Shown here: piece by piece, positions 1-64,000 of the stretch
How positions within the stretch are numbered: the stretch's first letter is position 1
Layout: each line of letters starts with the position of its first letter
NCBI GenBank assembly: GCA_003131585.1
Contig: PKVW01000036.1
Location: 1,728 to 65,727, forward strand
Reading direction: 5' to 3'
Length of the DNA stretch: 64,000 nucleotides
Origin: Acidobacteriaceae bacterium
GTDB taxonomy: Bacteria > Acidobacteriota > Terriglobia > Terriglobales > Acidobacteriaceae
The notes under the pieces: model-generated
Databases searched by the model: none
What the model was told of the DNA's origin: nothing
What the model saw: the letters and a program-made list of their open reading frames with translations, nothing else
Program-made: the position numbers and the translations under genes

Positions 1-50
1 TTCCCGGCTCTCGGCGGGGCTGAAGCCCATGTTGATTCTGGCCGTTTAAC

Positions 51-68
51 GCGGCGCTGAAGCGCCGC
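51..68. repeat. 18-bp REP-like palindrome
   Basis: GCGGCGCTGAAGCGCCGC is a perfect dyad (8-bp arms, 2-bp centre). The same palindrome occurs at 63421-63438 near the other end of the window, and related GCTGAAGC cores occur near 20-28, 4511-4517 and 4548-4556. It looks like a dispersed intergenic repeat downstream of mntH. Confidence 0.7.
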
Positions 69-131
69 CCTTCCACGTCACGACACACACTCACGTTACG
101 GCACGTATTTCGGAGTCTGTGCATGGCTCCC

Positions 132-1499
132 TTAAGTCCCTCCCAGGGCGGCAAAGATGTTGGGGGCGACGATGCTGATGCCGAAAAGCACGCCGGAGGC
201 GGTCAGGATAAATACCACAGCAGTGGACAGTATGTTTGCCCAAAGCGGACTGACCAGGTCGCCCATAATTTCTTTGTCATTGACCAGCATGAAGAGGAAG
301 ACCAGGGCTGGTGGCATGGCCAGAACCGCGACCACGTTTACGACCAGAACCACATAGACCAGCGGCAGCCCGGGGATTAGAACGATGGCGGCGGCAGCCA
401 CCGCGCATAGAGTCAGCACGGCGTAAAACGACTTGCCTTCTCCCATGGGGAGGTTCAGGCTATGGGGTTTGTGGGTGACCTCGCCGAAGGCGTAGGCCGA
501 AGAAGTTGAAATTGTGATGGCGGCTACGATGCCGGCCTCGACCATGCCGAGGGCGAACAGAGAAGCGCCGAAGTGGCCGATCAGGGGCTGGAGAGCCTGG
601 GCAAACTCCGCAGCCTGGAAATTGTCGGCGGTCATCCGATGGGCGAACAACGGTGCGGTTGCCAGGATCGTAGCCACCGCGGCGGCGGTTGCCAGCGCGG
701 CCCCGAGTGCAGTGTCGATGCGGCCGAAGCGGATGTCTTTCGTGGTCATTCCTTTGTCGACCGTCGCGCCTTGCTGAAAGAAAATCATCCAGGGCGTTAC
801 CGTCGCTCCGATGTCGGCGAGCACGATCAGCAGAGTGTCCTGGTTGAAGCCGGGGAGCGGTTGCCAGGTGATCAAGGAATGGCCGACCGAGTGCCAACTG
901 GGGTGGGTCATGAGCGCGACTGGAATGAATACCAGGTTGAAGGCGGCGGCGGCGAGAGTGATCCGTTCCCACGTCCAATAGCGGTGACTCATCAGGGCCG
1001 CGTACAGGATGACTAGAGCAATGAGGACTGCCACCCAGGGGCGCACGCCGAAGAAACCCAGGCCCGCGCGTATGGCGATGAACTCGGTGATGAGCGTGAG
1101 GAAGTTCCCGATGCCCAGGTCGATCATCGAGAACCAGCCCCAAAAGGGACCGAAGCGGTCGAAGATAAGCTCGGCGTGTCCGCGATGGGTGGCGGCGCCG
1201 AGGCGCACCGTCATCTCCTGAACGACGATTGCCATGCAAAACGTGAGCACAACAAAAGGGAGGAAGAATCCGATGCCGAACTTGGCGCCCGTAGCAGCGT
1301 AGGCGAGCATGCTGGGGCCGTCGTTCTCTCCCAACATGACCAGGACGCCGGGGCCAACCAGCAACCACAGCAGGCGCGCTCTGGAGGAAAAGCCGTGTTG
1401 GGCGCGGGCTTCCGACACGCGGACGCGATCATGGGCACGATCGATATCTTCGTGAGTGATTACTACTTCGTCTTCGTTCTTGACGGCGGCAGGCTTCAT
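132..1499 (-). CDS. mntH: Nramp-family divalent metal (Mn2+) transporter
   Basis: Inner-membrane proton-coupled importer of Mn2+ (possibly Fe2+). The 455-residue protein has about 11 hydrophobic helices after a charged 40-residue N-terminus. The first helix region has the Nramp-type metal-binding segment, here GENDGPSMLAYA at about residues 57-68. The variant of the usual DPGN motif places it in a divergent Nramp subgroup. The mntR gene lies just upstream on the same strand, and an MntR-like operator overlaps the promoter at 1593-1628. The family call is firm. Manganese as substrate is inferred from the MntR context. Confidence 0.85.
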   Translation of the reverse strand: MKPAAVKNEDEVVITHEDIDRAHDRVRVSEARAQHGFSSRARLLWLLVGPGVLVMLGENDGPSMLAYAATGAKFGIGFFLPFVVLTFCMAIVVQEMTVRLGAATHRGHAELIFDRFGPFWGWFSMIDLGIGNFLTLITEFIAIRAGLGFFGVRPWVAVLIALVILYAALMSHRYWTWERITLAAAAFNLVFIPVALMTHPSWHSVGHSLITWQPLPGFNQDTLLIVLADIGATVTPWMIFFQQGATVDKGMTTKDIRFGRIDTALGAALATAAAVATILATAPLFAHRMTADNFQAAEFAQALQPLIGHFGASLFALGMVEAGIVAAITISTSSAYAFGEVTHKPHSLNLPMGEGKSFYAVLTLCAVAAAAIVLIPGLPLVYVVLVVNVVAVLAMPPALVFLFMLVNDKEIMGDLVSPLWANILSTAVVFILTASGVLFGISIVAPNIFAALGGT

Positions 1500-1529
1500 G
1501 GGTTGAGGTCTGGAGCGCTTTACTGTCGA

Positions 1530-1589
1530 GCTAATCTCTGTCGATGTGTCCGAGGGAGCTTTTCAACTTTTCCCCCCGTCGAGATTAGC
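1530..1589 (-). promoter_or_regulatory. Inverted repeat in the mntH leader
   Basis: GCTAATCTC at 1530-1538 pairs perfectly with GAGATTAGC at 1581-1589, closing a 42-nt loop. It lies in the transcribed leader between the predicted mntH promoter and the start codon. It could be a structured 5' UTR. I could not match it to the yybP-ykoY manganese riboswitch. Confidence 0.4.
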
Positions 1590-1592
1590 GCA

Positions 1593-1628
1593 AGTATACA
1601 CTATGACATAAACCATGGTTAACTAATC
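1593..1628 (-). promoter_or_regulatory. mntH promoter with MntR-like operator
   Basis: On the minus strand a -35-like TTAACC (1617-1622) and a -10 TATACT (1593-1598) are 18 bp apart. The -35 lies in a dyad reading AGTTAACCATGGTTTAT on the minus strand (1608-1624). Near-identical dyads sit at the mntR and porin promoters, so MntR repression is likely. Confidence 0.7.
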
Positions 1629-1639
1629 GGAGGGAAGCC

Positions 1640-1828
1640 GTCTTGAATCCCCGATAGTTGAACCCGTGCGCCGCAGGGGCTAAAACCCGAAGTCGAGGGG
1701 CAGCTGGGCGGCACGGCTGGAAGCCATGCCCTTCCCGAACCTATTTATTCCTCTTTATTCTTCAATGCCTGGCGAGGCAGGTGACGCAGGCGAGTTGCAT
1801 AGGACCGCGCCTGGTTCAGGATGACAAA
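1640..1828. other. Spacer with degenerate REP-like repeat
   Basis: Between the mntH promoter and the mntR stop codon. It contains the degenerate intergenic repeat with GGGGCTAAAACCC and a nearby CATGCC/GGCGAGGCAGG region. The right end has a GGATGACA-type repeat end (about 1812-1826). No gene is supported. Confidence 0.4.
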
Positions 1829-2500
1829 CTAACGGGCGCTGCGCTGGCCGGCTGCGGAAACCCATACCCGCTGGGCTGCGGCCCGGCCCAGCGAGACGTT
1901 GCCGGCCATGGTAGATAAAGTGAGGGTCTGGTCGTAATTGCGTTCGAGGAGGCGCAACTTTGCTCCGGGACGAATGCCGCGGGCTTCGAGGAACTCCAGC
2001 AGGAGCCGGTCTCGCTCATAAATCCCGCTGACGGCGTAGGCGGCTCCGGGCGCGGCATCGGCCAGCAGCAGCAGGCCGCGATGGCGGCGGCTGGCGGGGC
2101 TTTCCATCTCGCTGAGGTTGCCGTGAGGACAGGCGCCTCCCTTGCCCAACTTAGCCAGGAGTTTGGCTTCGAAGTCAGGCGAAACGGCGTGCTCCAGGCG
2201 CTCCGCTTCGTCGTGTACCTTCCACCACTCCAAACCAAAAAGTTCGGCCAACATGCGCTCGATGAGATGGTGGCGGAGCGTAAGTTTTCGGGCGATCTTG
2301 CGGCCGGCGGCGGTGAGGCGCACGTGCCCGTCGCTCTGGACGCGAACCAGGCCGTCCTTCTTCAAACGGCGTACGGCCATGGTGACGGCGGGCGCCGACA
2401 CCTTCAGCCAGTCCGCGAGGCGCGCCGAGATGACGGCTTCGCCCTCACTCTCGGCCTCGAGGATCGCTTTGAGATAGTCTTCCTTGGAGACGGTGATCAT
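1829..2500 (-). CDS. mntR: DtxR/MntR-family metal-dependent repressor
   Basis: Cytoplasmic transcriptional repressor that binds Mn2+ or Fe2+. The 223 residues give an N-terminal winged helix (about 1-65, with the helix-turn-helix at residues 25-50, AVISARLADWLKVSAPAVTM). A dimerisation and metal-binding domain follows (about 66-140, with HH, H and E ligands such as RHHLIERM and ERLEHAVSP), then a C-terminal SH3/FeoA-like domain (about 150-220). It is next to mntH, and its own promoter carries the same dyad, so autoregulation is likely. The start is the ATG at 2500, 22 bp from the operator. Confidence 0.85.
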   Translation of the reverse strand: MITVSKEDYLKAILEAESEGEAVISARLADWLKVSAPAVTMAVRRLKKDGLVRVQSDGHVRLTAAGRKIARKLTLRHHLIERMLAELFGLEWWKVHDEAERLEHAVSPDFEAKLLAKLGKGGACPHGNLSEMESPASRRHRGLLLLADAAPGAAYAVSGIYERDRLLLEFLEARGIRPGAKLRLLERNYDQTLTLSTMAGNVSLGRAAAQRVWVSAAGQRSAR

Positions 2501-2508
2501 CTGGGACG

Positions 2509-2538
2509 ATTATACGACGGCGTTAAGTACGGTTAACT
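2509..2538 (-). promoter_or_regulatory. mntR promoter and operator
   Basis: The minus strand has TTAACC (2531-2536), a 16-bp spacer and a consensus -10 TATAAT (2509-2514). The dyad AGTTAACCGTACTTAAC (2522-2538, minus strand) covers the -35 region. It matches the mntH and porin operators and suggests autoregulation. Confidence 0.65.
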
Positions 2539-2552
2539 CCTGATGCATCCGT

Positions 2553-2642
2553 GAATGCAGAAGTAAGAAGTCAGAATGCAGAAGTAAGGAATACTTAGGC
2601 GGGTTGGGTTTTAGTTCTGCATTCTGACTTTTGCCTTCTGCA
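2553..2642. repeat. Heptad-repeat hairpin
   Basis: The left arm is five consecutive 7-mers: GAATGCA, GAAGTAA, GAAGTCA, GAATGCA, GAAGTAA (2553-2587). The right arm is TTCTGCA, TTCTGAC, TTTTGCC, TTCTGCA (2615-2642). The 28 nt at 2556-2583 pair with 2615-2642 with about three mismatches. It lies between divergent mntR and purD. Confidence 0.8.
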
Positions 2643-2704
2643 TTTTCCCGGCAATGCGTTTGACAGGTTTCCTGCTTTGCCCCTAACCTTGACTTTCTCC
2701 GGCT

Positions 2705-3976
2705 ATGAAAGTTCTTGTTCTAGGGAACGGTGGGCGTGAGCACGCGCTGGTATGGAAGCTGCGGCAGTCCTCACGTGTTTCCAAGTTGTATTGCGCACCG
2801 GGTAACGGCGGCATTGCGGAAAACGCGGAATGCCTGGCGGTTGACCTGAAGAATCTCGATTCGATTATGGCTCTGGGCCGGCAGGTGCGTCCGGACCTTA
2901 CGCTGGTGGGACCTGAGTTGCCGCTTACGCTGGGCGTGGTGGACGAATTCACGCGATGCGGCTGGCCGGCGTTCGGCCCTACCAAGGCGGCGGCGCAGTT
3001 GGAGTGGAGCAAGAGCTTCGCGAAAGAATTCTTGCAGCGGCACCGCATTCCGACCGCTCCCTACGCGATCTGCGATTCGGTGGAGGAAGTTCGCGCGGCT
3101 TTGGCGCATTTTCACGCGCCGGTCGTGGTCAAGGCCGACGGATTGGCGGCGGGCAAGGGCGTGGTGATCGCAGCGAGCAAAGAAGAGGTTGCCAGCGTGG
3201 CGGCCGAGATGTTCAGCGGCAAGATGGTGGGAGAAGCGGGCGCGCGCGTGGTGCTGGAAGAATGTTTGACGGGCGACGAACTTTCGTTTCTTGTGTTGAG
3301 CGACGGGGAACGCGTGGTCCCTCTGGTGGCGGCCCAGGATCATAAGCGGATCGGCGACGGCGACACCGGGTCGAATACCGGCGGTATGGGCGCATACTCG
3401 ACAGCCGACATTGTCGATGACAAGATGCGCGACTGGCTGGTGAGTCACATCGCCACGCCAGTAGTTGCGGGCATGAAGGCGGAAGGCACGGAATACAAGG
3501 GAGTGCTCTATTGCGGGCTGATGATGACGGCTCGAGGTCCCATGGTACTGGAATTCAATTGCCGCTTCGGCGATCCGGAGACGCAGCCGATTCTGATGCG
3601 GCTGGAAAGCGATTTAGTCGATGGGCTGGAAGCTTCGATCGAAGGCCGCCTCAGCGAAGGCGATTTCAAGTGGTCGCGGGATGCGTCGGTGTGCGTGGTG
3701 ATGGCGTCGGGAGGATATCCAGGGACGTTCGAGGTGGGAAAGAAGATCGCAGGCCTGGAAGAAGCTGACGGGACCGAGGGTGTGAAGGTGTTTCACGCGG
3801 GGACGACGAAGCGCGATGGATCGTTCTATACCGCCGGCGGGCGGGTGCTCGGGGTGTCGGCGCGGGCGGCGGAGTTGGAGACTGCCATCGAACGGGCGTA
3901 TGCGGCCTGCGAGAAGATTCGTTTCGACGGTGCACATTACCGGAAGGATATTGCGGCGCGGGCGCTGAAGAAATAA
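2705..3976 (+). CDS. purD: Phosphoribosylamine-glycine ligase
   Basis: GAR synthetase, the second step of de novo purine synthesis: phosphoribosylamine + glycine + ATP to GAR. The 423-residue protein has the family length. It opens with the N-terminal motif GNGGREHAL (about residues 7-15), has the ATP-grasp lysine segment VVKADGLAAGKGVV (about 141-154), the PurD signature segment NTGGMGAYS (about 225-233) and FNCRFGDPETQ (about 284-294). purE follows 14 bp downstream with its own Shine-Dalgarno, so the two are probably one operon. Cytosolic. Confidence 0.96.
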   Translation: MKVLVLGNGGREHALVWKLRQSSRVSKLYCAPGNGGIAENAECLAVDLKNLDSIMALGRQVRPDLTLVGPELPLTLGVVDEFTRCGWPAFGPTKAAAQLEWSKSFAKEFLQRHRIPTAPYAICDSVEEVRAALAHFHAPVVVKADGLAAGKGVVIAASKEEVASVAAEMFSGKMVGEAGARVVLEECLTGDELSFLVLSDGERVVPLVAAQDHKRIGDGDTGSNTGGMGAYSTADIVDDKMRDWLVSHIATPVVAGMKAEGTEYKGVLYCGLMMTARGPMVLEFNCRFGDPETQPILMRLESDLVDGLEASIEGRLSEGDFKWSRDASVCVVMASGGYPGTFEVGKKIAGLEEADGTEGVKVFHAGTTKRDGSFYTAGGRVLGVSARAAELETAIERAYAACEKIRFDGAHYRKDIAARALKK

Positions 3977-3990
3977 TTCTAAGGAGATTG

Positions 3991-4497
3991 ATGAGCAAGC
4001 CACTGGTGTCGATTGTGATGGGCAGTGATTCCGACCTTGAGATCATGCGTGAGGCCGGGAAGGCATTGGAGGAGTTTGGCATCGCATACGAAATCGACGT
4101 GACCTCGGCGCACCGTTCGCCGGAGCGTACGGCCGATTTCGCGCGCAAGGCTGCCGGGCGCGGCATTTGTGTGATCATCGCGGGCGCCGGCGGTGCGGCG
4201 CATCTGGCCGGCGTGATTGCCGCTCACACCACGTTGCCGGTGATCGGCGTACCGATTCCTTCCACGCCGCTGCAGGGGATGGATTCCTTGCTGGCGACCG
4301 TGCAAATGCCGGCGGGGATTCCGGTGGCGACGGTGGCGATCGGAAAGCCTGGTGCTACAAATGCGGGGATTCTTGCGGCGCAGATGATTGGGTTGAGCGA
4401 TGCCGGGATTGCTAAGAAGCTTGAGGCGCATAAGGAGAAGCTGGCGCGGGGTGTGGAGGAGAAGTCTAGGAAGTTTAGGAGTTCCGCCGGTGGATAA
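3991..4497 (+). CDS. purE: N5-carboxyaminoimidazole ribonucleotide mutase
   Basis: Class I PurE, which converts N5-CAIR to CAIR in purine synthesis. The 168-residue protein has GSDSDLEIM near the N-terminus, the SAHRSPERT loop (about residues 38-46) and the [14 protein letters not shown] segment. The start is the ATG at 3991, four bases after AAGGAG (3981-3986). A TTG at 3988 just before it is less likely. It follows purD directly. Confidence 0.95.
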
Positions 4498-4506
4498 GCA
4501 AGTACC

Positions 4507-4660
4507 CCAGGGGCTGAAGCCCACTTTCCAAGTGGAGCTTCATCGCAGCGCTGAAGCGCTGCGCCACCCAAAGTCTTACGCTTGAAAGCAAGTCCGGCCA
4601 AAGCAACTTCAGCGAAGGCTTCGCTGCGCGAGGCGGACAGCCGGGGGCGGCTGTCCCCAC
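4507..4660. repeat. Composite REP-like intergenic repeat
   Basis: Several short dyads are stacked downstream of purE: GGGGCTGAAGCCC-type, AGCGCTGAAGCGCT (about 4547-4560), and CAGCCGGGGGCGGCTG (about 4638-4653). The same motif family occurs at 51-68, 43025-43107 and 58636-58664. No gene is supported. The hairpins may terminate purE and galU, which converge here. Confidence 0.6.
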
Positions 4661-4699
4661 ACAGTCACAGTCACAAATTACAGTCACAATGGTCAAATG

Positions 4700-5581
4700 T
4701 TAGAGCTTTAATCCTTTTAGATATTCGCGGAACGGTTGCCCTAAATCTTCCCGCTTGAGCGCGAACTCGACCGTTGCCTTGAGGAATCCCAGCTTGTCTC
4801 CCGTATCGTGGCGGCGGCCTTCGTAGACGTAGGCGTACATCTTTTCTTTCTGCAGCAGGAGGCGCATGCCGTCGGTGAGTTGCAGCTCACCACCGGCTCC
4901 GGCCTGGGTGTTGGCCAGGCAATCGAAGATCGCGGGTGTGAGAATGTAGCGGCCGATGATGGCCAGGTTCGAGGGCGCGTCCTCGGGCTTGGGCTTCTCA
5001 ACCATGTTCTTGATTTCGTACAGGCGGCCGCCGAAACGGCCATCGGCGGGCTTTACGTCGAGAACGCCGTAGGAAGAAATCATCTTTCCTTCGATGACCT
5101 GAGTGGCCAGGACGGAGCACTGGGTCTGATCGAAAACCTCGACCATCTGCTTGAGGCATGGGACCTTGGCATCGATCACATCGTCGGCCAGGAGCACGGC
5201 GAAAGGCTCATTGCCGACAAGTTCGCGGGCCATCAGCACGGCGTGGCCGAGGCCGAGGGCTTCTTTCTGGCGGACATAGGCGACGTGAATCATGTCGGAG
5301 ATGGAGCGCACAATCTTGAGCAGGTCAATCTTCTTGCGATCCTCGAGCATTCTTTCCAGCTCGTAGCTGACGTCGAAGTGGTCTTCGATGGCCTGCTTGC
5401 CGCGGCCAGTGATGATGAGGATCTGGTCGCAACCCGAGGCCAGAGCTTCTTCCACGCCGTACTGAATGATGGGCTTATCCACCAGCGGGAGCATCTCTTT
5501 GGGCTGGGCTTTGGTGGCGGGCAAAAAGCGTGTGCCGAGGCCGGCGGCGGGGAATACGGCTTTGCGGAGCTTCATGGGCAT
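4700..5581 (-). CDS. galU: UTP-glucose-1-phosphate uridylyltransferase
   Basis: Makes UDP-glucose from UTP and glucose-1-phosphate for cell-envelope polysaccharides and sugar nucleotides. The 293-residue protein has the N-terminal nucleotidyltransferase motif GLGTRFLPATKAQPKEMLP (about residues 14-32), VDKPIIQYGVEEA, LGLGHAV and ADD (about 131-133), and the C-terminal GRRHDTGDKLGFLKA. Starts at 5581 (ATG) and 5575 (ATG) are both possible; the conserved part begins at the second. Single transcription unit. Confidence 0.95.
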   Translation of the reverse strand: MPMKLRKAVFPAAGLGTRFLPATKAQPKEMLPLVDKPIIQYGVEEALASGCDQILIITGRGKQAIEDHFDVSYELERMLEDRKKIDLLKIVRSISDMIHVAYVRQKEALGLGHAVLMARELVGNEPFAVLLADDVIDAKVPCLKQMVEVFDQTQCSVLATQVIEGKMISSYGVLDVKPADGRFGGRLYEIKNMVEKPKPEDAPSNLAIIGRYILTPAIFDCLANTQAGAGGELQLTDGMRLLLQKEKMYAYVYEGRRHDTGDKLGFLKATVEFALKREDLGQPFREYLKGLKL

Positions 5582-5587
5582 CGAGGT

Positions 5588-5615
5588 GGTCGTTAGTCGG
5601 CGGTCGTTAGTCGTT
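5588..5615. repeat. Heptad-repeat tract upstream of galU
   Basis: Four consecutive 7-mers: GGTCGTT, AGTCGGC, GGTCGTT, AGTCGTT. The same unit family occurs at 15722-15749 and 46876-46960. Further left (about 5700-5745) the galU-mfd spacer also holds a REP-like dyad, GGCATGCCTGGAGGCATGCC. Confidence 0.7.
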
Positions 5616-5771
5616 CAAGCGACGGCCTGCTGATTTTACATGACGATCCGCTAGCGGACCTTTTGGGGAACCCCGATGCAAACGTTCAGCGCCTGAAGGC
5701 GCGCCACGGGAACGGAACGCTTGCGGCATGCCTGGAGGCATGCCCTGATACGAATCTTACCAGTACCCCGA

Positions 5772-8700
5772 TCAGCTAGACGGTGCGATGGCGGATCGAA
5801 CCTCCGATGTCGATTCTGCGCTGGCCAGTTGCTCCAATACCGCGCGGAGCGCGCGCAGGACTTCTTCCGCGACAGTGGCTTTCAAAACAAACTTCAGCAT
5901 GCCGTCTGGAGTGAACTGGGCGCCGCGCTGGGCGGAGACGAAGCGGGCTAGCTGCTCCGGATCCACGGCGGCGTTCTCCTGAAACTTGAGGGTGACGAAG
6001 TCGCGTTTGCGCTCGATGGCATTCACGCCGACCTTCATGCAGAGCAGTTTGAGCGAGGCGTAGTCCAGCAGGTTGCGGACTGCGGGCGGAGGCGGGCCGT
6101 AGCGGTCCTGCAACTCGCCCGCTACGTCGGTCAATTGCGATTCGGTTTCGACACGGGCTACGCGCTTATACATCTGCAGGCGCTGGTTTTCTTCAGGAAC
6201 ATAATCGGCGGGAATGCGGATGTTGAGGCCGAGGTTGAGCTGGGTCTCGGCTTCGTCGGCCGCGGCTTCGCCTTTCATCTCACGCACGGCGCGTTCCAGC
6301 ATCTGGGTGTAGAGCTCGAAGCCGATAGCCTCGATGTGGCCGCTCTGCTCGCCACCGAGCATGTTGCCGGCGCCGCGGAGTTCGAGGTCGAGGGCGGCGA
6401 TTTTGAATCCTGCGCCGAGGTCAGAGAATTCCTTTAGCGCGGCGAGCCGGCGGCGCGCGATGGGAGTGAGTTCGATCTCCGGCGGGAGCATCAGATATGC
6501 ATAAGCGCGGCGGCTGGAGCGGCCAACTCGGCCGCGTAACTGGTAAAGCTCCGAGAGACCGAGGCGGTCGGCGCGGTTGATCAGAATGGTGTTGCACAGT
6601 GGAATGTCGAGACCGTTTTCGATGATCGTGGTCGAAACCAGAATGTCAGCTTCGTGATGCATGAACTTCAACATCACTTTCTCGAGTTCGCCTTCCGACA
6701 TTTGTCCGTGGCCGACGATAATCCGCGCCGGGGGAACCAGCGCCTGAATCTTGGCGGCGATCTCCCAGATCGTGTCCACGCGGTTGTGGACGAAGTAAAC
6801 CTGGCCGCCGCGGTCCAATTCCTGTTCAACCGCGGACTGGATGAGTTTTTCGTCCCAACTGGCGACCACCGTCTGAATTGCCATGCGATCTTTGGGCGGG
6901 GTCTCGATCACGCTCATGTCGCGCAGCCCGACCAGCGACATGTGCAGAGTGCGCGGGATGGGCGTCGCCGACATGGTGAGCACGTCCACCTGCTTGCGCA
7001 TTTGCTTGATGCGCTCTTTGTGGCGCACCCCGAAGCGCTGTTCTTCGTCGACGATGAGCAGGCCGAGATCGGAGAACTTGATGTCTTTGGAAAGAATGCG
7101 GTGGGTTCCGATCAGGACATCGATTTTGCCGGCTTCCGTCTTTTGCAGGATTTCCTTTTGCTGCTTGGCATTGCGGAAGCGGCTGATCATCTCAATTGTG
7201 ACCGGGAAGGGAGCGAAGCGCTGCTTGAAAGTTTCGAAGTGCTGAAAGGCAAGCACGGTGGTGGGCGCGAGGACTGCCACCTGTTTGTTATCGCCAATCG
7301 CCTTGAAGGCGGCGCGCATCGCGACCTCAGTTTTGCCGTAGCCGACATCGCCGCAGAGCAGCCGGTCCATGGGCTGGGAGGACTCCATGTCGCGAATGAC
7401 GTCTTTGATGGCCTGGGCCTGGTCTTCGGTCTCGCTGAATTCAAAGGCATCTTCAAACTCGCGAAACCATTCGTTGCCCGGCGGAAAGGCGTGGCCCACC
7501 GCCGTTTTTCGTTCGGCGTAAAGCTTGAGGAGTTCGTCCGCCATGTCTTTCATGGCATTGCGCACGCGAGCCTTCGTCTTGCCCCAGGCTGCGGTTCCGA
7601 GATGACTCAAGACCGGCTTGGCGCCTTCCGACGAGCGGTACTTCTGCACCAGATCGAGGCGGGTGAGCGGAACGTAGAGGCGAGAGGCTTCGGCGAATTC
7701 GAGCAGCATGAATTCGGCAGGACCATCGCCATGGTTGATTTCCTTCAAGCCCTGATACTGCCCAATGCCATGCTCGACATGCACAACGTAATCGCCGACC
7801 TGCAGATCGCGGAAGTCCGAGAGGAAGGCCGAGACTTTGGACTTTAGACGCTGCGGACGCGAGGCCACCGCGTCGGATTCGTCGAACAGATCGCGCGCGC
7901 CGAAGACGGCAAGGTTGGCCTCGGGCAGCAGCACGCCATCGGGGATGTAGGCCGTGGCCAGGGTGGTAGTGAGCAGTTCGCCCGCGAAGTAGCTGGTTTC
8001 GTCGGCATAACTTTCGCCGCCGCGGGTGCGGCTTCCCAGGCGAAACGAGACGTTGTACTCCGTGAAAACATCGGCCAGACGCTCGACCTCGCCGATGTTG
8101 GGCACGGCGAACAGCACGCGTTTTCCATCGCTGTTGAGTTTCTGCACTTCCGCGAGCATCGCGGGAACTGCGCCATGGAAGCGCGGTGAGGGCTGCGTGA
8201 GAAATGAAATGATCGAGTTTTCTTCATCCACGCCGCGGGTGATGCCCAGGTGCTCGACATCGGCGCCGGGAAGTGCTGCCGCTTTTTTCCACCAGTCGTC
8301 CGGCGGAAGGTAGAGATCCTCGGGCCTTACCAGACTGCCGACGCCGCTGCGCTCGTGGGCTTCGGCAACGCGAGTCCAGAAGCGGTCGAATTCCTGCTTG
8401 AGCTGATCGGTTTCGTCCAGAAGAACCGCGGCGCGGGGAATTAGATCGAAGATGGTGCTGTCGGCTCCGGCAACCGGAGAATAAAACTCCCAGCCGGGGA
8501 AAACGTTTAGGCCACCCGCGCGGACAGCGGCTTCCACGATCTCTTCGGAGCCCGGCTTTCCCGAGCCAACGATACGCTTGCCGCTGAGCCGCGTATGAAT
8601 TGCGCCAAGCAGATGTTCGCTGACCGGCGTTTCGGTGAGGGGAAGGAGCAAAGCCTCGTCTACAGGCGTCGAGGAGCGTTGCGAGGCGGGATCGAATTTG

Positions 8701-9347
8701 CGAATGGAGTCGGCTTCATCGCCGAAGAACTCGATTCGCAACGGGCGGTCGGCCTCGGGCGAGTAAACGTCGAGGATCCCGCCCCGTGAGGCATATTGCC
8801 CCGGCATCTCGACCACGTCAGTGGAGGTGTAGCCGACAGTATTGAGGTGCGCGAGCAGGGCCTCGAGATCGAACGATTCGCCGCGGCGAATGGTGCGGGC
8901 AAGGTCGGCGTAGTAATCGCTGGAGCGCAGGCGGATGGCCGTCGCCGCCACAGGCGCCAGCACAATGGAGGCAGCCCCGGTCGCGATCTTCCACAAGGCA
9001 GTGGCGCGTTCTTCCTGGAGCTCCGGGTGTGGTGAGAGGTTCTGGAACGGAAGCACGTCGCGCGCCGGGAGAGAGATGACGGACTCTGGATCGCAGGCAG
9101 CCGTGAGTTCGCAGAAGCCGCGCAGGACAGGAAGGAAGTCTTCCACGGCGCGGTTGTCGTTGACTACAAAGATCAGAGGGCGCCCGGCGGCGCGTCGAAA
9201 CAGCACGAGCAGCAAGGCTTTCGCGGTGGGAGTGAGGCCGGATACACGAATACGCCCCGCGCCCTCCTTGAGGTGGGAGGCTACACGCGCGAAAGCGGGA
9301 AGCTTTTCTACGTCCACGAAGAGTTCGCGGACGAAGGGAAGAAGCAT
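5772..9347 (-). CDS. mfd: Transcription-repair coupling factor
   Basis: ATP-driven translocase that removes stalled RNA polymerase from DNA lesions and recruits UvrA. The 1191 residues match the family. There is an N-terminal UvrB-like module, then the RNA polymerase interaction domain (GDYVVHVEHGIGQYQGL at about residue 515), Walker A GDVGYGKT (about 664), DEEQ Walker B (about 766) with RFGVRHKER next to it, SATPIPRT, GRVGRSSRRAYAYLM and a C-terminal TRCF domain. The dimethylargininase-like gene lies 30 bp upstream on the same strand and may be cotranscribed. Confidence 0.96.
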   Translation of the reverse strand: MLLPFVRELFVDVEKLPAFARVASHLKEGAGRIRVSGLTPTAKALLLVLFRRAAGRPLIFVVNDNRAVEDFLPVLRGFCELTAACDPESVISLPARDVLPFQNLSPHPELQEERATALWKIATGAASIVLAPVAATAIRLRSSDYYADLARTIRRGESFDLEALLAHLNTVGYTSTDVVEMPGQYASRGGILDVYSPEADRPLRIEFFGDEADSIRKFDPASQRSSTPVDEALLLPLTETPVSEHLLGAIHTRLSGKRIVGSGKPGSEEIVEAAVRAGGLNVFPGWEFYSPVAGADSTIFDLIPRAAVLLDETDQLKQEFDRFWTRVAEAHERSGVGSLVRPEDLYLPPDDWWKKAAALPGADVEHLGITRGVDEENSIISFLTQPSPRFHGAVPAMLAEVQKLNSDGKRVLFAVPNIGEVERLADVFTEYNVSFRLGSRTRGGESYADETSYFAGELLTTTLATAYIPDGVLLPEANLAVFGARDLFDESDAVASRPQRLKSKVSAFLSDFRDLQVGDYVVHVEHGIGQYQGLKEINHGDGPAEFMLLEFAEASRLYVPLTRLDLVQKYRSSEGAKPVLSHLGTAAWGKTKARVRNAMKDMADELLKLYAERKTAVGHAFPPGNEWFREFEDAFEFSETEDQAQAIKDVIRDMESSQPMDRLLCGDVGYGKTEVAMRAAFKAIGDNKQVAVLAPTTVLAFQHFETFKQRFAPFPVTIEMISRFRNAKQQKEILQKTEAGKIDVLIGTHRILSKDIKFSDLGLLIVDEEQRFGVRHKERIKQMRKQVDVLTMSATPIPRTLHMSLVGLRDMSVIETPPKDRMAIQTVVASWDEKLIQSAVEQELDRGGQVYFVHNRVDTIWEIAAKIQALVPPARIIVGHGQMSEGELEKVMLKFMHHEADILVSTTIIENGLDIPLCNTILINRADRLGLSELYQLRGRVGRSSRRAYAYLMLPPEIELTPIARRRLAALKEFSDLGAGFKIAALDLELRGAGNMLGGEQSGHIEAIGFELYTQMLERAVREMKGEAAADEAETQLNLGLNIRIPADYVPEENQRLQMYKRVARVETESQLTDVAGELQDRYGPPPPAVRNLLDYASLKLLCMKVGVNAIERKRDFVTLKFQENAAVDPEQLARFVSAQRGAQFTPDGMLKFVLKATVAEEVLRALRAVLEQLASAESTSEVRSAIAPSS

Positions 9348-9377
9348 GCAGGATTATTTTAGCAGGAGCGGAGGAGT

Positions 9378-10406
9378 TTACTGGTTGTGTTTGGGCATGA
9401 CCGCCTTCACGTCCGCATCGCTTGCGAAGTCGCCAGCATCGGCCTCCGCAATTGCGGTCCGAACCTCCTGCATCTTCCACTCGCCGCGCAGCAGCGGGCG
9501 GGTCAGGCACGTGGGGCCGCCGCTGCCGTTGATGCAGATCTCGCTGCCGGAGAAAGTGCGGATGTCGAATCCGGCTCGACGCAGGCGGGCGTTGGTGTTG
9601 CGGTTTTCTTCGATCGCGAGCAGGCGGTTGTTGCCGAGCGCCAGAACGTTGCAGGCTAGCGTGTCGCGCTCGGCGGGGTCGATTTCGATGAAGCTGAATC
9701 TGCGTGATTTGAGCAGTTCGACTGTTTCCACGGCGAGCCAGGGCAGATCGACGAGTGCGGTGCGCTCGTCGAGCAGGCTGATCAGCGACATTAGATGCAG
9801 GCACGCCGAGGGGCCCGGGCCGTAAGGCAGCGGCGCCGAAAAAACCTCCACGCCCTTGGGTGCGAGTAGAGCGCACATCTGCTGAATGCCGGCGGCATTT
9901 GTGCGATAACCGCGGCCGATCAGCAGCGTTTTAGGATCGAGCCACACGATGTCACCAGCTTCGGCGGTGCCGGGAAGCGCAATCGCGCCGAGCGTTGGGA
10001 TGTCCAGGGTCGCGCAGAACGAGCCGTGGCGCGGGCCTTCCGCCATGCGGTTCGGCTTGCCCGGGCGCATCACGATCAAACCGAAATCGGTGGGAAGCGA
10101 CGCGTCGTGGGCATAGACGGCATCGAGGGAGAAGTCCGGCGCCGGAAGCATCTCCACAACCTCGACTCCCGCGGCTTCCAACTCGCGGCACAGCGCTTCG
10201 TGCTGGGATTGCGCCGTCCCGAAGTCGGGCGCATGGTGGAAGCCCAGTTCTTGCCAGCGCGCCGCGCGTTCCCGCTGGTTCCAGCCTGCCGTGCGCGGCG
10301 AACATACCAGCACGCGCTCCAGCGCGCCCGACATTGAGTTGCCGTTGAAAGAGTTGCCGTTGAAAGAGTTGCCGTTGAAACGCGCCCTCGTTATCGCCTC
10401 TGGCAT
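9378..10406 (-). CDS. Dimethylargininase / amidinotransferase-family protein
   Basis: Probable guanidino-modifying hydrolase of the DDAH/arginine deiminase superfamily (N-omega,N-omega-dimethylarginine to citrulline plus dimethylamine). Of its 342 residues, TAEAGDIVW carries acidic substrate ligands, HLMSLISLLDE (about 206-216) carries the catalytic His, and CINGSGGPTCLTRPL (about 295-309) carries the nucleophilic Cys. The N-terminus has three tandem FNGNS units (residues 10-24) encoded by 15-bp repeats. The family normally lacks these. The exact substrate cannot be told from sequence. Confidence 0.8.
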   Translation of the reverse strand: MPEAITRARFNGNSFNGNSFNGNSMSGALERVLVCSPRTAGWNQRERAARWQELGFHHAPDFGTAQSQHEALCRELEAAGVEVVEMLPAPDFSLDAVYAHDASLPTDFGLIVMRPGKPNRMAEGPRHGSFCATLDIPTLGAIALPGTAEAGDIVWLDPKTLLIGRGYRTNAAGIQQMCALLAPKGVEVFSAPLPYGPGPSACLHLMSLISLLDERTALVDLPWLAVETVELLKSRRFSFIEIDPAERDTLACNVLALGNNRLLAIEENRNTNARLRRAGFDIRTFSGSEICINGSGGPTCLTRPLLRGEWKMQEVRTAIAEADAGDFASDADVKAVMPKHNQ

Positions 10407-10453
10407 CGTGCCCCCGCAACATTGTGAAACTGCCGAGCCTGCCAGGAATCTAT

Positions 10454-10747
10454 ATGGGCATTATGGCAAAAGCAACCTGGGAAGGCACAGTGCTCGCCGA
10501 AAGCAATGCGGCAGTCGAGATCGAAGGCAACCAGTATTTTCCTCCGGATGCGATTCGCAAGGAGTATTTCAAGGCCAGCGATGCGCATACTGTGTGTTCG
10601 TGGAAGGGCACGGCTAGCTACTACGATGTTGAGGTCAACGGCAAACGGAACTCGGGCGCGGCTTGGTACTACCCGCAGCCGACGGCGGCGGCGAAGCAGA
10701 TCAAGGGGTATGTGGCGTTCTGGAAGGGTGTCACAGTGGAGAGGTAA
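10454..10747 (+). CDS. DUF427 family protein
   Basis: Small cytosolic protein of unknown function with the full DUF427 pattern: an AESN segment, EGNQYFPPDAI, YFKASDAHTVCSWKGTASYY and AAWYYPQP...A...IKGYVAFWKGV. It has 97 residues from this ATG, which has AGGA six bases upstream. A second in-frame ATG is at 10463. It diverges from the dimethylargininase gene and converges on the porin gene. Confidence 0.85.
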   Translation: MGIMAKATWEGTVLAESNAAVEIEGNQYFPPDAIRKEYFKASDAHTVCSWKGTASYYDVEVNGKRNSGAAWYYPQPTAAAKQIKGYVAFWKGVTVER

Positions 10748-10771
10748 AAGAAGTGGAGAGCCCGTGACGTC

Positions 10772-12244
10772 TTAGAACTCGACGTGGGCGCGGAACGATG
10801 GCACGAGGACCGGACCTCGGTCGCGGTTGTAGCCGGGGTCCACGATGTGTTGCAGGCCGGGCGCGAGATAGATGCCGCGCCACACGTGGACGGTATAGTA
10901 AGTCTCCACAATATTTTCGCGGCCGTAGTTCAACTGGCCATCGCCCAACAGAAAGCCGTAGCCGCCATCGGCGAGGTAGGCCTGGTGATCCTTGGCAATC
11001 CCGTTGGTGACGAAGGCAACGCCAGCGCGGTCCTGCTTGCGGCGCCACCATGCGCCGTTTGCTCCCAGTCCTCCGGCGAAAGTTTGATCGACCTCCGTGT
11101 AGGCGAAGGATTCGGTCTTGCCGTTATCCCAGCCGAAGCGGGCGAATGCCGCCAGGTTGGGCAGAAGATTCTGCTCGACGTTCACGCCGAAACCATACTT
11201 GCGCGTGATGTGCCAGGGATGGTTGGTGATATCTGGAATGGATGTGAGGCCTGCTTCAAAGTTGGCAACGGCCTGACGATAGATGCCCATGTTGGCGTAA
11301 TTGGTGAAGGCCAATAGACGAACCACTCCGGACTTTTTGGGGATCAGGCCGTGACGCAGTTCGTATTCAAAGTTCTCCGCATGGGCTTGCCAGGGCTTCC
11401 AGATCAGATCGATTCCGTTCGCGACCTTGGGCATGAGCGCCTCGGCGAAGCGGATGCCCCAGTTGCGGTCTTCGTAATCGGCGGTAGCGCCGACGGTGTA
11501 GCCGCGCGTGTCGGCTGCGTAGTCGTATGCGCCGTTGTTGTCGATGGTCCAGTTGCTGAACTGAAAGTGAGTGTCCGTGCCGACGGAATTGATGTCGAAG
11601 AAGTCCGGCATGCTGAATTTGCCGAAGCGGATTTCCAAGCGGCGGCGCGGAAGTTCGTCGAATAGCGACAGGAACGTACGCTGGTTTTCCACTTTGTCCT
11701 TGCTCAACGCAAAGACCTTATGAATCATGCCCCGCGCTAGATAAGGCGCTTTGCTCAACAGAGGATTGCGCACGATATCGAGATCGGGCGGGCCGGCCAA
11801 GCCGAGGCCCGTGCTCAGGGCGGCACCGCCGGTCTCTTCGACGTCGACGATAAGCTCGGTGGAATTATTGAGTCGCGCGCCGGTGTAGAGCGTCATCACG
11901 CGCGACGTGGCTTTCTCGTAGTGCGGGCTGAGGCTGTTCTTGCCACTGTAAGCGGCGTAGAACGGGGGATGAGTTTGAAAAATAAAATTCGCCTGGCCGG
12001 AGAGCCAGAAGCGCGTGTCCTTGAAATGGGGAAACATCGCTTCGGTACCCTCTTCCGACGGTGGATCGGGCACATTGGGCGCGGCCGCAGAGTCCCCTTG
12101 CGGCGCGGTAGCTGACTGTGTCGCGGAGGGTGGGTCCGGCTGTTGCGCGAGCGACGGCAGCGCCGGACCAACAACGGTTGCGGTGCAGAACGCAAGCAGC
12201 AGCCAGCGCGCGCTCCGAGTCGCGAGTTGGGTTTGCCTTTTCAT
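10772..12244 (-). CDS. OprB-family outer-membrane porin
   Basis: Predicted outer-membrane beta-barrel of the carbohydrate-selective porin (OprB) superfamily. It has 490 residues from ATG 12244, with signal peptide MKRQTQLATRSARWLLLAFCTATVV...SLAQ. A Pro/Ala-rich linker (about residues 33-65) follows, then a barrel rich in aromatic/glycine alternation, including FGKFSMPDFFDIN and a C-terminal AHVEF ending in Phe, typical of BamA-assembled porins. An upstream GTG (12343) abuts the operator and cannot be the start. An MntR-like operator covers the promoter, so a role in manganese uptake across the outer membrane is an attractive inference. Confidence 0.8.
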   Translation of the reverse strand: MKRQTQLATRSARWLLLAFCTATVVGPALPSLAQQPDPPSATQSATAPQGDSAAAPNVPDPPSEEGTEAMFPHFKDTRFWLSGQANFIFQTHPPFYAAYSGKNSLSPHYEKATSRVMTLYTGARLNNSTELIVDVEETGGAALSTGLGLAGPPDLDIVRNPLLSKAPYLARGMIHKVFALSKDKVENQRTFLSLFDELPRRRLEIRFGKFSMPDFFDINSVGTDTHFQFSNWTIDNNGAYDYAADTRGYTVGATADYEDRNWGIRFAEALMPKVANGIDLIWKPWQAHAENFEYELRHGLIPKKSGVVRLLAFTNYANMGIYRQAVANFEAGLTSIPDITNHPWHITRKYGFGVNVEQNLLPNLAAFARFGWDNGKTESFAYTEVDQTFAGGLGANGAWWRRKQDRAGVAFVTNGIAKDHQAYLADGGYGFLLGDGQLNYGRENIVETYYTVHVWRGIYLAPGLQHIVDPGYNRDRGPVLVPSFRAHVEF

Positions 12245-12269
12245 TCGTACGATGTCCCCATAAATGACT

Positions 12270-12300
12270 CCGGCGAACCAACGAAGCCCCGGTTCGCCGG
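12270..12300 (-). promoter_or_regulatory. Perfect hairpin in the porin 5' leader
   Basis: CCGGCGAACC (12270-12279) and GGTTCGCCGG (12291-12300) form a perfect 10-bp stem with an 11-nt loop. It sits in the transcribed leader about 25 bases before the porin start codon. No T-run follows, so it is more likely a leader structure than a terminator. Confidence 0.5.
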
Positions 12301-12333
12301 GTCTCTGTCCTCTATTCCAGATTACTGAACGCA

Positions 12334-12364
12334 AATATATCACGATGAGTTAACTATGGTTAAT
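12334..12364 (-). promoter_or_regulatory. Porin promoter with MntR-like operator
   Basis: The minus strand has TTAACC (12358-12363), an 18-bp spacer and TATATT (12334-12339). The dyad AGTTAACTATGGTTAAT (12348-12364) overlaps the -35. Layout and spacing match the mntH promoter, with about 15 of 17 operator bases shared. Confidence 0.65.
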
Positions 12365-12753
12365 CATATTGCGCTAACAGCTCCGGCGGCCGGCGCCAGG
12401 CTGGGATGCCGCCAAATCCACCGTGCATTAGTTAAAGGAATATGCAGATAGAATCTTAAGTGATATGAGGCCGGAGGCGGGTTCGCGTGGGCTTCGCCGC
12501 GCGAAGGAATCATTCTCCGACTTTCCCGAGATCGAGCGACGTGGCGGCAGAAAACCAAGAAGGACAGCCCGGAGCCCCCGAAGCTGTCCTTGAACCCTCC
12601 CGGTTAGAAGGGCAACGTGATGACCCAAAGTTACCTGCGCGATGTTGCAAAATGATGGCGAAATGGTGAATATCTGATGAATTTGTTTGCGATGGCAGCT
12701 GCTATAGTAATCGCGCGGTCTTGTCTGTTCACATCCTTCGTGTGGGAGCCTCG
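12365..12753. other. Long spacer between porin and hemL
   Basis: No gene is supported in either strand. It contains a 9-bp inverted repeat, AAGGACAGC (12560-12568) with GCTGTCCTT (12583-12591), without a clear T-run, and an A/T-rich stretch before hemL with a -10-like TATAGT (12703-12708) but a poor -35. Confidence 0.4.
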
Positions 12754-14064
12754 ATGCCGTCCATAGCATCGCGAAAAGTCGAGCAGTCGCGCCGCCTTCA
12801 GCAACGCGCCGAAAGCATGATTCCAGGCGGAGTGAACTCGCCGGTGCGCGCGTTCGGTTCGGTGGGGGGCGACCCGCCGTTTATCGCGCGCGGAAAAGGC
12901 TCGCACATCTGGGATGCCGACGAAAACGAATACATCGACTATGTCGGCTCCTGGGGACCGCTGATTCTAGGCCACGCCGCGCCGGACGTGCTCGATGCCA
13001 TCGTAGGCGCGGCCTGCAACGGCACCAGCTTTGGGGCTTCCACGCCCGCCGAGGCCGATCTCGCGGAGCTGGTACTGGCGGCGTTTCCGCCCATGCAGAA
13101 AGTTCGCTTCGTGAATTCCGGAACCGAAGCCACGATGTCGGCCATCCGTCTGGCGCGAGCTTATACCAAGCGCAAGTATATTGTGAAATTCGAGGGCTGT
13201 TACCACGGGCATTCCGACTCTCTGCTGGTGAAGGCGGGTTCGGGCGTGGCGACGCTGGGTATTCCAGGATCCGCGGGCGTTCCCGAGGAATTCATCCAAT
13301 TCACGCTGGCCTTGCCTTTCAACAACGTCAAGGCGGTGGAGTACGCCTTCCAAAAATTTAAACATCAGATTGCGTGCGTGATCGTGGAGCCGGTGGTGGG
13401 AAACATGGGATGTGTTCCCGCGACGGACGATTATCTGGTGGCTCTGCGCATGATTACGGAACGCGAAAGGTCCGTGCTGATTTTCGATGAAGTGATGACC
13501 GGATTTCGCGTGGCCTTCGGCGGAGCGCAGGAGCTCTACAATATTCGTCCTGACCTGACGACCATGGGCAAGATCATCGGCGGAGGCCTGCCAGTGGGCG
13601 CCTATGGCGGTTCCAGCGAGATTATGAATCTGGTGGCGCCGCTGGGACCGATGTATCAGGCGGGCACGCTCTCCGGCAATCCGCTGGCGATGGCGGCGGG
13701 GTGCGCGATGTTGAAGCACCTGCGCGATCACAAGGAGATTTATCCGCGGCTCGAAAAGTTGAGCCGAACACTGGTCGAGGGCGTTGCCACAGCCGCCAAA
13801 GGTGCCGGCGTGCCGCTGTGCTACAACCGTGTCGGCTCCATGTTCACCTGGTTCTTCACGCCGGGGCCGGTAACGGATTGGGATTCGGCCTCGCAGTCGA
13901 ATACCGAAGCGTTTGGCAAATTCTTCCGCGCCATGCTCGACAGCGGAGTGTATCTGCCGCCGTCCCAGTATGAGGCTGCATTCCTGGGCGCTACACATAC
14001 GGAGCAGGATATACAGCAGACGATTGCGGCGGCGAAGCAGGCGTTCGCGGCGGCGCGGGGATGA
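12754..14064 (+). CDS. hemL: Glutamate-1-semialdehyde 2,1-aminomutase
   Basis: PLP enzyme that makes 5-aminolevulinate in the C5 heme pathway. It has 436 residues from ATG 12754, which has GGGAG just upstream; an upstream in-frame start at 12721 would add 11 unconserved residues. Motifs: [49 protein letters not shown] and the PLP lysine in [17 protein letters not shown]. Single gene, no visible heme gene neighbours. Confidence 0.96.
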
Positions 14065-14116
14065 AAGACGATTTCATCCCGGAGACACGGAGACATCTAA
14101 AATACAATACCGCACT

Positions 14117-14151
14117 AGCTGACAGCTCATGGCTGATGGCTGACCACTGAC
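14117..14151. repeat. Heptad-repeat tract at the deacetylase 3' end
   Basis: Five 7-mers in register: AGCTGAC, AGCTCAT, GGCTGAT, GGCTGAC, CACTGAC. The stop codon and last residues of the minus-strand deacetylase gene lie inside it, so the repeat supplied the C-terminal codons. Confidence 0.65.
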
Positions 14152-14873
14152 TTTGCCATCATCTGCGGAATCGTTACGAACTCATATCCTTCGGTCTTAC
14201 AGCGGGCGATCAGGTGATCTGTGGCGATCACCGTTTTCAAGCGGTCCGCTCCCATTTGCTTATGCCCTCCATCGTGGAGCAGGATGACGTCGCCGCCGCG
14301 AATCTGCCTGGCGACCCTGCGCTCGATCGCCGCGGCTGGCGGCGTGTTCCAATCGTACCCGGTTACGTTCCACATGACTGGTTCCAGGCCAAGTTCGCGC
14401 GCCACGCGGAGCACCGCGGATCGGCGCCCTCCGAAGGGAGGACGAAACAGATTGGAATGTTGGCCAATCGCATCTTGCAACGCGGCGCGGCATTCGGAGA
14501 GTTGCCGCCTGATTTCTGTTTCGCTCCTGAAGGTCAGCAGCGGATGCGTGAAGGTGTGGTTGCCGACGACGTGGCCGGCTTGGACAATTTCGCGGGCGAT
14601 GTTGGGACGTTGCTGCACGTAGCATCCGATCAGAAAAAAAGTCGCCTGTACGCCGTGGCTAGCGAGGACTTCCAGCAAGCGCAGGGTGTGCGGGTCGTTG
14701 GGGCCGTCGTCGTAGGTCAGAGCAATCTGGCGCGATCCGCGCGGCAGTCCGACGAAAGTTTGGCCGTACCATTGCCCGGTCGGCGCCATGGACTGGTAAC
14801 CCGCGGCTAGAGCGGCTGCGGCGGAGACGGCGCCGGTCAGGGCAAGGGCGAGCATGAGGGAATTGTAGAGCAT
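14127..14873 (-). CDS. Exported polysaccharide deacetylase (NodB domain)
   Basis: Probable metal-dependent de-N-acetylase acting on peptidoglycan or an exopolysaccharide. The 248 residues start with a hydrophobic signal/anchor (about 4-25). The NodB domain has motif 1 TYDDGPND (about 53-60), motif 2 HTFTHP (about 105-110), motif 3 RPPFGGR (about 143-149) and motif 5 ILLHDGG. The start codon lies in the octad-repeat tract at 14872-14919. The last residues come from another repeat. It stands alone, so its substrate is unknown. Confidence 0.88.
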   Translation of the reverse strand: MLYNSLMLALALTGAVSAAAALAAGYQSMAPTGQWYGQTFVGLPRGSRQIALTYDDGPNDPHTLRLLEVLASHGVQATFFLIGCYVQQRPNIAREIVQAGHVVGNHTFTHPLLTFRSETEIRRQLSECRAALQDAIGQHSNLFRPPFGGRRSAVLRVARELGLEPVMWNVTGYDWNTPPAAAIERRVARQIRGGDVILLHDGGHKQMGADRLKTVIATDHLIARCKTEGYEFVTIPQMMAKSVVSHQP

Positions 14874-14974
14874 TGAGTCATTGAGTCATTGAGTCATCGG
14901 GTGATTGAGCGAATGAAATCGCAAGCATCGACTTCCAAATCTCTCAAGCACTCAATGGCTCGATCGCTCAATTC
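14872..14974. repeat. Octad-repeat hairpin
   Basis: The left arm is 8-mers in register: ATTGAGTC three times, ATCGGGTG, ATTGAGCG, AATGAAAT (14872-14919). The right arm, TCAAGCAC, TCAATGGC, TCGATCGC, TCAATTCT (about 14944-14975), is roughly complementary. Same design as the heptad hairpins but with an 8-bp unit. It overlaps the deacetylase start. Confidence 0.7.
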
Positions 14975-15051
14975 TTCCCTGTTAACTCTTCCCTCAATTG
15001 CCACTCGGCTCCATCCGAGCTATCCTGCAAATTCCGGAATATTACGAGTCC

Positions 15052-15717
15052 ATGGCCAATCTCTTCGAGTTGCCCCGTTACATTGCTGTGGAAGGTCCCA
15101 TCCGAGTGGGCAAGAGTACGCTGGCGCGCATTCTGGCCGAACGCCTGAATGCGCAGCGCGTGATGGAGCCTGAGTCCAACCCTTTCCTGGGCGCTTTTTA
15201 TGAAGGCGAACGTGGCGCGGCGTTTCAGGCGCAGTTCGCGTTCCTAGTGCGGCGCTTCGAGCAGTTGCAGGCGCTCGACCTGGGTCCGCGCTCGCAGAAG
15301 ACCGTGGTCGCCGACTACATCTTCGAAAAAGACAAACTCTTCGCCTGCCTCAACCTCACCGACCAGGAGCTCGATACCTACAACCGCTACTACAACCACT
15401 TCCGCGAGCAGTTGCCCACGCCGGACCTTGTCATCTACCTGCAGGCCACGCCCGAGGTGCTGAAGAAGCGCCTCAAGAAAAAGAATGCCCCCGGCGAGCG
15501 CGCCGTCAGCGACGAGTATCTGGAGGAAGTGGTAAAGGCCTACGAACACTTCTTTTTTCACTACACATCGTCGGACCTGTTGATCGTCAATACGTCAGAG
15601 ATTGACTTCGTCGACCGCAACGAAGACTTGCAGGAACTGCTGCGAAAAGTTACCGAGCCAATCAAGGGCACGCAATACTTTTTGCCGCTGGGCGGGCAGG
15701 AAGCGGCCAGCGCGTAG
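15052..15717 (+). CDS. Deoxynucleoside kinase family protein
   Basis: Nucleotide-salvage kinase of the dCK/dGK family, phosphorylating deoxynucleosides with ATP. The 221 residues have the P-loop GPIRVGKSTLA (about 14-24), the EPESNPFL substrate motif, a DYIFEKDKLFA segment and a lid region rich in Lys/Arg (RLKKKNAPGER). The ATG at 15052 leads straight into the conserved domain; an upstream start at 14998 would add repeat-derived residues. The specific deoxynucleoside is not predictable. Confidence 0.88.
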   Translation: MANLFELPRYIAVEGPIRVGKSTLARILAERLNAQRVMEPESNPFLGAFYEGERGAAFQAQFAFLVRRFEQLQALDLGPRSQKTVVADYIFEKDKLFACLNLTDQELDTYNRYYNHFREQLPTPDLVIYLQATPEVLKKRLKKKNAPGERAVSDEYLEEVVKAYEHFFFHYTSSDLLIVNTSEIDFVDRNEDLQELLRKVTEPIKGTQYFLPLGGQEAASA

Positions 15718-15721
15718 GAAC

Positions 15722-15749
15722 CGTCGTTGGCCGGCAGTCGTTGGTCGTT
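15722..15749. repeat. Heptad-repeat tract
   Basis: Four 7-mers in register: CGTCGTT, GGCCGGC, AGTCGTT, GGTCGTT, directly after the kinase gene. Same unit family as 5588-5615 and 46876-46903. Confidence 0.65.
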
Positions 15750-15770
15750 ACCTCCAATAAAACTGCGGCC

Positions 15771-15808
15771 TTGCGGTATCCTCAGTATGTTATTACAATT
15801 GTAATAAC
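15771..15808 (+). promoter_or_regulatory. Toxin-antitoxin promoter with 20-bp palindromic operator
   Basis: TTGCGG (15771-15776), a 17-bp spacer and TACAAT (15794-15799) form a promoter. GTTATTACAATTGTAATAAC (15789-15808) is a perfect 20-bp palindrome covering the -10. The antitoxin starts 15 bp downstream, so this is most likely its autoregulatory site. Confidence 0.75.
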
Positions 15809-15822
15809 GGAGACGAAGGCTC

Positions 15823-16050
15823 ATGGTTCAACTCAAGATTCGGAAGTTCGGCAACTCACTTGGAGTGGTTCTGCCGAAGGAGGTCATTCACCGCCTGCGG
15901 ACGGGCGACGGGGAGCGGGTTTTTCTGATTGAGGCTGGAGACGGCGATTATCGGCTCACACCGTACGATCCCGCGTTCGAGAGGAAAATGGAGAAGGCTG
16001 AAGAGATCATGAGCCGCTACCGCAACACGCTGCAAGCGTTGGCAAAGTGA
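15823..16050 (+). CDS. AbrB/MazE-type antitoxin
   Basis: DNA-binding antitoxin of 75 residues. The N-terminal swapped-hairpin domain reads KIRKFGNSLGVVLPKEVIHRL (about residues 4-24) and gives operator binding. The charged C-terminal helix (about 50-75) should bind and neutralise the toxin. The following doc-like gene starts at 16047, overlapping the stop by four bases (GTGA), so translation is coupled. The palindrome at 15789-15808 is its likely operator. Confidence 0.85.
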   Translation: MVQLKIRKFGNSLGVVLPKEVIHRLRTGDGERVFLIEAGDGDYRLTPYDPAFERKMEKAEEIMSRYRNTLQALAK

Positions 16051-16460
16051 AAAAGCGGCGTGCAGGCAAGAAAAAACCGGCTTGGATCGAGACGCGCGAT
16101 GTGCTGGCGATCCATGACCGGCTTTTGGCGCTACACGGCGGCGCGGCGGGAGTGCGCGACCGGGCGCTTCTTGAATCCGCTCTTGCTCGACCGCGCCAGC
16201 ACCATGCCTACGCCGATTCTCCGGACATCGTTGAAATGGCGGCGCTTTACACGGCGGGTATTGTCCAAAACCATCCTTTTGTCGACGGGAACAAGAGGAC
16301 TGGCTTTGTGGTCGGCGTTCTCTTCCTGGAACTTCACGGCTTCGACTTCGCGGCGAGTGAGGCCGATGCCGACCAGTGGGTCATGGGACTGGCAGCGGGC
16401 AGGCTCGATGAGGCCTCTTATGTAGGTTGGCTGCGGGAGAACGTCAGGCGGAGCAGATGA
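16047..16460 (+). CDS. doc: Fic/Doc-family toxin (death-on-curing type)
   Basis: Doc toxins inactivate EF-Tu by phosphorylation. The 137 residues contain the Doc-type core motif HPFVDGNKRTGF (about 72-83) and the preceding GVRDRALLESALARP...AALYTAGIVQNH typical of the family. The GTG start overlaps the antitoxin stop. The pairing with an AbrB-type rather than Phd-type antitoxin is known elsewhere in bacteria. Intact, so probably functional. Confidence 0.88.
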   Translation: MKKRRAGKKKPAWIETRDVLAIHDRLLALHGGAAGVRDRALLESALARPRQHHAYADSPDIVEMAALYTAGIVQNHPFVDGNKRTGFVVGVLFLELHGFDFAASEADADQWVMGLAAGRLDEASYVGWLRENVRRSR

Positions 16461-16473
16461 CCATTGAGAGACC

Positions 16474-16914
16474 CTACCTCTCGTATCGCGGCAGCGAGTA
16501 AACCGCCAGCGCTTTCCCCACCTTGGAGAATTCTGGATCGGCGGTGACCAGCCATGCGCCGCGTTCAATAGCCAGTTCGGCGGCGAACGCGTCAGCGTAG
16601 CCCAAGGCGTATTTTTGCTTGAGCGCACCCGCCCGTGAGGCCCGTTCTCGATCCGCATCGATAACCGCGATGGGCATCTCCCGGAGCTTCGCTGCGGCTT
16701 CATGAGCCCTTGCTTCTCCGTGCCGTCGCCACGTGACGTAGAATACTTCACCCCAGTTCACAGCTGACATCAAAAGAGGCACCTCTTTTTGCAGGGCTTG
16801 TTCCAGCAGACGTTCAATCTTTCCCGCTGTACCCTCCCGGTCCTCGAATAGCCCGACCAATGCGTTGGCGTCCAGCACGTGTCGTCGCGGGCCGCGTGGG
16901 AACGGAGGAGTCAT
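16474..16914 (-). CDS. vapC: PIN-domain toxin, VapC type
   Basis: Mg2+-dependent ribonuclease of 146 residues. The acidic active-site set is visible: LDANALV (Asp near residue 15), NWGEVFY (Glu, about 55), YADAFAA (Asp, about 107) and TADPEF (Asp, about 125). The gene overlaps the upstream antitoxin by four bases. It converges with the Doc module, so two toxin-antitoxin units lie tail to tail. The RNA target is unknown. Confidence 0.88.
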   Translation of the reverse strand: MTPPFPRGPRRHVLDANALVGLFEDREGTAGKIERLLEQALQKEVPLLMSAVNWGEVFYVTWRRHGEARAHEAAAKLREMPIAVIDADRERASRAGALKQKYALGYADAFAAELAIERGAWLVTADPEFSKVGKALAVYSLPRYER

Positions 16915-17165
16915 TGATCCTCTCGTTTGCGCTCGCGTTCCCGCTCCGCGAACAATTCCTCAAACATGGAGGGTTCTCCGGACTTGGGTTTCAGAAACCC
17001 TCTAATCTCCCGCAATCGCTGTTTCGTCATCGGGGTCAGAACGAGTCTTCCGTGGTCTTCACTCCAGGTAGCGGGTGTTCCCTTCTCCAAACCAAATTGC
17101 TCGCGGAGTTCCGCCGGAATGACCACCTGACCTTTAGAACTAATCACTGTGCGGTAGCTTGCCAT
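16911..17165 (-). CDS. vapB: AbrB-family antitoxin, VapB type
   Basis: 84-residue antitoxin. The N-terminal AbrB fold reads SYRTVISSKGQVVIPAELRE (about 3-22). The C-terminal half ends in a highly charged tail rich in Glu and Arg. It overlaps vapC by ATGA. An inverted repeat at 17174-17191 just upstream is its likely operator. Confidence 0.87.
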   Translation of the reverse strand: MASYRTVISSKGQVVIPAELREQFGLEKGTPATWSEDHGRLVLTPMTKQRLREIRGFLKPKSGEPSMFEELFAERERERKREDQ

Positions 17166-17173
17166 GAAGTGAT

Positions 17174-17191
17174 CTTACCATACAGTAAGAC
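17174..17191 (-). promoter_or_regulatory. Inverted repeat upstream of vapB (operator candidate)
   Basis: TCTTAC (17174-17179) and GTAAGA (17186-17191) are a perfect 6-bp dyad with a 6-bp spacer, 9 bp from the vapB start. A third TCTTAC lies at 17205-17210. Typical placement for VapBC autoregulation. Confidence 0.55.
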
Positions 17192-17344
17192 CATTTCGAA
17201 GCGTCTTACGTGCGATTAGCTTCTGATAAACCGGTGACAACCGGCCATCGACGAACGCGGGCTTTGCGGCTACAATAGCTGCAGCATCCACGAAGATGCG
17301 TACAGGCTCTATCCGGCCGAGCCGGAGGGGCACTGGAGGGCAAT

Positions 17345-18262
17345 ATGAGTGTCACCCCGATTGGCGGGCGTCCCGGCTTTTCTAGTCACGATGAACTCCG
17401 CCAGAAGGTCACCACCGCTTCTCTGCGGGAACAAAAACTCCGGCACGAACCCATCACCTGCCTCACCGCCTACGATTACGCCACCGCGCGTCTGGTGGAC
17501 GAGGCCGGCATCGAGATGACCCTGGTTGGCGATTCGCTTGCCCAAACCATTCTTGGCTATGACAACACGCTCTCGGTCACCATGGACGAGATGCTTCATC
17601 ATGTGAAGGCTGTGCGACGCGGCGTGAAGCGCGCGCTGCTCGTGGCCGACATGCCTTACGGGTCTTATCACGTTGACCCCGAAAGCGCCCTGAGCAACGC
17701 CACGCGCTTTGTCAAAGAAGGCGGCGCGGAAGTGGTGAAGATCGAGGGTGGCGAGAAGCGCGCCGACCTGATTCGCCGCATCATTGACGCCGAAATTCCC
17801 GTGGCCGGTCACATCGGGCTCACGCCGCAGTCGGTCAACGTGATGGGCGGCTACAAGGTGCAGGGCAAGAATCTCAGCGGCATCGAGCAGCTCATGCGCG
17901 ACGCCGTGGCGCTTGATCGCGCGGGCGTGGCCTGCATCGTGCTGGAAGGCATTCCGCGCGAAGTGGCGGCGATGATTACGGCGGAGGTAGGCACGCCGAC
18001 CATCGGCATCGGCGCCGGTCCGGAGTGCGATGGCCAGGTGCTGGTGTTCCACGATATTCTGAACCTGACGTTTGCGCCGCCGGCCAAGTTTGTGCGCCGC
18101 TACGGCGATGCGGCCGCGCTGATCGGCAATGCCGTGCGGGCGTTTCGCGCCGATGTGAAGTCGCTCCAGTATCCGTCGGATGAAGAGTCGTACCATCTGC
18201 CGAAAGAGACGAGGGCGGGGTTGGAAACGGTGCTGGCGCGGAAACGTGCGATGCGGCGGTGA
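17345..18262 (+). CDS. panB: 3-methyl-2-oxobutanoate hydroxymethyltransferase
   Basis: Ketopantoate synthesis from 2-oxoisovalerate and methylene-THF, the first step to pantothenate. The 305-residue protein has LTAYDYATARLVDEAG (about 39-54), VGDSLAQTILGYDNTLSVT (about 60-78), ADMPYGSY, the catalytic region VVKIEGG, HIGLTPQS and GIGAGPECDGQVLV. It is about 40 residues longer than E. coli PanB, mostly at the N-terminus and tail. panC follows after two small genes. Confidence 0.95.
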   Translation: MSVTPIGGRPGFSSHDELRQKVTTASLREQKLRHEPITCLTAYDYATARLVDEAGIEMTLVGDSLAQTILGYDNTLSVTMDEMLHHVKAVRRGVKRALLVADMPYGSYHVDPESALSNATRFVKEGGAEVVKIEGGEKRADLIRRIIDAEIPVAGHIGLTPQSVNVMGGYKVQGKNLSGIEQLMRDAVALDRAGVACIVLEGIPREVAAMITAEVGTPTIGIGAGPECDGQVLVFHDILNLTFAPPAKFVRRYGDAAALIGNAVRAFRADVKSLQYPSDEESYHLPKETRAGLETVLARKRAMRR

Positions 18263-18391
18263 GAGCGGGTTCACCACCGTTCGGCCTAGCTCAGGGCGGA
18301 TTCCGACGCTGAGGCACGGAGAAGATATCGGGAGAACTGGTGGAGACTGTCGTCCGCGCGGTGCTAGGCTAGTCGGCAGGGAGGGAGTCTT

Positions 18392-18598
18392 ATGCTGTTC
18401 GCAGCGGTATTCTTCATTCCATTCATTGGTTTTGGGTTCGTGATGTATTTTCTGCCGTCGATCATTGCTTTTGCCCGCGGTAAGCGAGACACAACCGCGA
18501 TTCTGCTGCTGAACTTTTTTCTGGGCTGGACGATGATCGGATGGGTGGTCGCTTTGGTCTGGGCCGTGAAGACAGACGTTGCCATGGTGGTGCGGTGA
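18392..18598 (+). CDS. Superinfection-immunity-like small membrane protein
   Basis: 68 residues with two transmembrane helices (about 3-25 and 36-60) around a charged loop. The pattern FLPSIIAFARGKRD...ILLLNFFLGWTMIGWVVALVWAV is that of the Imm_superinfect (T4 Imm-like) family. In T4, Imm blocks DNA injection by later phages. Chromosomal copies are common and their roles are mostly untested. The next gene starts inside its stop codon (GTGA), so the two are coupled. Confidence 0.75.
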   Translation: MLFAAVFFIPFIGFGFVMYFLPSIIAFARGKRDTTAILLLNFFLGWTMIGWVVALVWAVKTDVAMVVR

Positions 18599-19068
18599 GT
18601 TCTTCCGCCGCCCGGCGTTGCCTGCAAGCCGGCTTCGTATTCGTGCTTGTATTTGTTTTGACGATGAGCTTCTCGCTCGCGGCCTGCTCGCGGCAAAACG
18701 CGCCACCACCGCCGGACGCGGCGACTCTCTTGCTCGCCATCTCCGCTGCCGATCCAGCGAAGTACCCAACCCCGCAAGAGAGCAGGCACTGGAGCAATCC
18801 GTATCTCGTCATCCGCCCCGATGCCGTTGGACTGCTCACCGGCGTAACCGCCAATGAAGAACAAATTCTGAAGCCGGAGGAAGTGTTGAAGGCGCTGGCC
18901 CACTTGCCCGCATCGGCTTGGCCTTACGGGCGCGCAGTCGCGATCCTGATGGATGAGAAATCCACCGCTTCCGAGCAAGACAAGATCGCGATTCGACGAT
19001 GCCGCGGAATTGTCGCGGGCGACCTTGAGGGCGCGCACATTGCACTCCACTGGATACCCACCTCCTGA
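18595..19068 (+). CDS. Putative lipoprotein
   Basis: 157 residues from a GTG that overlaps the preceding stop codon. The N-terminus has Arg residues, a hydrophobic stretch (FVFVLVFVLTMSFSL) and a lipobox SLAAC (Cys near residue 33), followed by a Pro-rich stretch. The mature part has no motif I recognise. It ends 49 bp before panC. Translational coupling to the small membrane protein suggests a shared envelope role. Confidence 0.65.
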   Translation: MSSSAARRCLQAGFVFVLVFVLTMSFSLAACSRQNAPPPPDAATLLLAISAADPAKYPTPQESRHWSNPYLVIRPDAVGLLTGVTANEEQILKPEEVLKALAHLPASAWPYGRAVAILMDEKSTASEQDKIAIRRCRGIVAGDLEGAHIALHWIPTS

Positions 19069-19117
19069 GACCGAACATCCCGGGACGTACGATCCCAGGA
19101 CGGACTACCCTGACGCG

Positions 19118-19972
19118 ATGAGGATCTGCGAGACCATCGAAGACATGCGGGCCGCCTGCCGCGCCGCGCGGCGCGGCGGCAAGCGATTGGGGTTCGTGCC
19201 TACCATGGGAGCCCTACATGAGGGGCACTTGTCGCTGGTGCGGGCGGCCAGGGCTTCCTGCGATATCGTGACGGCGTCGATTTTTGTAAACCCCACGCAG
19301 TTTGGGCCTAACGAAGATCTGGCGAAGTATCCGCGAACCTTCGAGCGCGACCGGAAACTGCTGGAAAAAGAAGGCGTGGAATTGCTCTTCGCGCCGTCGG
19401 TCGAAGAAATGTATCCGGTGGGTGCCGCGGCCTGGGTTACCGTCGAAGAGCTAAGTGACAAGCTGGACGGGCGTTCGCGGCCCGGTCACTTTCGCGGTGT
19501 CACCACGGTGGTGGCCAAACTATTTCACATCGTCGAGCCGGATGCGGCCTTCTTCGGACAGAAGGACGCAGCGCAGGTGGCGGTCATTCGCCGCATGGCG
19601 CGCGACTTGAACTTTTTCCTGGAAATCGTCGCCTGTCCGATTGTGCGAGAGGCCGATGGGCTTGCCATGAGTTCGCGCAATGCCTATCTCGATCCGCAAC
19701 AGAGAAAGCAGGCGCTGGTGCTATATCGTTCGCTGATGCGGGTGCAGAAATTAGCGGATGCAGGCGAGCTCAACGCGGCCAAACTAGCGGCTGCCGCTCG
19801 CGAAGAAGTTGCGGGAGAAAACTCAGTCCGCCTCGACTACCTCGAAATCGTGGATCCCGACACTCTGGATTCGGTCGAAGACGTCGCCAACGGCGCGCTG
19901 GTCGCGGTCGCCGCATTCGTTGGCACGGCGCGGCTTATCGATAACATCCTGCTTCCCAAGACTGCAGGCTAA
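19118..19972 (+). CDS. panC: Pantoate-beta-alanine ligase
   Basis: ATP-dependent condensation of pantoate and beta-alanine to pantothenate. 284 residues from ATG 19118, matching the family length. Motifs: VPTMGALHEGHLSLV (about residues 26-40, HIGH-type), SIFVNPTQFGPNEDLAKYPR, DGRSRPGHFRGVTTVV, FFGQKDAAQ and READGLAMSSRN (KMSKS-type). An upstream open frame extends to 18953 but overlaps the lipoprotein gene. Distal gene of the panB cluster. Confidence 0.95.
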   Translation: MRICETIEDMRAACRAARRGGKRLGFVPTMGALHEGHLSLVRAARASCDIVTASIFVNPTQFGPNEDLAKYPRTFERDRKLLEKEGVELLFAPSVEEMYPVGAAAWVTVEELSDKLDGRSRPGHFRGVTTVVAKLFHIVEPDAAFFGQKDAAQVAVIRRMARDLNFFLEIVACPIVREADGLAMSSRNAYLDPQQRKQALVLYRSLMRVQKLADAGELNAAKLAAAAREEVAGENSVRLDYLEIVDPDTLDSVEDVANGALVAVAAFVGTARLIDNILLPKTAG

Positions 19973-19996
19973 GATTTGCGGAATAAAACCTGCCGG

Positions 19997-20818
19997 CTAA
20001 GGTTGCGGATGGACTGCAGCAGAAACGGCCGCGGAAGTGCCCGGTGAAGGGCCCGGAGAAGCCCCCGGAGAAGCTCCCGAAAACGACAGCCGCTCCCGCA
20101 CCATGTTTTCGATCAGCGACCAGAGGCGGGGATCGCACTCGCTCTGCATGTGGCCGGGGGTAAGGGCGCGCTCTAACCGGGAAGCGTCTGGGCATTCGAC
20201 TGGGTTTTCCTTGTAATCCATACGGTAATTCCCCCGGATCTCAGTCTTTGCGGGATCGGCGGCCGTGATCCGCGCCCGGCCGTGGATGATGCCATGCGTC
20301 TGATAAAAATTCACGGCTTCGGCGACATTGTCGGGAATGACGGAATCGTTCTGCCACGCTTTGGCGACGCTATCCACTTGCACCGTCAGCAAAACCGGCA
20401 CGCCTTCCCGCCGCAAGTCGCGCGCCAGCAACACCGCCGCGGCGGCTCCCCAACTTTGGCCGAAGAGGATGATACGGGCCCGAGCCTTTTCTTCGGCGGA
20501 AAGGACGCCGTCGTGATTTGTGTCCAGCAGGCGAACAATGGCGTCATAGGCTTTTTTCCTGCGCCGGTTTTCAAAAATTCGGACGTACGTGTCTTTGGGA
20601 ACGGTAGGCCGGATTTGCGCCGCGAGTCGAACCGGGCCGTGGTGCGGATTGTCGTGGCCTACGAAGCCACCCACGAAACCGATCACAATGTTGGAAGGAG
20701 CCGCAGTCGCCCGTGGCGGAAGCGATGCCGTATCCGTCGGTCGCGCGAGCGCAGGCATTACCGCACCCAGAATCGTTAACGTGACGGCCAAAGCGCGAAA
20801 TGGAGCGAACCGGCGCAA
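19997..20818 (-). CDS. Exported alpha/beta-hydrolase-like protein with EF-hand
   Basis: 273 residues. Signal peptide about 1-25 (ALAVTLTILGAVMPALA). The nucleophile elbow GQSWGA (about 118-123) sits after a strand, as in lipase-type alpha/beta hydrolases. A canonical EF-hand loop, DTNHDGVLSAEE (about 97-108, Ca2+ ligands D, N, D, E), lies just before it. The C-terminus is a low-complexity SGASPGASPGPSPG tail. Catalytic Asp/His could not be assigned. Function unknown; extracytoplasmic. Confidence 0.6.
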   Translation of the reverse strand: MRRFAPFRALAVTLTILGAVMPALARPTDTASLPPRATAAPSNIVIGFVGGFVGHDNPHHGPVRLAAQIRPTVPKDTYVRIFENRRRKKAYDAIVRLLDTNHDGVLSAEEKARARIILFGQSWGAAAAVLLARDLRREGVPVLLTVQVDSVAKAWQNDSVIPDNVAEAVNFYQTHGIIHGRARITAADPAKTEIRGNYRMDYKENPVECPDASRLERALTPGHMQSECDPRLWSLIENMVRERLSFSGASPGASPGPSPGTSAAVSAAVHPQP

Positions 20819-20994
20819 GCGGATTCCTATTCAGTCAGATAATTCGTTCCGTCAGGGGGATACCGCAAAGCGGACGATGCATTCGCCGAGCGGAACATTT
20901 TCGGAGTGCCGTCAAATGCCTTGAGCAGCGCGGTGTTCCGCGCATATGACCCGAAGGACAGTCTACACCCGTTTGTCAAATCCCAGACGGGCCT

Positions 20995-21711
20995 TTAGTC
21001 TCTGGCCGGCGTTTTCCTGCCGGAAACGAACGCGTTTCCCGCGAGCATGTACCGCAGCGGCTCGTTAGCGGCTTTGCTGATGCCGATGCGTGGAGTGATT
21101 TGGATGTTTCCCGCGCGCCAGCCGTCTTCTCCAATCCACAACCCGGAATTGGGAGATGTGAGATCGCGGCTGTTGTCGCGGGTGCGCGTGATGCCGAACG
21201 CTTCGGCCAGGCGTCCTGGGCCGCTGGTGAGTTTAGGAAGATCGCGAGGGCCTTGTAGCGGGATTCCTCGAGCCCGTGCCATTTTCTCGATGCCCAGGAG
21301 CGGCTCGACCGCGCGGAACAAAACCGAACCGGCCTTCCCTTCCCGCTCACACGACACATTGAGGCAATAGTGATTGCCATAGATGAAGTAAACGTAGGCG
21401 CGGCCCGGCGGTCCGAACAGGACTGAGGTGCGGGCAGTATTGCCGGCGGCGGCATGGGCCGCGGGGTCGGCTTCTCCGAGATAAGCCTCCACCTCCACGA
21501 TGCGGGCCGCCAGAGGCAGCCTTCCGCCATCGCGCACCAGAACCTTGCCGAGAAGTTCGCGAGCCACGCGCCGCGGACTGCGGTCGAAGAATGCGCGCTC
21601 GAGCGGGCGGATAGGCCGAACTGGAGGAGAAGTGGACAAGGTTACAGGGAAATCAGAAGCCGGAATGCAAGAGTCAGGATACGGGAGGCCCTCCACTCGC
21701 GCCAGACGCAC
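20995..21711 (-). CDS. 3-methyladenine DNA glycosylase (AAG/MPG family)
   Basis: Base-excision repair glycosylase for alkylated purines. 238 residues. The family segments are LERAFFDRSPRRVARELLGK, VEVEAYLGEADPAAHAA (catalytic Glu), GRAYVYFIYGNHYCLNV and SGPGRLAEAFGITRTRDN. The first about 25 residues overlap one arm of a heptad-type repeat (from about 21650) and are not family-like. The true start may be further in, e.g. a TTG at 21639, but no clear ribosome site favours it. Confidence 0.9.
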   Translation of the reverse strand: MRLARVEGLPYPDSCIPASDFPVTLSTSPPVRPIRPLERAFFDRSPRRVARELLGKVLVRDGGRLPLAARIVEVEAYLGEADPAAHAAAGNTARTSVLFGPPGRAYVYFIYGNHYCLNVSCEREGKAGSVLFRAVEPLLGIEKMARARGIPLQGPRDLPKLTSGPGRLAEAFGITRTRDNSRDLTSPNSGLWIGEDGWRAGNIQITPRIGISKAANEPLRYMLAGNAFVSGRKTPARD

Positions 21712-21749
21712 ACCGCTCTCACTTCTGCATTTTGACTTCTAACTTCTGA
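21650..21749. repeat. Heptad-repeat hairpin
   Basis: The right arm is CTTCTGC, ATTTTGA, CTTCTAA, CTTCTGA (21722-21749). A partly complementary arm (AATCAGAAGCC...GAGTCAGG, about 21650-21678) lies in the 5' end of the glycosylase reading frame. Same unit family as 2553-2642. Confidence 0.55.
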
Positions 21750-21754
21750 CTTTT

Positions 21755-22234
21755 CTACGCCGCCCCTCGCTCCGGTTCTTTCAGGTAAGCCAGCACTTCT
21801 CCCGCATGGCCTTCCGCCTTTACCTTGGGGAAGATGTGTTGGATTTTGCCATCCGGCCCGATGATGAAAGTGGTCCGGACGATGCCCATCACTTTCTTGC
21901 CGTACATGTTCTTTTCCTGTAGTACGCCAAACGCGTCGGCGACTTTTTTGTCGGCATCCGCCAGCAGGGAGAAGGGCAGCTTGAATTTGTCCTGAAACTT
22001 CTTCTGCGACTGGGGCGTGTCGGGTGAGATGCCAAGTAACACGACGCCGGTTTTCTGCATCTGTTTGTAGGTGTCGCGAAACTCGCAAGCCTCGACCGTG
22101 CATCCCGGAGTGTCCGCGCGAGGATAGAAATACAGCACCACCATTTTGCCCCGCAGCCCTTTCAGCGAGATGTCCTTTCCGTTCTCGTCCTGCAAAGTAA
22201 ACTCGGGAGCCTTATCATTGACGTTGATATTCAT
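21755..22234 (-). CDS. bcp: Thioredoxin-dependent peroxiredoxin, Bcp/PrxQ type
   Basis: Thiol peroxidase that reduces H2O2 and organic peroxides. 159 residues from ATG 22234, giving the standard start NINVNDKAPEFTL. The peroxidatic Cys is in ADTPGCTVEACEFRD with a resolving Cys five residues later, as in atypical 2-Cys PrxQ proteins. The open frame extends upstream to 22444 but overlaps the divergent gene. A cytosolic antioxidant enzyme. Confidence 0.93.
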   Translation of the reverse strand: MNINVNDKAPEFTLQDENGKDISLKGLRGKMVVLYFYPRADTPGCTVEACEFRDTYKQMQKTGVVLLGISPDTPQSQKKFQDKFKLPFSLLADADKKVADAFGVLQEKNMYGKKVMGIVRTTFIIGPDGKIQHIFPKVKAEGHAGEVLAYLKEPERGAA

Positions 22235-22316
22235 GAGCGCCTCATTTCCAGGGAAGTCAGGGTTGAAGACGGCGTCCGCAATCTCGGCATTGCCAGGGCC
22301 GAGGCCGGAACGATTT

Positions 22317-23900
22317 ATGTCCAGAAAGTTCTTATACCGCAGATTAGGGTCGGCCGTCATCGTCATTCTGGCGTTCTTCGCTGGGATGGCTCCGCGAAGC
22401 GCGGCGCAACAGGATAAACCGCAGCTTAAACGCCCGCAGGACATTCCTCAGGAGAAGCCTCCCGAAGATAGGAAGCCGAAAAAGGGCAAAGGCCCGCGCG
22501 CCGTTGGACTTTTGCAGCTCAACGGCAGCGGCAAGGGAACGTTAATCCCGATCGCAATTTTAGTCGAGGGCAAGTTCTACGATGCGAGCGTCTATAAGGC
22601 GGATCCAGTGCCGATGGCGCTGGAATCCGGCACCGTCTACGAGGCCGAGCCGGGGGGTGATTCGCAGGGCCTGTTCACGGTGAGTGGAGCGTTGCACAGC
22701 AAGACTCCAGGCAGCCCGCGTCCCTGGCTGGGCACGGGATCTTACTTGCCGCATGGAACCGAGGCGGCAAGGGCCACACGCAAAGCGGAAGACGTGCCCG
22801 TGGGCATGGACAGCAGCGACAGTGATGCGCCGCCGCGGCTGACCCGAGGGAGCGCATCGAAGCCAGCGGCGGCGGCTCCCAACCCGGGTCCAGCAGCTAC
22901 TTCCAGCGCTCCCGCCGGTGCAGGATCACCCGAAAAGCCGGGCTCAGCCGCGCCTCCGGCATCAGCGCAACCGTCAGGCGGTTCGCCTGCCGCTACGTCT
23001 ACCGGTCAGGACGCGCAGAAGCCCGCGGCTCCGGCAGCTTCCGACAAGCCCGCCGATCAAAGCGCCAAGGAGCAAGCGCCGCCAGCGCAGACATCGCCGG
23101 GGCAAGCGGCGCCAAGTCAAACGTCTCAAGGTCAGGCGGCTCAGGGTCAGGCGGCTCAAGGTCAAACATCGGAAAACTACTATCGTCCCACGCTGCGTCG
23201 AGGCAAGCCCACGCAATCTGCGCGGGGAGAAGATGAAACTGCGCCGAAAGCGGGCAAGCCGGCTTCCCCGGCAACCGCGGCCGCCGACAATCAGGGATCG
23301 GTGCAACTGGTGCCGGCAATTTCCGATGCCGGTGGACCCGATTCGCGGTCCTACAAGTTCTTCTGGAAGACCGGAGAAGAGGAAGAACGCCGCAAGCAGA
23401 TGCTCGCCTTGGCGGCAGATGAGGTTCGAACTTACGCCAGCGCCCTGGCCAGGAACCGCATTCCGGCCAAACCGCCCGCCGGGAAGGCTGGCGTCCCAGC
23501 CCGCAAATCGGCGGCAAAGCAAGCCCAGCCCGTGTTTGAGAACGTTCAGTTTCGGGTATTCGATGTGTGGGCGAACAACCAGCCGGTGATGATCTTGAGC
23601 GCCGAAGCGCACCTTCCCCCCGCGCCCGGAGGGGCTTCGGCCGCGGAACCGTACTCGATTACGCTGGCCGCCCGAACCGACATCTACGGCAACCTGCGCA
23701 AGCTGTATTCGGGCGTGACCGACAAGTTTCACCTCGACGTAACCCCGCGGCTGGAGTTGATTGACGCGGTGGACGCCGACGGAGACGGCCGCGGGGAGCT
23801 GCTGTTTCGCGAGACCACGGATGCCGGCAGTGGATATGTAATCTATCGCGCGACCGCGGACAAGCTGTGGAAAATGTTCGACAGCCTCGCTGCGGAGTAG
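22317..23900 (+). CDS. Exported Pro/Ala/Gln-rich protein
   Basis: 527 residues from ATG 22317. Signal peptide about 1-30 (RRLGSAVIVILAFFAGMAPRSAAQ). A short conserved-looking domain (about 57-130, LLQLNGSGKGTLIPIAILVEGKFYDA) is followed by a long disordered linker (about 140-330) rich in Pro, Ala, Ser and Gln, with near-perfect tandem GQAAQ units (about 310-325). The C-terminal region (about 380-527) ends with an FG-GAP-like segment, DADGDGRGELLFRE. Probably periplasmic or cell-surface. I do not recognise a known family. Confidence 0.6.
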   Translation: MSRKFLYRRLGSAVIVILAFFAGMAPRSAAQQDKPQLKRPQDIPQEKPPEDRKPKKGKGPRAVGLLQLNGSGKGTLIPIAILVEGKFYDASVYKADPVPMALESGTVYEAEPGGDSQGLFTVSGALHSKTPGSPRPWLGTGSYLPHGTEAARATRKAEDVPVGMDSSDSDAPPRLTRGSASKPAAAAPNPGPAATSSAPAGAGSPEKPGSAAPPASAQPSGGSPAATSTGQDAQKPAAPAASDKPADQSAKEQAPPAQTSPGQAAPSQTSQGQAAQGQAAQGQTSENYYRPTLRRGKPTQSARGEDETAPKAGKPASPATAAADNQGSVQLVPAISDAGGPDSRSYKFFWKTGEEEERRKQMLALAADEVRTYASALARNRIPAKPPAGKAGVPARKSAAKQAQPVFENVQFRVFDVWANNQPVMILSAEAHLPPAPGGASAAEPYSITLAARTDIYGNLRKLYSGVTDKFHLDVTPRLELIDAVDADGDGRGELLFRETTDAGSGYVIYRATADKLWKMFDSLAAE

Positions 23901-23903
23901 GGA

Positions 23904-23983
23904 CTTCAGTTTTCAGTTCTCAGCAAATACGCCCGGGGCGCGAACTGAAACCCGCGAACTGAAACCTGGGAACTGAGAACTGT
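23904..23983. repeat. Heptad-repeat hairpin at the phage-region edge
   Basis: The left arm is CTTCAGT, TTTCAGT, TCTCAGC (23904-23924). The right arm is GAACTGA, AACCCGC, GAACTGA, AACCTGG, GAACTGA, GAACTGT (23942-23983). The arms are complementary. It separates the exported protein gene from the convergent repressor gene. Confidence 0.75.
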
Positions 23984-23985
23984 CT

Positions 23986-24702
23986 TTAGGTTTCGATTCC
24001 CACATGGCAGACGCGACCAACCAGGTAATCGGAGGCGGATTTGCCCTCTTCCATGGTCATGACTTCGATGGGATACGCCTGATTGTGCGGCCGCAGAATC
24101 AGGTGATTACCGGCCGTCTCCACGTATTTCACCGTGCAACTGCCGTTCTTGAGCACGCAGTACATGTTGAACTCGCCCTTGCGATAGGGCTTGAGTGAGT
24201 TGTAATGGCGGTCGATCAGCAGCGTGGCTCCGGGCAGCAAGCGCGGGTACATGCTCATGCCCTCTGGGCCGTCCACCTTGATGAGCACGAAGCGCTCCCA
24301 CTGCTTGCGATCGCCATCGGTTTCCGGTTTCAGCTTCTTAAGAAAAGTTTTCTTGAATTTTACAATTTCCTTGACGTTCATGCTGGTGATGAGCGGATGG
24401 GTGGCGGCGACGCTTCCGTCGGTGAGCAGGACGTTCTGGAACTCGTCGTTGCTGGGAGGCAGGATGGACGCGCGCTTGTTGACCTCGGAGGGATCGAGCA
24501 GATCCAACACCGAAAGATGCTGGACCGCCAGCACCCGGTCCATGCCCTCGAGGCTCAAGCCGCGCTTGCGATTCAGGAAGTTGGAGATATGGGCCTGCTT
24601 AAAGCCGGTCTGTTGTGCCAGACGGAGGCCGGTCAGATCGCCTTCCTCGATGCGCTCCCAAATAGTATCGCGCAGGTTGTCTTGCAGCACTCGAAATTTC
24701 AT
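23986..24702 (-). CDS. LexA/CI-like S24 repressor
   Basis: 238 residues. N-terminal helix-turn-helix (about 18-52, GLRLAQQTGFKQAHISNFLN). The C-terminal S24 peptidase-like domain has the serine in EGMSMYP (about residue 154) and a possible lysine in SCTVKYVE (about 193), the LexA dyad. That implies self-cleavage on RecA activation, i.e. SOS induction. It diverges from the rest of the element, and 14-bp direct repeats with TATA boxes precede its start. It is the master repressor candidate. Confidence 0.82.
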   Translation of the reverse strand: MKFRVLQDNLRDTIWERIEEGDLTGLRLAQQTGFKQAHISNFLNRKRGLSLEGMDRVLAVQHLSVLDLLDPSEVNKRASILPPSNDEFQNVLLTDGSVAATHPLITSMNVKEIVKFKKTFLKKLKPETDGDRKQWERFVLIKVDGPEGMSMYPRLLPGATLLIDRHYNSLKPYRKGEFNMYCVLKNGSCTVKYVETAGNHLILRPHNQAYPIEVMTMEEGKSASDYLVGRVCHVGIET

Positions 24703-24711
24703 GGCTGGGAG

Positions 24712-24753
24712 TATAGCACGGGACTTATAGCGCGGGATTTATAGCACTACGCT
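24712..24753. promoter_or_regulatory. Three 14-bp direct repeats upstream of the repressor
   Basis: TATAGCACGGGACT (24712-24725), TATAGCGCGGGATT (24726-24739) and TATAGCACTACGCT (24740-24753). Each carries a -10-like hexamer for the leftward repressor promoter. Probable autoregulatory operators. A near-inverted pair, GGGTATAACG (24781-24790) and CGTATAACCC (24831-24840), flanks the rightward promoter. Confidence 0.6.
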
Positions 24754-24793
24754 AATCAATTACGATTTCCACAGCCCCTTGGGTATAACGACC

Positions 24794-24822
24794 TTGACTC
24801 CGAAAATTGGCAGCTATACGAT
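24794..24822 (+). promoter_or_regulatory. Rightward early promoter
   Basis: TTGACT (24794-24799), a 17-bp spacer and TACGAT (24817-24822), 45 bp before the first rightward gene. Nearby TATAC/GTATA motifs suggest repressor control. Confidence 0.55.
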
Positions 24823-24866
24823 CGCCCTACCGTATAACCCAATCTGCTTTCCAGGGATCATCAGCC

Positions 24867-25109
24867 ATGAGCAGTAGTGTGGATAACTGCAACGAAGAAA
24901 AGAACTTCGTCGAATTTCGCCGGAAAGTGCGGGGGGCCGAGGTGCTTTCCGCAGCCATGGAACACCTGTTGAAATCGCTGCGCTTTAGTGGACGGGTGAG
25001 TGTGGTTGTGCAAAATGGCCGGGTGCTGAAGTCAGGCTACGAGGAGGGATTTTTTCGCCAGCGCGAGCCCGGCTCGATGCTGGAACAGGGCGCGGCGGTC
25101 GAACCATAA
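24867..25109 (+). CDS. Small early protein of unknown function
   Basis: 80 residues from ATG 24867 (an earlier ATG at 24807 lies in the promoter). It is charged, with a central basic/hydrophobic stretch (FRRKVRGAEVLSAAMEHLLKSLRFSGRVSVVV). No family recognised. First gene transcribed away from the repressor, so it may be an early regulator. Confidence 0.5.
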   Translation: MSSSVDNCNEEKNFVEFRRKVRGAEVLSAAMEHLLKSLRFSGRVSVVVQNGRVLKSGYEEGFFRQREPGSMLEQGAAVEP

Positions 25110-25138
25110 ACCGTTGCAAACGATCGAGTTACGTTTTT

Positions 25139-25177
25139 GTCGAACAGGTAAGTCGAACAAGTAAGTCGAACAAGTAA
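25139..25177. repeat. Three 13-bp tandem repeats
   Basis: GTCGAACAGGTAA, GTCGAACAAGTAA, GTCGAACAAGTAA in direct tandem, just before a strong terminator. Iteron-like. Could be a protein-binding array or a remnant replication site. Confidence 0.7.
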
Positions 25178-25208
25178 ATAGCTCAAGCAGGCCATCGTAA
25201 GAGAAACG

Positions 25209-25263
25209 AGCCCTGCGTTCGGTTTCCGCTCTGGAGCGGCGACCGGCGCAGGGCTTTTTTTTT
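25209..25263 (+). terminator. Rho-independent terminator
   Basis: AGCCCTGCG (25209-25217) pairs perfectly with CGCAGGGCT (25247-25255), followed by a run of nine T (25255-25263). It separates the first early gene from the zinc-ribbon gene. Confidence 0.8.
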
Positions 25264-25351
25264 CGGCTGCAGCCTTCGGGCTTCAGCAAGAGCGTTTCAA
25301 CCGCAACCGCCCAGGTTCGCAACGCGAAGCCCGGAGCCTCAGGAGGAGTCA

Positions 25352-25630
25352 ATGAAAGCCAAGGCAAGAGAGAGCAGTCCTACGAACGAGTTGTGCCTCG
25401 AACTGAAATATTGCGAACGCTGCGGCGGGTTGTGGCTGCGTCCAGTGAACGGAGGGCAGATCTATTGCGCGGCTTGCGGGCGTCAGATGGCCGAACTGCC
25501 GCCGGCTTCGAAGGAAGCGGAAAGCGCGAGGCTGCCGCGCGGACGACGATGTGACATGGATAACGGCGACTTCGAGGGCGATGAGGGAAATGAAGGAATC
25601 GATCTGGACGCGGCGGGAGGTGTGGCATGA
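25352..25630 (+). CDS. Small zinc-ribbon protein
   Basis: 92 residues. CERC (about 21-24) and CAAC (about 39-42) form a four-Cys zinc ribbon. The C-terminal half is acidic (DMDNGDFEGDEGNEG). The Shine-Dalgarno AGGAGG ends six bases before the ATG. It overlaps the following gene by ATGA, so the two are coupled. Function unknown; nucleic-acid or transcription-complex binding is plausible. Confidence 0.6.
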   Translation: MKAKARESSPTNELCLELKYCERCGGLWLRPVNGGQIYCAACGRQMAELPPASKEAESARLPRGRRCDMDNGDFEGDEGNEGIDLDAAGGVA

Positions 25631-26238
25631 GCGGCTCTGTGGATTGGATTGCGGCACAGGCGGACGGGCCGGACCCGGCGAAGAGTGCCTCGAACATGCG
25701 CTATCCGGTTGAGACTCAAGCGGATACGCAGTCTCTCGGCGAGTCTTCGCCGCGGAGTGCGTCGTGGCAAGACCTGCCGGCGCATAACTTTCCGGCGCGG
25801 CTGCCGGGACTGGATGAGGGCCAACCGGAAAGCGCTCTGGACCGGAATCCAGACCTTTGGCTGTACAGAAAGCGTACCACCGCGTTGCTGCGGCGCTACA
25901 TGCGGCTGTCGATCGAGACGGGGAGATTGCCGTCAGTGCTCGGCCGGGAGCTATTTCGCGCGAAGATCACAACCTACACCGCGATCACGTTCGAAGACCG
26001 GGTGATCTTTGTGCACGATGTGGAGAGGTGCCTGGAGCGTCTGGCGCCATTCGACCAGAAAATCATCGCACGCATCGTGTTGCAAGAATACGACCATGAG
26101 CGTGGGGCGCGGATGCTTCACTGCACCCGCAGAACGATTGAACGCAGATTGCCCGAGGTGCTCGACGAACTCAGCGAAGAGTTCCTCAAATTGCGACTCC
26201 TGGTGCCGCTGCCTCAAGGGAAGAGGGAGCCGCGATGA
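25627..26238 (+). CDS. HTH protein, sigma region 4-like
   Basis: 203 residues. The N-terminal 75 residues are low complexity. A helical domain follows, with a C-terminal segment RLAPFDQKIIARIVLQEYDHERGARMLHCTRRTIERRLPEVLDEL (about 140-185 in part) that has the shape of a sigma-70 region 4 or ArpU-type helix-turn-helix. Such proteins often activate phage late genes and lie just before the terminase. It overlaps neighbours on both sides by ATGA. Confidence 0.55.
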   Translation: MSGSVDWIAAQADGPDPAKSASNMRYPVETQADTQSLGESSPRSASWQDLPAHNFPARLPGLDEGQPESALDRNPDLWLYRKRTTALLRRYMRLSIETGRLPSVLGRELFRAKITTYTAITFEDRVIFVHDVERCLERLAPFDQKIIARIVLQEYDHERGARMLHCTRRTIERRLPEVLDELSEEFLKLRLLVPLPQGKREPR

Positions 26239-26399
26239 ACGGAGAGGACGGAAGGAGCCGACGAAACGCGGTCAGAAATCTTGTCAAGAGGGGGAAGACG
26301 CCGATTTTTGCGCAAGTGATTGAAAACGCGGCAAAAATAAATGTGCAAAGCATGTCACAATTACCCATTGCGACATGCTATTCTGAATATATAGAGTAA
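26235..26399 (+). CDS. Possible 54-residue ORF coupled to the sigma-like gene
   Basis: It starts with ATG overlapping the previous stop (ATGA) and runs 54 codons to TAA at 26397. It begins MNGEDGRSRRNAVRNLVKRG. The 3' half is AT-rich and overlaps an inverted repeat and promoter-like sequence. The overlap is the main support, so the call is weak. Confidence 0.3.
   Translation: MNGEDGRSRRNAVRNLVKRGKTPIFAQVIENAAKINVQSMSQLPIATCYSEYIE
26349..26379. promoter_or_regulatory. 8-bp inverted repeat, operator candidate
   Basis: AGCATGTC (26349-26356) and GACATGCT (26372-26379) are perfect arms separated by 15 bp, putting the half-sites about two helical turns apart on one DNA face. They sit in an AT-rich stretch before the small-terminase-like gene. 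Likely a regulator site for the late region. Confidence 0.5.
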
Positions 26400-26423
26400 A
26401 GAAAAAAGAAATACTCCGCCGAG

Positions 26424-26455
26424 GGCGCGCTGCAAAGCGCGCCTTTCGTGTTTTT
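26424..26455 (+). terminator. GNRA-loop terminator-like hairpin
   Basis: GGCGCGCT, loop GCAA, AGCGCGCC (26424-26443), followed by TTTCGTGTTTTT. A perfect 8-bp stem. Similar hairpins with GNRA loops occur at 33315 and 37478. Confidence 0.65.
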
Positions 26456-26605
26456 GGGTGAAAATTTCTGTTGCATTCGCAGCTTCGCGCGCTGGCGGCG
26501 CGGAATCTGCGGGCCAAGTCGCCGCTCGGCATGAGATTGGGATTGCCTCATGCGGCTGAGGCCTGGATTCGGGATGACGCCGACAGTTTTGTGGGAGGCG
26601 AGCTA

Positions 26606-27067
26606 GTGAGCATAAAGAAGGCAAAGGGAAAAGACAAGGGAACGGTGAAGAAGTCCGCGAAGAAAAGTGCGCCGAAGACGAAGAAGCCGGTGGACCTGGC
26701 GCGGGTGCGGGAAAACATCAACAACCTGGTGGGAGACTCGGCGGAGGATATTGCGACCCAGGTGATTACAGTCGCGAAGACCGGACAACTGGCGTCGGCA
26801 AAGTATTTGTTCGAGGTCGTGGGACTGTATCCGGCGACGGAACAGACAGCAGCGAAGCCGCAAGAAAATTCGCTGGCGCACACCCTATTGCAGCGCATGG
26901 GCCTGCCCTTGGAACCTGTGGTTCGTGACGAAGATCTGGCCCCGGTCGTGTCGATAACCGATGCGAAGGGCATGAGCGCCGAGACCACCATGCCGGGCGT
27001 GGCGGAAGACCTGGGCGGAGATCGCGAGGAAGGGCAGGCGCCGGTCCAGGCGGAGGACGAAGAGTAA
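26606..27067 (+). CDS. Putative small terminase subunit
   Basis: 153 residues from GTG 26606, which has GGAGG seven bases upstream. The basic Lys/Ala-rich N-terminus (about 1-32) could bind DNA. A helical middle (about 33-75, VDLARVRENINNLVGDSAEDIATQVITVAKTGQ) and an acidic C-terminal tail follow. Position and architecture fit a small terminase subunit, but no signature proves it, and the large subunit is 12 kb away. An upstream frame to 26471 is unsupported. Confidence 0.4.
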   Translation: MSIKKAKGKDKGTVKKSAKKSAPKTKKPVDLARVRENINNLVGDSAEDIATQVITVAKTGQLASAKYLFEVVGLYPATEQTAAKPQENSLAHTLLQRMGLPLEPVVRDEDLAPVVSITDAKGMSAETTMPGVAEDLGGDREEGQAPVQAEDEE

Positions 27068-27105
27068 ACGGCAAAGAGCGTGAGAGCTGATGAGGATACC
27101 GTAGA

Positions 27106-27789
27106 ATGAAGCGCGGGAGTTGGAGTGCAGGAGAGATGGGCGAGCCGACGGCGCTGTCGGTTTCGCCGCGAGTGGGATCGCGCAGGAGAAAGCGGCTGGA
27201 TGCCGATCCTCGGTCGGAAGGTTCGGGCGGCGGGTCGGTGGTGGCGGATGGAATCCCGAGGGTCGAGTATGATCGGAACATTCGGGCGGACATTCTGGCG
27301 GAAAATCGGGCGGACAATCGTGTCCGCCTCACGCGACGCAAGGTGGGGATGGATATAACGTGGGTGACGGAGCGGATCGCGGTCGGGGGCGGAATCTGGA
27401 CGGCGGATAACATGGCGGCGGTATCGCGCGCCGGGATCACGCACATCATCGACATGCAGATCGAGTTCGACGACACGCCGCTGGCGGGGCCGCACGGGAT
27501 TGCGGTGTGCTGGAACCCGGTGGACGATGATTTCGAGCTGAAGCCTCCCGAGGTATTTGGGCGCGGCGTGGAGTTTGCGCTGGTGGCACTGGAAAAGAAC
27601 GGGGCGAAGCTGTTTGTCCACTGCGCGGCTGGCGTACACCGGGCGCCGATGATGACGCTGGCGCTGTTGGGCGTGTTGGGGTGGACGGTGGAGGACGCCA
27701 TGGATTTGATCGAGGCGCGACGGCCGGCCGCTGATTTCGCCGAAGTTTATGTGCGCAGCGTGGAAGACTTCCTGAACGGACGAAGTTGA
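27106..27789 (+). CDS. Dual-specificity protein phosphatase-like protein
   Basis: Cys-dependent phosphatase fold. The domain begins at about residue 82 (MDITWVTERIAVGGG), with the general-acid Asp near WNPVDDDFE (about 140-148) and the P-loop HCAAGVHRAPM (about 174-184, the C-X5-R pattern with Ala after Arg in place of the usual Ser/Thr). Total 227 residues from this ATG. An in-frame ATG at 27349 has AAGG five bases upstream and starts right at the domain, so it may be the real start. Tyrosine/serine phosphatases are rare in phages; a host-signalling role is possible. Confidence 0.75.
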   Translation: MKRGSWSAGEMGEPTALSVSPRVGSRRRKRLDADPRSEGSGGGSVVADGIPRVEYDRNIRADILAENRADNRVRLTRRKVGMDITWVTERIAVGGGIWTADNMAAVSRAGITHIIDMQIEFDDTPLAGPHGIAVCWNPVDDDFELKPPEVFGRGVEFALVALEKNGAKLFVHCAAGVHRAPMMTLALLGVLGWTVEDAMDLIEARRPAADFAEVYVRSVEDFLNGRS

Positions 27790-27894
27790 GAGTTCGGCCT
27801 TCAGGCTTCGGCGTGGAAGCCGCGCCCTTGCAAAGCGGCCGCGTTTATGCTGCGCAGGTACGGGCACTACACTAGACGAGTTTGAGGAGGAAGT

Positions 27895-30800
27895 ATGTTT
27901 CAGGCATGCCGCCCGGTGGGGCGGATTTTTTATTTGGTGCTGGCGGTCGTGATAGCGGCGAGGGGCGCGGCTTTACCCGTTCCCCAGAGCGGGCCGGCGC
28001 TGACGAGCGTGATCGACACCGTGTATATGGCGGATGGAACCGCGGCCCAGGGCGTTCTGGTGATTACATGGCCGGCGTTTGTGGCGGCGGGCGGAACGGC
28101 GGTGGCGGCAGGCGCGACGAATGTGACGCTGGGCACGAACGGCGCGTTAAATGTAGCACTGGCGCCGAACGCGGGAGCGAATCCTCCGGGCGTGTACTAC
28201 ACGGTGGTGTTCCAGTTGGGGCCGGGCGAGGTGCGAACGGAGTATTGGGTGGTACCGGCGAGTTCTCCGGCGAATCTGGCGCAGGTGCGGACGACCCCGG
28301 GATCGGGGACGGCGGCTGCAGCCGCGTCTGTGCAGTACGTGAACACGGCGCTGGCCGCAAAGGCAAATGACAACGCCGTGGTTCACCTTGCGGGGGCGGA
28401 GACGATCAGCGGAAGCAAGACGTTCGCTGCGCCACCGAACGTGCCGGCACCGGTGGGTACGGGCGACGTGACGAACAAGGCGTACGTGGATGCGGCGATC
28501 GCAACCGTGGGAGCGGGGAATTATCTGCCGACGGCGGGCGGGGCGATGACGGGGCCGCTGACGTTGAGCGGGAGTCCGACAGCGCCACTGCAGGCAGCCG
28601 CGAAACAGTATGTGGATTTGACGGCGGCCGCCAAGGCGAATCTAGTGAGCGGGCTGGTACCAACGAGTGAGTTAGGGAGCGGAACGGCTTCGGCGTTGAA
28701 CTGTTTGCTGGGAAATGGAACGTGGGGGCCATGTGGATCGAGCGCGAACGCGACAGCGATCCAGAGCGTCCCGGTGGGGTCGAGCTCGCCTTCGGACGGG
28801 CAGGTGCTGACGTATTCGGCGGGGTCAGGGCAATATGCGCCGACGACACCGAGCGGAGGGACCGGCAGCGTGTCCGTGAGTCCGGCATTGAGCCAGAACA
28901 TCGCGCAGCCGGCGGGAACGCAGTTCAGCGTGAACAACCTCAGCGGCATTCGCTATGTGACGGCAGGCGACAACTGGAGCACAAGTCCGAGCGGGAGTCT
29001 GACGGGAGGAACGCAAGCGACCGTGACGCTGTCGCCTTGTCCTGTGGGAGTAGATACGACGGGGAACTCGATGTATTACGTGTACCTGAGTGGACAGGGG
29101 ACGCCGGAGCCGGCGATGGTGACGGGGGGAAGTTGTACGCCGGGGGCAGGATCGGGAACGATCATATTCACTCCGAAGAATTCTCATTCCGCGGGGTACA
29201 CCATCAAAAGCGCGACGAGCGGGATTCAGGAGGCGATCAACGACGCTTGCGGGCTTCCGAGCGGGAGCGGCGGGAATCCGAATGCGCGGGTGGTTCTTCC
29301 GGCGACGGGTGCAGCCACGAACGCGCTGCCGGTGTATGGAACGATTTTTGCGCACTGCAGCCGCGCGCTGATCGAAGGGAACGGGACGCAGCTTTCGTGC
29401 TCGACACGCGACCGCTGCATCGTTCTGGGCGATCTGACGAATGCCAACCACTACGGCGCGGTCACGCTGAGAGGCGTGAACCTGACCTCGACGGTGAATG
29501 CAGACGGATGCCAGGTCACGAATACGCAGCGGCAGTCGAACGTGGTCACGATCACGGTGGCGTCTGGATGCGGCACGATTCAGACAGGAGACCTGGTCAA
29601 TATCAATTTCACGGACTACACGGCTTACTGGGGCAGTCACGGGCCGGTCACGGTGTCCGGAAACTCCATCACGTATAGCCAGACGGGGGCAAACCTGGCG
29701 TCAACCGCGAGCCCGGGGACGATCGCGATCCAAAATGCGGCGGTCGAAGATAACGCGCTTCCGGGAACGATGGAAGACGTCAAGTACTCGAGTGGCGCGG
29801 GAGAGTTTAACCAGTTCTTTGTTATCGACAATGACCAGGCAGCGACGATACGGAATTTTGACAACGGAGCGCACTCGTTGCTGTGTACCGCCAATCATTG
29901 CGGATCGTTCGTGTACTCGGCGGGGACGACGGCGTCCACGCCCGTGCTGTGGCTGGACAAGCTGAACATCAGCGCGCAGTGCGGCGGAAACGGCGTGACG
30001 GTTTATGCGAACAACAGCACACACATCACGGACAGCGTGATTCAGGGCTTCGGGATGTGGGGGATCTACACTTCGACGGTCCTGGGCAGCTATGGCGGGA
30101 CGCAGATGGATAACAACTACAACGAAGAGGGCGGGATCAACTGCCCGAACCCGTACCTGGGGAGCGCATTCGGAGCGGCGGGGATCATTTACGCCTCCGG
30201 GGGGGAACCGCTGTCGATCAGAGGAGGGGAGCAGCCGAATGGGTGGATGCCATTGTTCGCGAATACGGGAGGCACCCAGTACAACTACTACGTCGTGGAG
30301 CATGACACGACGGGGGGCGTGACTACTCCGCTGTACGCAGGATATGCGCTGAGCAACGGGAGCGGGAACATCACAGTGCAATGGCCGCACATCGCGCCGG
30401 CGGGAACGGTGACCTACGACCTGGTGCGGATGACGCCAGCCACACTTGGGGCGAACAGCGCGATGTTTCCGGTGCAAGGGGCATGCGGGGGAGGAAGCCC
30501 GACGGCTTGCGGCAGCGTGGCTACAAACCTGGCGCAGTGTGCGGGACTGGTTTGCACCTATACGGACAGCGCCTCGGCTAATACGTCGAACTACACGATC
30601 GCTACTCCGGGCTGGTTCCCGGCGCTCACTTTCTGGCCGGGGGGATTGGTGATGAACGGAAATGGGACAACAAACGCCGGCACCCTTCCCGGCGCTTTTA
30701 TCGACACCGACGCGGGGATTGGAAGCGGGATAGCATCGCCCTGGATTTCGATGGCGGGTTTTTTGCGTCCGACGATCTATGCGCGGCAGTGCTCGGGTAT

Positions 30801-33291
30801 CGCGTCATCTCCGTGGGGAGGCGCGTGGGTGCAGTGTCTGGAAGGGGACAGCCATGGGAATTCCTTTACCGGGGTAGGCGCCCTTCTGCTGAACAGCGGA
30901 CCGAATAGCGGGGGACCGCAGGCCGGGCTGAAGGGGAGATTGAACTTCGCCATGTCCCCGGCCGATGCCATCAACCAGTCGCACATCATTACGCTGGTGG
31001 ACTCGAATCCGGCGAAGACCCTGGCGACGGGTCTAAACCGGCCAGTGAACGATGCCGCTGACACCTACATCGGACTGGATGTAGGTGTGAGCGGCGCCTC
31101 ACGAAGTTTGGCGCAGCTTGCCTTCGGGGCTCCCGTGGCAATTTCGTCCTACATAGGGAATGCCGGGGACAACGCGAGTTTTCTGGAGCGGCTGACGGCT
31201 TCGGCGAAGACGTTCAACGTACCGGTAAACATCAACGGAAATCTGACGGTAACGGGAACCTGTACGGGATGTGGAAGCGGATCGGGTGGGGTGAACAGCG
31301 GGACGGCGACGCAACTGGCGATGTATTCGGCGAATGGAGCGACGGTGAGCGGCGACGGCGGCCTGACGGATAGCGGCTCGACGCTGAACTACACCGGAAG
31401 CAACGGGATTTCGGCAGCGGCGGGAACATTCAGCGGCAACGTGACGGTGAACGGTCAGTTGCTGGTGGCGGGGCCGTGGATGGTAAGTTCGCCGATTCCC
31501 GGGACGGCGATGGCGGCGGCGGGAGCGGGAACGTCGGCGCTGGGGATCTCGAACGACGGAAACTTTTATGTCTCGGCCAGCGCGGGGACTCCGCAGAAAG
31601 TGGCGACGACGGCTACCAGTTCCTACTTCTCGAATCTCTTCCAGGAAGATGCGAACGACCTGGGCGAGTATAACGGGACGACCGCGCAGACCCTCCACGT
31701 GTACTCCAGCTACACGAACAGCTCGACGTGGCAGCGGACCTCGCTGGGGTATGACGCGACCGACAACTACGCGGTGGTGCGCAGCGAGAATTCGACGTCT
31801 GGAGCGGCGCCGGGATTAGGCTTCTGGGTCAACAGCGGGTTGAAGTGGGTGGTGGATGCGAGCAGCAACTTCAAGCCCTGGACGGACCAGACGTTTAACG
31901 TAGGTTCGTTCAACAACGCGGGAAGCGGCAGCGGGCTGCGGCCGGGGACGATCTATGTGGCGGGAAATTCCACGAGCGGCAGCGGCTTCGAGCTGGGCAA
32001 GTTTGCCAGCGAGAGTTACGAGCTTTGTAATGACACAGGTACCGGCACGATCGTGAACGGGTTGGCGACGCTCACCACGTCGGGCTGCGCGGTCAAGCCG
32101 TCAAGCGCACTGATCAGCGGGAGCATCGGCGTGGTGATTGCCAATGCCGGGACGTCTGGAGTGGCTACGCTGGCGCGGGCGGGATCCGCTTATTGCAGCT
32201 TCGACGGGAGCGCGACTGTGGTGGGGGATTACGTTGTGCCTTCCGGCACCTCCAACAGCGGTTTCTATTCTTTATGCCACGACGCGGGTGCGACGCGGCC
32301 GACTGGGACACAGATCCTTGGCCGGGTGCTGCAGGCGAGCTCGGGCAGCGCGACGGTGCAGATGTTCCTCGACATGCCGGGTTCGAATGTAAGCAGTGGG
32401 GCATCGGCGGGAACTGGGAGTTGCACGAACCAGGCGGTGACTGCGGTGCTGGCGGGCGGGCCCACGTGCACGACGATCACTTCGGCATACGTGGACTCGT
32501 CGATTGCGGCAACGGCATCGCCGGCTCTGAGCGGAATCCCGACAGCGCCGACAGCGGCGGCGAACACGAACACCACACAAATGGCGACCACTGCGTTTGT
32601 TTTGGGACAAGCCAGTTCAACCACGCCGAGTATGGACGGGACGGCGGCGGTGGGAACGTCGAACACCTACGCACGCGCGGACCACGCGCATCCGACGGAC
32701 ACGAGCCGGATTGGGGGGGGCGGGAGCCTGGCTACGGGAAACTATCCAAAAGCGAATGCGACCGGGACGGTGACGGACTCGGGAGTAACGGCGGGGCCGT
32801 ATTCGATTCCGTGGTTCACGACGAACACGACAGGGACGGCGATCAGCTTTGCGAGCACAGCGAACAAGGCGGAGGTTTGGGGCGCGGTGCTGACGTTTCC
32901 GCTGACCACGACGCAGGTTACGTATTACATTTCGACGGCGGACAATACGAGCAACACGTACGACATTGGAGTGCTGAACAGCTCGGGAAACATCGTGGCA
33001 CACAGTGGGAACACCGCGGGGACGGCATTCGCGGCGAGCACGGGATGGAAGACCTTGAGCTGGGCCGCAAGCGCAACGCTGCAGCCGGGCAAGTATTACC
33101 TGGCGATCACGAGCAGTTGTACGAGCTCGTGCGCGCAGGTTTACGGCGGGAGTGCGGCGGGGTTCAGCTTCCTGGGAGGAAGCAGCGGGACTTCGGAGAG
33201 CGTGACGGCCGGGGGCACGCTGAATAATGGGATCACGATTCCGGCGGACAGTCCCACGGAGTCGACGATCATGGCGTGGGAGATTCACTAA
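27895..33291 (+). CDS. Giant tail-fibre-like protein with signal peptide
   Basis: 1798 residues. An N-terminal hydrophobic signal-like stretch (about 8-25, VGRIFYLVLAVVIAARGAA) is unusual for a virion protein. Phage fibre repeats follow (about 140-260, with TNKAYVDAAI, GAMTGPLTLSG, AAKQYVD). A long beta-helix-like middle rich in Gly/Thr/Asn spans about 350-1000. A second set of fibre repeats (PTAPTAAANTNTTQMATTAFV, YARADHAHPTDTS) lies near 1545-1605. A C-terminal beta-sandwich of about 160 residues may bind a carbohydrate. The start has GAGGAGG five bases upstream. Confidence 0.7.
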   Translation: MFQACRPVGRIFYLVLAVVIAARGAALPVPQSGPALTSVIDTVYMADGTAAQGVLVITWPAFVAAGGTAVAAGATNVTLGTNGALNVALAPNAGANPPGVYYTVVFQLGPGEVRTEYWVVPASSPANLAQVRTTPGSGTAAAAASVQYVNTALAAKANDNAVVHLAGAETISGSKTFAAPPNVPAPVGTGDVTNKAYVDAAIATVGAGNYLPTAGGAMTGPLTLSGSPTAPLQAAAKQYVDLTAAAKANLVSGLVPTSELGSGTASALNCLLGNGTWGPCGSSANATAIQSVPVGSSSPSDGQVLTYSAGSGQYAPTTPSGGTGSVSVSPALSQNIAQPAGTQFSVNNLSGIRYVTAGDNWSTSPSGSLTGGTQATVTLSPCPVGVDTTGNSMYYVYLSGQGTPEPAMVTGGSCTPGAGSGTIIFTPKNSHSAGYTIKSATSGIQEAINDACGLPSGSGGNPNARVVLPATGAATNALPVYGTIFAHCSRALIEGNGTQLSCSTRDRCIVLGDLTNANHYGAVTLRGVNLTSTVNADGCQVTNTQRQSNVVTITVASGCGTIQTGDLVNINFTDYTAYWGSHGPVTVSGNSITYSQTGANLASTASPGTIAIQNAAVEDNALPGTMEDVKYSSGAGEFNQFFVIDNDQAATIRNFDNGAHSLLCTANHCGSFVYSAGTTASTPVLWLDKLNISAQCGGNGVTVYANNSTHITDSVIQGFGMWGIYTSTVLGSYGGTQMDNNYNEEGGINCPNPYLGSAFGAAGIIYASGGEPLSIRGGEQPNGWMPLFANTGGTQYNYYVVEHDTTGGVTTPLYAGYALSNGSGNITVQWPHIAPAGTVTYDLVRMTPATLGANSAMFPVQGACGGGSPTACGSVATNLAQCAGLVCTYTDSASANTSNYTIATPGWFPALTFWPGGLVMNGNGTTNAGTLPGAFIDTDAGIGSGIASPWISMAGFLRPTIYARQCSGIASSPWGGAWVQCLEGDSHGNSFTGVGALLLNSGPNSGGPQAGLKGRLNFAMSPADAINQSHIITLVDSNPAKTLATGLNRPVNDAADTYIGLDVGVSGASRSLAQLAFGAPVAISSYIGNAGDNASFLERLTASAKTFNVPVNINGNLTVTGTCTGCGSGSGGVNSGTATQLAMYSANGATVSGDGGLTDSGSTLNYTGSNGISAAAGTFSGNVTVNGQLLVAGPWMVSSPIPGTAMAAAGAGTSALGISNDGNFYVSASAGTPQKVATTATSSYFSNLFQEDANDLGEYNGTTAQTLHVYSSYTNSSTWQRTSLGYDATDNYAVVRSENSTSGAAPGLGFWVNSGLKWVVDASSNFKPWTDQTFNVGSFNNAGSGSGLRPGTIYVAGNSTSGSGFELGKFASESYELCNDTGTGTIVNGLATLTTSGCAVKPSSALISGSIGVVIANAGTSGVATLARAGSAYCSFDGSATVVGDYVVPSGTSNSGFYSLCHDAGATRPTGTQILGRVLQASSGSATVQMFLDMPGSNVSSGASAGTGSCTNQAVTAVLAGGPTCTTITSAYVDSSIAATASPALSGIPTAPTAAANTNTTQMATTAFVLGQASSTTPSMDGTAAVGTSNTYARADHAHPTDTSRIGGGGSLATGNYPKANATGTVTDSGVTAGPYSIPWFTTNTTGTAISFASTANKAEVWGAVLTFPLTTTQVTYYISTADNTSNTYDIGVLNSSGNIVAHSGNTAGTAFAASTGWKTLSWAASATLQPGKYYLAITSSCTSSCAQVYGGSAAGFSFLGGSSGTSESVTAGGTLNNGITIPADSPTESTIMAWEIH

Positions 33292-33314
33292 GGTTGGGAG
33301 CGAGGCCTCGAAGG

Positions 33315-33343
33315 GCCATCGGCGAAAGCCGGTGGCTTTTTTT
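33315..33343 (+). terminator. Rho-independent terminator after the giant fibre gene
   Basis: GCCATCGGC (33315-33323), GAAA loop, GCCGGTGGC (33328-33336) with one G-U pair, then seven T. A tandem tract of 9-mers, AGAGGGCAC, AGAGAGCAC, AGAGGACAG (33372-33398), follows before the next start. Confidence 0.8.
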
Positions 33344-33405
33344 GTTGGCGAAAACAGACGGAACGAACCATAGAGGGCACAGAGAGCACAGAGGACAGGG
33401 AGTTC

Positions 33406-36400
33406 ATGAAACGGATCTTGATCATCATCCTGCTGGGACTGAGCGAACTGGCTTCGGCGGCGACTTATTACGTGAGCTCGAGCACGGGAAGCGATGCGAA
33501 CAACGGGACTTCCGCGTCGACACCGTGGCAAACAATCGCGCACGTGAATGGGCAGACGTTTCAGCCGGGAGATTCGATCCTGTTCAAGCGGGGGGATGTT
33601 TGGAATGAGAGTCTGGCGCCTGCTTCTTCGGGTAGTTCGGGAAATCCGATCACGTTTGACGCCTATGGTACCGGGGCGGCGCCGAACTTGACCGGATATT
33701 ACGCGGTAGCGGCGACGGCTTGGGTGCTGGTGACGGGCAATGCATGGAAAGCTCCGGTGCCGGCGACCTACACGACGATCAATTTTTGCCTGTTTGGGTC
33801 GGTATGGGGTCAGAAGGTGGCGGCTGCGTCGTCGAACTTGACGGCGCCGTGGGATTTTTATCTGGCGAATGGGTATGTCTACGTTTACTCGGTAGGGAAT
33901 CCAGCGACGTTTTACGGCGGGCCGATCGTGCCGATGGCGCTGAGCAACGTGCCGGTAATCAACATCAATGGGCAGTCATGGCTGACGTTTCAGCATTTCC
34001 TGGTGAACTGGTTCGATCAGTATGGCGTTTATGTGCAGGGGACGAGCGATCATCTGGTATTCGCGAACATGGAAGCGGATTCGATGATTCCGCAGGGAAC
34101 ACAGCCGCTGGGATTTTATGTGAATGAGAGTGCGCCAGGGCCGGGCGACATCAAGATCTACAACGCCGAGGCGCACCTGAACTATGACGGCTTTCGGTTT
34201 GATGGGTCGGCAACGGCGATCACGATGGTGAATGACAAGGCTTACGCGAATCGCGATGGGGCGCTCGTCGATAACACCTCGGCGGTCTCCTATTCCTACT
34301 GTCACTTTTATGCGTCGAGCCTGGCAGTGGCGGGATCGACGGATGTGGAGTACACGAGCGGCAGCGGGCCGACGGCAGGCGCGGGAAACGTGGCACCGGA
34401 TACGGCGCCGGCGGTGCAGGCGTACCAGAGGTATCCAGCCGAGGTGACGTTGACGGTGGACGATGCGGGAATGACGCCGAACGCGGACGCGTATTACGCG
34501 AGCACGGTGCTGCCGATCTCAGATGCGGCGAGCGTTCCAGTGGGTGCGGCGATTACGGTGGGGTATCCGCTGGCGCAGACGCTGGTCTCGGAGTTTCAGG
34601 GATGGGTGAACGCAGGAAGAGACGTGACTTCGCATTCGATGTCGCACACGTACTACACGAATACCGACGCGCTGGAAATTCAGTACACAGGGAGTGGGAC
34701 GGCGGCGACGTTGAGCATCAGCAATAAGACGTTGACGATCACGGTGACGGGCGCGGCGGACGGCGTGAGCTACAACCTGGCGCAGGGCCAGGCGCAGGGG
34801 ACGATCAAGGGATTGCGGCTGGCACTGCTGGCGACAGGAAAGTTCACGGCGACGGAAATCCCGACCTGCCAGGGGCCGTACGGGACGGGGTGTTCGGCGT
34901 ACACGGAGGCGGCGCTGCTGGCGCAGGATCTGGCCGACGTGAGCGGGCAGGACGCGAGAACTTCGGTCTATTCCATGCAGTTGGATGTGACGCGGCTGAC
35001 GACGGACGAGATCACGTTGTCACGACAGTGGATGACAACGAATTTGACGGGACTGCCGGCGACGCCGGTGTATGTGTATCCCGGGGGATATGAAACCACT
35101 TCGATGCAAGGGATTACGGCGGGGGTGCCATATACGGGAGCGCGCGGGGCGCTGAAAGAAGATCTGGGAGTGAAGGACACGTATGCCGACGGATTCGATG
35201 CGCAGAACATTACAAGTTTTGGCGTGAATCCGACGTGGCAGGGATTACAGGCGGCGGCTTTGAATCAGAAGATTCAGGCGCTGCTGTGGAAAGAATCGGT
35301 ATGGGGAGTGCCGTGGGGAATCTTCTGGCACCTGAATGAGCTGAGCTCGACGGAGATCACGAATCTGATTCAGGATTTCAAGACGAGCGGTGCGACGATC
35401 CGGACGAATACGGGGCTGGTGAACTGGCTGCTCGGCGGGACGCAGGAAACCGGGACGGACGGGAATTCATACTACAAGCTGCCGGCAACGAGCATGACGC
35501 TGGATTTCCGTCCCACAAAGAATTCCCCAGTGGTGAATGCGGGACAGAATCTGGGCGCGGGTTATGCGCTCGACATCAACGGAGTCGACCAGAACAGTTA
35601 CGGAAACGAGTGGGAGATCGGGGCGCACGTGTATGAGGGGTACGGGGTGTATGGCACCGGGGCGGGCAGCGGCCGGTTTAGCGTTGGAACCAACGCTTCT
35701 TCCGGCCCTCCGAACTATGCGGGGTCTTGCACTTCTTATGCCTCCATTCCGCCGCCTGCGACTGCGCCGTTTTCGGGCTTACTTGGTTCGGGAACGATTG
35801 TAGTTGACCCAGAACCGGTGTCGGGCGGCAACGTGAGCGGATGTTTTCATAATCCGATGGTGCGCGTGACCGACGCAGCGTCAGGATGTAACGGCATTGG
35901 AGAACCGGCTGGGTCGCCCTGCTCCCGGCAGAATTTCAGTTTCTTCGCCGATTCCGGTGGCTCAGGCGACGTGAACCACTGGAGCGTGAACGATGGCTCG
36001 TTCTTTATTCAGGACCAAAACCAAAGCCTGCTGTTCTACAGCTTTAATCCATCCACGCTGGTAGCGACCTTGAAGTATGGCAACGTCGGCAACCGCTTCG
36101 GGATCCCGGACTCGCCAAGTTATTCGCGCATCACTCCAGACCTGCTATACGACTTTTCGAACGCCGGGAATAACACAAAGGGCAGCATTCTTAAGTCGTT
36201 TAGCGTAGCCTCGAACACGGCTCCGAGCACACCCGCAACAGTGGTGGACTTCGCGAGCCCGGTCTTCTCCGGCGCAGGATTGGCGTCGGGGACCTGGTTT
36301 ACCACCGACCCGGTAAGCGTTAACGGCACCGATACCGTCTTCATCGACGGCTTTTCTCCGAGTGGCACGCAAAATACCGCCCGCATGGCGTGCGGTTGGA

Positions 36401-37410
36401 CCAGCGGCGTGGGCATCGACTGCTGGAACACTTCGACTTCGACCATCACCAGCAGTCATGGTCCGAGCGGAGCGGTCGCGTGTCAGAACTGCCCCAACGG
36501 GGCTACACAGGTGGCCACGTTTGGCATTCACAACGTGAAAGCCTCTTTGGATGGCAAATATGCCGTGGTGGGAGTGGGAGGCACTGCGGACGGAGAATCG
36601 CTTACCTCCGTGACCTCGACGACGGGCGGGGCGGTGAGCGCGGTGGTGAGCACAACCTCTATCTTCTTTGTGGGGGCCGTGGTGGAGGTTACGGGAAACA
36701 CGAACGGCGGGTTCAATAGCCAGACATTCAATGTCAGTGCCATCAATGTGGGGACCAACACCGTCACGGGCACGGGCTGGACCGGGACGGCGAGTTCGAC
36801 GGGGACGGGAGGCACGCTGGAATTTTCGTTTCCTAATGGTCCGTTTCTGTGGCAAGTGGGCACGTTGAACGTTTGGACGCTCTGCGACCCTGTGGGGCTG
36901 CATTGCAGCGGCCATGAAGCTGCCGGTTATTTGGGTTATGTGAACCAGTACAGCACTCCTTTCTACGCCTACCGTCCCTTGGCGAACCTGCCGGCGACGG
37001 TCGCGTTTCCGGCGACGGGCTTTACCGCGCTGTGCGGAGTGGATGCCGGGGTCAACGACTCGCATCCGGGGTGGTTCAACAATACGGGAGCGGATCAGGA
37101 AGCGTTTCTGACGACGGCCACTTCCGGGCCGAACGTTCCCAGTTATACCAATTGCGATGTGAACGAGGTGCTGGGAATCTTCGCGCCCAGCAATGGCGCG
37201 CGGTCAGGAACCATTCTGCGCTTTGCCCACACCGGCGGGATGCCGAGCGCGCAATTTTCCGGGGAGTATCAGATCGGCTCGGTATCGCAAACCGGCAAGT
37301 TCTATATGTTTGGGTCGCCCTACTACAACGCGCTCGGCGATACCAGCGGCAACTTTCCCTGCTCGGTGACGCCCTGCCGGGCGGATGTGTTTATCGTGCA
37401 ACTGAAGTGA
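33406..37410 (+). CDS. Secreted beta-helix protein with NodB-like domain
   Basis: 1334 residues. Signal peptide MKRILIIILLGLSELASA. The N-terminal parallel beta-helix domain (about 20-310) opens with ATYYVSSSTGSDANNG and SASTPWQTIAHVNGQ. A polysaccharide-deacetylase-like domain follows (about 340-690), with TVDD (350-353) and HSMSH (410-414) matching NodB metal-ligand motifs 1 and 2. The C-terminal part (about 790-1334) is a Gly/Ser/Thr-rich beta region. It may degrade or modify a surface polysaccharide like a tailspike. The signal peptide argues that it is exported by the host machinery. Confidence 0.7.
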   Translation: MKRILIIILLGLSELASAATYYVSSSTGSDANNGTSASTPWQTIAHVNGQTFQPGDSILFKRGDVWNESLAPASSGSSGNPITFDAYGTGAAPNLTGYYAVAATAWVLVTGNAWKAPVPATYTTINFCLFGSVWGQKVAAASSNLTAPWDFYLANGYVYVYSVGNPATFYGGPIVPMALSNVPVININGQSWLTFQHFLVNWFDQYGVYVQGTSDHLVFANMEADSMIPQGTQPLGFYVNESAPGPGDIKIYNAEAHLNYDGFRFDGSATAITMVNDKAYANRDGALVDNTSAVSYSYCHFYASSLAVAGSTDVEYTSGSGPTAGAGNVAPDTAPAVQAYQRYPAEVTLTVDDAGMTPNADAYYASTVLPISDAASVPVGAAITVGYPLAQTLVSEFQGWVNAGRDVTSHSMSHTYYTNTDALEIQYTGSGTAATLSISNKTLTITVTGAADGVSYNLAQGQAQGTIKGLRLALLATGKFTATEIPTCQGPYGTGCSAYTEAALLAQDLADVSGQDARTSVYSMQLDVTRLTTDEITLSRQWMTTNLTGLPATPVYVYPGGYETTSMQGITAGVPYTGARGALKEDLGVKDTYADGFDAQNITSFGVNPTWQGLQAAALNQKIQALLWKESVWGVPWGIFWHLNELSSTEITNLIQDFKTSGATIRTNTGLVNWLLGGTQETGTDGNSYYKLPATSMTLDFRPTKNSPVVNAGQNLGAGYALDINGVDQNSYGNEWEIGAHVYEGYGVYGTGAGSGRFSVGTNASSGPPNYAGSCTSYASIPPPATAPFSGLLGSGTIVVDPEPVSGGNVSGCFHNPMVRVTDAASGCNGIGEPAGSPCSRQNFSFFADSGGSGDVNHWSVNDGSFFIQDQNQSLLFYSFNPSTLVATLKYGNVGNRFGIPDSPSYSRITPDLLYDFSNAGNNTKGSILKSFSVASNTAPSTPATVVDFASPVFSGAGLASGTWFTTDPVSVNGTDTVFIDGFSPSGTQNTARMACGWTSGVGIDCWNTSTSTITSSHGPSGAVACQNCPNGATQVATFGIHNVKASLDGKYAVVGVGGTADGESLTSVTSTTGGAVSAVVSTTSIFFVGAVVEVTGNTNGGFNSQTFNVSAINVGTNTVTGTGWTGTASSTGTGGTLEFSFPNGPFLWQVGTLNVWTLCDPVGLHCSGHEAAGYLGYVNQYSTPFYAYRPLANLPATVAFPATGFTALCGVDAGVNDSHPGWFNNTGADQEAFLTTATSGPNVPSYTNCDVNEVLGIFAPSNGARSGTILRFAHTGGMPSAQFSGEYQIGSVSQTGKFYMFGSPYYNALGDTSGNFPCSVTPCRADVFIVQLK

Positions 37411-37477
37411 GACCCAGGCAGCAGGCAAGAGGAATGTCAGGAGCATAGGGGAAAATCGGAAGAGCTTCGGCTAACAG

Positions 37478-37508
37478 GGCACGGTGAAAACCGTGCCTTT
37501 TCGTTTGC
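37478..37508 (+). terminator. GNRA-loop terminator
   Basis: GGCACGGT (37478-37485), loop GAAA, ACCGTGCC (37490-37497), then TTTTCGTTT. Perfect 8-bp stem. Closes the fibre-like gene unit. Confidence 0.8.
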
Positions 37509-37534
37509 GAATCGACAATCGGAGGAGATGAGTC

Positions 37535-38203
37535 ATGAAGAAGAAGGTGGGAATCGGGAAGGCATTGGTGGTGTTGGTAATGTGCGGGACACTGACGTGG
37601 ACGGCGTGCTCGACGGCGTGGGTCAACGAGGCGGAGCAGATTGTGGCTGCACTGATTCCGGCGACCGCGAACCTGGTAGCACTGGTGGCGATACTGCAGG
37701 GGAAGAACGTTTCGGCTGCCGATCTGCAGACGATCCAGAGCGCGGGCTCACAGGCGGGGGCGGATTTGCAGCTGATGCAATCGTTGATCGCGGCGTATCA
37801 ACAGGCGGACGCCGCGACGCAGCCGGGGCTGCTCAATCAGATCCAGGCCGAGATGAGCGCGGTGCAGTCGACGTTCAACGGCCTTCTGCCGGCGCTGCAC
37901 ATCAAGGATGCGACCACCCAGGCGAAGATCACCGCGGTGGTGGGGATCCTGCTCTCGGAAGTGCAGTCGGTGGCGGCGATTGTGCCCCTGCTGAATCCGG
38001 GTGCTGCGCCGGGAATGATGGCCATGGCGGCAAAACAGGTAAGGCAGCAGTCTCCGCTGACGGCGAGCGAGTTCGCGGTTTCGTATAACGCGACCATGAC
38101 GGCGAAGACGGGCAATGCCGAATTGGATCATGCCGCAGCCGGGCTGCGGATTCACTTGCATGGAAAGTCGGCGCGCTGGGCAAGTGCGGGACTTTTGAAG
38201 TAA
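37535..38203 (+). CDS. Putative lipoprotein, Ala/Gln-rich helical
   Basis: 222 residues. N-terminus MKKKVGIGKALVVLVMCGTL, then a lipobox-like TWTAC (Cys near residue 25). The mature part is amphipathic helical, Ala/Gln-rich, with a C-terminal HLHGKSARW segment. GGAGGA lies about seven bases before the ATG. Function unknown; its place after exported fibres suggests an envelope component or lysis accessory. Confidence 0.5.
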   Translation: MKKKVGIGKALVVLVMCGTLTWTACSTAWVNEAEQIVAALIPATANLVALVAILQGKNVSAADLQTIQSAGSQAGADLQLMQSLIAAYQQADAATQPGLLNQIQAEMSAVQSTFNGLLPALHIKDATTQAKITAVVGILLSEVQSVAAIVPLLNPGAAPGMMAMAAKQVRQQSPLTASEFAVSYNATMTAKTGNAELDHAAAGLRIHLHGKSARWASAGLLK

Positions 38204-38286
38204 GTGTGCCGAGGCCAAAGGAAGCGAGCCGAACGCGCGATGACTGCGTCGCAAAGAACGCGACGATTCGCGGGGCTCGCCCATAT

Positions 38287-38322
38287 CCCTCGCTCCGCAA
38301 AGAACGCTTGCTCGGGATGACA
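38287..38322. repeat. GGATGACA-type dispersed repeat
   Basis: CCCTCGCTCCGC...GCTCGGGATGACA. Matches the repeat also found at 44425-44450, 59041-59090, 59618-59643 and 61209-61267, so the element shares this family with host DNA. Confidence 0.7.
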
Positions 38323-38342
38323 ATGAATCGAGGGATGACTCT

Positions 38343-39392
38343 GTGAGCGACGAATGGAAGTTGCAACACCATGTGCGTTGCGAATGCGCGCGCTGTATCG
38401 ATCACCCTTCGCAGGCCCGGCCTGGGGTGCATGTGCTTCCAGACCGGCTCCATGTGGTGACGATGCTGGAGAATCCTCTGCGCTGGCGGTCACGCTATTG
38501 GAACTACTGGATGTTCGAGCGCGAGTGCGAAGCGGCGGGCGCGATCCTGTATACAGCCGAGGTGGCGTTTGGCGAACGGCACTTTGAGGTGACCCAGGCG
38601 GGCAATCCGCGGCATTTGCAGTTGCGGACCTCGAGCGAGATCTGGCACAAGGAGAACGCGCTGAACCTCATGATTCAGCGCCTGCCAGCCGATGCAAAGT
38701 ACGTTGCGTGGATCGATGCGGACGTGAAGTTCAACCGGCCGGATTGGGCGCAGGAGACGCTGCAGCTTTTGCAGCACCATGACGTGCTGCAAATGTTCAG
38801 CCATGCGCAGGATGTGGGGCCGAACTATGAGCCGTTGGCCATGACTCCTGGATTTCTTTACAAGTGGGTGACCGACCAGCCCAGTCCGCATGAACCGGCT
38901 TTCATGGAGCCAAAGCCGACGTACGGCTACTACAGCGTGCACAGCGGCCAGTTCTGGCATCCGGGATTCGCCTGGGCGGCAAAGCGAAGCGCGCTGGAAA
39001 ACGTTGGCATGCTGATCGATCACGCCATTCTCGGGCAGGGCGACTGGCACATGGCGTCGGCGCTGGTGGGACAGGTTCACCGTTCTTTGTACTCAGGGTA
39101 TTCGCCGGCATACATCCGGCGATGCCGGGAGTGGCAGGAGCAGGCCGAGAAATATATTCGGCGGAATGTGGGCTACCTGCCCGGACTGGTGAACCATCTT
39201 TTTCACGGAGCGAAACGGAATCGCTCCTATGACCAGCGCTGGAAGTTTCTGGCGCAGTCGGGATATGACCCGGATCTGGATTTGAAGCGGGATTGGCAGG
39301 GTCTGCACCAGCTTACGGACCGGAGCCTATTCCTGCGAGACGGGATTCGGCAGTATGCGCGGATGCGGAATGAGGATTCGACGGAAGTGTGA
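38343..39392 (+). CDS. GT-A-like glycosyltransferase
   Basis: 349 residues. A DxD-type metal site, KYVAWIDADVKFNRPDW (about 118-134), follows a strand, as in GT-A glycosyltransferases. The flanking HVVTMLENPLRWRSRY, ENALNLMIQRLPADAKYV and conserved aromatic segments (FYSVHSGQFWHPGFAWAAKR) support a sugar-transfer fold. The start is GTG 38343. In a phage setting such enzymes modify virion proteins or the host surface. It might also be a host cargo gene. Confidence 0.6.
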   Translation: MSDEWKLQHHVRCECARCIDHPSQARPGVHVLPDRLHVVTMLENPLRWRSRYWNYWMFERECEAAGAILYTAEVAFGERHFEVTQAGNPRHLQLRTSSEIWHKENALNLMIQRLPADAKYVAWIDADVKFNRPDWAQETLQLLQHHDVLQMFSHAQDVGPNYEPLAMTPGFLYKWVTDQPSPHEPAFMEPKPTYGYYSVHSGQFWHPGFAWAAKRSALENVGMLIDHAILGQGDWHMASALVGQVHRSLYSGYSPAYIRRCREWQEQAEKYIRRNVGYLPGLVNHLFHGAKRNRSYDQRWKFLAQSGYDPDLDLKRDWQGLHQLTDRSLFLRDGIRQYARMRNEDSTEV

Positions 39393-39521
39393 AGAGGGGC
39401 AGTTGTCGGCTGTCGGCCTTCAGCCCCTCCGCCTAGCGGCGCAGGACGGGTAAGAACAGTCCTCAACAAATGCGAAGAGCAAAGGACACCAAGCAAGGCG
39501 CGAACCGCGGAAAGGCGAATT

Positions 39522-41039
39522 GTGGAGGGCGATCTTTATCTGTTGCAGCAATTCGGGCCATTTCTCGATGAGCCAATCGGAGAGCAGACCGTACGGGACT
39601 ACCTGATTACGGAGCTGCTGAGAATTCGTCCCAAGAAGGGCGGGACCAAGCGGCTGCACTTGAACCGGGCGCAGCGGGAGTATTCGCGGAAATGCACCAG
39701 GCAGAACATTGTGCTGAAAGCGCGGCAGTTGGGGATCACGACGTATGTTGCGGCGCGCTACTTTCTGCAAACGATCACGCGGCCGGGGACGTTAACCGTG
39801 CAAGTAGCGCATAGCCAGGAGTCGGCGGAGGCGATTTTCAACATCGTGCAGCGCTTCTGTGAAAACCTGCCCAAGGAGATGCTTAAGGGCGCGCTGTTGA
39901 AGTCGCGCTCGAATGCCCGCCAGATCGTGTTTCCCCGCCTCGACAGCGAGTATCGAGTGGAAACGGCGGACGACAACGCGGGGCGCGGGATGACCATCCA
40001 TAACCTGCATTGCTCGGAGGTCTCCCGCTGGCCCCGCGGTGGCTTGGAAACGCTGGCTTCACTGCGGGCAGCAGTGGTGCCGGAAGGCGAAATCGTGTTG
40101 GAATCCACGCCCAATGGGGCGGTGGGCGTGTTTTACGGGGAGTGGCAACGGGCGAATGAGACCGATTACACGCAGCATTTCTTCCCCTGGTGGTATGAAC
40201 CGAGCTATCAAGAAATCGTCAAGCAGGCAACGATGCTGCCGCTGACGCCGGAAGAAAATGAGTTGGTGAGGCAGTACGGGCTGAGCGAGCGACAGATCGC
40301 ATGGCGCCGCAAGCAATGGGGGGCGCTGCGGGCCCTGGCATCGCAGGAATATGCGGAGAATCCGAGTTCGTGCTTTCTAGTTTCCGGAGAGTGCGTGTTC
40401 GAACTGGCAGCGATCGAGAAAGCGGCGGCGTTGGCGGGCGAAGCAACGGAATCGGAAGACAATGGAAGGCTTACGATCTGGTTTCCGCCGCAAAAGGGGA
40501 GGCGGTACATTCTGGGCGTGGATACGGCGGGCGGAGGAGCGGACGGGGACTATGCGTGCGCCCAGGTGATCGAGCGGACGATGGGAGTTCAATGTGCGGA
40601 GTTGCACGGCCACTTTCCTCCGTACGACCTGGCGCGGCGGGTTGCGGATCTAGGGCAGAGATACGAACGGGCGCTAGTGGCAGTGGAGCGGAACAATCAT
40701 GGGTATGCCGTGCTGGCGCACCTAACTAATCTGGGGTGCGAAAACATTTTCGAGAAAGATCATCAGTTGGGGTGGCTTACATCGGCGGCGAGTCGTCCGG
40801 CGATGATCGAGAACATGGCGGCAGTGCTGATTGCCGAGCCGGGGTTGTTCCACAGTCCGCGTCTGCTGGAAGAGTGCCGGACATTCGTGAGGCGTACGGA
40901 TGGAAATGCGGCTGCGGCCGATGGCGCGCATGATGATTGCGTGATGGCAATGGCGATCGCACTGGCGGTGCGCCGGGAGGATGCGGGGCGGGGTGTGAAG
41001 AAAAGAGCGCTGGAGATGGCTAGCCTGGTCGTGGAGTAA
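39522..41039 (+). CDS. Large terminase subunit
   Basis: DNA-packaging motor, ATPase plus nuclease. 505 residues from GTG 39522. Walker A is the divergent KARQLGITT (about 65-73), followed by AHSQESAEAIF and the Walker B-like HCSEVSRWP (about 166-174). The RNase H-like nuclease has GVDTAGGGADGDYA (about 331-344), AVERNNHG (about 387-394) and DGAHDDCVMAMAIA (about 467-480). It lies about 12 kb from the small-subunit candidate, an unusual split. Late gene. Confidence 0.88.
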   Translation: MEGDLYLLQQFGPFLDEPIGEQTVRDYLITELLRIRPKKGGTKRLHLNRAQREYSRKCTRQNIVLKARQLGITTYVAARYFLQTITRPGTLTVQVAHSQESAEAIFNIVQRFCENLPKEMLKGALLKSRSNARQIVFPRLDSEYRVETADDNAGRGMTIHNLHCSEVSRWPRGGLETLASLRAAVVPEGEIVLESTPNGAVGVFYGEWQRANETDYTQHFFPWWYEPSYQEIVKQATMLPLTPEENELVRQYGLSERQIAWRRKQWGALRALASQEYAENPSSCFLVSGECVFELAAIEKAAALAGEATESEDNGRLTIWFPPQKGRRYILGVDTAGGGADGDYACAQVIERTMGVQCAELHGHFPPYDLARRVADLGQRYERALVAVERNNHGYAVLAHLTNLGCENIFEKDHQLGWLTSAASRPAMIENMAAVLIAEPGLFHSPRLLEECRTFVRRTDGNAAAADGAHDDCVMAMAIALAVRREDAGRGVKKRALEMASLVVE

Positions 41040-41104
41040 AGGAGAGAGAAACACAGAGGAGAGAGTTCATCGGTCACATCAGGATTGGGGCGAGTTGGGG
41101 TAAA

Positions 41105-41178
41105 ATGTCAAGCCTTGTGGTTGGCGGCAAGCTGCCCTACGGGGCTTTCGCGGGCGAGGGCGCCCGCGCCACACAAAA
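41105..41178. repeat. REP-like repeat between terminase and HipA-like gene
   Basis: A run of short dyads: GGCGGCAAGCTGCC-type, and GCGGGCGAGGGCGCCCGC (about 41151-41168). Of the host spacer style. The HipA-like gene starts directly after it. Confidence 0.55.
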
Positions 41179-41181
41179 TTG

Positions 41182-41979
41182 GTGGAAGCAGTCCAACACG
41201 TGAGAAGGATGCGGGGAGGGGCGCAGGGGCACTTGATGCGCTGCTCCGATGGGCATTTCTACGTGGTGAAGTTCCGAAACAATCCGCAGCATCTGCGGGT
41301 GCTGACCAATGAGATGCTGGCGACCCGACTAGCGGAGCGGGCCGGGTTGCCGGTGCCGTTGACGGAGGTGGTGGAAGTGGGCGACTGGCTGGTGGAGCAT
41401 ACGGCGGAGCTGAGTATTCAGCTGGCTCACAACACCATCCCGTGCCAGGCGGGACTACAATTCGGATCGCGGTACGCAGTGAGTCCGCTGGAAGGGCAGG
41501 TGTTCGATTATCTTCCGGTGGAGATGTTCGGGCTGGTGCGGAATCTGGAGACGTTTGCCGGGATGCTGGTGGTGGATAAGTGGACCGGGAACGCGAACGG
41601 GCGGCAGGCGGCGTTCTGGCGGAAGTTGCGGGAGAGGAAATACACGGCCGCATTCATCGATCAGGGATATTGCTTCAACGCCGGAGAGTGGACGTTTCCG
41701 GATTATCCGCTGCGGGGCGTGTATGCGCGGAATGAAGTGTACGAAGCTGTGCGCGGGTGGGAGTCGTTTGAGCCGTGGCTTTCGCGGATCGAGAAGATGG
41801 AAGAAGATCTGGTGTGGAGTTTGGCGGGAGAGATCCCTCCAGAGTGGTACGGCGGGAAGTGGGACGAGTTGGAGAATCTGGTGCGAACGTTGATCGTGCG
41901 GCGGGGAGTGGTGCGGGAATTGATCGAGGCATTTCGAGTTTCGCCGCGGAGGCCGTTTCCGGAGTGGGGTGCGCATTAG
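41182..41979 (+). CDS. HipA-like kinase family protein
   Basis: 265 residues from GTG 41182 (TTG 41179 and a later GTG are alternatives). The HipA_2 pattern VRRMRGGAQGHLMRCSDGHFYVVKFRNNPQH (about residues 7-37) gives the lysine of the ATP site. DKWTGNANGRQAAFW (about 133-147) and the metal-binding-like IDQG (about 157-160) look like kinase catalytic elements. The adjacent DUF3037 gene is a known partner of this family. HipA proper phosphorylates tRNA synthetases in a toxin-antitoxin pair, but the activity of this short branch is untested. Confidence 0.75.
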   Translation: MEAVQHVRRMRGGAQGHLMRCSDGHFYVVKFRNNPQHLRVLTNEMLATRLAERAGLPVPLTEVVEVGDWLVEHTAELSIQLAHNTIPCQAGLQFGSRYAVSPLEGQVFDYLPVEMFGLVRNLETFAGMLVVDKWTGNANGRQAAFWRKLRERKYTAAFIDQGYCFNAGEWTFPDYPLRGVYARNEVYEAVRGWESFEPWLSRIEKMEEDLVWSLAGEIPPEWYGGKWDELENLVRTLIVRRGVVRELIEAFRVSPRRPFPEWGAH

Positions 41980-42023
41980 GGGAGCAATCACGACGGAGAA
42001 CAATTCTAGCCGCTGGACAGTTG

Positions 42024-42851
42024 ATGGCTGAGAGAAAACAACTTGAGTTCTTCCTGCTGCGGTATGTTCCGGACGCGGTGAAGGATGAGTTCGTCAATAT
42101 TGGCGTGGTGATGGTTGAGCCGGGCGCGAACGTGGCTGGGGCGAACGAGGCCCGGTTTGCGGATGTGCGCTTCACCAAGGATTGGCGGCGGGTAAGGTGT
42201 TTGGATCCGCAGGCGGATGTAGAGATGCTGGCCGCGCTGGAGCGGGAGATTCGCGGACAACTCGCGACGACGCGGGACGGCGAGACGTTGCTGCGGCGGT
42301 TGGAGGATTCGTTCTCGAATGTGATTCAGCTTTCGCCGGCGAAGGGATGCCTGGCGGACGACCCGGCGCGGGAGATCGAGGCGATGGCTTCGATGTATTT
42401 GGAAGCGGCGAAGGTTGGAGGCAAGCGCGAGGCGAGTGGGCGGCAGCGGATTCTGGGGAAGATGCGGGATGCGTTTGAGCAGGCCGGGGTGTGGGCCTTG
42501 ATGCGCAAACAGATAGCGGTGGCTCAGTACACGCATAAGGGCGATCCGCTGAAGATTGATTGCGGCTATCGGCCAAACGGCGAGATCAAGATGTTTCAGG
42601 CGGTGTCGCTGGAAACGGATGTGGACGCCGCGAAAGTGTTGGCGTTCAGCTATCCGAAGATTGCGGAAGGAGTTCGGCGCGTGAATGGGGCTTCGGCTTT
42701 GCTGACCGCGGTGGTTGAGGATGATCTGAATCGTTCGGACGAAGCGGTCTTGTTTGCATTGGCGACATTGCAGCAGAGCCAGATTCGAGTAGCGGCGGCG
42801 GGAGAGATGGCGGGGATTGCAGAAGTGGCGCGGCAGGAGTTGCGGGTTTGA
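42024..42851 (+). CDS. DUF3037 family protein
   Basis: 275 residues from ATG 42024. The family-typical start ERKQLEFFLLRYVPDAVKDEFVNIGVVMVEP is present, with an extended C-terminal domain (about 100-275). Function unknown. It sits 44 bp after the HipA-like gene, a pairing common in bacteria, and is closed by its own terminator at 42975. Together they look like an independent cargo unit in the phage-like cluster. Confidence 0.78.
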   Translation: MAERKQLEFFLLRYVPDAVKDEFVNIGVVMVEPGANVAGANEARFADVRFTKDWRRVRCLDPQADVEMLAALEREIRGQLATTRDGETLLRRLEDSFSNVIQLSPAKGCLADDPAREIEAMASMYLEAAKVGGKREASGRQRILGKMRDAFEQAGVWALMRKQIAVAQYTHKGDPLKIDCGYRPNGEIKMFQAVSLETDVDAAKVLAFSYPKIAEGVRRVNGASALLTAVVEDDLNRSDEAVLFALATLQQSQIRVAAAGEMAGIAEVARQELRV

Positions 42852-42974
42852 AGACATGACGGGGACGGTTCCGCGATGGCCAGTTTGATTTCGTCCATTC
42901 GCATGGCCGTTCTTTGAACAGGACGAGTGAGAGTGAAATAGCAAAATAGTGTTGGAAGCGTACACGATGGGCAG

Positions 42975-43001
42975 ACCCCGCTGCGGCGGGGTTTTTCTTT
43001 T
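42975..43001 (+). terminator. Rho-independent terminator after the HipA-like/DUF3037 unit
   Basis: ACCCCGC, loop TGCG, GCGGGGT (42975-42992), then a T-rich tail to about 43001. Perfect 7-bp stem and tetraloop. It ends the cassette before the portal gene. Confidence 0.85.
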
Positions 43002-43024
43002 GGCCGCGAGGGCGACGCGTCCTC

Positions 43025-43107
43025 GCGACAGCCGGCGGGACGCCGGCGCTACGAAACCTAGGCGCGCTGCGTTCGACGGACAGCCGGGGACGGCTGTCAC
43101 CACGTGA
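43025..43107. repeat. REP-like repeat upstream of portal gene
   Basis: GCGACAGCCGGCGGGACGCC, extending through GGCGCTACG to 43053, matches 58636-58664 in the lipB 3' end at 28 of 29 bases. A CAGCCGGGGACGGCTGTC dyad (about 43081-43098) follows and resembles 4638-4655. Confidence 0.75.
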
Positions 43108-43129
43108 TTTTCGCGGAAGACAAAACATT

Positions 43130-44362
43130 ATGAATATCAAAGAGACGTTGCGCGGCGCTTTGCGCCGGATTGCGGGAGTGTCTTCGTCTTCCTCCATGGG
43201 GAAAGACGAGAAGAAGCGGCGGACACTGCCATTGCCTTCCATTCTTAACTCCTATGGGCCTCCGGGCGACATTATGCCCAAACCGACGGCGTACAACCTG
43301 CGGCGATTTTCGGAGATTCCGGTTCCGCGGCGGGCGATCAATTGCATTAAGGACCGCATCGCGGGAATGCGTTGGCGGATTCAGGCGCGCCAGGGTCTTT
43401 CCATGGACGCGATTCCCGATGGCGCGGAGCGCGCGCAGATTCTCACCGACAATTTTCATGCACCCAATCCCGATGACTCGTTTCGTTCGTTTTCAGAGCA
43501 GGTGGTGGAAGACATCATCGTAGGTGGGTATGGGGCGGTCGAGGTGCAGCCCTCGGGTGATTCGAAGCGCCCGTTGCTGCTGTGGCCGGTGGATGGATCG
43601 TCGATCCGGATGAATCTGGATTGGGATGGTTCGCCGCAGGGACAGCGCTACTTGCAGGTTACGGATCAATCGGGGCCGAGGAGCCAGATCACGCTGGATG
43701 ACGACGAGCTGATTTACATACGGCTGAATCCGCGGACGCATACTCCATTTGGATTGGGACGGCTGGAGGTGGCGTTTGAAACGATCAATGCGTTTCTGGG
43801 CGCGCACCGGTATGCGTCGCGGCTGGCTTCGAACTCGGTGGTGCAGTATGCGCTGTGGCTGCAGGATTTGACGCCGGAGCATCACGAGCGGTTGATTCGC
43901 TGGTGGCAGGACGAGATTGAAGGCACGGGGCGAGTGCCCATCCTATCGGTCGAAAGCAAACCGGAGGTGCTGCGGTTCGGTGGCGGCACTGATGCCGACC
44001 TGCGATTGCAGTGGCAGGAGTTTTTGCTGCGCGTGATCGCCGACGCTTTCGACCTTCCTCCGTTCTACCTGGGGGTGGAGCGGGACGTGAACCGTTCCAC
44101 CGCGGAGGAATACAACGACATGGCGTTCCGACAGGCGATTGTGCCGACAGCGCGGCTGCTGGCGGAACACCTGACGCGCGATGCGATTCAGAAAAGGCTG
44201 GGATGGAACGATCTGGAGTTTGTGTTCGCGGAGCTCGAGACGCAGGATCCGCTGGAAGAGGCGCAGATTCAGCAGATCCTGTTGCAGAACGGCGTGCTCA
44301 CGGTGAACGAAGTGAGGAGGATGCGGGGATTGTCGGATTTGGTAGCGGCAGTTAGCCAGTGA
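43130..44362 (+). CDS. Phage portal protein
   Basis: Forms the dodecameric DNA gate at one capsid vertex. 410 residues, typical for HK97-like portals. Recognisable: an N-terminal NLRRFSEIPVPRRAINCIKDRIA, a DELIYIRLNPRTHTPFGLGRLE segment (about 191-212) and the long helical stem/crown region with RSTAEEYNDMAFRQAIVPTARLLAEHLTR. Follows the HipA-like unit, not the terminase, which is the usual neighbour. Confidence 0.88.
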   Translation: MNIKETLRGALRRIAGVSSSSSMGKDEKKRRTLPLPSILNSYGPPGDIMPKPTAYNLRRFSEIPVPRRAINCIKDRIAGMRWRIQARQGLSMDAIPDGAERAQILTDNFHAPNPDDSFRSFSEQVVEDIIVGGYGAVEVQPSGDSKRPLLLWPVDGSSIRMNLDWDGSPQGQRYLQVTDQSGPRSQITLDDDELIYIRLNPRTHTPFGLGRLEVAFETINAFLGAHRYASRLASNSVVQYALWLQDLTPEHHERLIRWWQDEIEGTGRVPILSVESKPEVLRFGGGTDADLRLQWQEFLLRVIADAFDLPPFYLGVERDVNRSTAEEYNDMAFRQAIVPTARLLAEHLTRDAIQKRLGWNDLEFVFAELETQDPLEEAQIQQILLQNGVLTVNEVRRMRGLSDLVAAVSQ

Positions 44363-44424
44363 TGGCGCTTTGACGGTTGGTGGAGAGGACTTCCGGCAGC
44401 TTTGGTGGTGATGACAAGTACGGA

Positions 44425-44450
44425 GGTCCTTCGCTTCGCTCAGGATGACA
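44425..44450. repeat. GGATGACA-type dispersed repeat
   Basis: GGTCCTTCGCTTCGCTCAGG followed by ATGACA, immediately before the protease-like gene. Copies are also in the right host block. Confidence 0.75.
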
Positions 44451-44466
44451 GAGGGAGAAAACGGAC

Positions 44467-45228
44467 ATGGCGACGCTTGAACTCAAGAGTATGGCGGTAG
44501 CGATGCCGGAGGTTGCGGGGCATCCGAACCGGGCAGCGTTTCAGGGAGTATTGACGATGGTCGATGTACCTTCGCAGCGAGCGCCGTCGGGTGCGAAAGG
44601 CCATCTGGTGATGCTGACGAAAAGAGCGGCAGAGGCGGCGCTGCCTTCCCTGCTCGGGATGGCGCTGGATTATTCACCGTCTCTGGATCGGCATGATGTG
44701 CGGCGCAAGGTAGGCGTGATTACGCGGGCAGACGTCGTAGGACGAAACCTGGAGTTAGGCGGGTATCTGTTTGCCCGGGATTTCCCAGAGATCGTGGAGG
44801 AGATTGCGAAAGCAGGCCGCGGCGGTCCTCACAGATTTCTCGATTCCTCCCGCGATAAGCACTCCCAAGCCGCGACGATGCATGAAGGAGTAAGCCGATG
44901 GGTGCCGGGATGCGGGACGGAAGGATCAAGACTGAGATCTTCATTACGGGCGGCGGCCGGACGGATTCTCAGCTTAACGGCGGCGATGCGGCAGATTCCG
45001 GGAACCAGTCCGGAGCAAGCTGGACAATCTTGTTCCACGGCGCGCGCCGAGGCTTGCATGTCGGCTGGAACGGCGGGCCTGGGGTTGTCGTACGAGGTGA
45101 CCGATGTGCAGTTGGCGGACACGAAGGCGAGCGTTTGGACGCTGGCGAAAGTGACATTCACGGGAGCGGCGATTCTGCGGAGGGACAAAGCGGCGTATCG
45201 GGACACATGGATCGAACTGAGTTCTTAG
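44467..45228 (+). CDS. Prohead-protease-like protein with an odd internal segment
   Basis: 253 residues. The N-terminal part (1-118) and the tail (about 204-253, GLGLSYEVTDVQLADTKASVWTLAKVTFTGAAILRRDKAAY) look like one continuous small phage protein of the protease/head-maturation group. The 85 residues in between (119-203, nt 44821-45075) are Ser/Arg/Cys-rich and unlike the flanks. A strong ribosome site and ATG in another frame begin at 44898. This may be an insertion, a double frameshift or overlapping coding. Protease identity rests on position and the LSYEVTD block. Confidence 0.55.
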   Translation: MATLELKSMAVAMPEVAGHPNRAAFQGVLTMVDVPSQRAPSGAKGHLVMLTKRAAEAALPSLLGMALDYSPSLDRHDVRRKVGVITRADVVGRNLELGGYLFARDFPEIVEEIAKAGRGGPHRFLDSSRDKHSQAATMHEGVSRWVPGCGTEGSRLRSSLRAAAGRILSLTAAMRQIPGTSPEQAGQSCSTARAEACMSAGTAGLGLSYEVTDVQLADTKASVWTLAKVTFTGAAILRRDKAAYRDTWIELSS

Positions 45229-45285
45229 CACGGAGTCCAAGAAACAAGAGCTTTTGCGGTGAGGATCACCGAGGAGGAGAAGGGC

Positions 45286-45717
45286 ATGAATGAAGAAGTA
45301 GTGCAGCAGTTGATGACGACGGCGGAACGGCTGGCGAATGCAGCCGAATCGCTGGATCGTGTGCTGGGGCGGCTGGATGCGCAGCAGGAAGCGCTAAACA
45401 CGAAAGTAGACCGGATTGTGGCGGCGGTGGAAGAACAGCCGTCGTATGAGATGTCGGCACGCGGCGAAGGCGCGCGGCATTTGCAGGAGCGGGTGGCCGA
45501 ACTGGAGAAATCCAACTCGGATTTGAAAGCGCAGGCGGCCCGAATGGCACGGAAGACGCTTCCACCGCTGGTTTCGGCGATCCTGGCCAAGAGTTGCGGT
45601 GACGCCGGCAGCGAGAAGCTCGACAAGGGCGTGCTGGACAAAACACTGCAGAGCTTGAGCGTGGAGCAGCGGATCGCGGTGAAGTCGGAGTTGGCACGGG
45701 CGGGAATGATCGAGTAG
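45286..45717 (+). CDS. Coiled-coil protein, possible scaffold
   Basis: 143 residues from ATG 45286, which follows GGAGAAGGGC. Long heptad coiled coil (about residues 5-85; EEVVQQLMTTAERLANAAES, then ERVAELEKSNSDLKAQAARM). The C-terminal helix pair reads LSVEQRIAVKSELARAGMIE. Placement just before the capsid gene fits a scaffolding or assembly role, but no family marker was seen. Confidence 0.55.
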   Translation: MNEEVVQQLMTTAERLANAAESLDRVLGRLDAQQEALNTKVDRIVAAVEEQPSYEMSARGEGARHLQERVAELEKSNSDLKAQAARMARKTLPPLVSAILAKSCGDAGSEKLDKGVLDKTLQSLSVEQRIAVKSELARAGMIE

Positions 45718-45820
45718 GGAGCTCTGGGCCGTTAGCGCATGGCTTCTAGCTTTGGTCTCTCCGGCTCGCGATTCGAGCTGTCTGGGCGACAACAAAACGG
45801 GATGAGACGGGGCACGACAT

Positions 45821-45848
45821 CGTCGTGCCTTTCTTATTTGGCGGCAAG
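45821..45848 (+). terminator. Terminator-like hairpin before the capsid gene
   Basis: GGCACGAC, loop ATC, GTCGTGCC (45821-45839), then TTTCTTATTT. Perfect 8-bp stem. It may lower read-through or protect the capsid mRNA 5' end. Confidence 0.65.
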
Positions 45849-45896
45849 GCAAGGAATCGAATTCCAATCGCAGGAAAAACCAACAGAGGAGAACAC

Positions 45897-46868
45897 ATGG
45901 CAGGACAATTTGTGGATTTGTATGCGGCGGCGGATTATCTGGGACCCGGTGCGATCGAGATTGACCGGTATCAGACGGAAATCTTTGACATTGTGCGGCG
46001 GCGCGGCGCGTTCGGGCAGAGGATCAAGCAGGTGCCAGCAACGGGGCATCCGTCTCGATTCTTCGAGGAGACGGCAATCGCATCGCCGACAGCAGCACAA
46101 GCGTTCGTCGATCCGCGGAACATCGCGCCAACGGTGAACGCGCCGACTCGTATCGAGCTGGCCGTGCCGCTGAAGGCGCTGGTGTCGCAGATCAACTACA
46201 ACCTGTTCGATTTGGAAGTGACCGCGCAGCAGAGCCAGTTCGCTTACTTGCAAGCAAAGGACCTGGCCGATGCAGTGGACGGACTGCTGCGCACGCACGA
46301 CGTGGCGCTGTGGAACGGCACCGACACGTCGCTGAGCGCGCCCACAACCGCCCAATACTTCGGGGCGATCGGGCAGATCGAAGCCGGCGGGAACACGATG
46401 ACGATCGGAACTACGGCGAGCATCGTGGATGGGATCAAGAGCACGATCGCGCAGATGGTGGCCAGCTCCTCGTTCGCGGTGCGGCCGACGGCCATCTATG
46501 CCAATCCGGTGCTCCTGGACCTGATTGACCGGGAGATGAAGGCGGAGTTCAACGTGGTGCTCAATACCGTGGAAATCACCGGAGGTCTTACGGTGAAGGC
46601 GCTGAGCACGCAGGCCGGAGAACTGCCGCTGATCCCGGAGTGGGCGCTCGGGTATACGGGAGTGGTGGGAAGCGGCAGCGCGGTGCTGCCGGCCTACATC
46701 GTGACCGAGGATCTGATCGAGTACCACTGGCTCACGGATCCGAATCCTCGTGTATTCAAGCTGGGATTACCGAGTGCGTTGTCTCAGCAGATGGTGGTGG
46801 TGAAGTTCGGCGCGATGGTAGTAAAAGGGGCGAACTTTGCGCACTACGAGGTGAAGGTACAACGGTAG
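45897..46868 (+). CDS. Major capsid protein
   Basis: 323 residues from ATG 45897, after AGAGGAGA. The sequence fits the HK97-fold major capsid pattern: VDLYAAADYLGPGAIEIDRYQTEIFD at the N-terminus, a long N-arm/spine helix region, and FAVRPTAIYANPVLLDLIDREMKAEFN with LTVKALSTQAGELPLIPEW toward the C-terminal half. Two frames upstream of this start are not supported. Flanked by a coiled-coil gene and connector genes. Confidence 0.85.
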   Translation: MAGQFVDLYAAADYLGPGAIEIDRYQTEIFDIVRRRGAFGQRIKQVPATGHPSRFFEETAIASPTAAQAFVDPRNIAPTVNAPTRIELAVPLKALVSQINYNLFDLEVTAQQSQFAYLQAKDLADAVDGLLRTHDVALWNGTDTSLSAPTTAQYFGAIGQIEAGGNTMTIGTTASIVDGIKSTIAQMVASSSFAVRPTAIYANPVLLDLIDREMKAEFNVVLNTVEITGGLTVKALSTQAGELPLIPEWALGYTGVVGSGSAVLPAYIVTEDLIEYHWLTDPNPRVFKLGLPSALSQQMVVVKFGAMVVKGANFAHYEVKVQR

Positions 46869-46875
46869 AGCAAAT

Positions 46876-46960
46876 AGTCGTTGGTCGTTGGTCGCTAGTC
46901 GTTGGCTGCCGTAAAACTGTTCCACCCTTGCCGACGACGAACGACTGACGACCAACGACA
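46876..46960. repeat. Heptad-repeat hairpin
   Basis: Left arm: AGTCGTT, GGTCGTT, GGTCGCT, AGTCGTT (46876-46903). Right arm: GACGACG, AACGACT, GACGACC, AACGACA (46933-46960). Arms are reverse complements. It lies between capsid and connector genes, with a GAGAACT-type heptad just before the next start. Confidence 0.8.
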
Positions 46961-46993
46961 TCTTTTTTCGCAACCGAGAACTGAGAACTCACT

Positions 46994-47620
46994 ATGAATT
47001 ATCTCTCTACAACGGATTACCTGACGTACGGACTGGATGCGGCAACGGATCCATCGTGGATCACGGCGGCGTCGGCCATCATCGACGCGCATTGCCGGCG
47101 GGCGACGCTGGGCGTGAATCAATACGAGGAGCGGCTGAAGATGCCGCCGGAACTGAACACGGTGCGGGTGAGTTATCTGCCATTGGTGACAGTTGCGCCG
47201 GCGACTACGCCGATTGTGACGCTGCAGGGGAGGTACGGGATTCCGCGACGAGGGGAATGGCCGTTTCCTGAGATGAGCCTGGAGTTCGCCTTGGTGTTCT
47301 CGCTGCCGGGAATGTGGACGGCGATTGATCCGACAACGATTGATATTTGGGCGAACAGCGGCGAGCTTACGTTCCCGGTGAACGTCCTGGGACTGTTCTT
47401 CAACGAAGTGGACGTAGTTTACAACGCGGGATGGAGCACGATTCCGACGCCGGTGCAGGTCGCATGCGCGCAGATCGTGAAGAATGCGCAGGTCACGCCG
47501 GGACTGAATGTGAAGTCGAGCAAGATCGACCGGATGCGGCTGGAGTATTTCGGCGGAACGCTGGTCGATGGCATGGTGCGCAGTCTGTTGGCGCCGTATG
47601 TGGCGCAGAAGGGCTCGTAA
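46994..47620 (+). CDS. Head-tail connector protein
   Basis: 208 residues. The start NYLSTTDYLTYGLDAATDPSWITAASAIIDAHCRRATLGV fits gp6-like connector proteins, which form a ring under the portal. A conserved-looking C-terminal core (VQVACAQIVKNAQVTP...SSKIDRMRLEYFGG) follows. Third gene of the late head module. Confidence 0.7.
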   Translation: MNYLSTTDYLTYGLDAATDPSWITAASAIIDAHCRRATLGVNQYEERLKMPPELNTVRVSYLPLVTVAPATTPIVTLQGRYGIPRRGEWPFPEMSLEFALVFSLPGMWTAIDPTTIDIWANSGELTFPVNVLGLFFNEVDVVYNAGWSTIPTPVQVACAQIVKNAQVTPGLNVKSSKIDRMRLEYFGGTLVDGMVRSLLAPYVAQKGS

Positions 47621-47682
47621 GAAGAGTGTTCGTTCGTCGTTGGCGTAGTCGTTTATCCAGCGGGAAACGCGCAGGAGGAATT

Positions 47683-48090
47683 ATGGGAAGCGGGATCTGT
47701 GGGGCGGCATTGGTGCGAGCCGCGAATGCAATGTTGACGGCGCTGGGAGGCGACGATGTGAGCTTGCTGTTGCCGGCGACCGCCACGGCGAGCGATGCGG
47801 CCGGACAGTTGGGGCTGGTCGATCCGGGAGTGCAAGAAGTCATCGTCGCTCCAGTAGTGGCGCACAACCTGCCGACCGGCAATTTGGGACCGAGACGAAG
47901 AATCGAGTTTACGCTGCCCGCTTCGGCGATTGAGGTGCAGTTGCCCACACTCGGGATGGGGTCGGCGGAGGATCTGTTCAATGCCGCCCTGGGGTTGGTA
48001 TACGACGGCGATCTCTTTCATATCGAGGCGGTCGTGACCGAGAATTTCGCGGGAACGGCATATTTCTATGTGGTGACGGCGGTGGAGTGA
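47683..48090 (+). CDS. Putative head-closure/neck protein
   Basis: 135 residues from ATG 47683, which has AGGAGGAATT just before it. Beta-rich core (GGDDVSLLLPATATAS; GPRRRIEFTLPASAIEVQ; HIEAVVTENFAGTAYFYVVTAVE). No named family is certain. Position between connector and tail genes suggests a head-closure protein. A longer upstream frame to 47347 lies inside the connector gene and is a shadow. Confidence 0.5.
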   Translation: MGSGICGAALVRAANAMLTALGGDDVSLLLPATATASDAAGQLGLVDPGVQEVIVAPVVAHNLPTGNLGPRRRIEFTLPASAIEVQLPTLGMGSAEDLFNAALGLVYDGDLFHIEAVVTENFAGTAYFYVVTAVE

Positions 48091-48094
48091 AGGA

Positions 48095-48271
48095 AGCTAT
48101 CAGCTTCTAGCTTCTAGTGCGCGGCTTCTGGATTGTGCGGCTTCGACGCAAGCAATGAGACAAATCCCGACACAAAGCGGCAGGAGACTCATCATTACAG
48201 TTCCACAGGACAAAAACTTTTCAAGCTGGAGTTTTCAACTAGAGGCTACGAGCTAACAGCTAGGAGCTGGT
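48095..48271. repeat. Heptad-repeat hairpin
   Basis: Left arm: AGCTATC, AGCTTCT, AGCTTCT, AGTGCGC, GGCTTCT (48095-48129). Right arm: AACTAGA, GGCTACG, AGCTAAC, AGCTAGG, AGCTGGT (48237-48271). Broadly complementary. It fills the 185-bp gap between two structural genes. Confidence 0.7.
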
Positions 48272-48275
48272 TTTC

Positions 48276-48800
48276 ATGCAATTTGCCAAAGACAGTTTTT
48301 TTCTTGCGCTGCAGCAGAGGCTGGCGGGATTGAATCCGTCGCGGACGGTGACCATCAACGGCGCGACCGTGCCAGCCGTGCTGGTGGTGGAGAACCTGCC
48401 GCCCTCGTCGGCGGAGCCGCAGCCGAATACGTTCTACATCGAGTGGGGGCGGGCAGACGTCGTGGACGGGCATGCCGGCGACGCCGCACTGATGAGCTTG
48501 GAATGCGTGATTTCGTATTACACATTGGGAACAGTGCAAAGCATGGTGGATCGCGGGCGCGTGCTGGGACAACTCGATGACGAGCTGCTCGGAATCTGCC
48601 AGCCTCCGAATGCAGAGAAGTACGACTACACGCAGTCACCCAGCGCGGACCTGGGTACGAGCGTGTTCTGGAATCAGCCTGCGTTCGAAGAGACGAGAGC
48701 AAGTGGCGTGGAGGACAACGCAGAACGGCATCCGGACGAGCGCGTGGAACGTATGGTGCGGCTTACCGTTTTCTTCTTCTCGGAGGTAACGCTTTTATGA
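48276..48800 (+). CDS. Putative tail-completion protein
   Basis: 174 residues. Starts MQFAKDSFFLALQQRLAGLNP; hydrophobic/aromatic strands continue to FFFSEVTLL. Tail-terminator-like by size and position (after the neck protein, before the tube-like protein), but no marker motif was seen. It overlaps the next gene by ATGA, so translation is coupled. Confidence 0.45.
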   Translation: MQFAKDSFFLALQQRLAGLNPSRTVTINGATVPAVLVVENLPPSSAEPQPNTFYIEWGRADVVDGHAGDAALMSLECVISYYTLGTVQSMVDRGRVLGQLDDELLGICQPPNAEKYDYTQSPSADLGTSVFWNQPAFEETRASGVEDNAERHPDERVERMVRLTVFFFSEVTLL

Positions 48801-49903
48801 GCACTTCTCCGGTGCGCCCGGCGATGGTTCCGGTGACACGACAAATACGGGCATACTTTGCGCCCGTGAATCGAGCAACAGAGACACCAACGATTTTTGA
48901 TCCAGCGGCGAGTGGGTTGTTCGCGCTCGATTCGCCGCCAGTCCCGTGGCTAGATTTGGGCTGGATCGAAGGTTTCGAGCGATACTCCGACACGCCGACG
49001 GATGTGGTGCGATCCGGAACGAATGCGCTGCCCGGGGTGCAGTTCCGAGGGCCGATCGAGGCGAGGGTGGAGTTCGACTTCCGGGAGTGGGGCAAATTGC
49101 AGATGGCGCTGGCAGGCGGATCGGAACACATGAACGTGCTGGCGACTACTCCAAGCGCGACACCGGCACCTTCGGGGGGAACGCCCATCCCGGGAGTAGC
49201 GGTGTTGGCAGGTTCGACGGCGAGCCAGCTTGTGTTTGGCGCGGGCGCCGTGAATGGATTTGTGCCAGGAAATCTAGTCGCCGTGGATGTGGACTACCAG
49301 CAGCAGATTGGATACGTGGGATCGGGGATCTCGGCGGCTTACGTAAGCAATGCAGCCGCGGTAAACCGCGATCTGAATTATGTCCGGAGGGTGACGTTCA
49401 ACGTGGGGCGCGTGGTGGAAGTGACGGCGACCTCGGTGATACTGGTCCAACCCCTGCTCGCAGGAGCGCCAGCGACGGGAGCGTCCGCGCAAGTGGTGGC
49501 CGCATTCGTGGACCGAGAGGGAGGATCGTTCTTCCAGGAATGGTCGGCGCTGTTTGTGGCCGAAGCGGAGTCCGGCGGGCGTGTTTGCTTCTACTATCCT
49601 CGGTTGAGTCCGAATCCCGGGGCAGGGCCGGGCGGCGTGAGCTTGAAGTCTGGCGCGGGATTGAAATCGCCTAAGAGTGGAGGCGGAGCGAAGGCGAGTA
49701 CGACGGCGAACACACAAGGGAATAGCGCGAGGGGTTCGTCGCAGAAATTTCTCCGGGAGGATTTCGCGGAAATCGCAAGACCGCTGACGTCGGTGGGGCT
49801 GCATGCGGCGTTCATCGCGCTGCCGTTCACGGACACCAACGACGGGCAAACAGTCTTGTGCTATCGAAGTTACTTTCCGGCGGCGATGGCGGCAGTGTAT
49901 TGA
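48797..49903 (+). CDS. Putative major tail (tube) protein
   Basis: 368 residues, beta-rich, starting SPVRPAMVPVTRQIRAYFAPVNR. A Ser/Gly/Lys-rich linker (about 283-312, LKSGAGLKSPKSGGGAKAS) sits late in the chain. Length and location fit a tail-tube protein, but the family is not certain. GTG/ATG overlap with the previous gene (ATGA). The gap that follows has no tape-measure gene. Confidence 0.5.
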   Translation: MSTSPVRPAMVPVTRQIRAYFAPVNRATETPTIFDPAASGLFALDSPPVPWLDLGWIEGFERYSDTPTDVVRSGTNALPGVQFRGPIEARVEFDFREWGKLQMALAGGSEHMNVLATTPSATPAPSGGTPIPGVAVLAGSTASQLVFGAGAVNGFVPGNLVAVDVDYQQQIGYVGSGISAAYVSNAAAVNRDLNYVRRVTFNVGRVVEVTATSVILVQPLLAGAPATGASAQVVAAFVDREGGSFFQEWSALFVAEAESGGRVCFYYPRLSPNPGAGPGGVSLKSGAGLKSPKSGGGAKASTTANTQGNSARGSSQKFLREDFAEIARPLTSVGLHAAFIALPFTDTNDGQTVLCYRSYFPAAMAAVY

Positions 49904-50066
49904 AGGCGGACGGAGCTTCGGCGTCAGACCGACAAACGGAGCCATTCGCGAGACGCACGGTGTTTCGCCAACCCGAGTGCCATGCGCTAGCGATCTGCAG
50001 CGGATGAAGTTTTGCAGGCGAATGAGGTTGTGTCGCCCGCGGGAAAGGTAGCAAGCCAGATCCGAA

Positions 50067-52409
50067 ATGAATCTAACCATCGACAATCTTCAAGGGCAAG
50101 GGCCGCAAGACTATACCGTAACATTGGACGGAACCAAGCCGCCCAGGGTCGAACGCAAGCTCAGTCAGCCGGCGGAGTTGCAGTTCAGTCTGGTGGCAAA
50201 TTCGCCCGGCTTTGTCATTCCGCTGACGGGGGCAAGGGTGATCCTGGGTAAAACGAACGGGAGCGATGTGTTCACGGGGTATGTGACCGCAGCTCCGCAG
50301 TACGAATATCTGGGCCGGGGAGAGCAGGGTCCGGTGTATCGCTACAACGTGGCGGCACAGAGCGACGAGGTTCTGCTCGATCAGAAGGCGCTGCCGAACC
50401 GATCCCCTTTCGTGGACCGGAGCGCGGGTGACGCGCTCCGGCAGCTGGCGCAGGATTTGTTGCCGGGATGGTTCAACACCAGCGCGGTGCAGGACGTGGA
50501 CACGCTCGCTACGTATGCAGTGAACCCGCAGAAAAGCTTTTCGTTTCATGCGGCGGAACTTGCACTCGCCGCGCGGGCGAGCTTCCGCGCGATGAATGGA
50601 GCGCTGATCCTGGCACCGGTAGGAGCAGCCACGTATCCGCTGAATGAGAGCGATGCGAACTTCTCACCGGAGGGATTGTGGCTAAACAGTCCAAACCTGC
50701 TGGTAAATGATCTGACGGTGATTGGACAGGACGAGCCGCAGGCTTATGTACGAGACTATTTTGTGGGGGATGGGCTGAGTTTGAAGTTCTATCTGTCGCA
50801 GAAGCCGTTCGCGCAGGCTAAACCTGCCTTGATTGACGAGCAGTATCTGGGATCGAGTCTTGATCCGACGACGTGGTTAGTGAACGATCCGTCGGCAGCG
50901 GTTTCGGTGGTGGCGCAGACGTTGCAGATTGCGGGCGGGACCGGTGCAGACGGGCAGACCACGGTGGGCTTCATCGAAAAGATTGAACTAGGCGGGGCGC
51001 TGGAGTTGCAGCACGGGGATGTAAGCTTCACGGGTGCGTCGCAGGGAGTGCTGGGCGGGTTGTATGCGGGAGCGATCTCGGCAGCGGGATGTTTGGCGGG
51101 ATTTCAGATCGTGCCGTCCGGCGCGGGGTCGACCATTCAGGCGCTGATCAATGGATCAGTCACGGGGCCTGTGATGGCGACTACCGCGGGACACCGGTAT
51201 GTCCTGACGACGTATCTGTATTCGATGGAGGTGTACCGCGCGCAAGAGACGTTTCATTCGTCGGCGCATCCGGCGGGCAGCGGGTGGGGAGGCGCGGCCG
51301 TACCAGCGGATGTGCGCGTGGTGCTGGAAGTTCATGACATCGACCCGAGCAATCCGGCGACGCTGGTGGCGCCCGCGACTGTCTTATACGACGATGTGCT
51401 TGCGAACGCCCCCGGATTGTGCGCGTATGCGCTAGTGAACGCGGCGAACGTGCAGTGCAGCATCGCCTACACCTATGCCGCACACATTTCGCTGGCCGAG
51501 GTGAGAACGGCGCTGCCGAGTGCGAGTTATGTGACGCAACCGGTGGGCGCACTTTCGGACGGGGCAGAATGCGAGATCACGAGCTCGCCTTCGCTGGATT
51601 TCTATCCGGCGTATGTACCAGCTTTGAATGAACTGATTGTGGCGAGCTATCGAGGGTATGGACGCGCGGTGGCGCAGGTGCAGGATGGGGCGAGTGTGGC
51701 TTCCCTGCAGAACGGCGCAGACGACGGAACGAGAGGCGCGGTGCGGGTGGCGAAGACTCCGGGTGCGCGTACCGATGCGGATTGCGAAAATGCAGCCCTG
51801 GCGATTCTGGATGATGCCACGGGAGTTGCGTGGTCAGGAACCTACGAGACGTGGAGCGATTTTTTGCCGGGTGCGGCAGGGGACATCTTCCCGGGCGATA
51901 TGATTGCGGTGAATGTGCCGTCGCGGGGCGCGTCGTTCACGGCAATTGTGCGAGAGGTAGAAATTCAAATCGCCGATCCGGCAGACGATCGCGGATTCTA
52001 CACGATTGGGTTTGCGAACGATGTGGCGGCGCCGTTGGGCATTGAGTACCAATCGAGTGCGAAGACGATCCCTCTGCAAGATATGCCTCCGCTGCTGCAA
52101 ACGACGCAAGTCGGCGCTTACTACCAGGCGAACCTGACGGAGGCGCAGATTACAGAGGTTACGTCGACGACGGTGCAGGTAGATGCCGGGCTTGCGCCGT
52201 CCGGCGGGTACGGCATCGAGGTTCGGGAACACGACTACGGCTGGGGGCAGGCGAACGATCGCAATCTGTTGGGACGGTTCAGCACGCAGGCGTTTAGTCT
52301 GCCACGGCTGGCGCGGACACAGAATTACTTTCTGCGGCTGTATGACAGTTCGTCACCGCCGCGATATTCGCGATATTCGGCGGCATTGCACATTGACTAT
52401 CCGCTGTGA
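50067..52409 (+). CDS. Tail-tip/baseplate-like protein
   Basis: 780 residues, beta-rich throughout. The N-terminus (GQGPQDYTVTLDGTKPPRVERKLSQPAELQFSLV) and the middle block (DLTVIGQDEPQAYVRDYFVGDGLSLKFYLSQKPF) resemble hub/baseplate or host-recognition proteins. The C-terminal about 110 residues form a fibronectin-like segment (TTQVGAYYQANLTEAQI...GYGIEVREHDYGWGQAN). The start lacks a strong ribosome site. It takes the place where a tape measure would normally come first. Confidence 0.5.
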   Translation: MNLTIDNLQGQGPQDYTVTLDGTKPPRVERKLSQPAELQFSLVANSPGFVIPLTGARVILGKTNGSDVFTGYVTAAPQYEYLGRGEQGPVYRYNVAAQSDEVLLDQKALPNRSPFVDRSAGDALRQLAQDLLPGWFNTSAVQDVDTLATYAVNPQKSFSFHAAELALAARASFRAMNGALILAPVGAATYPLNESDANFSPEGLWLNSPNLLVNDLTVIGQDEPQAYVRDYFVGDGLSLKFYLSQKPFAQAKPALIDEQYLGSSLDPTTWLVNDPSAAVSVVAQTLQIAGGTGADGQTTVGFIEKIELGGALELQHGDVSFTGASQGVLGGLYAGAISAAGCLAGFQIVPSGAGSTIQALINGSVTGPVMATTAGHRYVLTTYLYSMEVYRAQETFHSSAHPAGSGWGGAAVPADVRVVLEVHDIDPSNPATLVAPATVLYDDVLANAPGLCAYALVNAANVQCSIAYTYAAHISLAEVRTALPSASYVTQPVGALSDGAECEITSSPSLDFYPAYVPALNELIVASYRGYGRAVAQVQDGASVASLQNGADDGTRGAVRVAKTPGARTDADCENAALAILDDATGVAWSGTYETWSDFLPGAAGDIFPGDMIAVNVPSRGASFTAIVREVEIQIADPADDRGFYTIGFANDVAAPLGIEYQSSAKTIPLQDMPPLLQTTQVGAYYQANLTEAQITEVTSTTVQVDAGLAPSGGYGIEVREHDYGWGQANDRNLLGRFSTQAFSLPRLARTQNYFLRLYDSSSPPRYSRYSAALHIDYPL

Positions 52410-52438
52410 GGAACTCTGAGAATGAAGGGACATGGGTC

Positions 52439-52705
52439 ATGGGAATCAGCGATAGAGAATTGGCGCTAAGGACGATCGACAACGAGTTCCAGCGAGAGGT
52501 GCTAGACAAACTGGGACGGCTAGAGACGAAAATGGATGCGCTGGTGGGTAACGGGCAGCCGGGGCGCATGAAGATGGCGGAGGACAAGGTTGCGGTGCTG
52601 GAACGAAACGACCTACGCAACAGCGTTCATAACCGAATGGTGAATGGAGCGATCAGCGCGGCGATCAGCGCGGCAATCGCGCTGCATAAGTACTGGCTAA
52701 AATAG
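52439..52705 (+). CDS. Small holin/XhlA-like membrane protein
   Basis: 88 residues from ATG 52439, with AGGGA eight bases upstream; a GTG at 52406 overlapping the previous stop is the alternative. An N-terminal amphipathic helix (VLDKLGRLETKMDALVGN), a polar middle and a C-terminal hydrophobic segment (GAISAAISAAIALHKYWL, about 67-84) resemble XhlA-type proteins that aid lysis. No lysin is seen nearby. Confidence 0.45.
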   Translation: MGISDRELALRTIDNEFQREVLDKLGRLETKMDALVGNGQPGRMKMAEDKVAVLERNDLRNSVHNRMVNGAISAAISAAIALHKYWLK

Positions 52706-52775
52706 CTGCTTCTGGAATTCAGTTCTGAGTTCGGTTTCCCGTTTCACTTCCCGAAACAATCAGGTTCAGGCACGG

Positions 52776-52797
52776 TGGACTCGTTTTGGTGAGTCCA
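52776..52797. repeat. Inverted repeat before the last phage gene
   Basis: TGGACTC (52776-52782) and GAGTCCA (52791-52797), perfect 7-bp arms with an 8-bp loop, GT-rich rather than T-ended. Intergenic hairpin, possibly regulatory. Confidence 0.4.
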
Positions 52798-52845
52798 GAG
52801 AATCGTCGAAGTGTGCATGAAAGAACAATTTCAAGGAGGACTACG

Positions 52846-53136
52846 ATGAACTTTCTGTCTCAATTGCTGCGGGGGATTGCGTTTGTTCCGGCGCTGGTGA
52901 ACGGAATTGAAGGGCTCTTCGGCAACAAGCCGGGAGCTGAGAAGAAGGATGCGGCAATGTCGTTCCTGCAGAATGCGCTGGCCATGACGGACGCCGTGGC
53001 GGCGCGGGAGATCATCGAGCCGGACAAGTTCAGGGACGGCATTTCAAAGATTATCGATGGCACGGTGGAATGCTTGAATGCCTCCACATGGTGCAAGCAG
53101 CCATCGGCCACAAGAACCGAGACTTCCGCTCGATGA
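52846..53136 (+). CDS. Small phage protein of unknown function
   Basis: 96 residues from ATG 52846, with AAGGAGGA directly before it. A hydrophobic N-terminal segment (FLSQLLRGIAFVPALVNGIEGLFG) and a helical remainder (EKKDAAMSFLQNALAMTDAVAAREII). Last gene of the element. Its stop is 3 bp from the convergent E2 gene, leaving no room for a terminator. Confidence 0.5.
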   Translation: MNFLSQLLRGIAFVPALVNGIEGLFGNKPGAEKKDAAMSFLQNALAMTDAVAAREIIEPDKFRDGISKIIDGTVECLNASTWCKQPSATRTETSAR

Positions 53137-53139
53137 AGG

Positions 53140-54486
53140 CTAGCCGATCTCCTCACTCCAGTTTTCCAGCGTCTTCTTGACCAAGGCCATGAACTGGTCG
53201 GCGACGGCGCCGTCGATGAGGCGGTGATCGTAGCCGAGCGTCAGGTGAACGACCGAGCGGATGGCGATGGAATCGTTGCCTTCCTTATCGGTAATGACCA
53301 GAGGCTGCTTGGTAATGCCGCCCACGCCCATGATGGCGGAGTTCGGTTGATTGATGATGGGCAGACCGAAGACGGCGCCGAACTGGCCGGGGTTGGTGAC
53401 GGTGAAAGTGGAACCTTCAACGTCTTCAGGCTTGAGCTTCTTGCTGCGGGCACGCTCGCCCAGGTCCGTGATGCCGCGTTGCAAGCCGAGGAAGTTGAGG
53501 TCACCGGCATTCTTCAGGACGGGCACGATGAGCCCCCAGTCGAGGGCGACGGCGATTCCCACGTTGATGTGACGGTGGTAGCGGACGCTCTCGGCTTCCA
53601 GTGAGGCATTGACGATGGGGAACTGTTGTACGGCGATGATCGCGGCGCGCACAAAGAACGGCATGAAGGTAAGGCGGACGCCGTGACGCTGCTCGAATCC
53701 GCTCTTGTGTTTGGCGCGCAGGGTAACGATGCGGGTGAAATCCACTTCGTACATGCAGTGGACGTGGGCGCTGGTGCGGCGCGACTCGATCATGCGCTGG
53801 GCGATGATCTTGCGCATGTTGGTCAAGGGAACGAGGTCTCCGGGATAGGCGGCGGGAGCGGGCGAAGCGGCGGGACGAGAAGCGATCGCTGCAGGCTGCT
53901 GCGCAAGTGCCGGCGGAGCGGTCGGGGCCGAAGACGGGCGTGCGATGAAGGCCATGATGTCCTGCTTGGTGATGCGGCCGCCGAGGCCGGTGCCGGAAAT
54001 CCGCGAGAGACTGACACCGTGCTCGCGGGCGATCTTACGGACCAGCGGCGATGAGCGGGCTTCGTCTTCTTGGGTTGCCTCATGCGCCGGCGGAACGCTG
54101 GCAGTTGCCACGGGCCTCGCTGCCGCGGCGGGCTTCTTCTCTTCTTTCGCTTCTGGATCTGGCTTTTCTGGAGCTGGTTTTTCCGGGGCTGGCTTTTCCG
54201 GTGTTGAAGCGGCCGGTGCCGCGGGCTTCGAGGGCGCGAGGGCTTCGCCGTCGGCGGCAATCGTACCGACTACCGTGTTCACCCCGACCGTTGTGCCCTC
54301 GGAGACTTTGATCTCCTGCAGGACTCCGGAGGCGGGGGCGGGAATTTCTGCGTCGACCTTGTCGGTGGAGATCTCGAAGAGAGGCTCGTCGCGCTGAATC
54401 TTATCGCCAGGTTTCTTCAGCCACTTGGTAATAGTGCCCTCGACAATGGATTCGCCCATCTGGGGCATGATGATGTCAGTCGGCAT
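53140..54486 (-). CDS. 2-oxoacid dehydrogenase E2 (dihydrolipoyl acyltransferase)
   Basis: Core acyltransferase of a pyruvate or branched-chain 2-oxoacid dehydrogenase complex. 448 residues from ATG 54486 (PTDIIMPQMGESI). Lipoyl domain 1-75, with the lipoyl-lysine in EISTDKVDAEI (about 43). Linker Pro/Ala/Lys-rich. Peripheral-subunit-binding domain about 147-185 (RSSPLVRKIAREHGVSLSRI). Acyltransferase C-domain with the catalytic motif LGYDHRLIDGA. Operates with the E1 alpha/beta, lpdA and lipB genes upstream. Confidence 0.93.
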   Translation of the reverse strand: MPTDIIMPQMGESIVEGTITKWLKKPGDKIQRDEPLFEISTDKVDAEIPAPASGVLQEIKVSEGTTVGVNTVVGTIAADGEALAPSKPAAPAASTPEKPAPEKPAPEKPDPEAKEEKKPAAAARPVATASVPPAHEATQEDEARSSPLVRKIAREHGVSLSRISGTGLGGRITKQDIMAFIARPSSAPTAPPALAQQPAAIASRPAASPAPAAYPGDLVPLTNMRKIIAQRMIESRRTSAHVHCMYEVDFTRIVTLRAKHKSGFEQRHGVRLTFMPFFVRAAIIAVQQFPIVNASLEAESVRYHRHINVGIAVALDWGLIVPVLKNAGDLNFLGLQRGITDLGERARSKKLKPEDVEGSTFTVTNPGQFGAVFGLPIINQPNSAIMGVGGITKQPLVITDKEGNDSIAIRSVVHLTLGYDHRLIDGAVADQFMALVKKTLENWSEEIG

Positions 54487-54668
54487 GATTTCCTTCCACG
54501 CGGCCCCATTGTTCGGGACAGAGGGCCGGACGCAAACGAACATTATAGCGGGTGGGGGAGTTGGGGTGGGGAGGTGGGCAATGTGCGGTAGTGAATGTCG
54601 CCGCTGCTCTCTTCATAGGCCTCGGTTCTCCGTCTTATCCCGAACCGAGAGCGCCAGTCCTTGTAGTG

Positions 54669-55217
54669 CTAGTGTGCGTCTTTGCCCGCATCGCCGGTTG
54701 GCGGAGCCACGCCGAAAGTGGTCTTCCAGTAGTCCTGAACCGCGGGCGGAAGCTTTTCCATGTGCGAGAGGAGGCTGGTGATCTTCCACATGTCTTGCTC
54801 GCTTAGAGTTTTTTCCCACGAGGGCATGCCGGTGTAGCGGACGCCGGTGCGGATGGCATAGAAGATGTGCCACTCGGGGTCGTCGGGCGGATCGGAGACA
54901 AGATTGGGAGGGGGCGGGTAGAAGGAGTTGGCGAGAGAGGAGGGCTTGCGGTCAAGGTCGCCGTGGCAGAGGGCGCAGTTCATGCTGTAAAGCTTCATGC
55001 CATCTTCAAGGTTCTGGTCGTTGGGAGGCACAGGGTTGGTGACACGAGGAGCGTGGCGTTCCATGGATGCATCGAGGGCAGTGTTTGCGATGCGGTGCTC
55101 GAGGTGAGGCGGAGCTGCGTTCGCGTTGGTGGGAAAGAAGCCCAGCATGGCGAAGCCGAGTGCGCCGAGCGCGAGTACGAGAAGGGTGACGATAACGCCG
55201 AGAAAGAATTTGCCCAT
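54669..55217 (-). CDS. Membrane-anchored cytochrome c
   Basis: 182 residues. N-terminal membrane anchor (about 2-30). Heme c site CALCH (about 81-85), with an axial Met probably in TGMPSW (about 129-134). Electron carrier on the periplasmic side. It lies between E1 beta and E2, an odd place for a respiratory gene; whether it is cotranscribed is unclear. Confidence 0.85.
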   Translation of the reverse strand: MGKFFLGVIVTLLVLALGALGFAMLGFFPTNANAAPPHLEHRIANTALDASMERHAPRVTNPVPPNDQNLEDGMKLYSMNCALCHGDLDRKPSSLANSFYPPPPNLVSDPPDDPEWHIFYAIRTGVRYTGMPSWEKTLSEQDMWKITSLLSHMEKLPPAVQDYWKTTFGVAPPTGDAGKDAH

Positions 55218-55300
55218 GGATCGCCTCCGGAAGGACTATTGTGGCAGAAAGAGTGGGTGGGAGGCTAGTTTTGGGTCCAGGCGGCTGTCGATACGCGCGC

Positions 55301-56287
55301 TCAATATGCCTTCAGGCGGCGCGCCTCGCGGATCACGTCGCTCACCTTGGGCAAGTAGTGCTCTTCCTGCGGCGGAGAGAACGGGACGGCGGAGTCGAGA
55401 CCAGCGATGCGGACGATGGGGCCGTCGAGATCGTCGAAGGCTTCCTCGTTGATGATGGCGGCGATTTCACCGGCCAGGCCTCCGGTGCGGGAATGCTCGT
55501 GCAGGATGATGACCTTGTTAGTTTTCTTCACGGTCTGCGCGATGGCTTCGCGATCAAGCGGCGAGACAGTACGGAGGTCGAGGATCTCCAGATCAATTCC
55601 TTCTTTGCTCAAGACCTCGGCGGCTTCCAGCGCGGTATGAACCATCGCTGCATAAGTAATGATGCTGAGATCGCGGCCTTCGCGGACGATGTTCGCTTTG
55701 CCGATGGGGACGACGTAATCCTCTGCGGGAACTTCGCCCTTGATGCGGCGGTAGAGATATTTGTGCTCGAAGAAGATGCAGGGATTGTTGTCGCGGATGG
55801 CGGCTTTGATCAGGCCTTTGGCGTCGTAAGGCGTGGCCGGGCAGATTACTTTCAGGCCGGGATTGTGGACGAACCACATCTCGGGATTCTGCGAGTGGAA
55901 GGGGCCGCCGTGGACGTATCCGCCGCTGGGGCCGCGCAGCACGAGCGGAGCGGGCGCGCCCCAGAGATAATGCGTCTTCGCAACCATGTTGCTGATCTGG
56001 TTGAAGGCGCAGCCGATGAAGTCCATGAACTGGAATTCGGCGACGGGGCGCACGCCGGTGAGCGAGGCTCCGAAGGCCGCGCCTACGATGGCGGATTCGG
56101 CAATGGGCGTGTCGATGACGCGCTCGGGGCCGAAGCGGTCGATGAGACCGTCGGTAACTTTGAACGCGCCGCCGTAGATGCCGATGTCTTCGCCAAGGCA
56201 GAAGACGGAGGGATCACGGTCCATTTCTTCCCAGATTCCCTGGCGGATGGCTTCGAGGTAGGTGAGTTGCATAGGGTTAAATTCCAA
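55301..56287 (-). CDS. 2-oxoacid dehydrogenase E1 beta subunit
   Basis: 328 residues, family length. Motifs: GEDIGIYGGAFKVTDGL, RVIDTPIAESAIVGAAFGAS, EFQFMDFIGCAFNQISN, PSGGYVHGGPFHSQNPE and LHEHSRTGGLAGEIAAIINEEAFDDLDGP. Pairs with E1 alpha at 57210-58520 to decarboxylate the 2-oxoacid with TPP. An orphan antitoxin gene sits opposite its start. ATG at 56272 is a possible shorter start. Confidence 0.93.
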   Translation of the reverse strand: MEFNPMQLTYLEAIRQGIWEEMDRDPSVFCLGEDIGIYGGAFKVTDGLIDRFGPERVIDTPIAESAIVGAAFGASLTGVRPVAEFQFMDFIGCAFNQISNMVAKTHYLWGAPAPLVLRGPSGGYVHGGPFHSQNPEMWFVHNPGLKVICPATPYDAKGLIKAAIRDNNPCIFFEHKYLYRRIKGEVPAEDYVVPIGKANIVREGRDLSIITYAAMVHTALEAAEVLSKEGIDLEILDLRTVSPLDREAIAQTVKKTNKVIILHEHSRTGGLAGEIAAIINEEAFDDLDGPIVRIAGLDSAVPFSPPQEEHYLPKVSDVIREARRLKAY

Positions 56288-56358
56288 AACTTCTTTGCCA
56301 CGGATTTACAGGGATTATGACGGATAAAGCTATTTCTTTTCTTGCCGAAGATCAGCCT

Positions 56359-56544
56359 ATGAGATCAACCATGTCAGACACCGACGCGCGTCGCAACTTC
56401 AGCAAACTGCTCGATCGTGTCGAGCGCGGCGAGCGGATTGTCATCACTCGATATGGCAAACCGTTTGTGGCGGTGATCCCTATCTCCGACCTCCGAATGT
56501 TGGGGCAAACTAAAACGAAACGCCAACGGATGGCTTCGAGATAG
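56359..56544 (+). CDS. Orphan Phd/YefM-type antitoxin
   Basis: 61 residues. SDTDARRNFSKLLDRVERGERI gives the Phd/YefM DNA-binding fold, followed by VITRYGKPFVAVIPISDL. No toxin gene lies next to it. ATGs at 56317 and 56359 are possible; the family start fits the second. It is the only plus-strand gene among minus-strand dehydrogenase genes, so probably a remnant of a toxin-antitoxin insertion. Confidence 0.7.
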   Translation: MRSTMSDTDARRNFSKLLDRVERGERIVITRYGKPFVAVIPISDLRMLGQTKTKRQRMASR

Positions 56545-56559
56545 GTGGGATTGCATGGT

Positions 56560-57207
56560 TTATTCGATCTTTGCCTGAATCTTCTTCGGTAAATCGATGC
56601 CGCGAAAATAAACGAGATGGACCGGCCCGTCCAGAACCTCAGTTCCTAAATTTTCCCATTCATATCTGAGATAGACATAGAGTTCGATATTTCGGGCCAT
56701 GTGCTCTTTGGGTACCTCGAACACGATGCTCTGGTTCTTTGGAATCCACCATTCGGTCATGAAATCAACTCGCTGGAACTTTGGGACCGGCGGATGTTTA
56801 GGTTCGTCAGGCGGGGACTTGCGCCCGGACGCGTCGGTCATCTGCATCCACGGGCCGGGGTCATGTTCTTCCAGGTAATACCGCACTGGCGCTTCGGCCC
56901 CGTCAGGGTGAGCCTTCGCGGACTTTACAATCTCGAGACCATTTGCTTTGCCAGGAAAGTTCATCTCGACCGGGATTCGTATGTCCCAAGCGGTCCAATT
57001 ATGCAGCCTCAACTTTATGGTTCCCTGTTCTTTGTCGAAGCTCTCGAACTCAATCGAGACCCTCTGATTCTTTGGGATGACTGTCGGGTCCTGGTCGCTT
57101 TTCGTCTGTGCCTGAGATGTGACCGAAACACAAAGCACGCCTATGAACAGCAAAGGAGCGACGTCTCGCAACCGTAACCGACATCGTACATTTGCGGATG
57201 AATTCAT
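56560..57207 (-). CDS. Exported protein of unknown function
   Basis: 215 residues from ATG 57207. Signal peptide (VAPLLFIGVLCVSVTSQAQ). The mature domain is beta-rich, with KNQRVSIEFESFDKEQGTIKLRLHNWTAWDIRIPVEMNF and a cluster of basic/aromatic residues. No family recognised. It overlaps the end of E1 alpha closely and lies inside the dehydrogenase cluster, without an obvious functional tie. A longer upstream frame is a shadow of E1 alpha. Confidence 0.55.
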   Translation of the reverse strand: MNSSANVRCRLRLRDVAPLLFIGVLCVSVTSQAQTKSDQDPTVIPKNQRVSIEFESFDKEQGTIKLRLHNWTAWDIRIPVEMNFPGKANGLEIVKSAKAHPDGAEAPVRYYLEEHDPGPWMQMTDASGRKSPPDEPKHPPVPKFQRVDFMTEWWIPKNQSIVFEVPKEHMARNIELYVYLRYEWENLGTEVLDGPVHLVYFRGIDLPKKIQAKIE

Positions 57208-57209
57208 CT

Positions 57210-58520
57210 TCACTTCAAATGGACTGCGGCTTCGGTCTCCTTGAAGCCGCCCGTTCCCTTCTTCACCTTCGGCATCCCATACTTCGGCTTGATCTCGTGA
57301 CACCCGTCTTCGCAGAAGACGCCGCCCTCCGCTGATTCCGGCGTCGGCATTGGAGAGTTCACCGCGATCTCGCGCTCGGCTTCGATCACCCGCTCGACTT
57401 CGGCAATCAATTCCGCGTTCTCCTTCGCGGTCAGCCACTTCTTTTCTTTCACCAGATAATTCTCGAAGCGCGCGATCGGGTCGCGCTTCTTCCAGAAGTC
57501 GAACATGGGCTTCGGCACATACGCGGCGGCGTCGTGGATGGCATGGCCTTTCATGCGCATCATTTTCGCTTCGATCATGGTGGGGCCTTCGCCGCGATGG
57601 GCGCGCTCGACGGCTTCGTGTGCGGCGTCATAGACCTGGCAGGCGTCGGTGCCGTCGACGATCACGCCGGGGATGCCGTATCCGATGGCGCGTTCGGCGA
57701 GGTCTTTGCAGCGGTACTGAATTTCTGACGGCGTGGAGTAGGCCCAGAGATTGCTTTCGACGAAAAGCACGAGGCCAAGGTTCTGCACGGCGGCGAAGTT
57801 GATGCCTTCATAGGTAACCCCGGTGGACTGGCCGCCGTCGCCGATGTAGGTCATGACAGCGAGGTTGCGCCCCTGGAGACGCGCGCCGAGTGCGACGCCG
57901 GCCATGACAGGGATGAGATCGCCGAGCATGGAGATAGGCGAGACCATGTTGCGCTTTTCGATGTCGCCGAAGTGCGAGGTGCCGTCGCGGCCGCGGGTGG
58001 GCGAATCGGCCTTGGCCATGTACTGCATCATGGTGTCACTGGCGCGAAAGCCGCGCACCAGCAGCGATCCCTGGTTGCGGATCATGGGCGCGAACCAGTC
58101 GTCTTTGTCGAGAGCGTAGGCGGAGGCGCAGGAGCAGGCTTCCTGGCCGAGTCCGAAGTAGACTCCGCCGACGACCTTGCCCTGCTTGTAAAGGTTTTCG
58201 AGGGCCGTCTCCATTTTGCGGTTGAGCAGCATGTAGCGATAGATCTCGATGCACTGCTTCTTGTCGAGATACTTGGAGTCGCGGATTGGAGGGACCGGAG
58301 CGTTAAGGTTGCCGGTGACTTCGTAGCGGATGTGCTCGGCGCCGTCTTTGTCTTTCTCTATCACTTGACGGACGGTGAGATCGGGATGCTCGAGGCGCGT
58401 ATCAGGGATGGAGTAGGTGCGGAGATCGGTGCGGTCGGGACTGGATCGAGAGGGCCCGTTACGCCCGCGGTTGCCGTTGGAGTTGGAGCTATGCTTTGAG
58501 CTCTTTTTCTTGATCGCCAT
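57210..58520 (-). CDS. 2-oxoacid dehydrogenase E1 alpha subunit
   Basis: 436 residues. An N-terminal low-complexity, basic Ser/Asn/Arg-rich extension of about 30 residues precedes the core. The TPP motif is GDGGQSTGVTYEGINFAAVQN (about 226-246). Other markers: GGVYFGLGQEACSCASAYAL, RNQGSLLVRGF and AKMMRMKGHAIHDAAAYVP. The C-terminus has an extra Cys-containing tail (VFCEDGCHEIKPKYG). It catalyses the decarboxylation step with E1 beta. Substrate (pyruvate or branched-chain) is not decided. Confidence 0.92.
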   Translation of the reverse strand: MAIKKKSSKHSSNSNGNRGRNGPSRSSPDRTDLRTYSIPDTRLEHPDLTVRQVIEKDKDGAEHIRYEVTGNLNAPVPPIRDSKYLDKKQCIEIYRYMLLNRKMETALENLYKQGKVVGGVYFGLGQEACSCASAYALDKDDWFAPMIRNQGSLLVRGFRASDTMMQYMAKADSPTRGRDGTSHFGDIEKRNMVSPISMLGDLIPVMAGVALGARLQGRNLAVMTYIGDGGQSTGVTYEGINFAAVQNLGLVLFVESNLWAYSTPSEIQYRCKDLAERAIGYGIPGVIVDGTDACQVYDAAHEAVERAHRGEGPTMIEAKMMRMKGHAIHDAAAYVPKPMFDFWKKRDPIARFENYLVKEKKWLTAKENAELIAEVERVIEAEREIAVNSPMPTPESAEGGVFCEDGCHEIKPKYGMPKVKKGTGGFKETEAAVHLK

Positions 58521-58635
58521 GGTGGAGGCCTGCGCTGCGAGCGCAATTGATTAATGCTATCGCAGAGTGGCAGATTGGGCTAGGGAGAGTGTCGCAAGCA
58601 TGTTTACCTCCCGTGAGCGATGGCAAGATGCCCTG

Positions 58636-58664
58636 GCGACAGCCGGCGAGACGCCGGCGCTACG
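58636..58664. repeat. REP-like repeat at lipB 3' end
   Basis: 29-bp element that matches 43025-43053 at 28 of 29 bases. The lipB stop codon and last residues fall inside it, so the repeat supplied the 3' end of the gene. Confidence 0.7.
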
Positions 58665-59532
58665 TCCAAGTCGTGCCATCTTCTTTGTGGTGCAGTTCGC
58701 GGAGTTCGGCGGGCGGCTTCATCGGGACACCGACAGTGTGGCCGAGCAGTGCATCGAGCGTCTCAACCCAGAGCATTTGGCTCGAAAACACTACGCCGAA
58801 GTTGCGGGAGATGGATTCGGCAACCGCGTTCAGGTCGAGGGGCTTGCCGAGTTGCTGCTGCATCGAGGTGACCGGCTTTGTCGTGATGCCGCAGGGGATG
58901 ATCAGGTTGAAGTAGCTGATGTCCGTGTTGACGTTGAGGGCGAAGCCGTGCGAGGTAACGAAGCGGGAGATGTGGACTCCGATGGCCGCGATCTTGGCTT
59001 CGGCTGCATGCACAGCACCAGCAGAAAGCAGGTCCCTCGACTTCAGAGAACGATTCTGCGAATCGTTCTCTTCCGCTCGGGATGACAAAGGGTTGGGATT
59101 GGTCCAGACGCCGGTTACACACTGAATGCGTTTCGTCGGGATCGCAAAGTCGGCGCAGGCGCGGATCAATACTTCTTCTAGGCGGCGGACGAATTCGACG
59201 ACGCCGAGCGTCTTGCGATTTCCGTCGGGCGTGGCGAATCCGCGCAGGTCGAAGATGGGATAGCCGACGATCTGGCCGGGGCCGTGGAAGGTGACGTCGC
59301 CGCCACGGTCGCATTCGAAAAGCTCGACGCCGAGTTTCTTGAGGAGTTCAGGCGAGGCGATGACGTTGGCTGCTTTGGCGTTGCGTCCGAGAGTGATGAC
59401 CGGTGTATGTTCGAGTAGGAGGAGAACGTCTCCGATTTTTTCCTCTTTGCGCAGGTCGACGAACTGCTGCTGCAGGCGCAGCCCGGTGGCGTAGTCGACG
59501 GTGCCAAGTTGGACTAGGGAGATCAAATTCAA
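58660..59532 (-). CDS. lipB: Octanoyltransferase with in-frame repeat insertion
   Basis: Transfers octanoyl groups from ACP to lipoyl domains, e.g. the E2 gene product here. 290 residues versus about 210-240 usually. Conserved: RGGDVTFHGPGQIVGYPI (about 77-94), the lysine in AKIAAIGVHISR (Lys180) and the catalytic Cys in PCGI (Cys214). Residues about 145-179 (58996-59100) are not family sequence; they are encoded by a GGATGACA-type repeat with a 12-bp palindrome. The stop codon lies in another repeat. The active site appears intact, so function is probably kept. Confidence 0.9.
   Translation of the reverse strand: MNLISLVQLGTVDYATGLRLQQQFVDLRKEEKIGDVLLLLEHTPVITLGRNAKAANVIASPELLKKLGVELFECDRGGDVTFHGPGQIVGYPIFDLRGFATPDGNRKTLGVVEFVRRLEEVLIRACADFAIPTKRIQCVTGVWTNPNPLSSRAEENDSQNRSLKSRDLLSAGAVHAAEAKIAAIGVHISRFVTSHGFALNVNTDISYFNLIIPCGITTKPVTSMQQQLGKPLDLNAVAESISRNFGVVFSSQMLWVETLDALLGHTVGVPMKPPAELRELHHKEDGTTWT
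58996..59100. repeat. GGATGACA-type repeat inserted in lipB
   Basis: AGAGAACGATTC (59045-59056) and GAATCGTTCTCT (59060-59071) form a perfect 12-bp stem. GCTCGGGATGACA follows at 59076-59088. It keeps the reading frame open and adds about 35 residues between GVWT and KIAAIGV. Confidence 0.75.
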
Positions 59533-59617
59533 ACCGCCCCGGACTTGCGCGGATTCATACGGAGCAAAACGTGAACCATTTCACCACAGAGGTACAGGAG
59601 ACGCGGAGGAAGACATA

Positions 59618-59643
59618 GATCCTTCGCTTTGCTCGGGATGACA
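59618..59643. repeat. GGATGACA-type dispersed repeat
   Basis: GATCCTTCGCTTTGCTCGGG, then ATGACA, in the lpdA-lipB spacer. Full-length end of the family also seen at 44425 and 61209. Confidence 0.75.
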
Positions 59644-59695
59644 GCATTCGGTTTTTTATCCGTGTTCATCTGCGTGAATTCGTGGCCATACAGGT

Positions 59696-61111
59696 TCAGG
59701 CGTTAATCGCGATCCCGTACACGCTGTTTGCCGCGTCCAGCATGGCTTCGGCCAGAGTCGGGTGGGCGTGGATGGTCCACATCAAGTCTTCGACAGTGGC
59801 TTCGAGTTCCATGGCGGCGACGGCTTCGGCGATCAGTTCCGTGGCCTGCGGGCCAATGATGTGCACGCCGAGAATCTCGCCGTAGTCGGCGTCCGACACA
59901 ATCTTGATGAAGCCTTCGTGCTGGCCGACGATGGAGGCGCGCGAGTTCGCGGTGAAAGGGAATTTGCCGACTTTCACGTTGTATCCGGCTTCGCGGGCTC
60001 TCGTTTCAGTGAGGCCGACGCTGCCGATTTCCGGATGGCAATACGTGGCTCCAGGAATGTGTTCAGGGTTGATGGGCTTGCCCGGCTTGCCCGCGATCTT
60101 GGCCACGGCCACAATCGCTTCCATTGCGCCCACATGCGCCAGTTGCGGCGAGCCCAGCACGATGTCGCCGACGGCGTAAACGCCGGGTTCGGCAGTCTGC
60201 ATCCAGGAATCGGTCTTGATGAATTCGCGGTCCGGCTTAATCTTGGTACGCTCCAGGCCGATGTTGTGGGTGCGTGGCTTGCGGCCTACCGCGATCAGAA
60301 TTTTCTCGGCGTCGATCTTCCGTTGCTTCCCGTCGACCGTGATCCTCATGGAAACGCCAGCCTTCGTCTTCTCAACTTTGTCGACCTTCGCGCTGGTGTG
60401 GAAGTTGATGCCACGCTTGCGGAATACGCGCGCCAGTTCCTTGGAGACTTCTTCATCTTCAACGGGAACAAGCCGTGGCAGCATTTCGACGATGGTGACT
60501 TCACAATCGAAAGAGCGATAGATCGACGCGAACTCCACCCCTACGGCTCCCGCGCCAACAATGACGAGCGACTTCGGCATCTCTTTCAGGCTGAGAATCT
60601 CGATGTTGGTAAGAATGCGGTCGTTGGTCTCAAGCCCGGGCAACATGCGAGCTTCCGAGCCAGTGGCGAGAATGACGTTCTTCGCCTTGAGACGGCTGGC
60701 TTTGCCATCGTTCACGACTTCCACCGTGTGCAGACCGTTTTGCGCCGAACCCGTCAGCTTTCCGTAGCCCTTCACGGTCTCAACTTTGTTCTTCTTCATC
60801 AGAAACTCGAGGCCTTTGGCGTGCTTGGCCACGATCCTCGACTTGCGATCCTGGACCGCAGCCCAGTTCAGCTTGCGCGCGTCCACGCCTTCGATGCCAA
60901 ATTCCTTGGCGTCTTTGAGGTGGTCCCAGAGTTCGGCATTGAAGAGCAGAGCTTTGGTCGGAATACAGCCCACGTGAAGGCAGGTGCCGCCGAGGAATCC
61001 ATCTTTTTCGATGAGTGCTGTTTTGAGACCCCACTGGCCCGCTCGGATGGCGGCAGTATAGCCAGCGGGGCCGCTGCCGATGATGGCGACGTCGTAAGTG
61101 GTTTCTGGCAA
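59696..61111 (-). CDS. lpdA: Dihydrolipoyl dehydrogenase (E3)
   Basis: Flavoprotein that reoxidises dihydrolipoamide in 2-oxoacid dehydrogenase complexes. 471 residues. FAD motif GSGPAGYTAAIRAGQ near the N-terminus, redox-active disulfide GGTCLHVGCIPTKAL (about 41-55), NAD motif GAGAVGVEFASIYRSF, and the C-terminal HAHPTLAEA (His/Glu active-site pair). Encoded upstream of lipB and the E1/E2 genes on the same strand. Confidence 0.95.
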   Translation of the reverse strand: MPETTYDVAIIGSGPAGYTAAIRAGQWGLKTALIEKDGFLGGTCLHVGCIPTKALLFNAELWDHLKDAKEFGIEGVDARKLNWAAVQDRKSRIVAKHAKGLEFLMKKNKVETVKGYGKLTGSAQNGLHTVEVVNDGKASRLKAKNVILATGSEARMLPGLETNDRILTNIEILSLKEMPKSLVIVGAGAVGVEFASIYRSFDCEVTIVEMLPRLVPVEDEEVSKELARVFRKRGINFHTSAKVDKVEKTKAGVSMRITVDGKQRKIDAEKILIAVGRKPRTHNIGLERTKIKPDREFIKTDSWMQTAEPGVYAVGDIVLGSPQLAHVGAMEAIVAVAKIAGKPGKPINPEHIPGATYCHPEIGSVGLTETRAREAGYNVKVGKFPFTANSRASIVGQHEGFIKIVSDADYGEILGVHIIGPQATELIAEAVAAMELEATVEDLMWTIHAHPTLAEAMLDAANSVYGIAINA

Positions 61112-61208
61112 AGGAATCGTCCTCAGTAAGAAGAGATGACTAAAGGCAAACGAATGATTCTAGAACAGCGGGGCGGGTGAGACCAAACCGCAGCAGTGGC
61201 GAGGTAGG

Positions 61209-61267
61209 GATCCTTCGACTCCGTAGCAGTCGCTAATCGCGAAGCTGCTGCTGCGCTCAGGATGACA
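61209..61267. repeat. GGATGACA-type dispersed repeat
   Basis: GATCCTTCGACTCCG at the left end, CTCAGGATGACA at the right, with a dyad-rich middle (CGCGAAGC). Between rpsA and lpdA. One of at least five copies in the window. Confidence 0.7.
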
Positions 61268-61274
61268 GAGTAGT

Positions 61275-63170
61275 CTAGTTGTTTTCGTTGCTGGCGCGCT
61301 TCCATGAGATCAGTTCGCCGATGGTCGAACTGGTGCTGGAGACAGGTTGCTTGTAAGCCTCGACCTCGGTGCGGGAAGCCTCTTCGCCAACGGCGCGGAT
61401 GCTGAGTCCTACCTTCTTTTCTTCCGCACTCATCTTGATGATCTTGAAGTCGTGCTCCACGCCGGGTTCAAGATGCTGCGGCTGTCCGTTTCCGTCCATC
61501 GCTTCCGACTTGTGGCACAGACCCTCCACGCCTTCGGCGATCTCGACGAACGCGCCAAACGCGGCCACGCGCAGCACTTTGCCGTGCATCACGTCGCCGA
61601 CATGATGCGTCTCGAAGAAAGTTTCCCAAACATCGGGCTGAAGCTGCTTTACCCCAAGCGACAGCCGACGTTTGTCGGGTTCAATGGCCAGCACCACGGC
61701 TTTCACGCGATCACCCTTCTTCAGCACCTCGGAGGGGTGCTTCACGCGTTTGGTCCAGCTCAGATTGCTGACGTGCACCAGGCCGTCGATGCCATCCTCG
61801 ATTTCGATAAACGCGCCGAAATCGGTCAGGTTGCGCACCCGGCCCTCCACGGTCATGCCCACGGGGTATTTATCGTGCAGCGCATCCCAGGGATTCGCCG
61901 CCAGTTGCCGCATACCAAGAGAGATGCGCCGCTCCGTGGGATTCACATTGAGCACCACGCAGTCCACCTCATCGCCCACGTTGACCAGCTTGGAAGGATG
62001 CTTCATGCGCTTCGACCACGTCATTTCGCTGACGTGCACCAGGCCTTCGATCCCTTGCTCCAGTTCGACGAAAGCTCCGTAGTCGGTCACGCTGATCACC
62101 CGCCCGGAGACGTGCGCGCTTACCGGATAGCGGTGCTCGGCATCAAGCCAGGGATCGGGCGTCAACTGCTTGAAGCCCAGGGAAACGCGCTGTTTGTCTT
62201 TGTCGTACTTCAGCACCTTCACCTGAATCTGGTCGCCGACATTGACTAAATCGCGCGGGTGCGTGAGCCGGCCCCAGGACATATCGGTGATGTGCAGCAA
62301 ACCGTCCAGCCCCCCGAGATCCACGAAAGCGCCGTACTCGGTCAGGTTCTTCACCACTCCCGTTAGGACGGACCCTTCTTCCAGATGTTCGAGGGTCTTG
62401 CTGCGTTTCTCGTTCTGCTCGCCTTCGAGCAATTCCTTGCGCGAGACCACGATGTTGCCGCGCTTCTTGTTGACCTTAATGACCGTAACTTCGAGGGTCT
62501 GGCCCTTCATGCCGTCCAGATTCCGGATGGGCCGCAGATCCACTTGCGAGCCGGGCAGGAAAGCCCGCGCGCCCAGGATATCGACCGTCAGGCCGCCCTT
62601 GGTGCGCTCAATTACTACCGCCTTAATCGGCCTTTTCTCGTGATGCGCTTTTTCCACCTCGTCCCACGCGTGAAGGCGGGCCGCCTTCTGGTGCGAGAGG
62701 TTGACGTAGCCTTCCTCGGTTTGCCCCTTCTCCCGCATCACCTCGATTTCATCGCCGGGCTTCACTTTCGGATTGCCCTCGTGATCGAGCACCTCCGAGA
62801 GCGGTAACATGCCTTCCGACTTGGTGCCGATGTCGACCACCACATGCGTCGCAGTAAGCTTCAGCACCGTGCCTTTGATGACCCGGTCTTCTCCCACGGC
62901 CTCTTCGGTTTCGGTGGTGAAGGTCTCAAGCGCTGAAGCGAAGTCTTCGCCGCCGTGTTTGTCGTCCTCCGCGGGCGCCGGATGCGGCGCTTCCTCCGTG
63001 GAAGCGGCGGCCGAAGCGGCAATGGAAGCGGCGGTTGCGACCGAAGCGTGATTTTGCTCAGTCAAGCTCTGCTCGGTCAAGGTGGGTTCGGTTGCCGTCG
63101 GTTCTGCTTCGGTTACGACGGCGGTGGCGGATTCGGAGTTGTGGGTTGTGGTTTCGTCGAACAAAGTCAT
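61275..63170 (-). CDS. rpsA: 30S ribosomal protein S1
   Basis: RNA-binding ribosomal protein that helps translation initiation. 631 residues, larger than E. coli S1 (557). Six S1 repeats are visible, near 97-165, 182-250, 266-336, 353-421, 438-508 and 525-598, with repeated ...GAFVDLGGLDGLLHIT..., ...GAFVELEQGIEGLVHVSEMTW... patterns. An extra acidic Ala/Thr/Glu-rich N-terminus (about 90 residues) precedes them. A promoter lies upstream at 63334-63363. Cytoplasmic. Confidence 0.93.
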   Translation of the reverse strand: MTLFDETTTHNSESATAVVTEAEPTATEPTLTEQSLTEQNHASVATAASIAASAAASTEEAPHPAPAEDDKHGGEDFASALETFTTETEEAVGEDRVIKGTVLKLTATHVVVDIGTKSEGMLPLSEVLDHEGNPKVKPGDEIEVMREKGQTEEGYVNLSHQKAARLHAWDEVEKAHHEKRPIKAVVIERTKGGLTVDILGARAFLPGSQVDLRPIRNLDGMKGQTLEVTVIKVNKKRGNIVVSRKELLEGEQNEKRSKTLEHLEEGSVLTGVVKNLTEYGAFVDLGGLDGLLHITDMSWGRLTHPRDLVNVGDQIQVKVLKYDKDKQRVSLGFKQLTPDPWLDAEHRYPVSAHVSGRVISVTDYGAFVELEQGIEGLVHVSEMTWSKRMKHPSKLVNVGDEVDCVVLNVNPTERRISLGMRQLAANPWDALHDKYPVGMTVEGRVRNLTDFGAFIEIEDGIDGLVHVSNLSWTKRVKHPSEVLKKGDRVKAVVLAIEPDKRRLSLGVKQLQPDVWETFFETHHVGDVMHGKVLRVAAFGAFVEIAEGVEGLCHKSEAMDGNGQPQHLEPGVEHDFKIIKMSAEEKKVGLSIRAVGEEASRTEVEAYKQPVSSTSSTIGELISWKRASNENN

Positions 63171-63333
63171 GCCTCTCTGCTGAACCTCGCACTCGGTGCG
63201 GGGGGATGCGGGGCTGCGTGGCGGACTGCTGGAGTGAGTCGTTTGGTTGTGGTGGGCTCACCCTGGCGAGTGAGCTTGGACAATCCCAGCTGCCGGACGT
63301 TTTACAGAAACCCGCGTCCAGTGGAACACTTCG

Positions 63334-63363
63334 ACTATAGCAACGCCTCACAAACAGTGTCAA
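63334..63363 (-). promoter_or_regulatory. Probable rpsA promoter
   Basis: On the minus strand a perfect -35 TTGACA (63358-63363), 18-bp spacer and -10 TATAGT (63334-63339). About 160 bp from the rpsA start, leaving a long leader. Confidence 0.7.
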
Positions 63364-63420
63364 ACCCAAATCTCGCGCAGGTTACGGGAGTGTCTCAATC
63401 TGCCGGCGACGGGTGAAAGA

Positions 63421-63438
63421 GCGGCGCTTCAGCGCCGC
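63421..63438. repeat. 18-bp REP-like palindrome
   Basis: GCGGCGCTTCAGCGCCGC, a dyad identical to the reverse complement of the element at 51-68. Located upstream of the HIT gene. Confidence 0.7.
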
Positions 63439-63565
63439 CTAAGGCTCCAGAATCCATCTTGGCTTCAGCTCCCTGGATGATCCGCCACTTTGCCGTCGCG
63501 CCGCATTCTCGAAATGGCTTTCCAGTTTTGCCATGCGCCGCCCATCTGCTACGCTGCCCTTTGCT

Positions 63566-64000
63566 ATGGATTACCTCTGGACCCCGTGGCGTTACGCCTA
63601 CGTCTCAAGCGTGGAAAAGCGGCCCACCTGCGTATTCTGCGACGCCGTGAAGGCGGGAGACGACGCTAAAGCCCGCATCGTGCATCGCGGCGAGCATTGC
63701 TTCGTCATCTTGAATACTTATCCGTACACGCCCGGACACGTGATGATCGTTCCCTACGCGCACCTGGACGAACTGCAAAAGCTCCCGTCAGAAGCCGCCA
63801 GCGAAATGATGCGGCTTTCGCAGCGCATGGAGTCCGTCCTGCGCGAACTTTACCACCCCGACGGCATCAACCTGGGCATGAACATCGGCAAAGCCGCCGG
63901 CGCCGGCATCGCCGGACACATCCACATGCACGTCCTGCCCCGCTGGGTCGCCGATGCGAACTTCGTGTCAGTGGTCTGCGAGACGCGGGTTCTGCCGGAG
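63566..64000 (+). CDS. HIT-family protein (partial, runs off the edge)
   Basis: Nucleotide hydrolase/transferase of the histidine-triad family. 145 codons visible, no stop. Motifs: CVFCDAV (zinc or structural Cys pair), HRGEHCFVILNTYPYTPGHVMIVP and the HIT triad GHIHMHVLPRW (about 117-127). Resembles Ap4A-phosphorylase/FHIT-like proteins. ATG 63566 is preceded by an A/T-poor sequence without a clear ribosome site. C-terminus lies beyond the window. Confidence 0.88.
   Translation, partial: MDYLWTPWRYAYVSSVEKRPTCVFCDAVKAGDDAKARIVHRGEHCFVILNTYPYTPGHVMIVPYAHLDELQKLPSEAASEMMRLSQRMESVLRELYHPDGINLGMNIGKAAGAGIAGHIHMHVLPRWVADANFVSVVCETRVLPE

Follow-up and report, generated by a model that had tools for sequence, protein, structure and literature searches.

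Palindromic elements that lie in frame within genes are known above all from Rickettsia, and further cases have been found among the REPs of other bacteria. According to the excerpts of PMC10969869 and PMC3733652 used here, the RPE of Ogata et al. (2000/2002) comprise several families of short palindromes, which occur between and within genes and lie in frame in unrelated genes. The portions of PMC3733652 used here further report that REPs supply TAG stop codons and are located in ORFs, including UvrD helicase genes, and that recB carries different REPs at about one site in Xanthomonas campestris and X. oryzae. GTAG repeats are reported in the same portions from Proteobacteria, Cyanobacteria, Chloroflexi and the PVC group, and the repeats given for the acidobacterium K. 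versatilis are TIR repeats. In-frame palindromic elements, same-site recB REPs and REPs in UvrD genes are thus already in print (same excerpts of PMC3733652 and PMC10969869). The locus described below is unusual in the recurrence of the insertions and in a hypervariable hairpin, the kind itself being known.

Here we describe lipB of an acidobacterium and of its relatives. The gene lies in a 64,000-nucleotide stretch of DNA, the window, from a genome of 3.93 Mb in 75 contigs (completeness 96%). The host genus, Candidatus Sulfotelmatobacter (Acidobacteriota), consists of uncultured soil bacteria. Sequence comparison leads us to conclude with high confidence that palindromes of REP/RPE-like kind have inserted in frame recurrently, and that the lipB loops, which tolerate them, have repeatedly taken up, exchanged and stacked members of at least four families. 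Four repeat families, F1 to F4, resemble RPE in being dispersed palindromes, genic as well as intergenic, which lie in frame in conserved genes and are missing from some orthologues. This likeness is one of kind and not of Rickettsia sequence families, and RPE membership is not claimed; here the hosts are soil Acidobacteriota, and, depending on the species, one and the same enzyme loop holds members of at least four families. GTAG REPs and their RAYT genes are resembled by F4, F5 and the repeat at the lipB stop, all palindromic and beginning with GTAG, and by one RAYT gene flanked by F2 (GTGG); F1, in contrast, is without a GTAG tag, and the hosts are acidobacterial. With recB, lipB shares one gene site that holds different repeats in related species, but the recB case concerns two species, whereas the present case covers one genus in 34 parsed rows, with two loops and four or more families, and extends to rsmH as another hot gene. 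Among open-licence papers, none of the matches listed described repeats inserted in lipB or in Sulfotelmatobacter, and a text search for the letters of the repeat returned no title about repeats among the matches listed.

The gene, annotated as a predicted lipoyl(octanoyl)transferase, occupies positions 58660..59532 on the minus strand and encodes 290 residues from a TTG start as listed. Its product matches Pfam LplA-B_cat with an E value of 1.2e-41 (143 bits, cut-off 27). A first-pass annotation of the window had stated that the catalytic lysine and cysteine are kept. This holds: Lys180 (codon 58993..58995, minus strand) and Cys214 (codon 58891..58893, minus strand), which we take to be the catalytic residues, are invariant in 32 of 32 aligned rows. 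AlphaFold2 models the core with confidence; residues 150-174 have a pLDDT below 50, as do 25 of the last 26 residues. The top structural matches of the model are 2qhs (TM 0.93 by target length) and 1w66, LipB structures which share the fold, the Lys/Cys pair and the conserved blocks with the window protein. On the Pfam domain, the two residues and the modelled fold we identify the protein as LipB, with octanoyl transfer as its predicted activity.

The same annotation had described an in-frame insertion of about 35 residues that carries a perfect 12-bp stem and sits between two conserved blocks. Stem and position were confirmed. Between GVW and Lys180, the first residue past it, lies a loop of 36 residues (site B, residues 144-179; 58996..59103, minus strand), a stretch that is short in the aligned PDB LipB sequences. 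Within this loop, in frame, we find a 59-base repeat of family F1 (59028..59086, minus strand), with the layout GTCATCCCGAGC-G-hairpin-GTCGAGGGACCT-GC and the peptide (L)SSRAEENDSQNRSLKSRDL(L). The two hairpin arms of 12 nt (59045..59056 and 59060..59071) are perfectly complementary and separated by a 3-nt loop. The in-frame gain is also genuine, but 35 residues is too high a figure: compared with the 5-8-residue loops of 4 of the 34 parsed congeners, the net gain at site B is 28-31 residues, of which F1 accounts for about 20-22. With its own stem, the 59-base repeat occurs a single time in the genome (at most 3 mismatches over 59 bases). The site B insert is modelled as disordered. A second loop, site A (GFATPDGNR, residues 98-106; 59215..59241, minus strand, coordinates derived from the residue numbering of the alignment), is free of repeats in the window and holds F1, F2, F3 or F4 in other congeners. 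An intein or intron was considered and rejected, since the repeat makes up about 20 residues and lipB has one Pfam domain only. Inteins and self-splicing introns are far larger than the F1 repeat. An Rfam search of positions 58400-59800 returned a sole match, far under the gathering score.

A LipB search of 150 relatives gave a match in 130. We read 70 lipB loci, sometimes with two contigs from a single genome. Both sites could be parsed in 58 loci; the remaining 12, partial contigs or motif variants, were dropped. No lipB was matched by this search in 5 of 44 congeners (G008, G013, G030, G031, G043). Two of these genomes, G030 and G043, are more than 90% complete, and another lipoylation route or an assembly gap is conceivable. 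Site B follows GVW, site A follows YPIFDLR, and both hold peptides of different dispersed palindromic families, with F1 present in either orientation. F2 (GTGGGGACAGCCGCC..GGCTGTCC) was detected in 41, F3 (GAAGGGCACGACTTCAGTCGTGCC) in 34 and F4 (GTAGGGGCGGACGC..GTCCGCCC) in 25 of 45 genus genomes, each with a control count of 0; F4 has no copy in the window genome. Both F2 and F4 begin with GTRGGG and could be distant kin. Repeats are also stacked in the loops, up to 92 residues. Site B measures 5-8 residues in 4 of the 34 parsed genus rows and 17-92 in the other 30. Three of the short rows (L045, L059, L082) have a repeat at site A instead, and L057 alone is without both. The lipB insertion pointed out by the first-pass annotation is real, but it is no single event and belongs to a genus-wide hot spot of several families. 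Outside the genus, 24 parsed rows divide into 10 with 5-10 residues at site B and 14 with more, so that the site is variable beyond the genus too; F1 itself is found at site B in one other genus of the family (L038). The family labels overlooked some degenerate copies (L023, L027 and L029, labelled '-').

Two observations concern single assemblies. Loci L054 and L055, from one MAG (JASHTD01), are two lipB contigs with 85% identity over a 461-base overlap; their site A inserts differ (F1 versus F2-like), which points to a mixed bin or two lineages. In L061 the C-terminal half of lipB past GVW is unlike the acidobacterial N-terminal half, perhaps an assembly chimera.

It might be argued that lipB acquired the loop long ago as an extension, inherited vertically and selected at the protein level, and that the likeness of the loop to repeats is secondary. 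F1-type peptides are alike in 14 of 40 rows, one of them in another genus (L038), as an old extension would predict. An insert conserved in all orthologues is, however, not what was found: the loop varies between 5 and 92 residues, non-homologous peptides from different DNA families share the site, orientation varies, and four parsed congeners are short. We further built a codon tree from 40 core sequences after excising both loops (the partial genus rows L049, L050, L052, L053, L055 and L060 were omitted, and L035 was also dropped). On this tree, a single clade was rejected for the F1 carriers without L038 (AU p 1.8e-18) and for the F2 carriers (AU p 9e-57), both groups having been named after the data were seen. 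The same repeats are moreover dispersed elsewhere. We regard a conserved extension as most improbable and reject it on the loop variation and the clade tests.

On the core tree, the minimum number of changes is at least 17 for site B (five states) and at least 13 for site A, numbers which depend on states assigned by eye (those of L016, L023, L027, L029 and L046, and the states at site A). Two pairs of sister species carry different families: L022 (F2) and L024 (F4), with support of 100/98, and L021 (F1) and L034 (F2), with support of 100/97. Inner branches are open on this tree in 19 of 37 cases, and recombination of core genes between species could mimic part of the 17 and 13 changes. Turnover might indeed consist largely of homologous recombination, by which whole lipB loops pass between species after few original insertions. 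The F2 loops of L022 and L034 are alike although the two lie apart on the tree, which suggests interspecies exchange, and many core branches are weak. Nevertheless, several original insertions would still be needed to account for the two sites, the two orientations, the stacking and the number of families (at least four), and L021 and L034, 89% identical over 2.3 kb with differing loops, would demand very short tracts. As the main source of the turnover, loop recombination is in our judgement unlikely, if well worth considering.

Copies of F1 in lipB keep the reading frame. In 19 of 19 lipB copies the length of the F1 variable part is divisible by three, versus 6 of 27 distinct copies elsewhere (Fisher p 4e-8, in a test where related lipB copies are not independent and the 27 others include copies inside other genes). 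An in-frame F1 copy in rsmH (L098) has a variable part of 34 nt; the multiple of three is thus a mark of frame keeping in lipB and no general rule. The strong perfect hairpin within the ORF could also be read in another way, namely that the insert is never part of the protein, either because the ribosome bypasses the hairpin or because it is removed from the RNA or the protein. Mitochondrial byp elements and phage T4 gene 60 are precedents for ribosomal bypass. Yet bypassed or spliced DNA need not stay open, and all lipB F1 copies, in both orientations, stand in open frames with the lengths just given. Several families, moreover, occur in the same loop, and an intein or self-splicing intron would need far more length than the repeat has. 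An untranslated insert therefore appears highly improbable, and ribosomal bypass was rejected on frame keeping. The claim of the first-pass annotation that a mobile repeat becomes protein gains support from the dispersed families, the kept frame and the comparison of loops with and without repeats; that the repeats are mobile and that the insert is translated we infer from sequence.

The gene next to lipB, lpd, shows no net insertion in any full-length row (38 of 38, from 37 genomes, that of the window among them; identity at least 87%), so that loop variation is not a trait of the region as such. For most of the full-length genus rows listed, identity is at least 87% for lpd versus 74-86% for lipB; being more conserved, lpd is the weaker as a control. 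This clean neighbour also speaks against the idea that the long loops are assembly artefacts or that lipB is a decaying pseudogene. Many of the genomes are metagenome-assembled, the contigs of L050 and L055 end within the loop, L061 looks chimeric, and 5 of 44 congeners are without a lipB match. Against this, open frames with a long loop were seen in different genomes, in 30 of the 34 genus rows parsed. In the window genome lipB alone was reported to match PF21948 (LplA/LipB) at the completeness given above, and the lysine and cysteine are invariant in the aligned rows, on which grounds a pseudogene was rejected. The probability that we assign to an artefact or pseudogene is close to nil.

F1 is dispersed well beyond lipB. 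The core pattern GTCATCCYGAGCN{5,35}GARGGAYCT finds 12 copies in the window genome and 0 in the control. A strict F1 pattern (the form with GTCGAGGGACCT; constant ends of 12 nt, free middle) finds 98 copies in 25 of 45 genus genomes and 0 in the reversed control, and lipB holds 9 of the 98 by coordinates. The core pattern, looser than the strict one, is present in 17 of 119 genomes sampled across the phylum, own included. In the window, short forms of F1 lie between lpd and lipB (59617..59642, minus strand) and elsewhere (44424..44449, minus strand), and a diverged long copy (GTCATCCTGAGCGCAGCAGC...GGAGTCGAAGGATCC; 61208-61266, minus strand) upstream of lpd is missed by the strict pattern. F1 begins with GTCATCC and ends with GGACCT and thus bears no GTAG tag. 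Nor does it have the termini of a MITE, its constant ends not being inverted copies of each other. No target-site duplication was visible by eye in 30 flank pairs.

The middle of F1 varies copy by copy in 27 distinct copies outside lipB, whose constant ends are forced by the search pattern. All 20 non-lipB copies with a middle of 34-37 nt fold better than letter shuffles (p <=0.017); with a short middle of 15-23 nt (n=7), 4 of 7 fold no better (p >=0.06). In lipB, 182 of 192 stem cells are paired over 16 of 19 F1 copies, L017 and both forward L056 copies being excluded for other lengths or irregular stems; the shuffle used with this count takes no account of relatedness. Of the 25 deviating stem cells 15 are compensated on both sides and 10 are uncompensated. 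Compensated changes sometimes alter residues, for example AEENDS to AEQDDS in L018. A GAACGATTC stem core is common to most lipB F1 copies across species, which suggests that many of them may descend from one insertion or from local copying. We tentatively raise the possibility, which we hold to be less probable than not, that F1 represents an undescribed kind of hairpin element, with near-invariant ends and an almost free stem that stays mostly self-complementary even within an ORF. The substrate of its spread or repair would in that case be the folded single strand, acted on through recognition of the structure or template-switch correction of the palindrome. Tolerant loops specific to a lineage, those of LipB and RsmH among them, would be landing sites where hairpin families compete and new protein segments are made.

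A different repeat supplies the stop codon of lipB. The palindrome GTAGCGCCGGCGTCTCGCCGGC (58636..58664, minus strand) combines a GTAG tag with a GC-rich palindrome, as in GTAG REPs, and its GTAG at 58663-58660 gives the TAG stop. As the first-pass annotation had noted, 28 of its 29 bases are identical to a copy in the phage-like cluster (43025..43053, minus strand). It can nonetheless be read as an ordinary GTAG-type REP and does not extend the C-terminus: many relatives end in ...TTWA and the window LipB in ...TTWT. It is found at the same position in the relatives L015 and L031, and many other relatives stop at the same residue without a GTAG repeat.

RAYT genes could provide a means of movement for such repeats. 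The window genome has 14 matches to Y1_Tnp, 13 of them above the cut-off. An inexact copy of the stop-codon repeat, running into Ns, lies about 350 bases upstream of the Y1_Tnp match on contig C67. The RAYT gene L229 687-1432 (G000:C28:50686-51431; match C28:50939-51217) has GTGG-type F2 palindromes on both sides and is likely an acidobacterial REPtron. This arrangement makes it plausible that the GTAG/GTGG families move by RAYT. For F1, no clear copy was seen near a RAYT gene in 13 regions of the window genome. Two F1 half-matches near RAYT genes, with 2 mismatches and lacking a second end, we attribute to chance. The RAYT match that scores highest in the genome, L235 711-1031 (G000:C48:711-1031), lies about 700 bases ahead of the window start.

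Repeats of these families are also present in frame in other conserved genes. F1 is found in rsmH (L098 808-1839, residues 93-113), inside the Methyltransf_5 match 20-343, and in a UvrD/PcrA-type helicase gene (L101 490-3060, residues 500-520). In metH (L139), F2 lies inside the MetH activation domain; in a molybdopterin oxidoreductase (L131) it falls between two domains. F3 lies inside the PAD_porph domain of a PAD_porph gene (L163). Copies by dus (L145) and rsmG (L173) are just beyond the best domain match. To obtain these cases, 90 loci (30 for each family) were passed through a filter that required a long open frame on either side of the repeat; 3 of the 30 F1 loci are lipB. Among the candidate frames, 10 of 18 for F1 (3 of the rest being lipB) and 10 of 12 for F2/F3 were searched with Pfam. 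By the open-frame filter, most repeat copies are outside recognisable genes. In RsmH a hot loop lies between DKDPxAL and DWP (L242-L271) and holds inverted F1, VVGRSS-type repeats or a short sequence, depending on the species. By eye, peptides of inverted F1 are present in at least 8 of 30 loci, the query included, and the loop appears to be a second hot spot similar to that of LipB. No rsmH match was reported in the window genome.

We propose the following course of events for recurrent insertion. F1 would have inserted in frame into the lipB loop ahead of the catalytic lysine, probably as single-stranded DNA. The movers would be RAYT transposases for the GTAG/GTGG families and another agent for F1. 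Selection would purge insertions that are out of frame, bear a stop or break the fold, and the survivors would collect in permissive loops. The repeat would be translated into about 20-22 residues that form a floppy, hydrophilic linker, and the insert-bearing lipB would yield a functional enzyme.

The F1 stem, hypervariable and yet mostly self-paired despite a cost in amino acids, separates constraint at the DNA level from constraint at the protein level within one alignment. Filled, short, swapped and stacked states of lipB exist side by side in one genus. They allow questions to be asked about how peptides originate, whether the inserts are neutral and why particular loops are chosen.
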